Position numbers and translations under genes: made by a program. From Ilex aquifolium (taxonomy: Eukaryota; Streptophyta; Magnoliopsida; Aquifoliales; Aquifoliaceae): a DNA stretch of 64,000 nt. The stretch is from contig OX637393.1 in assembly GCA_951799425.1 (NCBI GenBank), positions 2,114,501-2,178,500 of the forward strand, given 5' to 3'. Shown one piece after another: positions 1-64,000 of this stretch; the first letter of the stretch is position 1, and every line of letters starts with the position of its first letter. A model generated the notes under the pieces. The model saw only the letters and a program-made list of their open reading frames with translations, was not told the origin of the DNA and ran no database searches.

Positions 1-313
1 TTACCAGATTACCACCCTCGGATATCATCACAATCCCAGATGAATCATTCAAAGGCTTGTCTCTATTGGCAACCCACACAGCAGTCATCACTGGGATGTT
101 TTCCAAGATACCAACATAACGATTTGTAAAATTTCCAAGACTAAAGAATCCCAGCTTGAAGGTCTTTCCAATGGAGACTATAGTTTCAGGGTCTTTGATG
201 GATTGTGTAGATGTAATTGTGTCTATGGAAGTGCAAACCTCTAACCAAAAACATAGAAGTATGAGAACAAGGCCATGAAAAAGTGAAAGCTTCGAATTAC
301 CGGAACGTGCCAT
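1..313 (-). CDS. S-RLK copy A, 5' end of exon 1 (cut by window edge)
   Basis: The reading frame is open from the ATG at 311-313 to position 1, giving about 104 residues. They comprise a hydrophobic signal peptide followed by the start of a bulb-type (B-)lectin domain with the family motif WVANRDKPLNDSSG. The start is chosen because copies B, C, D and F begin at the same place with the same signal-peptide layout. It is closer to copy F than to B or D. The rest of the gene lies to the left of the window, so I cannot say whether it is intact. By family it would be the secreted ectodomain of a plasma-membrane G-type lectin receptor kinase. Confidence 0.9.
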   Translation of the reverse strand, partial: MARSGNSKLSLFHGLVLILLCFWLEVCTSIDTITSTQSIKDPETIVSIGKTFKLGFFSLGNFTNRYVGILENIPVMTAVWVANRDKPLNDSSGIVMISEGGNLV

Positions 314-845
314 ATGTGATCTGAGTGCTTGTTGGTGAGGAGGGAAGGCTATATGTGACTTCTATAGACTTCCATGAACAATTTATAATTTTCCTCCTTC
401 ATGCTTTTCAAAGCGCTGGAAGATATTTTCATTCTTTTGTGGAAATCTGGCTCACTTGAAAATATATCTCCAAACTGTCATCTTGGAGTGTGGGGTGGGG
501 TGTCCCAAAAGTCATCCTTGAATCTAATTCACACAAAACAAAAACAAATGACCGACTTTATACATAGTATTTCCCTTTCTGATAAGGCACTACATGACAA
601 TCGCCAATCATTGTCATTCATGTCTTCCCTGCACATGGGCCACATTGTCATTTATGTCTTAGAATTGAAAGAGTCATAATCACCGGGCCCAAAAAGCAAT
701 GGGTCTATTGACATGTTTAGCAGAGTGCAGATATATTAGTAATTTCTTGATGTATACTGTATATAAGAGTTTTATCAAGATTGAGTTTATCATATTTACC
801 AGAACTAGATTATTTAGATGAATTATGACTAGGGCTATTAACTGA
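314..845. other. Upstream flank of copy A, shared with copies C and F
   Basis: No gene is seen. About 314-680 recurs upstream of copy C (11898-12085 and 12750-12960) and partly upstream of copy F (47685-47776) and at 10591-10806. It should contain the copy A promoter on the minus strand, but I found no convincing TATA box. The 92-codon open frame at 401-679 on the plus strand is not kept in the paralogues and is not called. Confidence 0.6.
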
Positions 846-2234
846 TCTATACTACTAATAAAAGTATTTTAGATGAAAAACTTTTGAATTTCTCTTGTAC
901 CTTTAAACAAAATTATAAGGACAATTATACCTCACACTAATAATTTGATCTAGATGTAAAACAATTTTGGATTTCAATTTGATGCTTAAATAAATATTTG
1001 TAGACATTTATTGTAATTTTACCTCAATACAATTTAATAAAGTCCATATTTTAATTATGTAACTTTGATTTAACAGTGATATAAAGTCCATATTATCCTT
1101 GAATAAAATATTACTCTAACTAATTTCTCTTTTTTTATGGATTCATAAAATAAAACTATTTTTTTTCGTTGGTGTAATAGGTGTTGTAACTTATTTAACT
1201 TGTAGACCTTACAGATTCTAGAAATAGTGCAAACAAGTCCTAAAAATTCTTAAGAGTAAATATGTTGTGTTTCTATCACAATTTATAGTCAGCTTGTATA
1301 GAGCTATAGAGTAAAGTTCACACTTATTGCTATAGTATTTAGTTTGTCCGCATGGAATTTAGAGTTGAATACTAAAGTTCCATCATTTCTTCAATTTTTG
1401 GTCATTTTGCAAAAGAATCTGGTTATTGAGACCTGAATTCGTCTTAAGAGTTCAAAAGCTTGAATGCTAGAAAATGTGAAAAGTGCAAATGAGGTTCAAA
1501 AAAATTGCATTTCCAACGATAAGTGGGCAAATTTGTCGAAGTTTTAGAAATTATGTCTGAACATAAGTGGGTTAGTTGGTTGAAATTAATGAGCGCATTT
1601 TTAATGAGAAGCACAATATTATGATACAATTCAGTGAGCATTTATAATATGCTAATGTTAATGGGGGATTTCTTACTGTCAGATGTAGTGACTATGATGA
1701 AGACTTATATAGTTGGTCTTTGAAAAAATTGAGTGGGCAAACGGGGTGTTGTCTTCATATATTGACTGCAACACCCTACTTCGTGTGAAGTTAAGTCATA
1801 TGCGATGAGATGAATCCAATTGACATATATTATGTGTTAGATAGTTGTTAATTAAGTCTCTTTCTTATTTGCTACCTTAGTTCATATTGAAAACTAATCT
1901 TAACTATAATTTACGTTTTTTCTTTATCTTTCAAAGAAGTATTTGAGAAAAATCTTTAAGAAACAAGAATGAAAACAGAGAAACGCATTATTTTTCACTA
2001 CATATTCTATCAAATATTAGTTTAGGCTGTATTTTTTTTTTCTTTTTTGGGGTGGGGAGGGGTTTCCTTGTAGAGCATGGTTATTGGTTTTTTATTTTTT
2101 TGGTTTTTTTTTTATGAAAGACACAAGAGAATACATACTAAAGTTATGTATTTGGAAAAAAATTGATTTAGAGATTAATATACAATATTCAAACACAATA
2201 TGTTCCACATGTAACGCACGTGTGCATCAATTAG
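846..2234 (+). mobile_element. Non-autonomous Helitron, block 1 copy
   Basis: The 5' end reads TCTATACTACTAATAAAAG directly after an A. The 3' end has a hairpin (2206-2222 region) followed about 10 nt later by TTAG, then T. In the block 2 copy the same end is a perfect 7-bp stem, CACGTGCAACGCACGTG, ending in CTAG. TC start, hairpin, CTRR end and insertion between A and T are the Helitron signature. No Rep/helicase coding is present over 1.39 kb, so it would need an autonomous partner. Its counterpart in block 2 is split at 13130-13335 and 19428-20414. Confidence 0.75.
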
Positions 2235-2799
2235 TAATAATAATACCACTCTAATTTCAAGGGGGACATTGGCCCTAAAAAAAACTAATAATCAGTGAAT
2301 GATGATGTTAAGATTACAAAAATATATTATTTTATTAATGGGATTCCAGGAGCATGGCAGTTTTTTCATTTTTTATTTTTTTGTTTTGGGGGAGATTCAT
2401 GTTATGAAGGAGGCGTAAGACAAAAATATATTCTTGCTTTTTTCTCAAAGGAAAAAAAAAAAGGAAATGAGGAAGGTCAATGTAAATAGAGTCTGACTAT
2501 TCTCACCACAAAAATATCCTTTCTCACCCTATTTTTATGCAAACCCCAAAAAAGTTTACAAATTACTTTGTGGACCCCTACACTGTTATCACACCCCACA
2601 CCATCTAAATTGTAATCTGCATTTTGTGTCCTTGTAAATCCCCCCTCATCCCCCTTTCCCTTTGTACTTCCTGACTAGATCTTATTTTCAATAATATTAC
2701 TCAAATCCATGATGGGTGGTCTTTAATGTATAAAATTGTGTGTTGATATGATTACAATCGACTTATACGTAATATAGAAACACGTATTTATGAATTGCT
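2235..2799. other. Intergenic, duplicated at 20415-21069
   Basis: No coding sequence is supported. The stretch is collinear with block 2, with small indels, for example an extra 45 bp near 20610-20655 and 60 bp near 20883-20935 in block 2. Short open frames here are not conserved. Confidence 0.55.
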
Positions 2800-2976
2800 G
2801 GGAAATACTATGTATCCCAAATCTCTAACCTAAATTTTCATCCAAAATGAAGGGAGACCATTGGATGAGTGGGTCCCATCAACTTTTTTAAATGGGACCC
2901 ACTGATCCAATGGTCTCCCTTGATTTGGGATGAAAATTTGGGTTAGAGATTTGGGATACATAACATTGATCTTGCT
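2800..2976. mobile_element. Fold-back MITE-like insertion
   Basis: Positions 2809-2962 form a long, nearly perfect inverted repeat: arms of about 70 bp around a short T-rich loop, with outer ends TATGTATCCCAAATCTC and its complement. The paralogous site in block 2 (around 21069) reads straight through, GAATTGCTTATATGC. The insertion is flanked by TTGCT at 2795-2799 and 2972-2976, consistent with a 5-bp target duplication. It has no coding capacity. The superfamily is not assigned. Confidence 0.75.
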
Positions 2977-3481
2977 TATATGCTGGTGACAAGCTAAGGA
3001 AGTTGAGTTGGATTTTAATGTGATGGCTGGCTGGAGATGGGTGTGTAACGTGGTTGGCAGAGTAATTGGCAATTTCAATCCCCATAGTGGAATATTGAAA
3101 GATGAGATTTAGAAGGGGCAAAGCTTATGTAGGGCGGAGTGTCAAAGTTACTCATAAGATGGTGACTAAATAACAAAGAAAGATCTCAAACAAGTATTGA
3201 AATTTGTCATATAAATAATGGTGGAAGACTGCAACTCACATGGAAACATCTTTTGTGTCCTGCATTGAAGAAATTGTTTGTGGCTTATAAAAGTCCTCAT
3301 ACTTATGTGCATATGTTCGTTGAATGATGACTGCTAGGTATAAGGAAAGAAGATCTCAGTCTCATCAGATGATTTGCAAGCATAACCATCTCTTTTGTTT
3401 TGTGCTGAACTTTTAAGAAGCCTATTGTTCTGTACATGTGCATAGGTTGGACTAGAATATGCAAGATATTGTGGGCCTGGT
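2977..3481. other. Intergenic, duplicated at about 21070-21530 and 25716-25759
   Basis: No supported gene. In block 2 the copia element is inserted in the counterpart of about 3459 of this stretch. Confidence 0.5.
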
Positions 3482-3649
3482 GACATTAATTATCCCGGTC
3501 CCGGAGGTGCACTTTTTGCTGTCTTAAATCCCTCCAAAGACCCTGTACTGTATGCTGTAGCTTTTGAGGAACTGAGGGTGAAAGAGATTAAAAATGGGCG
3601 CTTAGCTATGATTCCCTGGTTAGCCTTGTTTAACCCCAGGCAGCTCTGA
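3482..3649 (+). pseudogene. Light-harvesting chlorophyll a/b-binding protein fragment
   Basis: A 55-codon frame begins with a YPGPGGALF-like stretch and contains [16 protein letters not shown], the hallmark third-helix region of LHC proteins ([10 protein letters not shown] with its chlorophyll-ligand Glu and Asn). It ends in a TGA at 3647-3649. The usual FDPLG motif is degraded and nothing before or after matches the rest of an LHC protein (normally about 250 residues), so this is a gene fragment, not a working antenna protein. The block 2 copy has two further stops. I cannot say which Lhca or Lhcb member it came from. Confidence 0.7.
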
Positions 3650-5554
3650 CAGCTAAAGGCCCTGTTCAGAAGTTTCACTTGGACTCTCCTACGTCTTCCA
3701 CTAGAATTTTTCTGTCACTGTGGCGACGACAATGAACACAACCGAAGTGCCTATCAGAGGGCGATTAATTGTGTTGGCGAGAATTAGAAAAGACACATTC
3801 GGCACGACAATGTGTGCTGGTGAGAATTGGAAGGGGAAGCTATTTCCACCACTTGTGGCCACCTCTTGTGTATCATGTATATGGTAAATCTGATGTATGT
3901 AGATGCTACTTTCTTGCAGAATGGTGGGAGAATTGGTGTATTGTGTATGTTTGAAGTTCAATTAATAAACATAAAAGGCAACAAAGATGCCAGTAAGATC
4001 CTCACTAATGATGCAGTTTACCTCTTTTCTACCGAGGTGCTCTTTAAAAGATTAGTCGATTTTGAGGTGAGATTTGCAACTTCTGATTTGTTTTCTTGTC
4101 TCTGAATAGTTAAGCATCAGCACTAATGGCATGAAGTAAAGGGGTATTGAGAAACAAGAAAAGTAATTCTCATATGCATTATGGAAATTCTTTTGTAGAG
4201 CAAACAAATTATTTGAATGGACATGCCCCAGATCCCCTTCTCCTGTGTCCTGAGTTTTCTTATGCTGCCTTAAGCATCTCTGAGTTATCAATCTTGAGCA
4301 CTTCATTTGAGGCTTTTCTCTCTGTTTTGTTTTACAATAATTTTTTTTTTTTGGCATCCAGGAAACAAATAAATAGTGTCTATCTGTAAAGCTTAAAATT
4401 CTTTGATGCAGACTTGACCGTGGCCATTTTAGTCTGAGTTCCCACATTTCGAGAGAAATTTGGCATTCTGCGATAAATTTAATATATTTGATTCAGTTCA
4501 ATTTGTTATTCATTGATATGTTTGATAAATTCAGTTTGAGTTGATATGCTGGAACAAAGATTTGCTTTTGTGAGGACTATTGTAGAAAGATCGCGCCATC
4601 GAGGATTAGGACATCAATATCAATGATGTAGTATATAATATAATTGACAAGGTATTAGCTTTTTCTCATGAAGCATATGGAACATCTAGCAGCCCATAGA
4701 TTTCTCGCACTCACTCTCATAAACACAGAGATGAACAAAATTCTAGACCAGATAATCTAAACCAAAAAGAAAAATATGTTTTTCCAAGTCCTTCGGTTCC
4801 CAAAATAAGTGAGATGAATTTGATCCTCTATCAATGAACTAGCCTTTTTAAAGATGGTGTTCTTCTTGAAGTTTTTTTCCCCTTTTTTGAGATTGTGTAT
4901 TGTTTTTCTCTTTCTTGGGATTGTTTGGCTTGCTAGAAGTACTATACTTGCTCTCCAATACTGTTTTTGTTTTCAAAAGCATGACCTGCTTACAATGTAC
5001 TAACGAAATGGTGTCTTACCGTAAAGGTGCTCGTACCATATTCCTTTATCCAGAATTTCCCTGTAAAGTATGCATTACTATGTGTGCGTTTATGAATGAT
5101 GACGAGTTTTTTCCCCTTCCGCCTTTCAAACCTGCCTTTTTCCATCTATATGTGGTTTATGGTTATAAAGGAAGTGTTGCCTCTGGTAATTTGGTTTGTG
5201 GATCATGCGAGCAAAGAAAAGAAGCTCACACTGCTGCTTTGTGTTCATCAAATTGCAGCTTTAAGCAACTTGCTTATGGGCACACCCTCGGACCTTTGGC
5301 TATGTTCTAAATGAATTATAGAAAAAAGTATGATATGATAATGAATATTTTAAGCAAAATAACATTATAAAAAGGTAAATTTATATAAATAATAACAAAA
5401 AGGATGGTGCGCAACTTTAGCGGAATGGTTGCATTTCTTGTTAATTGTGTTGTCATATTCAATTTTGCATAAACTTAACCCCCACCTATCAATGGCTAAT
5501 GCAATTAACAAGGGTGATAATAAGAATGAAGTGTTCTATCGATATGTGATGCTC
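3650..5554. other. Intergenic, duplicated in block 2 (25928-30055)
   Basis: No gene is supported. Open frames at 4147-4389 and 4900-5314 (plus) have counterparts in block 2, but frames and ends differ between the copies, so they look like chance frames in duplicated DNA. Block 1 lacks about 300 bp that block 2 has at 29273-29570, and the segment 30057-33836 of block 2 is missing at about 5340. Confidence 0.5.
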
Positions 5555-5562
5555 AAAATAAT

Positions 5563-5592
5563 TCACGTGCAACACACGTGTGCATTAACTAG
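5563..5592 (+). mobile_element. Helitron 3' terminus
   Basis: A hairpin TTCACGTGCAACACACGTG is followed about 9 nt later by CTAG (5589-5592) and T, the same family of 3' end as the Helitron ending at 2234. I could not find a matching TC 5' end, so the element boundaries are open. The block 2 copy ends at 34090. Confidence 0.55.
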
Positions 5593-5904
5593 TATTTATA
5601 AATGTGTAGAGTAAGGAATAAGCCACCAACATCTTTTGAAGGAAATGAATCAGATCTCGTTAGTCGGCAACTGAATTTTACTTATTTGTGAATCAAGTTG
5701 CTTGGATTGAATCACTTTTTCTATCCAACCATGTAAATTTTGTGTACAACAAGTGGAAAATCTAATTTGCTGATCAAGCCTTCTTAAACATACTTAAGCT
5801 ATTTTATTTTATTTATATTAAACAGTCATAGTGCCTGAGGTTAATATTGCCATGAGCTTGAAGCTTGATGTATGTTTAAGTTGATAAACAATAAAGAAAA
5901 TGCC
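5593..5904. other. Intergenic, duplicated at 34091-34404
   Basis: Collinear with block 2 at high identity. No coding or RNA gene is seen. Confidence 0.5.
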
Positions 5905-6128
5905 CAAGGTTTACCCTCTTATGGTTTGGGCCTATAGCACTTTACCCCCTCATGGTATGAAACTGAGCACCATAACCACCATATTTTGTTTTTTGGATTA
6001 ATCTGCTACCAGTCAAAGCATTAAAGCAGACCACTAAAGAAGATGTTTTTCCAACACCATCACCTGATTTTTGGAGTATCATTTTGTATAGAAAATGATC
6101 TTCAAGAGCTTGTGGCCTGAGTTACAGC
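5905..6128 (+). repeat. S-RLK 3'-flanking repeat, copy 1
   Basis: A block of about 225 bp beginning GGTTTACCCTCTTATGGTTT. It occurs downstream of copies B, D (34405-34630), E (40487-40815, with an internal insertion) and F (43768-43985), and inverted beside copy C (11431-11690). It marks the 3' boundary of each S-RLK unit and is a likely substrate for unequal exchange. Confidence 0.8.
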
Positions 6129-7095
6129 AGTATACGTGAAAATAAACTACAAAACAGTCCAAATATCATTAAATGCTTAACAACCACCAATAAGGCAATT
6201 CCTCTGTAACAACACAGAATTTTCCAACCCAAATCCGCCAATGCATTATGATTAAAATGAAAGCTAATGACGAGTAGCTGACTTATGTAGTCCACAACCT
6301 TGTGGATCAAAAAATTATCTAGGCTAGATCAAAAAATTCATGTTGCAAGAAAAGTTAAATCGAATTACAAAGGTATGTACACAGAAGGAAGAACAAAAAT
6401 TGAAAATAATAATCATGATTTGCCTTTTATCGGCCTTCAAAAATTGTGGCAGTGAGACCGTTGAGAGAACGTTGTGTTTGACTCTGATGAGAAGACAGAC
6501 CCTCTGAAGAAATTCGCCTTTCAGTAAATGCAGGTTGCTTTGGGGAAGGAAGATCTGCAATTTCACTACTGAGCATAGATAGAACAGTCGAAACATTTGG
6601 CCTATCTTTTGCAAATTCTTGCACGCATAATAGTCCTACATGTATATATCTCAAGGTCTCCGATCTAATGTTTGTCTCAGACATCAATGGATCTACTAGA
6701 GCGATAATCTTATCTTCATTCCACAATTTCCATGCCTGAACACAATGAGATGAGAATCTAGTGTTGGATTTGGAACATTCAATAAGAACAAGAATGGTAA
6801 GGTCTATAAAGATCTACCTAACTAAAGCAAATGAACTTACAAATCTTAGAAGGCTAAAAGAGTGCTCATCATCATAAAAGCTGGTGTTCTTTCTCCCAGA
6901 TATAATCTCTAATATCAACACTCCAAAGCTGTAGACATCAGATTTTTCTGAGAATCTTCCCTCCATTGCATATTCAGGGGCCATATATCCGCTATGTATA
7001 TCAATTTACCAGAGAAAGTAAAAGAATTGTAATGAAGTTGAATTATTGCATGAGAAGAAAGTTCATCACATGGAGAAAGATACAGATACATACTA

Positions 7096-7302
<207 letters not shown>

Positions 7303-7305
7303 TCA
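7303..7305 (-). other. Premature TGA (W609*) in copy B exon 5
   Basis: The minus strand reads CTA GAC TGA GGT AAA CGC. Copy D (about 35669-35671) and copy F read TGG here, the conserved Trp of the LDW(G/S)KR motif. One G-to-A change accounts for it. Confidence 0.9.
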
Positions 7306-8274
7306 GTCTAGGAGTTCTTGTTTCAATGAATCTGAGATGTTTGTTTTTGAAAGGACAAGTATGAAAAGTTTGTAAGCTGTAAGGAAATTGATGTTGAGAA
7401 GACTGTCATCTTCTTAATGCAAGGAAGTCAATAGTAAATTAGAAGCACTGACTTAACGATTACAGGTGATTAAAACTTACCGAAAAGAAATGCATCCAAA
7501 CTTCCATTTGGCATGTATTCGTAGATCAACATCTTTTCTTCTCCTTCTATGCAGCAGCCAAGGAGGTGAACAAGATTGCGATGCTGGAGTTTAGAAATCA
7601 CCTCAACTTCATTCATACACTCCTGTAAACCTTGTCCAGAGGATCTTGAGAGCCTTTTCACTGCTATTTCTTGTCCATCCGGAAGTTTTCCCTGAAAATA
7701 AGCATCAAATCAGTTGTTTATGGTTCAGTATCCCATGAAGCCCCAGATAAACAACCATTACCTTGTACACTGGACCAAAACCACCCTGCCCAAGCTTATT
7801 AGCACCATGAAAGTTGTCGGTTGCTTTTGCCAAATTCTCAAAACTAAATAATGGAAGCTCTTCAAGTTTTATTAGGTGGGGATTTTCTCGAAGCATGCTT
7901 TCAGAAGGATCATCTGGATGTGCTTCAGGTTTTTGCTTCCTTCCTGTTGCAGGAACCTAACTATATGTAATTTTGTCCAAGAATCAGTATTTGGAAATAC
8001 TTCTGAGCTAACTCTAAGTAACATACTACCTCTTCGTTTGTCTATCCACCACCAAGAAATGTAGGTGCAGATTGCAATGGCAACTGACCCTATGCTAATG
8101 ATAACTGCCAGTTTTACTTTGATGTTTTTTCCTTCATCTGTAAAACAGAACAAATTCAAGGGTTCATCTAAATTGGACAAAAGAAAAAAAGTTGCATTTA
8201 GCTGAATTCAAGGTTATGAGCTTCAAGTCACATATATGGAGTAGTTTATTCAACAGATTTAGGGCAAAAGTTCT

Positions 8275-8475
8275 AGAAATATGCCGCGACTCAAATCAGT
8301 CGCATAACTCGTCAGGGTAGCTCAAATGGGATGATTACGGTAGCTATTATTTATAAGGTCCCAAATGTAACACGAACATTAGAGGCCTGGTTTCCCCAAT
8401 ACACATGATTGGGGATTGAGTGAACGCATCTAAAGTTTATATCCGAACCACAAGTCCACTGGACACGTGGATGGG
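8275..8475. repeat. Conserved intron-1 block, copy B
   Basis: About 200 bp of GC-richer sequence lie inside intron 1, also at 36640-36840 (D) and 46085-46285 (F). It contains CGCATAACTCGTCAGGGTAG-type sequence unlike the surrounding AT-rich intron. It may be an old SINE-like or other insertion that predates the duplications. I do not recognise it. Confidence 0.35.
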
Positions 8476-9953
8476 ACGGTAGTCAGTTGTCAAAAAAACA
8501 GAGTTCCACATATTCGTTAGGCATAGAGAAAAAGAGGATAAGTATAGGAGCATAATTCACTAAAAGATGATAGAGAAGACGAAACATATTACCAAGCTCT
8601 GAATATGCCACTCGAATGTAAAGATCAACCCCGCCGCTGGGGAGTTTCTGAATGTCCAGTAGACTTCCACTCCATTGCATACACCCAATGCCTGTGTCAT
8701 ATGAATAAGCTATACAGGAACAATTATTCAAGCATAGGCTTCCACAATTGTCTTCTATAGCAGCAGATGACAACTCCGCGAAGTCTGGCACTTTCATTGC
8801 CTGAAGCTTCAAAAATTCATCTTCTTTGCCCGTTTCATTGACAGTATTGTTTCGCTCACATTGCAATGGTGTCTTTCTTATGCATCCACTGGACCAATTT
8901 CCTCGACTCCATTCATCCATATTTTTTGGCCTAAATCCCCTTAAACAGGTACAAATTGGTGACTCCAGTGAATTACAGCTTCCAGATGGTCCACACTTGC
9001 CATAAACATTGCACTCATGTCCTATAGCCGACCATGCCACTTCCCACTCTTCCTTTCCACCAAACAACCAATTCTTCTGCTGTAGATCTCCTTCAGAATT
9101 CAAGAGCAGGTATAAAAAAGAGGACGGATCAGTTGGATAGGTATAAGCTAGAGAAACGGTTCCTTCTTTGTCATCTACAAGAGTAAATCCAGCGAGATAT
9201 GAAGAATCCATCGTTGGAACTCCAATAAAAATCTGACGATTCCAAGGACCACTACGCCAATATGGATGGCTACCATTCCAAACAAAAATTTGTGGGATGT
9301 TCAAAGGCTTGACTCCAACGGAGAAGGTTCCAATCGATGGATCTGAAGGACTTTTCCATGATGTTAGCCGAGTACTCTCTCTTGTCTTTGCATTAGTACC
9401 AATGCTCATCTTCTGTAAGAATGAGTCTGAAGGCTGTTGAAAACTTTCCCATATGATCCGTCCACTGGAATTTTCTCGCAACACTAGGTTCCCGGTATCC
9501 AAAAGCTGTGCACTTGAATTTGCCGCAGGATTTGAAACATTTGATGACCAAATGATCTCCTTCTGTCCATTCAAGATTACAAGATTACCATCCTCCGATA
9601 TTGTCACAATACCGGAAGAATCATTTAGAGGCTTGTTTCTATTAGCTACCCATACCGGAGTCACTACAGAGATGTTGTACAAGATACCAACATAACGATT
9701 TGTAGAATTCACAGGAGTAAAGAATCCCAGCTTGAAGATCTGGCCAATGGAGACGATAGTTTCAGGGTCTTTGATGGATTGTGTGGATATAATGGTGTCT
9801 GTGGAAGTGCAAATCTCTGAACAAAAAGACAGAAGTATGAGAACAAGGGCTTGAAAAGGTATAACCTTTGCATTGCCGGAATGTCCCATATGTTATAAAG
9901 TGCTATTTTTTGGTGAGGATAGAAGGTGATTTGTTTTTCCTACATTGAGGTGC

Positions 9954-9960
9954 TTATATA
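9954..9960 (-). promoter_or_regulatory. Probable TATA box of copy B
   Basis: The minus strand reads TATATAA 65-71 nt upstream of the ATG. The same motif lies at 38536-38542 upstream of copy D, but there it is about 285 nt from the ATG because D keeps about 220 bp of leader that B lacks. Confidence 0.45.
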
Positions 9961-10066
9961 TTATAAAATTCTACCTTCATAAACCATCCGCCTTACTTCA
10001 GGACAAGGTGACCAGCCTTCCATACTAGATGCCTCTTTTGTCAAAGAAGATTTGATGTCAGACAAA

Positions 10067-10147
10067 CATTAAACAATTCCACCCCATTTGTCTGACATTA
10101 AACAATTCCACCCCATTTGTCTGACATTAAACAATTCCACCCCATTT
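10067..10147. repeat. 29-bp tandem repeat, 2.8 units
   Basis: The unit begins CATTAAACAATTCCACCCCA. Two full units and a partial third are present. The copy D upstream region has a single unit (about 38640), so the array expanded after duplication. Confidence 0.85.
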
Positions 10148-11430
10148 TTTTTCTTTAAACTGCCGTGGCCTTTTTCTGACATTGAATTCTTCTTAAGTCA
10201 CAGATGGCAATACCGTGTTTGACTGTTGCTCTGATTTTCACAAGTAATACTTTTTTATAAGAGTCTTGAAATATGTAAGAAGGTAACTGGGTCTTCTAAA
10301 ATAAATGGTTAGTATATGTAGGCAATGGACCCATGTTTTATGCTTCTTGGGTTAAACCAAAATAGTTAGGAATTCAGACGAAAAAACTCACCTGACTTGG
10401 TCCAATCCAATCCAATCCTCTCTGACATGATTACCCGACCCTCTTCCTCTTCACCTTCCTTTGTTCTGGTGGTTTCACAACCCAAGCACTAACTCTAAAC
10501 CTGATCACCACCTCCACAGAGTTACCCACAAAGAAGGATCGTAGTTAGTCCAGTAACAGGACCAATGCAGATTAAGACATATATTTTCTGCCTTTGTGAG
10601 TTCTATAGACTTCCATGAACAGTGTTTAATTTTCCTCACTTTCTCTTACTTTTCAAAGCTCTGGAAGATATTTTCATTCTTTTGTGAAGATTTTTCTGAT
10701 AAGGCACCCAAGGTTCACTACATGACAATGGCCAATCATTGTCATTCATGTCTTCCCTGCACATGGGCCACATTGTCATTCATGTCTTAGAATTGAAAGA
10801 GTCATTTAGCAGTATCTAATAAGTTCGGGTGAAAATATTTTGTTCCTATTTACATATATCTTTGAAGTGTTTTGTTTTATTAATTTTCTAATCTTGAACC
10901 AACAGTCTTTGCTGCACAAGAGCCACTTTTTTCAGAGAATTTCAAAATAGTCAAAATGGTTGAAACGTTTATGTTTCCATGGAAACTGAAATGAATGAGT
11001 AGGTAAATATCGAAATTCATAGATTTTGAGGTGTTTGGGTATGTTTTGACATGTTTCGGTTAATATTTGGGAATTCTTCATAATTAAATTTCCAATTTTT
11101 TCGAAGTTTCCTTCCAAAATATTTTTGTTTTGAGATGAACGAAACTATGCACCGAAACAAAATATTAATCCTTCCGCATTATAGAGTAAATATGATGGTT
11201 CATAAAGGTAGAAATTTTTGTTGGAAAATTCTATATTGGTGTTTCGAAAATGCTTCTCCTACCAATTTGGTGGTTAGAAAATTCTTTGTTGTTACAGATT
11301 TGGGTTGTAGGATGTTGAGTCAACAATTCTTTTCTTAGAGAATTGCAGAAATTGTATGTTGAAACCTCTGTTCTTTTGTTAACCTCAACCAATATCACCA
11401 CAATCCCCGTTAGAGGGGCTTTCTGAATTG
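10148..11430. other. Chimeric upstream region of copy B and unique DNA
   Basis: Positions 10149-10590 match the far upstream region of copy D (38650-39110) and of copy F (47777-48220). At 10591 the sequence switches to the near-upstream type of copies A and C (to about 10806). Positions 10823-10935 match spacer near 40080 and 43640. The remainder to 11430 is single-copy here, and no gene is supported. Confidence 0.6.
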
Positions 11431-11690
11431 TTTTGTAGATTTATTTTCATGTATACAGTATACTGCTGTAACTCAGGCCACAAGCTCTTGAAGATCATTT
11501 TCTATACAAAATCTTACTCCAAAAATCAGGTGATGGTGTTGGAAAAACATCTTCTTTTGTGGTCTGCTTTAATGCTTTGACTGGTAGCAGATTAATCCAA
11601 AAAACAAAATACGGTGGTTATGGTGCTCAGTTTCATACCATGAGGGGGTGAAGTGCTATAGGCCCAAACCATAAGAGGGTAAAGTATCCA
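11431..11690 (-). repeat. S-RLK 3'-flanking repeat, inverted copy
   Basis: This is the reverse complement of the block at 5905-6155. It is the only inverted instance in the window and sits next to the broken end of copy C. Confidence 0.8.
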
Positions 11691-11764
11691 AACCCATACT
11701 AGATGCATAATTGTCAATGGAAGCTTTGATCTTAATTGAAATTTATGAATAGCTTTTATAGTGA

Positions 11765-11897
11765 ATTTTTCAAGGTCTTTGATGAATTGTGTGGGTGTAA
11801 TTGTGTCTACGGAAGGGCAAACCTCTAACAAAAAACATAGAAGTACGAGAACAAGGCCATGAAAAAGTGAAAACTTCGGATTACCGGAACGTGCCAT
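11765..11897 (-). pseudogene. S-RLK copy C: exon 1 scrap
   Basis: About 44 codons of signal peptide and N-terminus match copy A closely (start MARSGNPK at 11895-11897), then homology stops at about 11772 within the codons for the IKDPE motif. The frame runs on through unrelated filler into the inverted 3'-flanking repeat, with a stop at 11592-11594. No lectin core, membrane span or kinase remains. By position it is the block 2 counterpart of copy A. It is non-functional as a receptor, though a short secreted peptide of about 101 residues could in principle be made. Confidence 0.85.
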
Positions 11898-12085
11898 ATG
11901 TGATCTGAGTGCTTGTTGGTGAGGAGGGAAGGCTATATGTGAGTTCTATAGACTTCCATGAACAATGTTTAATTTTCCTCCTTCATGCTTTTCTAAGCGC
12001 TGGAAGATATTTTCATTCTTTTGTGGAAATCTGGCTCACTTGAAAATATATCTCCAAACTGTCATCTTGGAGTGTGGGGTGGGGT

Positions 12086-12749
12086 TAGGGGTGGCAATCG
12101 TGTCGTGTTGTGTTGGGTTCGTGTCGTGTCGAATATTAGTCGTGTCGAACATTAGTCAACCCAAACCCAACCCATTTAATAATCGTGTCGTGTCGTGTTG
12201 ACCTGTTTATTTTCGTGTCGTGTTCGTGTTCGTAATCGTGTTGACCCACATAAACTTTGAATAAAAAATTTAACTCTTAAGATTTTATTTTCACTTAATT
12301 GAATCTTTCCTCATACTTTTTCTACAAACTAAAAATTAACTTAATAATAATAATGAGCATTCATATTTTTTTTTATACAATAATTATGTCAGTGCTCGAT
12401 AAACAGTTACAAATAATTAATATTTTATTTCTATAATACTAATTAAATATGTTAATCGTACATCGCGCAATCAATTAAACATTAGAAGTAATGGATAAAA
12501 CAAGCCATCAGAACATGAAAATTCATACATGCAAGGAAAAGGTCAGGTCAATCTCCTTCGAGTTAAAAATTCCGTGTTGACGGGTCAATTCGGGTTAAGC
12601 GGGTTCGTGTCGTGTACGACCCATTAAAATTTCGTGTTGACGGGTTGTGTCATACACAGGTCGTGTCAAAAAACTAGTCAACCCAAACCCATTTATTCGT
12701 GTCGTGTTCGTATCGGGTTATCGTGTCGTGTCAAATATTGCCACCCCTA
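12086..12749. mobile_element. hAT-like MITE with TIRs
   Basis: Terminal inverted repeats TAGGGGTGGCAAT and ATTGCCACCCCTA bound 664 bp. The flanking octamers are GGTGGGGT (12078-12085) and AGTGGGGT (12750-12757), 7 of 8 identical. The paralogous site upstream of copy A (about 490-505) has only one copy and no insert. Eight-bp duplications and a (T/C)AGGGG end fit the hAT superfamily. Inside are many CGTGTCGTGT-type motifs near both ends. No transposase is present. Confidence 0.8.
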
Positions 12750-13129
12750 AGTGGGGTGTCCCAAAAGTCATCCTTGAATCTAATTCACACACACAAAAAA
12801 ACAAATGACCGACTTTATACATAGAATTTCCCTTTCGGATAAGGCACTCAAGGTTCACTACATGACAATGGCCAATCATTGTCATTCATGTCTTCCCAGC
12901 ACATGGGCCACATTGCCATTGTCACTTATGTCTACGAATAATATAATTAAGGGTAATTTAGACAATTATAAAAAATTTCTTATAACTTTTCTATCTTTCA
13001 AACAATAGAATGAAATTTTTTTAAAATTTTTCGGTAAATTTTTCATTCTAACCAAATACATTTATGAAAATATATTTTCTATCATTTTCTTTTTTTTCAC
13101 TTCACTTTCTATCATTTTCACTTTCTATC
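12750..13129. other. Intergenic, upstream of copy C
   Basis: Positions 12750-12950 continue the copy A-type upstream region; the rest is AT-rich. No gene is seen. Confidence 0.5.
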
Positions 13130-13335
13130 ATTATGTAACTTTGATTTAACAGTAATATAAAGTCCATATTATCCTTGAATAAATATTACTCTAACTAATT
13201 TCTCTTTTTTGATGGATTCATAATGTAAAACTATTTTTTTCGTTGGTGTAATAGGTGTTGTAACTTATTTAACTTGTAAACCTTACAGATTCTAGAAATA
13301 ATGCAAACAAGTCCTAAAAATTCTTAAGAGTAAAT
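13130..13335 (+). mobile_element. Helitron fragment, block 2 (left part)
   Basis: This matches 1055-1260 of the block 1 Helitron, then breaks off at AAGAGTAAAT. The remainder resumes at 19428. The TC 5' end is missing here. Confidence 0.7.
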
Positions 13336-15114
13336 GCTAAATTATAACAATGACTTGTGAAATTTATACGGACACAAGCACCTTAAAAACCCGACTTTTG
13401 AACTTTTCATCAGTTACTAATATTTTCTATATTTAGATAAATCTAACAATGAATCTAGAATTAAATTTCTTTAACTAGAGATAAGTTAGCCCAAGAGAAT
13501 TGCTCAAATATAAGCTTGAGTTAGTTTTTGTCTCTTCCAATTCCCAAAAATCTAATCAATTATACAAATGTTGCAGAAGAAATAAGCATTTGTAGCTAAA
13601 ACATGTACGACTTTTGCCTATCGGTTTATATGAAACTTAAAGCTACAACTCCCTCTTGATCATGGTTGTATTTGCAACCAAATCTATATTTGAAGGCGTA
13701 TTATGATGATTTACTGAATTATCCTGTTATCTTGTGTTCTATTATAAAAATACAATATATTTTGTGGTAATTTTATCAAACTTCTCTCTTTCAAAGTCTG
13801 TATTACCGTGATTCATGCAGCCAATGATCATGAACTCTTACCAATTAGTATGTTCTCTAGAGAATTCTACCACAACAGGTTCTGAAGAATGTATGTTACC
13901 TGGATTTGCACACATACAGATCATAAGCTATATATGTATATATCTGAAAACTTATTAAGTGAATTTGTACACATAGTTACAATTTATCATATTATATGAG
14001 GGAATAAAAAGGGACTTACACAATGACATCTAAACAAGGATGAAATCATAAGTTTATTTCACATGATCATTCAATAAGTTGTCGTTAATGTCAATTTTTT
14101 AGTTTTTGTATATGACCTGTATTAATTGATTTCCACACAATTTTTTTGAATGTTATCTATTTTTAATAAAATCAAAAACATTAATTCAGTGTTGATCAAT
14201 TTATCAAATAATTAACAATTTATAGTTTATTTTCATCACATAATCACTCAAGTACAACTAAATTTTAATTCAATTTTATCATATAGTGAAAATTTTCAAC
14301 ACAAAAGCATCAAATAATCTAATAATTATTTACCATACAAGCCGATCATTTCAGTTTAATCAAAAAATATAATGTTGATCCAAAAAAAATAAAAAAAATA
14401 TGCATTTATTCAATACGCCTTTGCCACTAGACCACAACCCTTTGTAGTGTTATTGGTGGCAGGTAAATTACACATACTTTAATTATTTCTTAAAATTTTC
14501 AATATATAAGAGTTTTTTTGGAAAAATTTAAGGTGAGACTATGTTCCCTTTTGGTTATGTCGTGGTTCTATATTTATTTAATTGTTTCAACATAATGATA
14601 AAAATAACATCACCACTATAAATTAAAATTGTCCACGTGCATATGCACCAATATGTCAAGTGATAACTTCACATTAGAAAATATTGCTGATAAATAAAAT
14701 TGTGTATTCACCAAATAGGAGTATGCATCGGTAAATCACTATTATAAGTTTAGCATAATGCATCTATATAAAGGAACAAAGTATTTACAGAGAGTTAAAA
14801 GAGAAATCCGAAAGAGAACATAATAGAATCATAAAAGAGTACGACATAAAAAATTAAGCCTTGCATTTGACAAGAATTGACCGCTTGACCTCTTAATTGG
14901 TAGTCTTAAGAGATCGAAGGATTTCCAATTAAATTATACGAAATTGGTTTGATCATTTATTGTCTTTAAACTTTGAAAGTTAAACTATAAAATAAGACCC
15001 ATAAATTAAAAAAATCACATTTGAGGTAATTTCCCGTAATATTCCAGTTCCAAACAAATTAACCCATATAGCAATATGATAAATATAAAATCAAAATTAT
15101 TGTCAAAAATAATT
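13336..15114. other. AT-rich insert within the block 2 Helitron, left part
   Basis: No gene, RNA or clear element end is seen. Block 1 lacks this DNA entirely. Confidence 0.45.
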
Positions 15115-15131
15115 CACGTGCAACGCACGCG
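15113..15131 (+). mobile_element. Helitron-type 3' hairpin
   Basis: CACGTGCAACGCACGCGTG matches the hairpin of the Helitrons ending at 2234 and 20414. The nearest CTAG is about 30 nt further on (about 15162), longer than usual, so the terminus is probably degraded. Confidence 0.4.
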
Positions 15132-15179
15132 TGCAATATCTATAAATTTTAAAAGATACTAGGAAATAAAGAGATATAG

Positions 15180-15560
15180 ATCTATACTATTTTAAAATGT
15201 CAACAAAAGTGAAAAACTTTTGTTTGACTATTTTACCCTTAATCTTTGTTATAAAGTCAATTATATCCTCTCATTTCTTTTTCTTTTTTTACAATTAATT
15301 ACATAATCTTCTCATATCCTTTCATCTTCTTAAATTAATTATGTGCATAAATTTAACATTTAATTATATTCATTTGAGTTTTAACAATTAATTTTAACTT
15401 TTAATTTTCATTTTCATTTTTCTTGACCAATCTTATCTTATCTATACTACTAATATATTCCATAATTTATATATATATTTATACTACTCTTAAAAGTCCC
15501 TTAACCCAAAAATTTTTAAATTTTTTTAATCCTTCATCTATACTATAATAACCATAAAGC
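15180..15560 (+). mobile_element. Stacked Helitron 5'-type termini
   Basis: TCTATACTATTTTAAAATG (about 15181), TCTATACTACTAATATATTC (about 15440) and TCTATACTATAATAACC (about 15537) each resemble the 5' end at 846. They suggest successive insertions into one spot. No matching 3' ends are identified. Confidence 0.4.
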
Positions 15561-16677
15561 CAATTGGTATCTATATCTATATATCTATATCTATACCTTT
15601 ATCTTACGTTGTTTAGACGCTTCCAATTCTATTAAATTTATCTTTCATCATAATTATTGTAACTTAATGGCAATAAATATTAATTAATTATTTTAAGTTT
15701 TTCATATTCTTATTCTTTCACAAAAACAATGTTATGCAGTGAATACACGGTGAATCAATTCAAGCCATCATTATTCCACACCTCAATCGAACTGTTTCTC
15801 CCTGCCTATCTCCCTTTCTTTCTCTACCTCTGACTCTCATTCTCATGGTTTGTCTACATTGTTAAACAAGGGAAAAAAGCGAGAAATTCTTACCTACGGC
15901 AGTGAATCACTATCACTTACGAAATAATGAGTCATGTTTCTCAGTCTGCAACAAATGAGATCGAACCAAAAAGAATCAAATACCAGACTCATCTGGGCTA
16001 CAATGCTTCAGGTTGGTGTCTATTGCTTAATTTTTGTTTTAACAATTTGGGTCTCTCGACCAAAAAAATAATAATAATATGGGTCCAAGTAGGCAACTTT
16101 TCTTTAACGTGTTTGTCTCTTTTATTGTTTTAGTTGTTGATCTTTTGACAAATTTTTATTGAGTTTGGTCTTTGATTTAGCGATTTTTTTGAGATTGTGG
16201 AATTACGATTCGATTGAAATTATTGTTTTCCGATGTGTTTTTGATTTTGTGAATTATTGTTGACCTTATACGCAATTAATACTTCTATTAGTACACCAGA
16301 GAGGAAAAAATTTCGTAATTTCCTTTTCAATTCTAAAAATTATATTCATATTAAGGAAATCATGGTAGAGATGACATTAAGACCCAAGTTTTAGACCTTA
16401 TAGCCAAGTTGAATTAATAACGTCAACGAGTTTTTTCATCTCGACAGTATGGGTTTACTATTCCTTGTGCTATTCTACCAAAATTTTCATTACTTGCGCA
16501 AGGCAATATCAAAGTTAGTGAAGATTGAGGTAGGATGAGAGCTTATCTAAAATTGGAAAGATCAACCAGAATAAGATTTAGTAAAGCTGTGTTAATTCAT
16601 ATCAAGCATTTTTTTTTCGAAGCGAATAGAAAAGATCTGTGTTCAATATACTTTATCTATCACATAGTAATTTCTTA
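15561..16677. other. No feature seen
   Basis: AT-rich. The open frame at 15927-16133 has no recognisable motif and no paralogue in block 1. Confidence 0.4.
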
Positions 16678-17002
16678 GGTGCCGTTTGGTAACCATTTAT
16701 TTACGTTTTTTTTTGTTTTTGTTTTCATTTTTTGAAAAAAAAAAAAAACAATAACGTGTTTGTGATGCATTTTCATTTTTTTTTAAGCCACATTGTTTTA
16801 ATAACAAAGTCAAAATTTGTAAACATCAAAAATGATGTTTTTGAAAACATCAAAACTAAAAACACGCGCAATTTCTCATTAATAATTAATGAGATTCAGC
16901 CTTCGAATCTCATTAGCAACAAAATGAGATTTTTTTTGGGCCTCCTATAAAAGGCCCTTCTTTCTTTCTTTTTCTATTCTCTTCGTCTCTTTCCCTCATC
17001 TG

Positions 17003-17053
<51 letters not shown>

Positions 17054-17799
17054 CGCTCGCTTGGTCTCTCTCTCTCTCGTCTGTTCTCTCTCCTGAATCC
17101 AGTGACTAAGACGAAGATGAAGAAGCCGACGACGAAATGTAACACGAAGAAGAAATCGAAGACAAAGATGAAGACGAAATCAAAGATCGTCTCTCTAACT
17201 TGTTTTCCCATTTTTTCTGAACTTTATACCATATATATGCATATATAGATATAGATCTGCATATATGATGTTATATATACATAGATCTACATGTGTGTGT
17301 GTTTATTTGTGTTTGTGTATGTGTAAATGTGCGCTGTATATATAGATCTCTGTGTGTGTGTGTGTGCTGTATATATAGATCTGTGTGTGTGTGTGAAGTC
17401 TGTGTTATTGGTGGGTGGTGGATTGCAGGGGGTTGGGGGGTGGGTTTTCGGTGGGGTTTGGATGGTTGCTGGTGGGAGTGGATTTCGGGTTGATGGGTGG
17501 TGAATTACAGGGAGCTTGGGGTGGGTTTCGGCGGGGTTTGGGGTGGGTTTCGGTGGTTATTGATGGGGGTGGGTTTTCGGGGCGGTGGATTACAGGGGTC
17601 ACTGGTGGTGAGTTTAGGTGGTGTTAGGTGATAAATTTTAGATAAAATACCAAACATATTTTTTATTTTTGTTTTCATAATTTTTTAAATATAAATAACT
17701 ATCAAACATGTTTTATATTTTTTAATTTTCAACACAGAAAAACAAAAACTAGTTTTTTTTTTTTATACATAAAAACAAAAACGTTACCAAACGCACCCT
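16678..17799. mobile_element. TIR element (1.1 kb) carrying promoter-like DNA
   Basis: The ends GGTGCCGTTTGGTAACC and GTTACCAAACGCACCCT are imperfect inverted repeats of about 16 bp, followed inward by T-rich subterminal tracts. No certain target duplication is seen. Inside are a CTATAAAAGG TATA-like site (16945-16955), a TC-rich leader and a GT/GGT-rich tract. The open frames here are low-complexity and are not called as genes. Confidence 0.55.
17003..17092. repeat. (TC)n microsatellite
   Basis: About 24 uninterrupted TC units lie at 17003-17050, then interrupted TC/GC tracts. Confidence 0.9.
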
Positions 17800-19427
17800 T
17801 AATAAGCAATTTCTACAAGCTACATGAGCAAAAGTCTCGCAAGGTAAAAGTGGTACAAGACTAATGTGATGGAGGTGATTGGCAAATGACAGAATTCCAC
17901 CTTCACATGACGGTTCCCTTGCCGTGAATGGCAACACTTAGAAAAATCCCAAGGTTGGATAATTTGGTCTATGGTTGAATGGAACATTGGTCTTTCAAGT
18001 GTAAAAGAGTGAAGAAAGTGATTGACAACATCTTTTATATTATTGCGCATTTCTAGAATTGTGGCTTTCATTATTGATTCTTTTTAAAGTGCAGTTGTGT
18101 TTTTTACGGTTAATGTTGGAATGGTGGTAAAAAAAAAAGGGTAGGAATGATTCATTGAAAGTAGTACCACAAAAGAAATATTTTTCCTATTCATTTTTTG
18201 GAGGAATATGGAGCATCCAATCTTATTTGAAGGATGTGCTATTGAACTCTTTGTTTCATTTGACCTCTTGACAGAGTTTATCTCCCTCAACTTTGTTTGT
18301 TTTATTTGTAGACAGTTGTACATATCCCTTTTTTTTTTGGTTTTCTACCCTTTCCTTTATATTTCTTGTTATTATATTGTACTTGTTGGACTCCTATTTG
18401 GATTGTGCCCCCCTTGGAGCTTCCATCCCACTAACTGCTGGAATAGGTATGAGCTTTCTTCTTGCTACGTCTATATCTTTTAATTTGAAGATTTGGACAT
18501 ATGAGGATTTCATGAGATCTTTCTATTGTTTTTAGAAATGGTGGCATTTTTCGCAATGACTATTTAGTGATTCAAATATTACAATTTAAGATGTCTGAGC
18601 ATTGCATGTGGTGATTTTTGTTTCTTTATCAAAGTAAAATTAAATTTGTAGATGAATTTTTTATGGGTTATATGTTTTTTCATGGCAGGTGAAGTTGGGG
18701 GAGTTTTATGGCTGCTTAATAGAAATTGATTCTTATAATGTAATAGGATGGGTGAAGAGCAGTCTCTTTCAATCATGTGACTGTTTCAATCTTGTGACTC
18801 TTTTGGATTTGAAATACATATTTTCATATGACTATTGCTTGGACTCCTACTTGGCTAGCAATGTTTTGGCATTAAACCCTGTCACAAGAGATGATAGCAA
18901 TTGAGCAAAATATTGGGAAGTATATGAATACAAAGTTAGCAAAATATTAGGAAGTATATGAATACAAAGTTATGTTATCATGTTATAGTATAATAGGTCC
19001 AATATTATCTATAATTTTCTTAAATTTCCTCAACATATGCTTCTAGACAGTTAGATTGACATATGCTGTTGAATTTCTTGAATCTCTTTTGGCTTGAGAC
19101 ATGATTGTCTTACAAACGTACTAACACATTTACCTTTCTTGCATAATAAGTATCAAGAATAGGCGATGATGCAATTGATTTGGAGCAACTAGAAGAAGAC
19201 ACATATGGCATTGTCCTTCAAACAAACGGTCACTCTATGAGATCTTTGAGTAACATGTCAAGAGCAGGGGGATGGTCTACGTAGAATAAAAGCATGGTTA
19301 TTTACCTTCTCTAAGCATATATAGAATATTTATTTTAATGTTCTATTTAATGAATGATATGGCGAGCTTTATTTATGTTTCTGGATCCTTTATTGTTTTT
19401 CTTTTCTAAAGGATTTTCTCATCCATT
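17800..19427. other. Right part of the block 2 insert; no gene supported
   Basis: Only short unlinked frames are present (for example 18208-18535 and 18689-18904 plus) with no motif I recognise. Block 1 lacks this DNA. Confidence 0.45.
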
Positions 19428-20414
19428 ATGTTGTGTTTCTATCACAATTTATAGTCAGCTTGTATAGAGCTATAGAGTAAAGTTCACACTTCTTGCTATA
19501 GTATTTAGTTTGTCTGCATGGAATTTAGAGTTGAATACTGAAGTTCCATCATTTCTTCAATTTTTGATCATTTTGCATAAGAATCTGGTTATTGAGACCT
19601 AAATTCGTCTTAGGAGTTCAAAAGCTTGAATGCTAGAAAATGTGAAAATTGCAAATGAGGTTCAAAAAAATTGCACTTCCAACGATAAGTGTGCAAGTTT
19701 GTCGAAGTTTTAGAAATTATGTTTGAACATAAGTGGGTTGGCTGAAATTAATGAGCGCATTTTTAATGAGAAGCACAATATTATGATACGATTCAGTGAA
19801 AATTTATAGTATGTTAACGTTAATGGGGGATTTCTTATTGTCAGATGTAGTGACTATGATGGAGACTTATATAGTTGGTCTTTGAAAAAATTGAGTGGAC
19901 AAAGGAGGTGTTGTCTTCATATATTGACTGCAACACCCTACTTCGTCTGAAGTTAAGTCACATGCGATAAGATGAATCCAATTGACATAGATGATGTGTT
20001 AGACAGTTGTTAATTAAATCTCTTCCTTATTTGCTACCTTAGTTCATATTGAAAACTAATCTTAACTATAATTTACGTTTTTTCTTTATCTTTCAAAGAA
20101 GTATTTGAGAAAAATCTTTAAGAAACAATAATGAAAACAGAGAAACGCATTATATTTCACTACATATTCTATCAAATTTTAGTTTAGGCTGTATTTTTTT
20201 TTCTTTTTTGGGGTGGGGAGGGGTTTCCTTATAGAGCATGGTTATTGGTTGTTAATTTTTTTGGTTTTTTTTTTTTTTTTTGGGTTTTTTTTTATGAAAG
20301 ACACAAGAGAATACATACTAAAGTTATGTATTTGGAAAAAAATTGATTTAGAGATTAATATACAATATTCAAACACAATATGTTCCACGTGCAACGCACG
20401 TGTGCATCAACTAG
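19428..20414 (+). mobile_element. Helitron, block 2 (3' part)
   Basis: Collinear with 1261-2234. It ends with the perfect hairpin CACGTGCAACGCACGTG and CTAG (20411-20414), followed by T. It preserves the functional-looking terminus that is mutated to TTAG in block 1. Confidence 0.75.
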
Positions 20415-21530
20415 TAATAATAATAATATCACTCTGATTTCAAGCGGGACATTGGCCCTCAAAAAAACTAATAATCAGTGAATTATGATGTTAAGATTAC
20501 AAAAATATATTATTATATTAAAGGGATTCCAAGAACATGGCAGTTTTTTCATTTTTTATTTTTTTGGTTTGGGGGAGAGTCATGTTATGAAGGAGGCCTA
20601 AGACAAAAATTTACCAACTAGACCGACTATTATTAAAGCATTAAAATGTGATATTCTTGCTTTTTTCTCAAAGGAAAAAAAAAAAAGGAAATGAGGAAGG
20701 TCAATGTAAATAGAGTCTGACTATTCTCACCACAAAAATATCCTTTCTTACCCCATTTTTATGCAAACCCCCAAAAAGCATACAAATTACTTTGTGGACC
20801 CCTACACTCTTATCACACCCCACACCATCTAAATTGTAATTTGCATTTTGTGTCCTTGTAAATCCCCCCTCATCCCCCTTTCTGTGTTTATACTAAATTA
20901 TGAATTAGTTTTCTCTTGATTTTAAGATAGTTGGTACTTCCTGACTATATCTTATTTTCAATGATATTACTCAAATCCATGATGGGTGGTCTTTAATGTA
21001 TCAAATAGTGTGTTGATATGATTACAACCGACATATACGTAATATAGAAACACGTATTTATGAATTGCTTATATGCTGGTGACAAGCTAAGGAAGTTGAG
21101 TTGGATTTTAATGTGATGGCTGGCTGGAGATGGTTGTGTAACGTGGTTGGCAGAGTAATTGGCAATTTCAATCTTCGTAGTGGAATATTGAAAGATGAGA
21201 TTTAGAAGGGGCAAAACTTATGTAGGGCGGACAATCAAAGTTACTCATAAGCTGGTAACTAAATAACAAAGAAAGATCTCAAACAAGTATTGAAATTTGT
21301 CATATAAATAATGGTGGAAGACTGCAACTCACATGGAAACATCTTTTGTGTCCTGCATTGAAGAAATTGTTTGTGGCTTATAAAAGTCCTCATACTTATG
21401 TGCATATGTTCGTTGAATGATGACTGCTAGGTATAAGGAAAGAAGATCTCAGTCTCATCAGATGATTTGCAAGCATAACCATCTCTTTTGTTTTGTGCTA
21501 AACTTTTAAGAAGCCTATTGTTCTGTACAT
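20415..21530. other. Intergenic, duplicated at 2235-3458
   Basis: No gene is seen. It lacks the fold-back element found at 2800-2976, giving that element's empty site. Confidence 0.6.
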
Positions 21531-21699
21531 GGTTAACAATCATCAATGAAAGAGGAAAAGATATTCATTAAGAACAGGTCTGTATTACAGTCTAATTAAG
21601 AGACAAACTACACAACAATAGACTTATATACTAGGGCAAAACATAGTAATATAAAAGACTAATCTACCCCTAATGTTAATATACTAGATTACTATAACA
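21531..21699 (-). repeat. Copia 3' LTR
   Basis: 169 bp, nearly identical to 25547-25715. The outer edge reads TGGTTAACA instead of TGTTAACA (an extra G). Confidence 0.9.
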
Positions 21700-21708
21700 T
21701 CCCCCCTC
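21700..21708 (-). promoter_or_regulatory. Copia polypurine tract
   Basis: The minus strand reads GAGGGGGGA directly before the 3' LTR, the expected plus-strand primer site. Confidence 0.85.
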
Positions 21709-21712
21709 AAAC

Positions 21713-22984
21713 TCATGATGTGATAGCATCAAACATCAAGAGTTTGCCAAGGAGAAAACGAAAGCGCGCGATAGTGTGAGATTTGGTGAAGAAATCTGCC
21801 AGCTGCATAGTAGAAGGAAGATATGGGAGAGAGATAGTGCCCAACTGAAGATGATGGCGCACAAAGTGACAATCAATCTCTATATGTTTGGTGCGCTCAT
21901 GAAACCCTGAGTTGTGAGCAATTTGGATAGCACTGGTGTTATCACAATACATAGGAGTAGGAGTAGTCGAGGAAATGCCAAGATCAGCAAGCAACCAATG
22001 CAACCAGAATATCTCTGCTGTGGTAGAGGCCATAGCACGATACTCAGCTTCAGCAGAAGATCGAGCGACAACAGTTTGTTTCTTGCTTTTCCAGGAAATA
22101 AGAGAATCACCAAGAAAGAGACAAAAACCTGTGGATTTACGATCCATAGAGTCACCAGCCCAGTCCGCATCAGAATAAGCACGAAGTTCCAGAGACGAAG
22201 AGGAAGAAAATAATAAACTCTGATGTAACGTACCCCGTAGATATCGAAGAATCCGAAAAACAGCAGACCAGTGAAGTGTGGTAGGAGCAGCAACAAACTG
22301 ACTAACCACATGAACCGCATAAGCAATATCTGGACGAGTAACAGTAAGATATACCAAACTCCCAACAATAGTACGATATAAGGTAGGATCAGGTAGGAGA
22401 GAACCATCAGAGGAAGTATAACGAACGTTAAGCTCCAAGGGTGTGTCAACCGTTCGAGTATCCGATAAGTAAGCTCGCTGAATAACATCCGAAGCATATT
22501 TTGACTGAGAAAGAAGATAACCCTTGGGAGAGAAAGCAACCTCAATCCCTAAGAAATATTGAAGTGGACCCAAATCTTTCATCTCAAAATAATCATGTAA
22601 CTGAGTTTTCAACCGCTGAATCCCATCAGTGTCATCACCTGTAATAATCATGTCATCCACATAAAGTAACAGAAGAATAAAACCAGAAGAAGTGGATCGA
22701 AGGAAGAGAACAGAATCATGATCACTAGCACAGAAGCCCAAGTCACAAATGACTGAAGAAAAATTTTCAAACCATGCCCTCGGGGCCTGTTTAAGACCAT
22801 ATAAAGCCTTATGAAGTTTGCACACATGACCAGGACTATAAGGCAACCTAGGAGGAGGAGTCATATAGACCTCTTCAGATAAATCACCATGAAAAAAAGT
22901 ATTTTTCACATCCATTTGAGATAAGCGCCACTGACGAACAGCTGCCACATCAATTATTGTGCGAATCGTGGTCATCTTAGCCAC
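21713..22984 (-). pseudogene. Copia pol, reverse transcriptase and RNase H part
   Basis: 423 codons contain the copia RT motifs QMDVKNTFFHGDL, YGLKQAPRAW and the catalytic LLYVDDMIITG. RNase H follows with SDADWAG and SSAEAEYRA and the terminal ADFFTKS stretch. The domain itself is open and ends normally just before the polypurine tract. It is separated from the integrase frame by a 1-nt deletion near 23012, where VDYDETFAPVAK is read out of frame. It would be made only by frameshifting. Confidence 0.92.
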
Positions 22985-24252
22985 TGGAGCAAAAGTCTCA
23001 TCGTAGTCAACCCATACTCTTGAGCAAATCCCTTGGCCACTAATCTAACCTTGTACCTTTCCAGAGAACCATCAGATTGGGTTTTGATTTTATAAACCCA
23101 CTTACAACCAATGGGGCGTTTACCAGGAGGTAAAGGCACCAACTCCCAAGCTCGAGTCTTATGTAACGCAGAAAGCTCCTCATCCATAGCCTGTTGCCAA
23201 AGAGGATCAGGTAGAGCCTCCTTATAGGAGGTTGGTTCAGACAGAGAATGTATAGAAGTCAGGAAAGAACAAAAATCAGAAGAGTAACAAGAATTGGACC
23301 AACCAAACCTGTCAGGACACCTCCGAGTGCGCTGAGGGTAACGGGGAGTGTGATCCATGGTGTCAGAATTTGATTGGGAACCAAGAGGTGCAGATGAAGG
23401 CACAACATCTGTGGAGGAGACAGTGGGATTCGTGCGAACATAAGTATGCACAATAGAAGGGCGGGTAACAGACAAATCAGGCAAAGAGGAAGAAGAAGAA
23501 GACGATGAGGGAAGGTCAGCCACAGTCATATCATCAACATAGGAATCAGAGGAAACATTAGAGGGAAAGAGATCAATATAGATAAGATTAGATTTATGCA
23601 GAGATAAAGAACTAGACGGTATAGAGAAAAAAGGAATATGCTCCATAAAAACAACATGGCGAGACACATAAAGTTTTTGTGTACTAGGATCATAACAACG
23701 AAATCCCTTTTGTCCCTCACCGTAGCCAAGAAAAACACATAAGGCAGAGCGAGCCGAGAGTTTGGTACGATGAACACTAGGTAGCAAAACAAAGCATGTA
23801 CATCCAAACACACTTAAGGAGAAATAGTCAGGTGTCTTACAACATAATTTTTCAAAAGGAGAGACACCAGAATTAAGGATTGTAGGAATGCAATTAATTA
23901 GGTGAACTGTGGTAAGGAGTGCTTCTCCCCAAAAAGAGCTAGGGACACTGGATGACAATAACAGAGAACGGGCTGTCTCAATAATGTGACGATATTTCCG
24001 TTCAGCCACTCCATTCTAAGCAGGGATGTTGGTACAAGAAGACTGAAAAATAGTACCATCAGATTTCAATAAATCACGAAAAGCACTAAAAGAATATTCT
24101 CCACCTTGATCACAGCGGAAGCATTTGATGATAGAAGAATATTGAGTATGCACCATAGCACAAAAGGTAGTGAAAATGGAAAAGAACTCAGACCTACGTG
24201 TCATCAGATACACCCAACAATATCTGGTATGATCATCAATAAAAAGAGACAT
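22972..24252 (-). pseudogene. Copia pol, integrase part
   Basis: Two frames (24016-24252 and 22972-24009) are one integrase split by TAG at 24016-24018, where copia elements have a Gln codon before NGVAERK. Visible are the FIDDHTRYCWVYL core start, the DQGGEY catalytic Asp and the downstream Glu of the AERK region, then SFWGEA and the FGC / RCYDP C-terminal region. The N-terminal zinc-binding HHCC part is deleted. The second frame runs on into the start of RT and ends at the frameshift. Confidence 0.88.
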
Positions 24253-24269
24253 AATATCTAGACCCCCCT

Positions 24270-24772
24270 TTTAGAACTGCACCAACCGCTGCTCCTCCCT
24301 AAAAGTACGATATACCATATGAGTACTCAATTCAGTAGGTTCAGCAAGTGCTAACTGATCCCAAAATCCAGTCATAACTGAGTAGAATTCCTGGTCTTAT
24401 CACCCTGACGTGCAGCTCGAATTTCATGCTCAAGTTGATATCTCTTTGCAAAATTGGACTGAACAAACAGTGTAGCTAAATAATCCCAAATCTCCTTAGC
24501 TGTGTTAAACTTAGCCAAATGCACACCAATAGCTGATCAACTGAGTTGTTAATCCAAGTGATGATTTTAGCATTATTAACTTCCCAAGTATTCTTTAACT
24601 CATCATATTTCTCTGCCTTCGGATCTGTTGGAGCTTGCAAAACACCACTGACATAATTTCACATCTCTTTTTCCAACAACAAATTTTTCATCACATAAGA
24701 CCAATACACATAATTTTCACCATTTAATCTGACACTAATAGCCTGAAGAGAATCAGAATGTCCACTTGCCAT
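24270..24772 (-). pseudogene. Copia gag, truncated
   Basis: From ATG at 24770-24772 the frame gives a UBN2-type gag start with RLNGENYVYWSYVM. A stop interrupts it at about codon 38 and frameshifts lie further on. After the EEQRLVQF region homology ends and integrase sequence follows, so the zinc knuckle and protease are deleted. Confidence 0.75.
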
Positions 24773-25534
24773 AATGTTAACAAAGATCAATACTCACAGC
24801 AAAATAATACCCAAACTAAAACACCACCCAGCAAATCAATAAACAATTACTTCCCAAATCAGAAAACAATCAGAAACCACTAAAGTCGTCGGTGCACTAT
24901 GAAGTCGATAAACAGCCAACACAGTAAACAAACCAAGAACAGTAACAATTTTTTTGTGAAGAAAACAACACAGTTGATGCTCAGCCAACACAGTCGATGC
25001 TCAGCCAAGAGAAGAAAACAAATTTTGTGCTCAGACAAACCAAGAAGATAGACCAGTGTAAAGAAAAGAAACAACCAAGCCAAGAACAGTAAAGCCGAAG
25101 CCCAGTTTCAGACCACCGAACAGCTCAATTCATCCAAATCTCACCCCAAATCAACTAAACTACCTTGAGTCACTCAGATGAACATTCTACACTCTTAGTC
25201 GCACCTCTCTTGGCTAATTGGAACCATAAATTTTGGCAGAAAATACCAAGTATAGCAGATCGAAGATTTTATACGTATTTTCCCAAAAATATTTAGAAAA
25301 GTAGAAACCCTTACCAAATGAACCCGAAACAAAAAAGGAAGCACACCAATGAGAAGCCCATAGAGAATCAATCCTGGTGGTGGTCTTCACGGTCGGAAAC
25401 TGATGACGTCATCGTCGACGATGATGACGTCAGCGGCTGTCTATCGTCTAGTTCACCAAGTCTTCACCAGTTCCTCACGTCGAGTACAGGTCTATTTCTA
25501 AACTTCAATCATGAATTACTATTTGGGTTTAGGG
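24773..25534 (-). other. Copia 5' leader
   Basis: Untranslated region between primer-binding site and gag, about 760 bp. The open frames on either strand are not conserved coding sequence. Confidence 0.6.
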
Positions 25535-25546
25535 GCTCTGATACCA
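25535..25546 (-). promoter_or_regulatory. Copia primer-binding site (initiator tRNA-Met)
   Basis: TGGTATCAGAGC on the minus strand, immediately downstream of the 5' LTR, is complementary to the 3' end of plant initiator tRNA-Met. Confidence 0.93.
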
Positions 25547-25715
25547 TGTTAACAATCATCAATGAAAGAGGAAAAGATATTCATTAAGAACAGGTCTGTA
25601 TTACAGTCTAATTAAGAGACAAACTACACAACAATAGACTTATATACTAGGGCAAAACATAGTAATATAAAAGACTAATCTACCCCTAATGTTAATATAC
25701 TAGATTACTCTAACA
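25547..25715 (-). repeat. Copia 5' LTR
   Basis: 169 bp. Minus strand starts TGTTAGAG and ends GTTAACA (TG...CA). Confidence 0.92.
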
Positions 25716-25759
25716 GTGCATAGGTTGGACTAGAATATGCAAGATATTGTGGGCCTCAT

Positions 25760-25927
25760 GACATTAATTATCCCGATCCTGGAGGTGCACTTTTTGCTGT
25801 CTTAAATCCCACCAAAGACCCTGTACTGTAGGCTGTAGCTTTTTAGGAACTGAGGGTGAAAGAGATTAAAAATGGGCGCTTAGCTATGATTCCCTGGTTA
25901 GCCTTGTTTAACCCCAGACAGCTCTGA
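25760..25927 (+). pseudogene. LHC protein fragment, block 2 copy
   Basis: Same 56-codon span as 3482-3649, with [10 protein letters not shown] kept. It has two extra in-frame stops, TAG at 25829-25831 and 25844-25846, showing there is no selection for the protein. Confidence 0.7.
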
Positions 25928-26180
25928 CAGCTAAAGGCCCTGTTCAGAAGTTTCACTTGGACTCTCCTACGTCTTCCACTAGATTTTTTCTGTCATAGTG
26001 GCGACGGCAATGAACACAACCGAAGTGCCTATCAGAGGACAATTAATTGTGTTGGCGAGAATTAAAAAAGACACATTCGGCATCACAATGTGTGCTGGTG
26101 AGAATTGGAAGGGGAAGCTATTTCCACCACTTGTGGCCACCTCTCGTGTTTCATGTATATGGTAAATCTGATGTATGTAG
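25928..26180. other. Intergenic, duplicated at 3650-3902
   Basis: Nothing coding. It ends in the TGTAG target copy (26176-26180). Confidence 0.5.
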
Positions 26181-28322
26181 TGTAAAACCCCAAAATTTTG
26201 AAATATATACCTAACTTAGTTTAGGTCAATTTGTGATATTATTTTTGAAAAGGGATGTTAGTGTAATTAAAGAATGAGGAATTGTAGGGTTACTGTGAGG
26301 TTTTTTTTTTTAGTTTGTATATTTACATTGTAGGCAGTCAAAATAGGGCAAAACAAAAAAAAAAAAAAAGGGAAAGAAGGATTCTGCCGCTAGACACAGA
26401 GAGAGAGAGAGAGAAGGAAGGAAGAAAGAAGAAAAAAAAAAAAAAAGAAGGGATTTGGATCTATTGAAGGTATGAATCCATCATTTAGTTTATGGGTTTT
26501 GTATTCTATTCAATTACATAGTATTAAGGTTATCATAAATAGTGATAAGGAATACATTTATATACATATATATGTTCATGGTGAAGAATAGTGATGAATG
26601 TATAAATGAGTTTTATTGGAAGTTGTTAATTTAAGTGTTTTGAGACTTAGTATAGATTTATTGATTTGAGGCCTTTAAAGAATTTATTTAATGTCTTACA
26701 AAGCAAAAAAGAAAACAAAAAGGGAAGAAGTAGAAAAGTTGCAGAACCTGCAACTTTCGTGGGTGAAGAAGATGGATTTCTTTGAAATTACAGAAAGCTC
26801 CCCTTTAGTTTCAAAGAGTTTTATTTTGACTCCTATACTCTTCTAAACTTAATTTTAACCATTTTTTTTACTTGGCAAGTTGAAAGAATGAAATTCTGGA
26901 AAATTTATGGCAGGCCCGAAAACAGAAAATTCGTTTTTAATAAAATTACACTTTGACCCCAAAAGTTTCAAAAAAATTATGATTTGACCCCGAAACTTTA
27001 GAAACTTTTTCTAAACAGCCCAGAATACTTCCACACCCTATTACCTCGTATTAGAAAGGATATTTATATGTAAAAGATATATTACGTATGTATCAATAGA
27101 TAGGAGGTACGCAAATTAAATATAGAATCGCGAAACGACGAAACGACGAAATTAAGAATAGGGATTGATTGTCATATGTTACTTTGGATTAGGTGGTGAT
27201 TGCATTGAGATTGAGAGAGAGTGCTTTGAATTGGAGTTTGGAAATCAAGGTGAGTAGTTTACTACTTCTTTTGGGAGAATTTTCTATATAAAATGTGTGG
27301 ATGCGTGTGTGTGGATTTTTCATAAATATGATATATGTGTTGATGTTTGGGGTTGCAGTTAAATGTTTTGAAATTGTGAACTGTTATATATGTGAATTTT
27401 GGAAAACTGGTGGGATAATTCTATATCATTGCTTGGGTGATGAAAGGGAAATTTTGTGTGCGTTGGGACTAAAACTACAGTTTTAGTGTGTGTGAAAATC
27501 ATGTTTATGAGACGGGGACTGGGTTGCCAGGTCTAAATAGTAACGAGATTGTATACCGGCGTGGTCGGTATAGGAATGTGCACATAGGGGCCAGTTACCT
27601 AGCTAGTGGTAACAAGAGACGGGGCCAATCATCAGGCTAGTGATGACAAGAGACGGGGCCAGTTACCAGGCTAGTGGTAACAAACATGATTTGACAAATG
27701 TATTTGAGACTGAATTTGTGTGTGAGTGTTTTGGGTTATAAATGTCTTTTCATTTATAAAGTTATTTGTGATCATGAGATCATTTTGTTTACATGATTAT
27801 GTGGGAAGGATTGGGGTACAATTTGTTGTACTTATGTATGTATCAAAATTTATTTTTTGTATATAAACTGTGGGATTTATTTTCACACCTCATTAGAGGT
27901 GGTTGCCATTCACAGGCCATTGTGCTCACCCAAACATATAACATTTTTCAGGAGAGGATCAGGGTGAGGAGTAAGTCTGCTGATATACAAGGGATTAGAA
28001 GACTTGAAGACTTATTTTATTGTAGGTCTTTAGGAATAAATGTATTTTATAGTTTTTGAGATAAACATTCAATTGTTTTGGGAATAATGTTGCTTCTACT
28101 TAGAGTATTGAACCTTATGGTTATTCATGGTTTTACATGAGTTTAATAATGATGTTGGTGATGTTTAGTTTATTCCTCTGGTATTCATTAGGTCGATGGA
28201 TTGGATCACTTTATTATTTGTCTTCCGCTGTATTTTGCATCTATTATGCACATGGTGATTAATTAAGGCCTTGGTGGCCGGTCCGCCGCCCACCCTATGA
28301 TATCCGGGGTGGGGGTGTGACA
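26181..28322. mobile_element. Solo LTR (probably Ty3-gypsy), 2.1 kb
   Basis: TGTAAAACCCC...GTGTGACA ends (TG...CA) with a perfect 5-bp duplication TGTAG at 26176-26180 and 28323-28327. The block 1 site (about 3897-3905) is empty, with one TGTAG. There is no primer site, polypurine tract or pol, so it is a solo LTR left by LTR-LTR recombination. Length and end sequence resemble LTRs of plant Tekay/Del-type gypsy elements; that assignment is inference. Confidence 0.88.
27587..27688. repeat. 34-bp tandem repeat in the solo LTR
   Basis: Three units of the type GGGGCCAGTTACCAGGCTAG plus GTGGTAACAAGAGAC, with a few substitutions. It may be a regulatory repeat of the LTR. Confidence 0.8.
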
Positions 28323-30303
28323 TGTAGATGCTACTTTCTTGCAGAATGATGGGAGAATTGGTGTATTATGTATGTTTGAAGTTCCATTAATAAACTTAAA
28401 AAGGCAACAAAGATGCCAGTAAGATCCTCACTAATGATGCAGTTTGCCCCTTTTCTACCGAGGTGCTCTTTAAAAGATTAGTCGATTTTGAGGTGAGATT
28501 TGCAACTTCTGATTTGTTTTCTTGTCTCTGAATAGTTAAGCATCAGCACTAATGGCATGAAGTAAAGGGGTACTGAAAAACAAGAAAAGTAATTCTCATA
28601 TGCATTATGGAAATTGTTTTGTAGAGCAAACAAATTATTTGAATGGACATGCCCCAGATCCCCTTCTCCTGTGTCATGAGTTTTCTTATGCTTCCTTAAG
28701 CATCTCTGAGTTATCAATCTTGAGCAATTCATTTGAGGCTTTTCTCTCTTTTTTGTTTTACAATGATTTTTTTTTTTTGGCATCTAGGAAACAAATAAAT
28801 AGTGTCTATCTGTAAAGCTTAAAATTCTTTGATGCAGATTTGACCGTGGCCATTTTAGTCTGAGTTTGCACATTTCGAGAGAAATTTGGCATTCTGCGAT
28901 AAATTTAATATATTTGATTCAGTTCAATTTGTTATTCATTGATATGTTTGATAAATTCAGTTTGAGTTGATATGCTGGAACAAAGATTTGCTTTTGTGAG
29001 GACTATTGTAGAAAGATCGCGCCATCGAGGATTAGGACATCAATATCAATGATGTAGTATATAATATAATTGACAAGGTATTAGCTTTTTCTCATGAAGC
29101 ATAAGGAACATCTAGCAGCCCATAGATTTCTTGCACTCACTCTCATAAACACCGAGATGAACAAAATTATAGACCAGATAATCTAAACCAAAAAGAAAAA
29201 TATGTTTTTCCAAGTCCTTCGGTTCCCAAAATAAGTGAGATGAATTTGATCCTCTATCAATGAACTAGCCTTTTTATGTCCACTACTTGGAGAAGCAAGA
29301 GATGTGCTAAACCATAAGCCGATATAAATGCAACACTGGGAAAAAAAGGTTTGAGGTATTTTGAGTACAAGGGGTTCTTTAAATTCATTGTATACCATAC
29401 TACTTGTAGACCTATAAGTCGAACATTTATTGTGAAATACACCGCCAACAAAAGAATTGAAGGTTTCATAATTGTAGCTTCTATCACTATCACTGATATT
29501 AATGTTTTTTTTTGGGGTGTGTGTGTTGGGGGGGGGGGGGGGGGGAGATAAACAAGTTACCATTGTTTTAAAGATGGTGTTCTTCTTCAAGTTTTTTTCC
29601 CATTTTTTATATTGTGTATTGTTTTTCTCTTTCTTGGGATTGTTTGGCTTGCTAGAAGTACTATACTTGCTCTTTAATACTGTTTTTGTTTTCAAAAGCA
29701 TGACCTGCTTACAATGTACTAACGGAATGGTGTCTTACTGTAAAGGTGCTCGTACCATATTCCTTTATCCAGAATTTCCCTTTAAAGTATCATTACTATG
29801 TGTGTGTTTAAGAACAAGGACGAATTTTTTCCCCTTCCGCCTTTCAAACCATCCTTTTTCCATCTATATGTGTTTTATGGTTATAAAGGAAGTATTGCCT
29901 CTGGTAATTTGGTTTGTGGATCATGCGAGCAAAGAAAAGAAGCTCATACTGCTGCTTTATGTTCATCAAATTGCAGCTTTGAGCAACTTGCTTATAGGTA
30001 CACCCTCGGACCTTTGGCTATGTACTAAATGAATTATAGAAAAAAGTATGATATGATTATGTTGTCAGTTAGTAACTAAATCACTAATCTTCCCTAGGAT
30101 ACTAAGATCAAACCCATTCATCTCCCATGCGGCTCGCACTATTCCCTGACTTCTCATTTCTTTTTAGTCCATGCTCTACTTTCTTTGTTTGAATGTCCGT
30201 GGGGTGTAATGGATTCATTACATTGCTCTTTCACTCATTATATGTACTTGCTGTTTTGTTTTGGGTTTTTTTTTTAAATCCTGATTGCAATGTTAGTTGT
30301 TGT
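28323..30303. other. Intergenic, duplicated at 3898-5340 in block 1
   Basis: No gene is supported. About 29273-29570 and everything from about 30057 on have no block 1 counterpart. Frames at 29502-30032 share codons with 4900-5314 but are shifted relative to it. Confidence 0.5.
29528..29545. repeat. G18 homopolymer
   Basis: Eighteen consecutive G preceded by GTGTGTGTT. It has quadruplex potential and its length is probably uncertain in the assembly. Confidence 0.8.
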
Positions 30304-32930
30304 TGTAAAATCCGAAAAAAAAATATATATATATTAAAAAAATCCTAATTGCAGGGGTAAAATAGGAATTTATTGTTAAAGCACGGGTCAAAAATATGAA
30401 TTTTTATAAAATTCAGATGACGAAACGGACCTCACCGTTGGATCCGTCACGCGAAATCTAGCTACCCAGCAAATTTTTGTAAAATTCTGAGACAGATCGC
30501 ATGTTATAAAGTGATCGGGTGTCACGTGACTAAAATAATTCCGATCAGATTTTATTTGCGGGACCCGAAACTAATTTAAAGTTAGTTGAATAAAAATATT
30601 TTAAATTTAAAACGAGACGAGATTTAATTAATTAGAAATAAAATTGGACCTATTAAAATTGAACATGTGACGCGATGTGGGTCAAATAGTTAAAAATATA
30701 TAAAGTGGAAAACTTTTGTCTTCCACTTCTTCAGCAAGCGTTCGGCGAGAGAGAGAGCCAGAAACAGAGAGAAAAAAAGAGAGAAAAAGAAAAGAAAAAG
30801 TAAAAAACAGTTAGACTCCCTTCGTTCTTTCTTAGATTTACGAAGATTTAACCGTCTAATCGTTTTGGGCCAAGAATTAAAGTTGCTCTACTCAGCGAGA
30901 GCTACGCAACGACACCAAAGATCGTATTTTTCTCCAAAAATATCAAGTACGAAATTTAGACCTAAGGCTTGAGAAGCTAAATTTGGGCTTTCTTTGGAGT
31001 CTACTACGTGGGCTCACGCTACGAGAGGTAGGGTTTCCCCTATTTAGATGTAATTTCAGCCTAAAATATTGCATATGAAATGGGCAGGCTAAATGTGTAT
31101 ATCACATGTTAGGTCTTGACTAGTGTAGCTAGTGGGTCAAATATAGGATTTATAATTAATTTTGTAATTAGTAAAATCCTATTATGATTAACTTGGTGTA
31201 AGTTAATGTTAGTGGTTAAAGCATGTTAATTGTACATTAGCATGACTTGATGTTTTAATGGCATATCAAGTTTAATAAAATTATTAGCTTGTTATGTGGT
31301 TATGAAATAATATGTATGTTAAATGATTATTTAACATATGATTATTGTGATGGACTGGTGCTTATGTTTATAGAATTAATAAACATGTTGCCATGTTGGA
31401 AGTAATAAACATGTTATTTGTGTAAATTAATGTACCTCTAGGTGTTTGTTTAAATGCCTAGGTGAATACAAGTATATTAGTTGAATTGATTATCTTACAT
31501 AACATGCTTGATTGTGTTGAAAATGTCATTATATTGCATTCATTATATAATGGACATTATAAGTGGTACCAAAGGCAATTGCGCATTGCATTGCATTATG
31601 CATGAGTTGCACTACATTCATGGGCATTGACATGAGTGGGAGTGTGTGCATGGTATGAAATCAATCACCACATAGGTGGTTGATCGTGGACTCGGGAAAG
31701 TCGTACCAAGGTCCGGCTGAGTCGCACGGGAAATTAAATGAATAAATGTGTCGGGGATAGACAGAAGGGCTAAATTCTCCCTCGGGTGCAAGACCCGCTT
31801 ACTTGGTTTATACACTTCCCGGCGGTGAAATTGCAGAAAAGTGTAACGGCGTAAACGGAGCCGCAAGTGGGATGTCCTGAAGATCCGTTGATGGTTGGTT
31901 TCCATTGGTGTAATACCATAAATCATCTCTCCACAAAGACACAAGAAAATGAATTAAATAATCATTGAAGTAAGAAAGTCAAGCTTTTGCCAGAGGATGA
32001 GTCTTTCAAGTATCGGTAACATTCCCTTTTTCAAAGTCTAGTACGCTCGGGACTCTCCTCAAGTGAAGAAAACAAAACGGGAGGCAAAATGAGTTGAACA
32101 CAGTGCACCCAGGTAAATAAGGAACGAGATGAATACAGAGGTTAAACGCGCATCCCACACCCGAAAGGTGCCCCACATAGGTCTTCCCCGAAACCCCCCA
32201 GTAACTAAGGATACATATGCATGGTATTACATGTGTTGTGTGAGCCCGGGAAGGGGCTCAGTGTTGGCATTGCTTGCATGAGTCTCATCTCATGGCATGA
32301 CATGATTTATGGCAATTGTTTATAATAAACATATTTGAATGAATGCATGAAATGATTGTTGCATGTGACATTTCATATGCATTTAGGTTGAGAGGAATTT
32401 TCTATAGGAGTTACCCTATTGAGCGTTGGCTCACCCTTTATGGGAACATTTTTCGTATCGACCAGGCATCCACCGAAGGCGAGGCCATGGGCCCGCTTTG
32501 ACGACAGAGCCGGTTTGTGGCTCTTATTTTGACTTTGCAGTCCCTTGTATATGCTTACTTTTGGCCTTGCATAATTTTTGTGAACAAAAACTTCTTTATA
32601 TTTAAAAGGCATGTATATGAGACTCTTTTGGGACATTTATTCTTTTGTGAATGAATGTACATAGTGATGATGCTTATGTAGTATTTGATACTATGCAATT
32701 GAGTATGGGTGAATGGACCCGGTGTGGTCAATGTTGTAGGATTACACAGGTTGTGTTTTGAGTAGAGTTCCCCGTACAAATGAGACTCTGCCCAAAATTT
32801 ATTAAATTATGGATCCCGGTAAATGGGGTATAACGGCGTGGTATCGAATTACACGGTACTCACGGGTAATCCGCGGGTTGATGGGTGATCAACCGGGTAA
32901 TTACAGACCCCCGGATTGTGGGGCGTCACA
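30304..32930. mobile_element. Solo LTR (probably Ty3-gypsy), 2.6 kb
   Basis: TGTAAAATCCG...GGCGTCACA, flanked by a perfect 5-bp duplication GTTGT (30299-30303 and 32931-32935). No internal domains. Sequence differs from the solo LTR at 26181, so it is another family. A GA-rich tract near 30750-30800 could be the LTR leader. The open frame 31618-31944 on the minus strand has no recognisable domain. Confidence 0.85.
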
Positions 32931-34059
32931 GTTGTAGATGTTTATTATAAGAATAATCGAATCTGCATTGCTGTTGAACATACTTGAGGAGCTCTCTGGG
33001 CAATATTACACAACATTTTTGGCACTTTCTACTGCCTATTTTATCCTAGAATGATCGTAAGTGCAACAAATAGTAAAGACATTATTGGATCAAATTCATT
33101 CGTTGTTTTTATAAGCTACAGCATAAGGCGGAGCCACTAGCTGTTGAGGAGCTATTAGAGTACAAGAATGATGAAATAGTATCTTCTAATAAGAATATTG
33201 GGTTAAGCTTAAGATCTATATTGAATTGCTTTGATTTATACTTAAGAAATCGGCATGTTAATAACTAATAATCGTTTGATTGTTTTGGGCATTTCAACTA
33301 CCAATGTAAGTCCTATTGCTTTATTTCTTTCATTTTTGCATATCACTATCAGCAACAAGTTTTGGTATTCAAAGAAGATAAATTAAGTCGAGATTCATAT
33401 CTTGAGAATCACGAGCAGGTAAACCATCTTAATAATTAGACTACATTGAAATAATCAAGATATGTACCAATGATTTTCCTCTTCTTCTTCCGGTATTTAA
33501 AATTCACTCACATATTTTCGAATGTGCATTTGTGTGTGATAGTTTAAAGTCCTATTTCATTATTGAGAAAATTTATGGATACTAGAAGCAATGAAACTTT
33601 GAATTTATGTACTTCGAGATGAAGTAAAGGACTCTTTTTTATTAGAAACAATATATGCAAATCTTTGTCAATTGAGATAACTTATGCTAATTGAGATAAA
33701 CCGTTAATTTTCACAATACCATTAGCTCTCACAGAAACACAAATATCAAGTAATAATAATAAATAGAAACACCAAATGTTCTGTACTTCTGAAATTGAAA
33801 AGGAACCAATATGCATAAATGAAATCTTGATCGTGATAATGAATACTTTAAGCAAAATAACATTATAAAAAGGTAAATTTATATAAATAATAACAAAAAA
33901 GATGGTGCGCAACTTTAGCGGAATGGATGCATTTCTTGTTAATTGTGTTGTCATATTCAATTTTGCATAAACTTAACCCCCACCTATCAATGGCTAATGC
34001 AATTAACATGGGTGATAATAAGAATGAAGTGTTCTATCGATATGTGATGCTCAAAATAA
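32931..34059. other. Intergenic; part lost from block 1
   Basis: Positions 32936-33836 have no block 1 counterpart; 33837-34059 match 5340-5560. No gene is recognised. Confidence 0.5.
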
Positions 34060-34090
34060 TTCACGTGCAACGCATGTGTGCATTAACTAG
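34060..34090 (+). mobile_element. Helitron 3' terminus, block 2 copy
   Basis: Counterpart of 5563-5592: hairpin, then CTAG at 34087-34090 and T. Confidence 0.55.
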
Positions 34091-34404
34091 TATTTATAAA
34101 TATGTAGAGTAAGGAATAAGTCTGCAACATCTTTTGAAGGAAATGAATCAGATCTCGTTAGTCGGTAACTGAATTTTACTTATTTGTGAATCAAGTTGCT
34201 TGGATTGAATCACTTTTTCTATCCAACCATGTAAATTTTGTGTACAACAAGTGGAAAATCTAATTTGCTGATCAAGCCTTCTTAAACATACTTAAGCTAT
34301 TTTATTTTATTTATATTAAACAGTCATAGTGCCTGAGGTTAATATTGCCATGAGCTTGAAGCTTGATGTATGTTTAAGTTGATAAACAATAAAGAAAATG
34401 CCCA
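34091..34404. other. Intergenic, duplicated at 5593-5904
   Basis: Collinear with block 1, nothing coding. Confidence 0.5.
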
Positions 34405-34630
34405 AGGTTTACCCTCTTATGGTTTGGGCCTATAGCACTTCACCCCCTCACGGTATGAAACTAAGCACCATAACCACCATATTTTGTTTTTTGGATTAAT
34501 CTGCTACCAGTCAAAGCATTAAAGCAGACCACTAAAGAAGATGTTTTTCCAACACCATCACCTGATTTTTGGAGTATCATTTTGTATAGAAAATGATCTT
34601 CAAGTGCTTGTGGCCTGAGTTACAGCAGGA
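34405..34630 (+). repeat. S-RLK 3'-flanking repeat, copy downstream of D
   Basis: Nearly identical to 5905-6128, same position relative to its S-RLK. Confidence 0.8.
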
Positions 34631-34788
34631 TACATGAAAATAAACTACAAAATAGTCCAAATATCATTATATGCTTAACAATCACCAATAAGGCAATTCG
34701 TCTGTAGCAAGAAAAGTTAAATCGAATTACAAAGGAATGAACACAGAAGGAAGAAAAAAAATTGAAAATAATAATCATGATTTGCCTT

Positions 34789-38253
<3,465 letters not shown>

Positions 38254-40216
38254 ATGTTATAAAGTGCTACTTTTTGGTGAGGATAGAAGGTGATATGTGT
38301 TGCCTAGAGACTTACATGAACAGAAGCCTGATTTTTCACTTCCTTAATCTTTTCCAGGCCATTGCTGATATTTCCTTGAAGAAGCATGTAGGTTGAGTCT
38401 TGAGACTTAACTCTCATTTTTTGGGGGGGTAAGTTTGACTTATATTACTAAAGAAATTTATCAGGAAGCAGTCAGGTTGGATTCCCCATATGCTGATTTT
38501 GAACTATTCAAATTGTTTTTCCTACATTGAGGTGCTTATATATTATAAAATTCTACCTTCATAAACCATCCGCCTTACTTCATGACAAGGTGACCAGCCT
38601 TCCATACTAGGTGTCAAAGAAGATTTGATGTCAGACAAACATTAAACAATTCCACCCCATTTTTTTCTTTAAACTGCCGTGGCCTTTTTCTGACATTGAA
38701 TTCTTCTCAAGTCACAAATGGCAAAAGCCGTGTTTGACTGTTGCTCTGATTTTCACAAGTATTACTTTTTTATAAGAGTCTTGAAATATGTAAGAAGGTA
38801 ACTGGGTCTTCTGAAATAAATGGTTAGTATATGTAGGCAATGGACCCATGTTTTATGCTTCTTGGGTTAAACCAAAATAGTTAGGAATTCAGACGAAAAA
38901 ACTCACCTGACTTAGTCCAATCCAATCCAATCCTCTCTGACATGATTACCCGACCCTCTTCCTCTTCACCTTCCTTTGTTCTGGTGGTTTCACAACCCAA
39001 GCACTAACTCTAAACCCGATCACCACCTCCACAGAGTTACCCACAAAGAAGGATCGTAGTTAGTCCAGTAACAGGACCAATGCAGATTAAGACATATATT
39101 TTCTGCCTTTCAATTTGAAAGATTCCCTCATAAGACAGACTATTCCAAGAAATTTTTTAAGGTACCATGTATTATGCAATAAAAACCAAGAAGCCTTCCT
39201 ATTAGGCATAATTTTAAATCCAGTTGGTATATCATGGAGATAATGCAACGACCATAGGGTCTCATACAGATGCGCCACAAAGCATCAAATTCATCTACAT
39301 AAAATATACCTTTGGTCTTTCAGGTTCTTCAGCTGAATTAGCAACTGCCACAAATACAGCATAGGCAAAAAATACCACAGTTGCTCTGACTCTGGTGGTG
39401 GATGTAAGAAAGAGAAAACCATTTGGGGGCAAAGGGTAAGAAAAACGAAACATTATCTGTGTCAGGGTGGTGGGTGGCGGAGCGGTGGTGGGCGGATTTT
39501 TACGGTTAGTGTTTGTGTAGTGCCACCAGAACAAGAAAGACAGATGATGGGGAAGGAGTGAGAGATTGAAGTTAGTGGGTATGTGAGACTTTCCGTAGAA
39601 TTTCTAGAAAAAAGAAAATTTAAATTAAGCAAACAAGAGCATCTCCGATAGATGTCATTTTAAAATATTATAAATTTTATATAAAAAATACTATATATTT
39701 TATTAAAACTAAAATTTTTATTAAACTTAACTAATACAAATTTAAACGATAATTAAAGTACAATTCTAAAACATAAATTATAACTAAATTATATGTTTCT
39801 ACATAAAATAAATTATATTAAACACCTAACTACTTCATAAAATATTACATTAAACTCTTACTCAAATTTGAGTTAAAAAAAAAATAAGTTAAAAGTTTGA
39901 TTCGGTATAAACATCTCTAATGAAAAACTCAAATTTAAAGGAAGACAAATCCGAGCAAGTTTGAAAGATTCATCATGGTGCATATTTGACATACAAAAAT
40001 TCATCATGGTGCATACAAGAACAAGTTTGAAAGATTCCTAAATCCTAATATATCGATTTATTTAGCAGTATTCAAATAAGTTTAGGTGACAATATTTTGT
40101 CCTTATTAACATATATCTTTTAAATGTTTTGTTTTATTAACTTTCTAATCTTGAACCAACAGTGTTCATTTCACATGAGCCACATTTTTCTGAGAAGTGG
40201 GAGGTCGATGTGAGAA
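38254..40216. other. Upstream region of copy D
   Basis: Positions 38650-39600 recur upstream of copy F (47777-48720) and partly of copy B (10149-10590). On the minus strand 39295-39534 could be a small first exon, since a donor-like GTATAT follows ERPK. The F-side copy has an extra G that breaks its frame, so no gene is called. Positions 39600-39960 are AT-rich; their F-side counterpart is interrupted by the Helitrons starting at 48962. Confidence 0.5.
38536..38542 (-). promoter_or_regulatory. Probable TATA box of copy D
   Basis: TATATAA on the minus strand in sequence shared with copy B. It is about 285 nt upstream of the ATG. Confidence 0.4.
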
Positions 40217-40461
40217 AATATTGAATGCAACGGTGACACCACGTCATTATCGTCACATGATGTCACCATCCAATTAGAAGACTATAAGTAGCCAAAGTGA
40301 ATCTTATTAATCCTATGTGTTGATGATCAGATGTGATAGTTATATGTAATTATGAAAATAGTAAGACCCATTTTGTCTACTTGTAATCTTCTAATTAGAT
40401 AGTAACACCACGTTCTGATGATAACATGACACTATGTGGTGTCACCGTTGCATTCAATATT
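40217..40461. mobile_element. Fold-back MITE-like element
   Basis: Inverted ends AATATTGAATGCAACGGTGA and its complement, extended by weaker pairing inward (CTAATTAGAAGA arms), 245 bp, no coding. The related spacers at 10935 and 43750 lack it. Confidence 0.65.
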
Positions 40462-40486
40462 TACTCGAGTTGAAGTAGAGGCAGTC

Positions 40487-40815
40487 AAGGTTTACCCTCT
40501 TATGGTTTGGGCCCATTGCACTTTACCCCCTCATAGTATGAAACTGAGGAACATAACCACCATATTTTTTTATTTTTTTTTGGGATTAATCTGCTACTGT
40601 TACAAATTTTCCGTCCAAATTGACGATTCTTCCCTTCATCTCCTCCCTCTCTCTGCAGCAACGTCTCTCTCCCTCATGTCAATTGCCAACCACCAGTCAA
40701 AGCATTAAAGCAGACCACTAAAGAAGATGTGTTTCCAACACCATCTCCTGATTTTTGGAGTATCATTTTGCATAGAAAATGATCTTCAAGAGCTTTTGGC
40801 CTGAGTCACAGCACT
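40487..40815 (+). repeat. S-RLK 3'-flanking repeat, copy downstream of E
   Basis: Matches 5905-6128, with about 100 extra bp near 40595-40695 (CT-rich) before CCAGTCAAAGCATTAAAGCA. Confidence 0.75.
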
Positions 40816-41185
40816 ACTTTTAAAATGAGCATGGTTAGTTAACTAAAACAAGCTAAAGGGGGTGAATTGAGAAAAAATGTAATACAAGCTTTTAATTAAA
40901 ACTACTGGTACAGTTTAACCTTCTTTTGGATCATTTACTCTTATAGGATGAATGGTGGTTGGCAATCTGTTATGATGGAACAGAACTATGGGAGGTTGAT
41001 ATATGGAGGGAATGGATAAGGCTAATGCTAAGTAGTTGTCTTGTATAGTTCACAGCCTTGTGAATCAAAAAATTATCTAGGATAGATCAAAAATTCATAT
41101 GTTGCAAGAAAAGTTAAATCGAATCATAAAGGTATGTACACAGAAAGAAGAACCAAAATCGAAAATTATTATCGTGATTTGCCTT

Positions 41186-43178
41186 TTATCGGCCATCAAC
41201 AATTGTGACGGTGAGCTCGTTGATAGAACACTGGTTTTGACTCTGATGAGAAGACCGTCCCTCCGAAGAAATATGTCTTTCGGTAAATGCAGGTTGTTTT
41301 GGGAAAGGAAGATCGGCAATTTCACTACTAAGCATTGATAGAACAGTCGAAACATTTGGCCTATCTTTCGCAAATTCTTGCACGCACAATAGTCTTACAT
41401 GTATAAATCTCAAGATCTCCATTATGAAGTGTGTATTAGACATCACTGGATCTATTAGTGCGACAATCTTATCTTCATTCCACAATTTCCATGCCTGAAG
41501 ACATTAAGACGAGAATGAAGTATTAGATTAGAACGTTCAATTTCAACTGGAATGGTAAGGTTGGTAAAGATCTACCTTACTAAAGCAAATGAACTTAAAA
41601 ATCTAAGAAGGCTCAAAGAGTGCTCATCATCATAAAAACTGCTGTTTTTTCTCCCAGATATAATCTCAAATATCAACACTCCGAAGCTGTAGACATTAGA
41701 TTTTTTTGAGAATCTTCCTTCCATTGCATATTCGGGGGCCATATAGCCGCTGCAGTTTATTCATTCAACATAAAAAGTAAAATAAATATAATGAAGTTGT
41801 ATTATTGCCAAAGAAGTTTATCCCATGGAAGATCATGAAGCAATTTGGACAAAGAGATATATACTTACTATGTTCCAACTACCCTTCTAGTATTGGCTTG
41901 ATCTTGGTTGCCTCCAAAAATCCGTGGCATACCAAAATCTGAAATCTTTGGGTTTAGCTGTTCATCCAACAAAATGTTGCTCAGTTTCAAATCTCTATGA
42001 ATAATTTTTACTCTGGAATCTCTATGAAGGTAAAGCAGGCCACGACCAATCCCTTCGATGATGTTTACATGTTTACTCCAATCAAGGAGTTCCTGTTTTA
42101 GTGAATCTGAAAGTTCCATTTATGAAAGAAGTGAGAAAAGGTGGTAAGCTAAAGGAAATTGATGTTCAGAAGCCTATTATCTTTTGAGTGCAATGAAGTT
42201 AATAATAATGCAGAAGCAACAACTTAAAGAACTGCAATGATTTTGAACTAACTGAAAAGAAATGCATCCAAGCTTCCATTTGGCATGTATTCATAAATCA
42301 ACATCTTTTCTTCTCCTTCTATGCAGTAGCCAAGGAGTCAAACAAGATTGCGATGCTGGAGTTTAGAAATCACCATAACTTCATTCATAAACTCCTCCAA
42401 CCCTTGTCCAGAGGATCTTGAAAGTCTTTTCACAGCTATTTCTTGTACATCTAGCAGTTTTCCCTGAAAATAACTAAATAAGAGTCATCAATTTGATATG
42501 GTTCTATACGGCATAAAACTAAGATGAACTAGCATCACCATGTATACTGGACCAAAGCCACCCTGACCCAGCTTATTAGCAGAATGAAAGTTATCTGTTG
42601 CATTTGCCAAATCCTCAAAACTGTATAATGACAGCTCTTCAAGTCCAATTTGGTGGGTATTCTCTTGAATCACATTTTCAGTAGAATACTTTGGATACAG
42701 TTCTGCCCTTCTAAATAATAATTGCTTACTTTTCTGCTTCCTCCCTGATGCCGAAACTAATTAGTCGTGAATTTTTATTTGTTTTTTTGCAATGAGGATT
42801 TCTCTATACTTCTGAGCTAATTCTTAGAAACAAATTACCTCTGTGTTTGGCAATCCACCTCCAAGAACAGTATGCGCAGATGGCTATGGTTACTGACCCT
42901 ATGCTTATTGTAGTTGTGAGAACTGTTTTCATGCTCTTCTTTTCATCTGCAAAATAGAAGACACTCTTAAGAGATTGCAGTCTAGAATGAACAAATGGAT
43001 TAAGGTTGCATTTGGATGTATGGCTTTGCAAAAAGAAAACTATTGCAAACAATTTGAAACAGAATCAATATGCACCAACTTTCCAGTTGACATATATTCT
43101 CTCAAATCCTCTTAAACAGGTACAAATAGGTGAATTCAGTGAATTACAGCTTCCAAATGGACCACACTTGCCATAAAC
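41186..43178 (-). pseudogene. S-RLK copy E: decayed, lacking most of exon 1
   Basis: Exons 2-7 are recognisable at 42839-42946, 42539-42744, 42253-42463, 41869-42106, 41599-41749 and 41186-41494. Of exon 1 only about 28 codons of the EGF region (about 43096-43178) remain, so signal peptide and lectin domain are gone. Exon 4 has TGA at 42338-42340 inside the HRNLV.LLG motif. The exon 6 donor is TT instead of GT (41597-41598). SDVYSFG has become SNVYSFG, and HRDLKPSN has become HRDLKLSN. These are several independent disabling changes, so this is an older pseudogene than copy B. Confidence 0.92.
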
Positions 43179-43767
43179 ATCAGGGACGGAACCACAGTGG
43201 GGGCAGTTGTCCCCACTGCAATTTTGAAAAAAATTGGGATACATTTAGTATTTTCAAAATTTTAGGATCTTGCCCCATTGAAATATTGTAAAAAAGTTAG
43301 GGGTATTTATGTATTTTAAATGTGGATTTCTACAAATTTGGTAGACTTACATTTTAACTGGGGTCCATGTGTCGGCTCTACGTATTTGGGGACTATAGAG
43401 CTAAAATGAAACATTTAAAAATAGAAAGTGATCCTAACTGAATATGTCCTCACTTTTCGGTCTAATGATTTCAAATGAAACAAACATTTAATTAAAATTT
43501 CAACTGATTTGCATTTATTTTGGGTCACACTCGATCTCTATAGGCTAGTAGCGTCCAATTTTCTTTATTTGAATAATTTTAATTAAGTATTATAATGCTA
43601 ACAATTTTAATGTGACTGATGAACATGTCACAAAATTAAGTTCGGATGAAAATATTTTGTTCCTATCTTTTTAAGTGTTTTGTTTTATTAATTTTCTAAT
43701 CTTGAACCAACAGTCTTTGCTGCACAAGAGCCACATTTTTCTGAGAACTGGGAGGCAAAGGCACTCA
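43179..43767. other. Transposon-like remnant and spacer
   Basis: Copy E exon 1 is cut off exactly where CAGGGACGGAACCACAGTGG begins, a sequence like ends of plant hAT/MITE elements with the GGGGCAGTTGTCCCC motif. I could not find a matching opposite end. Positions 43640-43745 match spacer at 10823-10935. Confidence 0.4.
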
Positions 43768-43985
43768 AGGTTTACCCTCTTATGGTTTGGGCCTATAGCA
43801 CTTCACCCCCTCATGGTATAAAACTGAGCACCATAACCACCATATTTTGTTTTTTGGATTAATCTGCTACCAGTCAAAGCAGACCACTAAAGAAGATTTT
43901 TTTCCAACACCATCACCTGATTTTTGGAGTATCATTTTTGTATAGAAAATGATCTTCAAGAGCTTGCGGCCTGAGTTACAGCAGT
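43768..43985 (+). repeat. S-RLK 3'-flanking repeat, copy downstream of F
   Basis: Same block as 5905-6128 with small deletions. Confidence 0.8.
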
Positions 43986-44240
43986 ATACGTGAAAATAAA
44001 CTACAAAACAGTCCAGATATCATTATATGCTTAACAACTGTAACAACACAGAATTTTTCAACCCAAATCCGCCAATGCATTATGATTAAAATGTAAGCTA
44101 AGGACGAGTAGTTGTCTTATGTAGTCCACAACCTTGTGGATCAAAAAATTCATATGTTGCAAGAAAAGTCAAATCGAATTACAAAGGTATGTACACAGAA
44201 GGAAGAACAAAAATCGAAAGTAATTATCATGATTTGCCTT

Positions 44241-47684
<3,444 letters not shown>

Positions 47685-48961
47685 ATGTGATCTTAGTGCT
47701 TGTTGGTGAGGAGGGAAGACTAATATGTGAGTTCTATAGACTTCCGTGAACAATGTTTAATTTTCCTCCTTCATTTTTTTTCCTTAAACTGTCGTGGCCT
47801 TTTTCTGACATTGAATTCTTCTTAAGTCACAAATGGCAACACCGTGTTTGACTGTTGCTCTGATTTTCACAAGTAATACTTTTTTATAAGAGTCTTGAAA
47901 TATGTAAGAAGGTAACTGGGTCTTCTAAAATAAATGGTTAGTATATGTAGGCGATGGACCCATGTTTTATGCTTCTTGGATTAAACCAAAATAGTTAGGA
48001 ATTCAGACGAAAAAACTCACCTGACTTAGTCCAATCCAATCCAATCCTCTTTGACATGATTACCCGACCCTCTTCCTCTTCATCTTCCTTTGTTCTGGTG
48101 GTTTCACAACCCAAGCACTAACTCTAAACCCGATCACCACCTCCACAGAGTTACCCACAAAGAAGGATCGTAGTTAGTCCAGTAACAGGACCAATGCAGA
48201 TTAAGACTTAGATTTTCTGCCTTTCAATTTGAAAGATTCCCTCATAAGACAGACTATTCCAAGAATTTTTTTAAGGTACCATGTATAATGCAATAAAAAC
48301 AAGAAGGCTTCGTATTAGGCATAATGTTAAATCCAGTTGGTATATCATGGAGATAATGCAAACGACAATAGGGTCTGCTACAGATGCGCCACAAAGCATC
48401 AAATTCATCTACATAAAACATACCTGTGGTCTTTCAGGTTCTTCAGCTGAATTAGCAACTGCCACAAATCCAGCATAGGCAAAAAATATGACAGTTGCTC
48501 TGACTGTGGTGGTGGATGTAAGAAAGATAAAACCATTTGGGGGGCAAAAGGTAAGAAAACCGAAACATTATCTGAGTCAGGGTGGCGGAGTGGCGGAGCG
48601 GTGGTGGGCCGATTTTTACGGTTAGTGTTTGTGTAGTGCCACCAGAACAAAAAAGAAAGATGATGGGGAAGGAGAGAGAGATTGAAGTTAGTGGGTATTC
48701 GAGATTTTCCGTAGAATTTCTAGAAAAAATAAAATTTAAATTAAGCAAACAAGAGCATCTCCGATAGATGTCATTTTAAAATATTATAAATTTTATATAA
48801 AAAATAGTATATATTTTATTGAAACTAAAATTTTCATTAAACTTAACTAATATAAATTTAAACGACAATTAAAAATACAATGCTAAAGCATAAATTCTAA
48901 CCAAATTATATGTTTCTACATAAAATAAATTGTATTAAATACTTAACAATTTTATAAAATA
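47685..48961. other. Upstream region of copy F
   Basis: Positions 47685-47776 are of the copy A type. From about 47777 the sequence is of the copy D type (to 48950), so the two upstream modules were recombined. No gene is called; the frames at 48405-48767 are shifted relative to their D-side counterparts. Confidence 0.55.
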
Positions 48962-50168
48962 CTAGCAATTGTCCGTGCCTAAAGACACGACGTAACAAAC
49001 AAAAAATCGAAAGCAAATATATATACATTAAGAGACTGTATGCCATAAAAAATTAGCAATTAGAAAAACTAAGAAAAAATATTGATAAATATAATATGGA
49101 CCCATTATTTAAAAAAAAAAACTTGATAAAATACAAATCAAAACAATCTCAAACAATGTTCAATGATCGTATAATTATTAATTGATATCCAAATGGTAGT
49201 AAAGTCAAAAAACATTGTGGTATGAAAACAATCAAATAAATATGAGATAGAAAGCAAGGAAGGGGGATTAAGAGATGAATTGCAACAAAAAATATAATAA
49301 ACAACATCAACAAAACCTAAATCAATTAAAATTAAATTTTTAACACTCTATCGGGTTAAATTGCATTTTCTGTCCTCATAGTATGTTGATAGTTTAGAGA
49401 ATGCTCGTGTCTCTAAATATAATTTTTTTTTATATTCTTCCAAACAATTACGGCTAAATTCTCTCTAAAAATATGACCCTACAAAAATATGAAAATGTGC
49501 AAACCTTATCAAGTAAAGATGTTTTTCATATATCATACTTAAACATATCTGTGAGTTGCAGTAGAAATGTGTGCGTGTGGTGGTGGGGATGCGTTTGTTG
49601 GCTAGGGAGGTTTCGGTGGCAGTGGTGGGGACTGGGAGGAAAAGGGATGAAGGTGCTAGTTGGCTGCAGGTAAGAGTTTAACTTTGGATATATAGGGTGT
49701 TTGGTGGACTGTTATGAGTTTCGGTGGCAGAGGGGAGAGGGAAGGAAGAGGTAGCTACGGTAAGGGGAGACATACGTAGAGAGAGAGGGGGGAGGGATAC
49801 TCGGGTGTGGCTTCAAGATTGTCGATGGTTGATCATTGTCTTCGATGGTGCCTCCATAGTGTTTCTGTGAAGAGAGAGGGTTTCAGTGAGGAGAGAAAAA
49901 GAGAGAAGAGAAGGGGGCACCGGTGGCTACAGGGGCGGCTTAAGCCAATTTGTGGCCTAAAGTAGAAATATTAAATGGAGGCCTTCTTTATTTTTAGTAT
50001 TATTTTTTTAAAAAAAATTAATTTATTTTTAATTTTCTATGTGAGAGTGAGTCAAAAAAAGAATGTGTTAATATTGTCGAGAAAGAGATTTCAACTTTTG
50101 TTTTTATTTTTTATCACATAGAAGGAGAGAGAGTGTTTAATTTCTACTTTTGTTTTTTTTACTGGATG

Positions 50169-50199
<31 letters not shown>

Positions 50200-51017
50200 A
50201 GAGAGAGTAAATATGAGTTGACTTTTGAGTATTTTTTTTATTTTTTTAATCTCTAAGTTTTTAATGTTATGGATTGGATTATAGGCCCAAATTATTACAA
50301 TAAAAATTTTGATTGGATTTAATTTTTTGGAGCTTTATTGTAAGGCTTAAAATTTAATTGATTTAATTTTTTTTATGGGCCAGTGATGTACCTAAAATTA
50401 TGGGGCCTTCGAAAAATTTGGGGCCTAAAACCCATGCTTTTTTTTTTCCATACTGTTGGGCCGGGCCTAAGTGGCTATTTGTTGGGGGCAAAGATCGAGA
50501 GGAGGAACAAAGAGAGAAAGAGAGGGAGGCAGAGGAGAAAGGGGATATCAGAAATAATTGGGTGAAAATATCGAGATGGATGCAGATGATAAAGAAAAGC
50601 GGAGTAAATAATATAGTATCATCATTATATTGAACATTCTGAAGTTGTGATGTGAAAAAATGATTTCACTGATATGAAAATGATATTATTTAAAGCAGTA
50701 TGAGCGGGGGTCAAAATTTAAATATGAACCTTAATTTTAGATTTGGACATAATTTTAGATTTAGATGGCACTGGTTTTGGGCGAGATTGAGAAGCGAATT
50801 CAATGTAGGGGTGTCAATTTTGAAAACTAAAAATTTTGAGCAGCAAAAATATTTCAAAAGAGCTAATATGATACGTATGATCAAAATGATCTGAGACGTC
50901 AATAGCTTAAGACAGTTTAGGATAACGCCGTCCGTTGGATGATGACTTTTTTGATTACGAAACGATCTTGGCTGCTCTTTGTCTCCAAAATTCAAAATCA
51001 TTATATTTTATTATATA
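48962..51017 (-). mobile_element. Helitron H1
   Basis: Minus strand: 3' end has hairpin GTGTCTTTAGGCAC and CTAG (48962-48965), followed by T. 5' end is TATATAATAAAATATAATG-like, lacking the first TC. About 200 bp next to the 5' end match the same part of H2. The orthologous spacer upstream of copy D (about 39843) has no insertion. No helicase. Contains a (GA)n tract near 50170-50205. Confidence 0.7.
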
Positions 51018-53218
51018 CTAGTCATAACTCGTGCCTGAAGGCACTATAGAACAAAAAATTCGAGTCCTAAAAAATCGATATCATTATATTAAATAATAAT
51101 TTTTCTTTCCTTCATTTATTTGATTAAATCATTTAAAAATTATTTTTACCCATTATTTTCTTAAAGATATTGACAAAATTTTCTCAAAATATGTAATTCG
51201 ATATATTTTTTTAACAGATCTATACTATCGTGTATGGATAATATCTGAAATAAAAATTATGTTAAATTTTAAATTAATCAAATATTAAATGGTTGAGCAT
51301 GTGATATAAATAAGTGATGTGATGGTTTTGGGGGAGAAAAAATGTATAAGGTATAAAATTCAACTTGCTATGTGTTTTATTATATAGATTTGTATAGATA
51401 TAAGGGAAAATTTCATCCAGCTCCCCTATAGTTAGGTCTAAATTTAATGACACATCCTTCCGATTTTGAAATTTCACTGTCACTCCCTGTTAGTGATTGT
51501 CGAGTTACACCGTTAATGGCGATGATTGATTTATAGAAATATCCCCGAATATTTTATAGGGTAAATTTTATCCACACCCCTTATAAATAAACCTAACTTT
51601 AACAACACTATCTTTTGATTCTGAAATTTCAATGCACTCCATTTTAGTTCTATTATATTAGACTTTATTTTGATCAATTTAATATTCAATTTTATCAAAT
51701 TAATTTTCTTTATTTAATTTAAACTAAATTAACATTTCATTTCATCAAATAAATACAAAATTGATATTTAATTTTATTAAATTAGTATTTAGTTATATTA
51801 ATTTAATATTTAATTTCATCAAATTAATATTATTTCTTTAAATTAATATTAAGTTATTATTTATTTTTATCAAATCAACATTAAATTGACATTCAATTTT
51901 ATTAAATTAAACTATTTAATTTATTAAATATAATATTAAATTCATTTAATTTAAAATTTAACCTTATTAAATTAATGTCATTTCTTTAATTTAACACCAA
52001 ATGAACATTCAATTTTATTAAAACAACATTCAAATTTATTCAATTAACATTAAATTCAATCAAATTAATACTAAATTAATATTTAATTTTATCAAATTAA
52101 AACTAAATTAATATTTAAATTTATCAAAATTAAGATCAAATTTATTCAATTAATATTAAACTTTATCAAATAATTTTAAATTTTATATATGAAGTATGAT
52201 GTGTGAGGAGCGGTCGGGCGACGTTGTGGAGAACATATGATAGCATAGGAATTAAAAATGGATAAGATTTTGACATTGACTTTATCAATTGTAATTTTTA
52301 TTATAGAAAAATCATTTTTAACTACAAAAATTATTATGATAAAAAAATATAAAAACTTGATTATGTAACCAAATGAGTGATAATATGATGACTAATATTA
52401 TAACAAAATTATAATACAACGTTTTAAAATAAAAAATTCATTGGGATAATATAATGATTGAAATTACGTTTGTTGGCTGGCTAGCGCATATATAATGAGG
52501 AAAGAATTGATGACATTTTAGTCTATTTACATAATAAAAAGTAATTTTAGTATTTTCACAAAATATTTTGTTAAATCATTATTTTATCTACTGATAGAGA
52601 CAAAAGTTATTGTTATAGGGATTGTCATTGAATTTAGACTCAACTACATGATGTTTAGATGAAACTTTCTCTAGATATAACATGTAGATATAGTATGTAT
52701 TCGATCTTTGTACTATATATATGTACAGTAAAGATGTGTGTGTGATATGAACAGTAAAGATGGAGAACAGTTGTATTAGGATAAAATTTTGGGGAGACAT
52801 GTGTCTCAGTTTGAAAAGAGAATCATGAAAGATAAGAGTGTGAGAGACAGTTAATGTCTCAGTATAGAAAGTGATCCCTTAACATAAGAAATAAAATCAG
52901 GGAAATAATTATAAAAGTTGTAATCTATATTTTAGGGAGAAAAAGACAGAGTTGAGGAATGAGGGATCGCTTAATTGTCGGATTTGATTGAGTTGGGGAA
53001 TTAAATTTAGGGATGTTAGTTTTAGAAACTAAAAGTTTTGAGCGGCAAAAATTTTCAAGGGCTAATATGGTACGTCGAATCGAAACGATCTGAGACGTCA
53101 ATAGCTTGAGACAGTTTGAAATATCGTCGGCCGTTGAATGATGTTTTTTTTGATCTCGAAACGATCTGAGCCGCTCTTTGTCTCTTGAATTTAAAATCGT
53201 TCTACTTTATTATATAGA
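51018..53218 (-). mobile_element. Helitron H2
   Basis: Minus strand: 5' TCTATATAATAAAGTAGAAC at 53218; 3' hairpin GTGCCTTCAGGCAC and CTAG at 51018-51021, directly abutting H1. Interior is AT-rich with many ATTAAAT-type steps and no coding sequence. Confidence 0.78.
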
Positions 53219-54070
53219 TATTGCATTAAAAAGATTTGACATATCTATCGAGATATGTCAAATTTATTTTTACCCAATCAACAATTTACATACCAATTGG
53301 AAAAGTCTTACCTACCAAAAGAGTTAATGGAGCCTAGGCCTGTCAAAATCTAACATGACACGATTAACCGACACGATTAACCGCGGATTAAACGGATTTG
53401 GGTGAGATCTTAACGGGTTCGGGTGATAAACGGGTCAACCCGTTTAACACGTTTAATAAACGGGTCGTATTCGGGTGAGACATGCTAACCCGTTTACCCG
53501 TTTAAATAAAATTAATAAAATAATAATTTTTTAAAAATAAATAACCAATTTTTTTTTTTTTTTTAATAACAGCCACATTAACCCTAACCTAATTTTGCAG
53601 ATTCTTGAACAGTTGACCGGCTGACGCTTTGTTCAGCTGTTGCGCCTCCAATGGAGCCTCTACCTGGCATTTGGGCATACCAGTTGGAGATGATTGAGTC
53701 CCACTCAGATGCTCATTCATTCAATCTCAATTCTGTGAGCCAAGAATTTAATTGAGGTAACATACTTTAATAAGGACATATTCGATGAAAATTCAAACTC
53801 TTACTCAAATTTAAGTTAAAAAAAAATCAAAAGTTTAATTCGGTATAGACATCTCCAATAGAAAACTCAAATTTAAAGGAAGATAAATTCAAATTTTAAA
53901 AAAGATAAATATGATTATTATTTTTTTAAAGGATGATGAAATTTCACCATTAAAAATTTGGGTATAAATTTGAGTCTCCCTTTATTTGAGTAAAAAAAAC
54001 GTGTCTCCCTTAATTTGATATAGGCATAAGTCTAACATTGGAAAAAAAATTTAAGTGTTTTTTTTAGGGA
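53219..54070. other. Spacer between Helitrons H2 and H3
   Basis: Positions 53335-53540 contain AACCCGTTTA/AACGGGT-type repeats resembling the hAT-like element at 12086 but without clear ends. Positions 53770-53890 match 39850-39960 upstream of copy D, i.e. the original host DNA resuming after the insertions. Confidence 0.5.
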
Positions 54071-54567
54071 CTAGTCATTGCCCGTGCCTGAAGGCACTGC
54101 GTTACTTGTAAAAAATAAACAAAAAATTCTCCAAAGCAACAACACATATACAAATACATTAGGAAAAAAAATACTAATAGAACCAAATCAAATTTTACAA
54201 TCTTTAAGTAATAAATGATCTCAACAATATTTTTATTGTATTCGTCACCATTACTATAATCCAATTCAACAACAAAACATAATTATAAACTCAATCCACC
54301 AATTTAATAAATATCTCAAACAAAAAACTATCCACAAATGCAACCATCTACATAATAAAAATAAGTTCACAAATGCTGTCAAAAAAATAAGTTTTGACAT
54401 TTGAGATTCCACCAGCTTCCAAAAGAATGAATACGACCTGTATTCATAAAAAATATTATATTTAGATGTTTTTTCATTCACTAAAAACATACAAATATTT
54501 TTTTCAATTCATCAACATTCTAATAATAAAAAGATTGAGAAATCATATTTACCTGCAAAATATCGCT

Positions 54568-54762
54568 TCATAAGTTCTGATGTTCATTGTTCCTCTGTTG
54601 AGCTTTCCAGTCTTCTAATGCTCGTAAACAGATTAAGTCTTCTTCGATTTCTTCTAACAGATCCTCCAATTCTATCATATCTAGAAAGCCATTCTCGAAA
54701 CGCTCCCGACGTGCACGTTGTGCCATTTGACGTTTTGTTAAAACATTATCGTCGATTGCCAT
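54568..54762 (-). CDS. Small ORF inside H3, unknown
   Basis: 64 codons, charged: a KRQMAQRARRERFENG basic stretch followed by an acidic Glu/Asp-rich helix. It runs in the Helitron's own direction. It could be a remnant of a Helitron-encoded protein or of a captured gene. I do not recognise it with confidence, and its expression is unproven. Confidence 0.3.
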   Translation of the reverse strand: MAIDDNVLTKRQMAQRARRERFENGFLDMIELEDLLEEIEEDLICLRALEDWKAQQRNNEHQNL

Positions 54763-55004
54763 TGCGTTCGACTTTTTTTTTTCCCTCTATAATACAATAA
54801 ACATGAGATCATAAGAATTTCAATCTATATACATAGTTACAGCTTCATTCAAAAATATCACAAGGAAGTACAGTTTTCACTTTCTTTGGCACAAAAATAT
54901 GCAAGTTACCTTTTTTTTTTTTTTTGCTGCATTGTTTGGTTTTGAAATAGATACAACTCATTTGGTGTTTGTTATAGTTTTTGGTTTTAGTTTGGTTTAT
55001 TACA

Positions 55005-55845
55005 GAGATTTTGATTTAAATTATTGATAAACTAAATAATGTTTAAGATATTTATGAATTAAATATTTTTTAAATTATTTATGAACTAAATAAAGTTTAA
55101 ATTATTTATGAACTAAATAAAATTTAAATTATTTATGAACTAAATAAAGTTTAAATTATTTATGAACTATAAATAAATTTTAAATTATTTATGAACTAAA
55201 TAAATTTTAAATTATTTATGAACTAAATAATGTTTTAATTATTTATGAACTAAATATTTTTTAAATTATTTATGAACTAAATAAAGTTTAAATTATTTAT
55301 GAACTAAATAAAGTTTAAATTATTTATGAACTAAATAAATTTTAAATTAGTTATGAACTAAAAAATGTTTAAATTATTTATGAAATAAATAATGTTTTAA
55401 TTATTTATGAACTAAATAATGTTTAAATTATTTATGAACTAAATATTTTTTAAATTATATTATGAACTAAATAAAGTTTAAATTATTTTTGAACTAAATA
55501 AAGTTTAAATTATTTATGAACTAAATAAAGTTTAAATTATTTATGAACTAAATAATGTTTTAATTATTTATGAACTAAATAATGTTTTAAACTATAAATA
55601 TTTTTAAATATTTTTTAAATTATTTATGAAGTAAGTAAAGTTTAAATTATTTATGAACTAAATAAAGTTTAAATTATTTATGAACTAAATAAATTTTAAA
55701 TTATTTATGAACTAAATAATGTTTTAATTATTTATGAACTAAATAATGTTTTAAACTATAAATATTTTTAAATATTTTTTAAATTATTTATGAAGTAAGT
55801 AAAGTTTAAATTATTTATGAACTTAATAATTTTTAAATAACCAAT
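55005..55845. repeat. 27-bp AT-rich minisatellite, array 1
   Basis: About 30 units of the type AAATTATTTATGAACTAAAT plus AAAGTTT, with AAAG/ATTT/AATG variants. A longer block including AAACTATAAATATTTTTAAA recurs at about 55585 and 55750, so there is a higher-order repeat. Confidence 0.92.
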
Positions 55846-56465
55846 CCAATAACAACAAATTATTTAATTGTAGATCACAGATTCTCAAATAAAACATAAC
55901 ATGGATTAACAAACTAAAATACAATATAGACCAACTACCAATGTTGGTAACATTTCAACATTGATGCAAGATGAAATTTTCAGAGGAATAAATATGCAGA
56001 GCATTTTATTTCAATATAATATCCATTTCTAGTTGGAAATTAAAGGCTAGGAAAATTAAGCATGAGAACATTTACCTGGTTCACGGCGATTAGTGTGGAC
56101 AACTATAATAGAAGTGAAGTCCTTCTTCTTTGCATATTCCACAATCTGCAGAAGCAACAGGATAAAGGCCTGAGTTGCATATCTAATGTCTTATATATCG
56201 TTATATACTCTAAAAAAATATAAGATTCTATCCAAAGCAAAATCGAACACTAATCATGTAATTTATAGACATCGTGCAATGCAGAATCGAGCACTAATCA
56301 TGCAATTTATACAACACGAATACGATAAAAAATTAGAAGATTTGAGTTTTCTTTTAGTCACTCGTTTAGTAAACAGATAGACCGACACTACACAATAAGT
56401 AAACGAATTAAGTATGAATGAAGCGAATCAAAAAAAATATGACACAACTCATTTATATATCGGTT

Positions 56466-56705
56466 ATAAATAATGTTTTAATTATTTTTGAACTAAATAA
56501 TGTTTTAATTATTTATGTACTAAATATTTTTTAAATTATATTATGAACTAAATAAAGTTTAAATTATTTTTGAACTAAATAAAGTTTAAATTATTTATGA
56601 ACTAAATAATTTTTTAATTATTTATGAACTAAATAAAGTTTAAATTATTTATGAACTAAATAAAGTTTAAATTATTTATGAACTAAATAATGTTTTAAAC
56701 TATAA
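56466..56705. repeat. 27-bp AT-rich minisatellite, array 2
   Basis: About 9 units of the same repeat as array 1, about 620 bp away. It is bounded on both sides by the same ACACAACTCATTTATATATC sequence, suggesting the array was inserted into or duplicated with it. Confidence 0.88.
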
Positions 56706-56967
56706 ATATGACACAACTCATTTATATATCGGTTATACACAACACAAATTCGATATGACACTATTCGTTGGATATGAATTAATAAACAAATCGAATATGG
56801 AATATTTTTTGACACAAATTTATTAAAATTCGATATGAACCCGTTTCGACCGACACAATTGATAGTCCCAAACACACTCACACCATTGTTATTGAGGCGT
56901 GCAGCCACGCACTTGGATCTGGCACCAAGAAAATCACCAAGAAACAGTACACCAATAAAACGGGTTC

Positions 56968-57523
56968 ATGACCAAGATTTTTTTGGCAATGAACATGACC
57001 ATGCAACAGTACACCACCACTCTCTGGCACCAAGAAAATCATGGCATGGCCAACAATATCTATGGCAACTCCTATAGTTCCCCTACTTCATCAATGGGAG
57101 TCCACACATACATGGCTTCTCTCTCAGTGAAACCAAGTTATGGAGCTTCAAATGAGGTCCTTCAGTGTTATGAGAGGGCTGATGAGGGTACTGATGTGCA
57201 TTTTCCATTTGTAGAAAACTCTAGTAACAGTGGGGGATGTGATAATAATAATGGTAAGGGCTCTGATTATAGTGATGGTTTGGAAGAAAACAATGTTGTG
57301 GTGGAACAAAGCAATACCAACAACAATGACTTCATCAACTTAAATGAAGAGAACCCACATGAGAATTCACTGATTGGGAAGGAAATGGATGGTCATGGGC
57401 AGGCAAAGCTTTGTTCTAGAGGGCATTGGAGACCTGCAGAGGACTCTTAAGCTTAGGGAACTTGTTGCCCTTTATGGCCCTCCAAACTGGAACCTTATAG
57501 CAGAGAAATTGGAAGGAAGATCA
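56968..57523 (+). pseudogene. R2R3-MYB exon 1 fragment captured by Helitron H3
   Basis: An open frame from 56968 runs through a Ser/Asn-rich N-terminal region into CSRGHWRPAEDS. After a 1-nt insertion near 57445-57448 the other frame continues KLRELVALYGPPNWNLIAEK and EGRS. This is the first MYB repeat and start of the second in the subgroup that includes MYB52/54/105/117 of Arabidopsis. The match stops at AGATCA followed by GTGTGT (57524), where such genes have their first intron, so exon 1 plus some intron was captured. The second repeat and recognition helix are missing. It lies antisense to the Helitron. No function as a transcription factor is expected. Confidence 0.85.
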
Positions 57524-58864
57524 GTGTGTTCTCTTTCACTGTGTGCGTTCTTTGAGGAATTTGGTCGAACATTTTGAATGCAACAACAACAAACAAACAT
57601 TTTGGTTGCACTGCCAAGTCTGCTATCATCAAGAACATACTCAATTCCAAGAAACTATCCAAGCCATACAACAGGATTCGAAGTACAAAAAATGAAGGCA
57701 ATCGAAAAATCAAAGATTAGTCCAATACCGTTCTAACATAACATGGACCCAGAACCCCAACTTAATTTATTCTTACTCGAAATGCTTTCTATCTAAAATG
57801 ACTAATACAAATATCACGTTCTATAATTCTACTGGCTGAAGCGCTTATAACTAAGATATGCATCCGAAGAACAGATCGGCACATGTTTGAAAAAGTATAG
57901 CTAAATCTTTTAAACAATTAAATTCACCAAAACTATATTGCTAGTTTAAAGGAAAATAATCCCTCCACTTCAAGGAAATACACAGAAAATGGTTGCTATC
58001 AAATCAAAATATGCTATGCCATATCCAAAAATGCATTGAAAACAAAAATCCTTTTATATTGAAAATTTCACCAAAATACAAAGAACAAAACCCAAACATA
58101 TATGAGTGCACTATCATAAGATCCAATCCAACCAAATGAACAAAACCCAATCCAACCAAATGAACAACTAAACATAGGACCAAAACTGTCAATCCAACCA
58201 AATGAACACCGGCACACAGGCGCACACACAAAAAAAAAACGCCAGAACACACACTGACACAAAAAACCCAAACACATGCACAGTTACAGAGAGAGAGAGA
58301 GAGAAAGGGAGAGAAGGGAAGAAACCCAGAAACACACATGAACACACACAAAAAAAAAAAAAAAAACCAAAACACACAATGGCACACACATAATGCTAAC
58401 ATAAACACACACATGCAAAAAAAAAAAGAGATCCACAGGGAGATACCTGGATTCCTTGCTGGCGGTGTTGCTGGAAGGTTACAGTGCATGTGTTTTGCAA
58501 GCGCAAAGTCACAGTGGCTGGCTGGGTGTCGGGTGAGGTAGAAAGAGATAAGGGAGAGAGTGAGAGAGGCGTGATATAGAGACAGAGGCGTGAGACTGTG
58601 AGAGAGAGAGGCGTGATAGAGAGAAAGCGGCGTGAGACTATGAGAGAGAGGGAGAGGCAGAACTGAGAGGGAGAGACGTGATAGGGCTCAGCTGGGCGGG
58701 AAAATTTTTTTTAGTAATCATCGTAGATCGTTAGATCATAATTTTTGAGGTGATCTGAACCGTCTTTTATGTTGGGATTACGTTGTCCGTTAGATTTGTC
58801 GAAAAACGATCTGGACCTCTCTTTGTCTTTTGGATTCAAACTTCGCTCTACTTTATTATATAGA

Positions 58865-61746
58865 CTAGCTAATGCCCGTGCCTGAAGGCACTGTGTGACA
58901 CAACAAAATCACCTGAATAAAAAATTAAATCCACAAAAATTAGCAAATGGGAAAAAAATTTAGTAACCAAAAAAGAAATCATAGAACCCACAAATACTAA
59001 TTGAGCTGAACTTAAATAACCATAATTGACTATCACGTCAATATTTTCAACCCTATTAAATCTGCACATAATAACTCAATACTCACGATCATCACACATA
59101 CACATTTCATCTTATAATATTACATAGAGGAGAATTATTTATAGCAATGCAACATCATTTCCTCCATGTAACAACAAAAAATTCTAGGCTTGATTAAACA
59201 TCAATTCTTACTCTTAAATAACTATAAAACCCATTAAGCTTGATTTAAAGTAGTCATAGTGGCAACTAAGCAACCAAATAATAACCAAAAACTCCTTAAA
59301 GGCATTTCGCAATCTAAAAACCCATCATTTTAAAATAGTTTTTGTGTCATTTGCTTTAATTAAAGAAATTGAAATCAATCAAGTCCCGCCATTTTTTCAA
59401 TAAATTTCGTCAAACTTTCCGATAAAAATAAAAACTCAAAAAAATCACAACCTGTCTACACAACTTATATATCTCATTGTATGTATCATTATCCAACACA
59501 GACCATTCCATAACCAATATTAAGAAAAAAATACTCAACCAAACTCAACGACAACACCAATTACTAAAGAACCAAAATGTAGAATTCCCCAAAATAGGTA
59601 GGCAAACAACCAAATCCCCAAAATAGGCAACCTTTTATCCAACTAATGTAGAAAACTAATTTTTTATAAACGCAAAATGTCAAGCAATTCCCAAAGAAAA
59701 CTACATATTTGACAAATATCATAACCAAAAATAATAATAAAATGAAACAATGCACAAAATTAACCCAAACATAACAATAGAGATATCAATGCATCCAAAC
59801 TTGAAGCTTAAACCCAAAGCATATTTTTCAACTCGAATGTGTCTTCCTCCAAGATTGTAATTTCATCATGGTTTTGGGGGTTAATGAGTAAAATTCCATG
59901 TATGGACAGTGAAGAATAAACAAACATAACCATAGAGATGATTAATGAGTAAAATCCGGTGATGGAAATGAATAATCAGAAAACGACATACATGCAGACA
60001 ATGAAACAACGATTAAATAAAAATTGAATAACATCCAAACAGCTAATTAGGCTAAGTAAGAGCATACAGATGTGTATGAGTGTAATCAATTAAGCACAAC
60101 CAGACAAAAAAATTAGAGTTAACAGACAGGCAAATCTGAATTTGGTGTTAACCAAAGAAATCAGGAATACCCAGATGATTTTTTTTTTTGATTAAAAATC
60201 AAAATCTCAGATGGATTGGAACATGAAAAAAATGGTTGAAGTTCAGAACCTCATGTAAAGTCTGCAAAGATGTACAAATTGGAAATGCATAGACAGCAAA
60301 CCTGAATATGATGTTTGATGATATTGAAACCCAAAAGCTCGGACCTGCAAACAAAAATTACAAACTAAACACTAAATAAACATCAAACTAACAATTCAAT
60401 CAGCAATCATTTGTTATGCACGGTTATCACAAAAATAATAAGAATAATAAGCATTGGGTTTAATGTACAAACATAGGAGCAAAAAAAAATCATAACTCAT
60501 AAGTAGCAGGAGATATTTGTTCGCTGAACATACACCAACGTACCAAACTATGGACAGTTATGAGAACTAAACAAATAGGAAAAAATAAGAGTACCCTGTG
60601 GATCTTCATCTTCATATAAGCACGAAATTAAATGTCCATAGTAGTACACACACACATAGACAGAGAACCCCTTTCTTAGTTTAAGGCAACACCAAATCAC
60701 ATATGTATGCTGAAATCTAAGACAACACAAAAATATAATTCATCAAACTCCCATTCCAAAATCACACAATCGTTATGAAAACCAAACCCTAATTAAGCAC
60801 TTGTAGATTTACGCGTATAGAAGAGAGGGGGCTAAGTCAAGGTCCTTTGGGACATTTTGTCGAACAGCTTATAGGCCGTAGTTGATAATGCCATTTTGAG
60901 AGAGAGAGAGATGATTGGGTTTGGGTGTGGGTGTGGGTGTGAGAAGAGAGAGGGGGAGAGAGAGATACCTGGAGAGCCTAGGAAGAAAGGCCTCGCTGAT
61001 GGCGTCTTCACTGGCTGACGTCGGTGTCGCTGGGAGTATGAAATGGGGGGGGGGGGGTGTTTGTGTGCTGTGTGTGTGTGTCTATTTGTGTGTGGCGACG
61101 TGTGTGATATGTGTGTGCGTGTGTTATATGTGGGATGTGATATCTGTGTGCTGGTGCGTGCGTTTGTGTTCTGGTGTGTGTGTGTGTGTGTGAGTCGTGA
61201 GACAGGGAGGGTGATGTGTGTGTCGTGAGAGAGAGTGGGGGGATACCTGGGTGACGACAGAGAAGCCATGGCAGAGCGAGCGGAGAGAGAGAGAAGGAGA
61301 AACGATGCCTGGTCTGGGAAGAAGGTCGCATGCCTGTGTGTTAGACAGAATGGGTGGCGTGTGGGTGTAGTTAAATTGGGCGGGATTTTATTTTTGTGTG
61401 GGATGTCTCGTGAGCCGTTGGATTAAGTTTGATGAATTTAGATGAAATCTAAACCATTTAATTTAAAATGAATTCAATCTAAGTTGTTATTGTGCTTTTT
61501 CAATTTTAAGATAGAGACGTATGAGAGATAGGAGTGTAGAGTCTTACAATGAGAGGCTTCTTTATGGGCAGGAAAAGAAATTCAGGATTAACTGTAGACC
61601 GTTAGATCAAAATTTTTGAGATAATCTGAACCGTTTTTTATATTGGGATTACGTTGTTCATTAGATGTATTTATGTTATGTTTCAAAACGATCTGGACTA
61701 CTCTTTGTCTTTTGGATTCAAACTTCGCTCTACTTTATTATATAGA
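58865..61746 (-). mobile_element. Helitron H4
   Basis: Minus strand: 5' TCTATATAATAAAGTAGAGC at 61746, preceded by A; 3' hairpin GTGCCTTCAGGCAC, CTAG at 58865-58868, followed immediately by the TC start of H3. About 140 bp inside its 5' end match H3 closely. Interior has GT- and GA-rich microsatellites (60900-61230) but no supported coding sequence. Confidence 0.8.
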
Positions 61747-62035
61747 TATTTGGAGGCCGGTCCCCCTATATGGACTTGTTTGGATTTAAGTCCGTCAATG
61801 AAACTTATTTGTTATGAAGTCCGTTTTTTGTCAATTTTACCATACTATCCCTTTCCTTTAAAAGTGAAATAAAACTAAAAATTAAAAACTCCTAAATCTT
61901 AGGAGTTTGACTAACATTAAAATTTTCTCTCTCTCATATATCTATATCCATATATTGGTTAAGAGTTTGACTAACATTAAAATTTTGCCTCTCTCTTATC
62001 TATCTATATCCATATATAGGTTAGATATATATATA
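61747..62035. repeat. Spacer with a 59-bp direct duplication
   Basis: A unit starting GAGTTTGACTAACATTAAAA occurs at 61904-61962 and again at 61963-62024. Otherwise nothing is seen. Confidence 0.75.
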
Positions 62036-64000
62036 CTAGTCATTACCCGTGCCTGAAGGCACTATATAACAAACAAAAAACTCTTACACAATTGTCCAAA
62101 TTCAAAAAGAATGGGCCAAAAATATTCATACCAATTCTTCTTTTAAAATGACTCAAAATATATCGCCGATCATATCCTCCATATTAATAGAACTGTCGTA
62201 AAAATATATACAACTCTTCAAAACAACACCATATATACAAATGCCTCCGAAAAAAAAACAAATATTAACATAATCCATTGAAATTTACAATCTTTAAGTA
62301 ATAAATAAAATTTTTCTCATTTATAAGACTCAATAATTTATCACATTTACCACCACTCAATCCAATAATAGAATATAATTATAAACTTAATCACCATATT
62401 TTCAATCCACCATATCTCCATTTAATATATATCTCAAGCAAAAAAAAAAAAATTTACTAACATAACACAATTAAATTCACAATCGTTAAGCGATAAATAA
62501 AATCAACCAAATCTTACTCATTTATAAAACTCATGAATTTATCACCACTATCACCATTCAACCCCAAATGGCACAACAAAATTATAAATTTAATTACCAA
62601 ATTTTCAATCCTTCACATATAAATATACACAGAAACATACTCTCACACATTTTTTTTTGACTACCAACAAACCTTCCTAATTAATAACTGATTTTATTAA
62701 AAATATAATAATTCAAGTTTTTATGATAAAATAATAATAAATTAATATCTAATTAAAAAATAAGGAAAAAAATACGGACTTCCTCTGAGTTTTGACAATA
62801 TTATGAAGACACCCCCTGATATTTTATAAATAACACAGAAATCCCCAAAATTTAAAATTTATTACACAGAGACCCCTTTGTCTCCCTTCCTTCAATATTG
62901 CTAACGTAAAGTGATGATTTTATCCCAAAAAAATTATTATTTTTATAATTGCCTTTCTCCAACTTGAGTACCCAAAAAAATTAAAAATTTAATAAAATAA
63001 AATAAGATTTGATTTAGTACCCAAAAAATTGATATAATTTAGTACCCCCAAAAAATTGATTGAATGAATTTTAATATTAATTTGATAACAATAAAAATTA
63101 ATTTGATATTAATTTGACAAAGTTGAATATAAATTGAACAAAATTAAATGTCAATTTCTGATAAAAATATATATTAATTTACAATTTAAGGTTCATTTCG
63201 TGTTTAATATTATTTGTTGTTGATTAAACCAACATGAAATTGACCTTAAATTCTAAATTTTTTTGTTGTATATAAACTTAAAAATTTGTATTTTAACCCA
63301 TATAATTTAAATACAGATTTTTTCATAGCATAGCGTATTCTCACTTACTATATAATTTAATTATTCTTTATTATTTTTACAATCAATTTCAATTTTGACT
63401 TCAACTTTGAATATTCGTAAAATTCAAGCAAAGTTAAGTTTAAACAAAAATATATACTTTATACTTGACAATCAAATTCAGCTAAATTCGAATTCTAATC
63501 ATAATCACGTCAAACCGATAATTGAGTAAATCGGTAAAAAATTTTAACACGAACACGAACCATTTAATAAATAGGTAATACGACACGACTCGTTTAACCC
63601 ATTTACAAAAAAATAAAAAAAAATATTATTTTAATAAATTTTTACACTCCATTTATTTGCTTTCAACTGTACTTTCCTCAATTGAAAGAATTACAGCCAA
63701 CAGCTCACGTGAAAATCACACCACAAAGGTTGGTTAAAATGAGAAGTTCACTACCCTTTTTATAGGCAAATGAAGTCTCCCCTCTCCACTCTTTGTCGAT
63801 GTGGGATTCAAAGAAAAGGGCCAAAAGGCAATTCAATGTCTCAAGGCTCAAAACTTCACTTTCTTACTATTGATATGCTTTTTTTTTTTTAAATGTTTTT
63901 TTTTTTTTTTTTTTTTTACTCATTCATTATTTTATATATATATAATTTATTATTATATTAAATTTATTTAAACGGGTTGACAGATCTCACCCGAATATGA
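62036..64000 (-). mobile_element. Helitron H5, 3' part (5' end not in window)
   Basis: CTAG at 62036-62039 (minus strand end, followed by T) with hairpin GTGCCTTCAGGCAC as in H2-H4. No TCTATATAATAAAG 5' end occurs before the window ends, so only the 3' end is certain. Positions 63540-64000 contain CGACACGACTCG and AACGGGTT motifs like the hAT-like MITE, probably another insertion running out of the window. Confidence 0.55.

What the first reader, a model, noticed from the sequence alone, without database searches (positions are those of the whole stretch)
48962..64000. Head-to-tail chain of at least five same-family Helitrons, with directly abutting ends
Seen: five copies of the 3' terminus (hairpin of the GTGCCTTCAGGCAC type plus CTAG) and four matching 5' ends, all minus strand. 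H2 abuts H1 at 51017/51018 and H4 abuts H3 at 58864/58865, with CTAG running straight into the next 5' end. Known: Helitrons insert between A and T and leave no target duplication. Inference: either repeated targeting of the AT dinucleotide that lies at a Helitron 5' end, or rolling-circle products made as tandem arrays. Members differ greatly in length and cargo, so they are separate insertions rather than one recent amplification.
Basis: partly seen in the sequence, partly recalled or inferred. Interest (0 to 1): 0.8.

Follow-up and report, generated by a model that had tools for sequence, protein, structure and literature searches.

The report
Helitrons stacked end to end
In this plant-like genome, rolling-circle jumping genes (Helitrons) seem to land again and again exactly at the front end of another Helitron, in the same direction, which points to recognition of that end rather than chance or tandem copying.

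Summary
The ends are real. Window 48962-64000 holds five minus-strand Helitron 3' ends and four 5' ends. Only two pairs abut: H4|H3 exactly (58865/58864), and H2|H1 (51018/51017) with H1's "TC" missing. Gaps of 852 and 289 bp break the chain.

The exact joint CTAG|TCTATATAATAAAG occurs 527 times in 800 Mb, reversed control 0, against 5922 exact 5' ends: 8.9%.

Rolling-circle dimers are not supported: 23 same-subfamily neighbour pairs are no more alike than random members. Plain AT targeting is not enough: 0.06-0.3 abutments expected for 1780 insertions of one type, 9 seen in the 100 listed. The exact head-to-head joint is absent. Ordinary targets carry a longer motif, A|T-N6-ATA, which the abutted end matches poorly.

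The older subfamily was not seen upstream of the younger (0 of 36; reverse 13 of 32), so the upstream copy is probably the later one.

Best reading: later copies insert at a resident's 5' terminus because the transposase recognises it. Single pairs are published (maize, bat); the frequency, orientation, motif and order evidence seems new within my searches. A TC-less class (237) is unexplained.

The parts
48962..51017 (-). H1, 2056 bp. 3' end CTAG with degenerate hairpin at 48962; 5' end lacks TC (TATATAATAAAA)
51018..53218 (-). H2, 2201 bp. Its 3' CTAG is joined directly to H1 (TC-less joint); 5' flank ...GCAATA|TC
51014..51021 (-). Joint H2|H1, CTAG|TATA(TAATAAAA): TC-less class; CTAGTATATAATAAAG occurs 237 times genome-wide, control 0
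53219..54070 (.). 852 bp not assigned to these Helitrons: break in the chain
   Evidence: coordinates
54071..58864 (-). H3, 4794 bp; holds a MYB-gene fragment and a 27-bp tandem repeat array
58865..61746 (-). H4, 2882 bp, joined exactly to the 5' end of H3; 5' flank ...CAAATA|TC
58861..58868 (-). Joint H4|H3, CTAG|TCTA(TATAATAAAG): exact class, 527 genome-wide, control 0
61747..62035 (.). 289 bp between H5 and H4; the 3' flank of H5 (TATATATATATC) fits the target motif T-N6-ATA
62036..64000 (-). H5, 3' end at 62036; 5' end not located within the window

Best explanation
These are canonical Helitrons (TC...hairpin...CTAG, host A|T) of several families that share the 14-base 5' terminus TCTATATAATAAAG. 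A later copy inserts exactly at the 5' terminus of a resident element, in the same orientation, so the new CTAG runs straight into the resident's TC. Shown: the joints, their excess, the single orientation, the independence of the two partners, and the poor match of the abutted 5' end to the ordinary target motif. Supported but not proven: the upstream partner is the later arrival. Inferred: the transposase treats the resident's 5' terminus (normally cleaved as a donor end, A|TC) as the acceptor and joins the incoming strand there, instead of at a free A|T-N6-ATA target.
For: Frequency: 527 exact joints, control 0, against 5922 exact 5' ends, control 80. Of the 100 listed GCAATAACTAGT 3' ends (1780 in all, control 51), 9 coincide with exact joints. 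A random-AT model predicts 0.064 for all 1780, and 0.27 when weighted by the target motif (AT density scaled from the window). Orientation: the head-to-head 24-mer gives 0. A 14-mer gives 21 places, control 3; in the 14 stretches fetched I saw no clear Helitron-Helitron joint. Target motif: 51 flanks have T at +1 in 51 and A, T, A at +8, +9, +10 in 46, 45, 48; A at -1 in 20 of 20 5' ends chosen outside the exact joints. The exact-abutment site scores 2.1 bits (7.2% of window AT sites score as high) against a median of 7.9 for the flanks the motif was built from. Insertion 4 bp upstream of a 5' end fits the motif (12.2 bits) and is seen: 60 of the 100 listed of 287. Independence: mean rank 0.56 in 23 pairs. 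Order: younger upstream of older 13 of 32, older upstream of younger 0 of 36, probability about 0.004 under symmetry; age order; upstream less diverged in 20 of 29 pairs, p 0.004.
Against: No empty site was seen, so order rests on subfamily ages. In same-subfamily pairs the divergence difference is weak (14 of 23, p 0.07), and transversions alone show none. The share of 5' ends occupied hardly differs between the older (78 of 604) and younger (196 of 1819) subfamily, p 0.16. About a tenth of the real target flanks score as low as the abutted end (10th percentile 2.5 bits, minimum -4.3), so the mismatch is of degree. Of the three isolated 3' ends in the window only H5's flank fits the motif at +8 to +10. 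Of the first 30 joints, 4 lack a recognised hairpin upstream. Maize presence/absence data (PMC2267711, passages) left the order open and can be read the opposite way. Head-to-head products would be palindromes, which may be lost or misassembled. No transposase was identified or tested.
Confidence: 0.62

Rival explanations
1. The downstream element is the later one: it inserts at the CTAG|T of a resident's 3' end, re-using the T-N6-ATA half of the original target, which stays just beyond the resident. This also gives exact abutment in one orientation.
For: Explains orientation and exactness without 5'-end recognition. Outer 3' flanks of several listed pairs keep the motif (e.g. L032, L034, L035, L037, L047, by eye). 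Maize lines with one element of a pair alone allow it (PMC2267711, passages).
Against: Would predict older-upstream/younger-downstream pairs: 0 of 36, against 13 of 32 the other way. Upstream elements are on average less diverged (20 of 29), weakly so within subfamilies (14 of 23). 20 of 20 sampled isolated 5' ends follow an A, not a G.
Confidence: 0.2
2. Rolling-circle tandem products: one element copied through its own terminator, or a multimeric circle, integrated once.
For: Circles with precise CTAG|TC joints exist for Helraiser (PMC4778049, PMC5876387; passages). Tandem arrays in bats and plants are cited in PMC5876387 and PMC5148889 (passages).
Against: Neighbours are no more alike than random family members (mean rank 0.56, 23 pairs). 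Many joints link different families or lengths. In the window H3 and H4 differ in length (4794 and 2882 bp), and H1 and H2 reach 82% ungapped identity over a 160-bp stretch at their 5' ends.
Confidence: 0.06
3. Ordinary AT-dinucleotide insertion that by chance hits the AT created at a Helitron 5' end, in an AT-rich neighbourhood where Helitrons cluster.
For: The site is formally A|T. Helitrons are reported to insert near other Helitrons (PMC12477314, passage citing Yang and Bennetzen 2009).
Against: Expected 0.06-0.3 for 1780 insertions. Among offsets 2-31 upstream, none but -4 exceeds 7 of 100 listed. The exact opposite orientation is absent.
Confidence: 0.05
4. A few ancestral joints were copied as composite units that start at the upstream 5' end and skip the first terminator.
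For: Composite Helitrons with several ends are described (PMC5148889, PMC3288121; passages).
Against: For the upstream members of the 23 same-subfamily pairs, the closest copy at another locus is 0.059-0.196 away, so none of these is a recent copy of another. Partner families differ between loci.
Confidence: 0.05

Closest known systems
Adjacent head-to-tail Helitrons No.1/No.2 in the maize r1 region (Du et al. 2008, PMC2267711; abstract, outline and passages seen)
   Same: CTAG of one joined directly to TC of the next; dissimilar contents; read by the authors as consecutive insertions, with order undecided between the 5' AT and the 3' GT.
   Different: One pair. No genome-wide count, orientation control, target-motif comparison or order test in the passages I read.
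Tandem Helitrons of Myotis (Pritham and Feschotte 2007, as described in PMC2267711; not read directly)
   Same: Perfect head-to-tail CTAG|TC joints.
   Different: Interpreted there as tandem repeats. Here the sampled partners are independent copies.
Helraiser circles and target preference (PMC4778049, PMC5876387; passages seen)
   Same: Precise RTS-LTS (CTAG|TC) joints; AT target; AT-rich preference strongest in the 3' flank.
   Different: There the joint belongs to one element's circle. The A|T-N6-ATA spacing and insertion at resident 5' ends are not in the passages seen.
Fusarium/Metarhizium Helitrons (PMC5148889; passages seen)
   Same: Three copies in tandem; [quoted passage not shown]
   Different: Non-canonical ends, single case, undecided.

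Membership tests
Canonical Helitron (Helitron1) | 5' terminus TC | tested here: met
   Met by 3 of 4 window 5' ends; H1 (51017) lacks TC.
Canonical Helitron (Helitron1) | 3' terminus CTRR preceded by a short hairpin | tested here: met
   CTAG plus hairpin at the five window 3' ends, degenerate at 48962; 26 of the first 30 genome joints match the hairpin pattern.
Canonical Helitron (Helitron1) | Insertion between host A and T without target-site duplication | tested here: met
   A at -1 in 20 of 20 5' ends (chosen outside exact joints). T at +1 in 51 of 51 3' flanks, but there the search pattern itself ends in T, where it did not, T follows 97 of 97 3' ends. No empty sites compared.
Canonical Helitron (Helitron1) | RepHel transposase in the autonomous partner | not tested
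   The longest stop-to-stop ORF in 48900-64000 is 227 aa.
Rolling-circle tandem array (bat/centromeric type) | Adjacent units are near-identical copies | tested here: not met
   Neighbour distance ranks average 0.56 in 23 same-subfamily pairs.
Consecutive-insertion Helitron pair (Du et al. type) | Dissimilar elements with CTAG joined to TC | tested here: met
   H4|H3 and 527 genome joints, of which 50 loci were read around. Not met at H2|H1, which lacks TC.

The most novel reading that the evidence does not exclude
Helitron circles carry a joined CTAG|TC end. The transposase may exchange this joint with the A|TC of any resident sharing the 14-base 5' terminus, so integration becomes site-specific recombination between two 5' ends (LTS x LTS). 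This would build oriented chains with the newest copy at the upstream end, separate from the A|T-N6-ATA target pathway. A cut two bases further in, in both partners, could give the TC-less class.
Probability: 0.3. Interest if true: 0.72.

Novelty: new variant of a known kind. Interest (0 to 1): 0.52.

Why it matters
Whether head-to-tail Helitrons come from rolling-circle multimers, insertion at the 5' AT or insertion at the 3' GT was left open in the maize and fungal work whose passages I read. This genome supplies hundreds of joints. Those sampled argue against dimers and chance and favour a mode of insertion aimed at the resident's own 5' terminus. The longer target motif (A|T-N6-ATA) lets the two modes be told apart by sequence. 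If right, it makes a direct biochemical test possible (is a resident 5' end an acceptor?) and explains how Helitrons build directional chains and composite elements.

Tried and rejected
Rolling-circle dimers: disfavoured by neighbour similarity. Random AT targeting: rejected by count and orientation. Target-motif insertion at the exact 5' end: disfavoured by the motif score; the motif fits the offset -4 class. The motif scores were not cross-validated, and 8 Helitron-like flanks of 60 were set aside before it was built: L068 (exact joint but for base 14), L071 and L079 (TA for TC), L084 and L099 (shortened ends), L119 and L121 (offset 4) and L120. The 60 were taken outside loci already fetched, so they under-represent joints. 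Order from simple divergence: all 29 pairs favour a younger upstream element (20 of 29, p 0.004), but part comes from mixed subfamilies and from one spurious 4.8-kb downstream unit (L038). Same-subfamily pairs give 14 of 23, p 0.07 (L038 included), and transversions alone show nothing. Order from occupancy of old and young 5' ends: no difference (78/604 against 196/1819, p 0.16). Subfamily typing uses short 5' and 3' signatures; of 64 complete elements, 3 pair a younger-type 5' end with an older-type 3' end and 7 more have a 3' end the rule could not type. In the order test 3 of 36 and 3 of 32 upstream partners were untyped; 19 of the 55 joints in L001-L050 plus window, whose downstream partner belonged to other families, were left out. 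One search printed 0.003 from earlier hand tallies; one search gives about 0.004 from the automatic ones. TC-less class (237): a TC-less end behind host AA occurs 12 times in the younger subfamily, so the loss seems to go with joints, but I found no firm cause. Literature searches without new leads.

Full report
OBSERVATION. The window lies at contig C3:2114501-2178500 of an 800-Mb, 103-contig genome; it looks like a plant's, and the species was not identified. On the minus strand, 3' ends (hairpin, then CTAG) end at 62036, 58865, 54071, 51018 and 48962, and 5' ends begin at 61746, 58864, 53218 and 51017. H4|H3 is an exact CTAG|TCTATATAATAAAG joint. H2|H1 is CTAG|TATATAATAAAA: H1's TC is missing. 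The two abutting pairs are separated by 852 bp, and H5 lies 289 bp from H4. The finding is right about the ends, the strand and one exact joint, and overstates the chain and the second joint.

GENOME-WIDE. The exact joint CTAGTCTATATAATAAAG occurs 265 + 262 = 527 times, reversed control 0. The 14-base 5' end occurs 5922 times, control 80, so 8.9% of exact 5' ends directly follow CTAG. Of the first 30 joints, 26 carry a hairpin matching the pattern just upstream; by eye two more (L001, L002) are family 3' ends with a deletion, and L004 and L025 are not recognised. Longer chains exist: L043 has five abutting joints found by script plus a degenerate one, about seven elements of roughly 590-870 bp; two of the joints have altered 5' ends.

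INDEPENDENCE. For 23 abutting pairs of the same subfamily I ranked the upstream-downstream distance among the upstream copy's distances to same-subfamily members at other loci. The mean rank is 0.56, or 0.54 without the spurious L038 unit; mean distance 0.172 against 0.158 expected, p 0.26. Neighbours are as unlike as random members. Other joints link different families. These are separate insertions, not rolling-circle dimers.

TARGET MOTIF. I read 60 flanks of GCAATAACTAGT 3' ends lying outside loci already held. Eight were Helitron-like and set aside; 52 remained, 51 after removing a duplicate. A, T, A at +8, +9, +10 occur in 46, 45 and 48 of 51. All 20 sampled 5' ends, chosen outside the exact joints, follow an A (one of them, L144, follows a Helitron end that lacks its final G). 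The family's ordinary target is therefore A|T-N6-ATA, longer than the AT dinucleotide usually quoted. AT-rich 3' flanks are described for Helraiser (PMC4778049, passages); this spacing is not in the passages I saw. The exact-abutment site scores 2.1 bits, reached by 7.2% of window AT sites, against a median of 7.9 and a 10th percentile of 2.5 for the flanks used to build the motif. A site four bases upstream of a 5' end (A|TATA-TCTATA...) scores 12.2. Such offset -4 joints are common: the gapped search gives 287, and 60 of the 100 listed have offset 4, with no other offset above 7. Ordinary targeting near a 5' end thus looks different from the exact class. In the window, the flank of H5 fits the motif, that of H1 has ATA one base early, and that of H3 does not fit.

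EXPECTATION. With about 164 million AT strand-sites (scaled from the window), 1780 insertions of one 3'-end type would hit one of the 5922 5' ends 0.064 times, or 0.27 times if weighted by the motif score. Among the 100 listed of these 1780 ends, 9 are exact joints.

ORIENTATION. AT is symmetric, so random targeting should give as many head-to-head joints. The 24-base head-to-head palindrome is absent. A 14-base version occurs at 21 places (control 3), 11 of them on C7. In the 14 stretches I fetched none reads by eye as a clear Helitron-Helitron joint; L054 is the nearest. Palindromes can be lost, so this is strong but not absolute.

ORDER. Insertion at the resident's 5' end and insertion at its 3' end give the same final structure; only order separates them. 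Two subfamilies differ in age: C (5' ...TACAATAC) has median pairwise divergence 0.249 and G (...TAGCTTAC) 0.150. Mean nearest-neighbour distance is 0.164 for C against 0.087-0.160 for G over 300 equal-size subsamples. In 87 joints examined (55 from L001-L050 and the window, 32 added and chosen by downstream type), 68 have a downstream partner of type G or C. G upstream of C is seen 13 times among 32 with C downstream, and C upstream of G 0 times among 36 with G downstream. Scaled for the unequal sampling, the probability under symmetry is about 0.004. Consensus divergence agrees in direction: upstream lower in 20 of 29, p 0.004; but same-subfamily pairs are only suggestive (14 of 23, p 0.07), transversions show no difference, and 5'-end occupancy is similar for C (78 of 604) and G (196 of 1819), p 0.16.

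MECHANISM. Shown: frequent, exact, single-orientation joints between independent copies at a site the ordinary target motif does not favour. Supported: the upstream copy is younger. Inferred: the transposase recognises the resident's 5' terminus as it would a donor end, cuts A|TC, and joins the incoming copy there. The most novel version is exchange between a circle's CTAG|TC joint and the resident's A|TC. Helraiser circles with such joints, and cleavage precisely at the joint in vitro, are published (PMC5876387, passages); use of a resident end as acceptor was not tested here nor in the passages I saw.

LITERATURE. Du et al. 2008 (PMC2267711; abstract, outline and passages) describe one dissimilar head-to-tail pair in maize and leave the order open. 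Tandem Helitrons in bats are cited there. The Fusarium paper (PMC5148889, passages) names 5'-end insertion as one of two options. Helitrons are said to insert near other Helitrons (PMC12477314, PMC3288121; passages). The passages shown of the wheat (PMC13286980), rice Mothra (PMC4683698) and maize transgene (PMC10095026) papers do not treat the question. Searches touching it listed no genome-wide orientation, motif or order test that I recognised from titles and abstract starts. The library holds open-licence papers only.

OPEN. The TC-less joint (as at 51018/51017; there followed by AAAA rather than AAAG) occurs 237 times, control 0; the four instances in held loci lie before at least two families. 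A TC-less 5' end behind host AA occurs 12 times for the G subfamily. It looks tied to joint formation, and I have no firm mechanism.

Noticed in passing
window 51018/51017; genome-wide: TC-less joint CTAG|TATATAATAAAG, 237 copies with control 0, before at least two families but rare behind host AA (12). Cause unknown.
   Followed up: partly
Flanks L065-L124: Longer target motif A|T-N6-ATA for the Helitron family, ATA positions +8 to +10 each matched in 45-48 of 51 flanks.
   Followed up: yes
Genome-wide: A second class of near-joints, CTAG|TATA|TCTATATAATAAAG, insertion four bases upstream of a resident 5' end; it fits the target motif.
   Followed up: yes
L043 936-5611 (minus-strand coordinates): About seven unlike Helitrons of roughly 590-870 bp abutting head to tail.
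   Followed up: partly
window 57398-57574 (+), inside H3: Captured MYB DNA-binding gene fragment (Pfam PF00249, E 3.9e-06).
   Followed up: no
window about 54942-56838, inside H3: 27-bp AT-rich tandem repeat array, split by other sequence.
   Followed up: no
window 51388 (minus), inside H2; L010, L011, L044: A second, internal 5'-end-like sequence with the same upstream bases (TATACAAA) in four loci: probably a fixed composite element.
   Followed up: no
L144: A 5' end preceded by a Helitron 3' end that lacks its last G (CTA|TC).
   Followed up: no
L034 5004-5739, L008 1504-2332: Elements with a younger-type 5' end and an older-type 3' end: likely chimeras.
   Followed up: no
G000 C7:7.06-7.86 Mb: Ten hits of ATATAGATCTATAT, four of them spaced at about 86-87 kb: possible segmental tandem duplication.
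   Followed up: no
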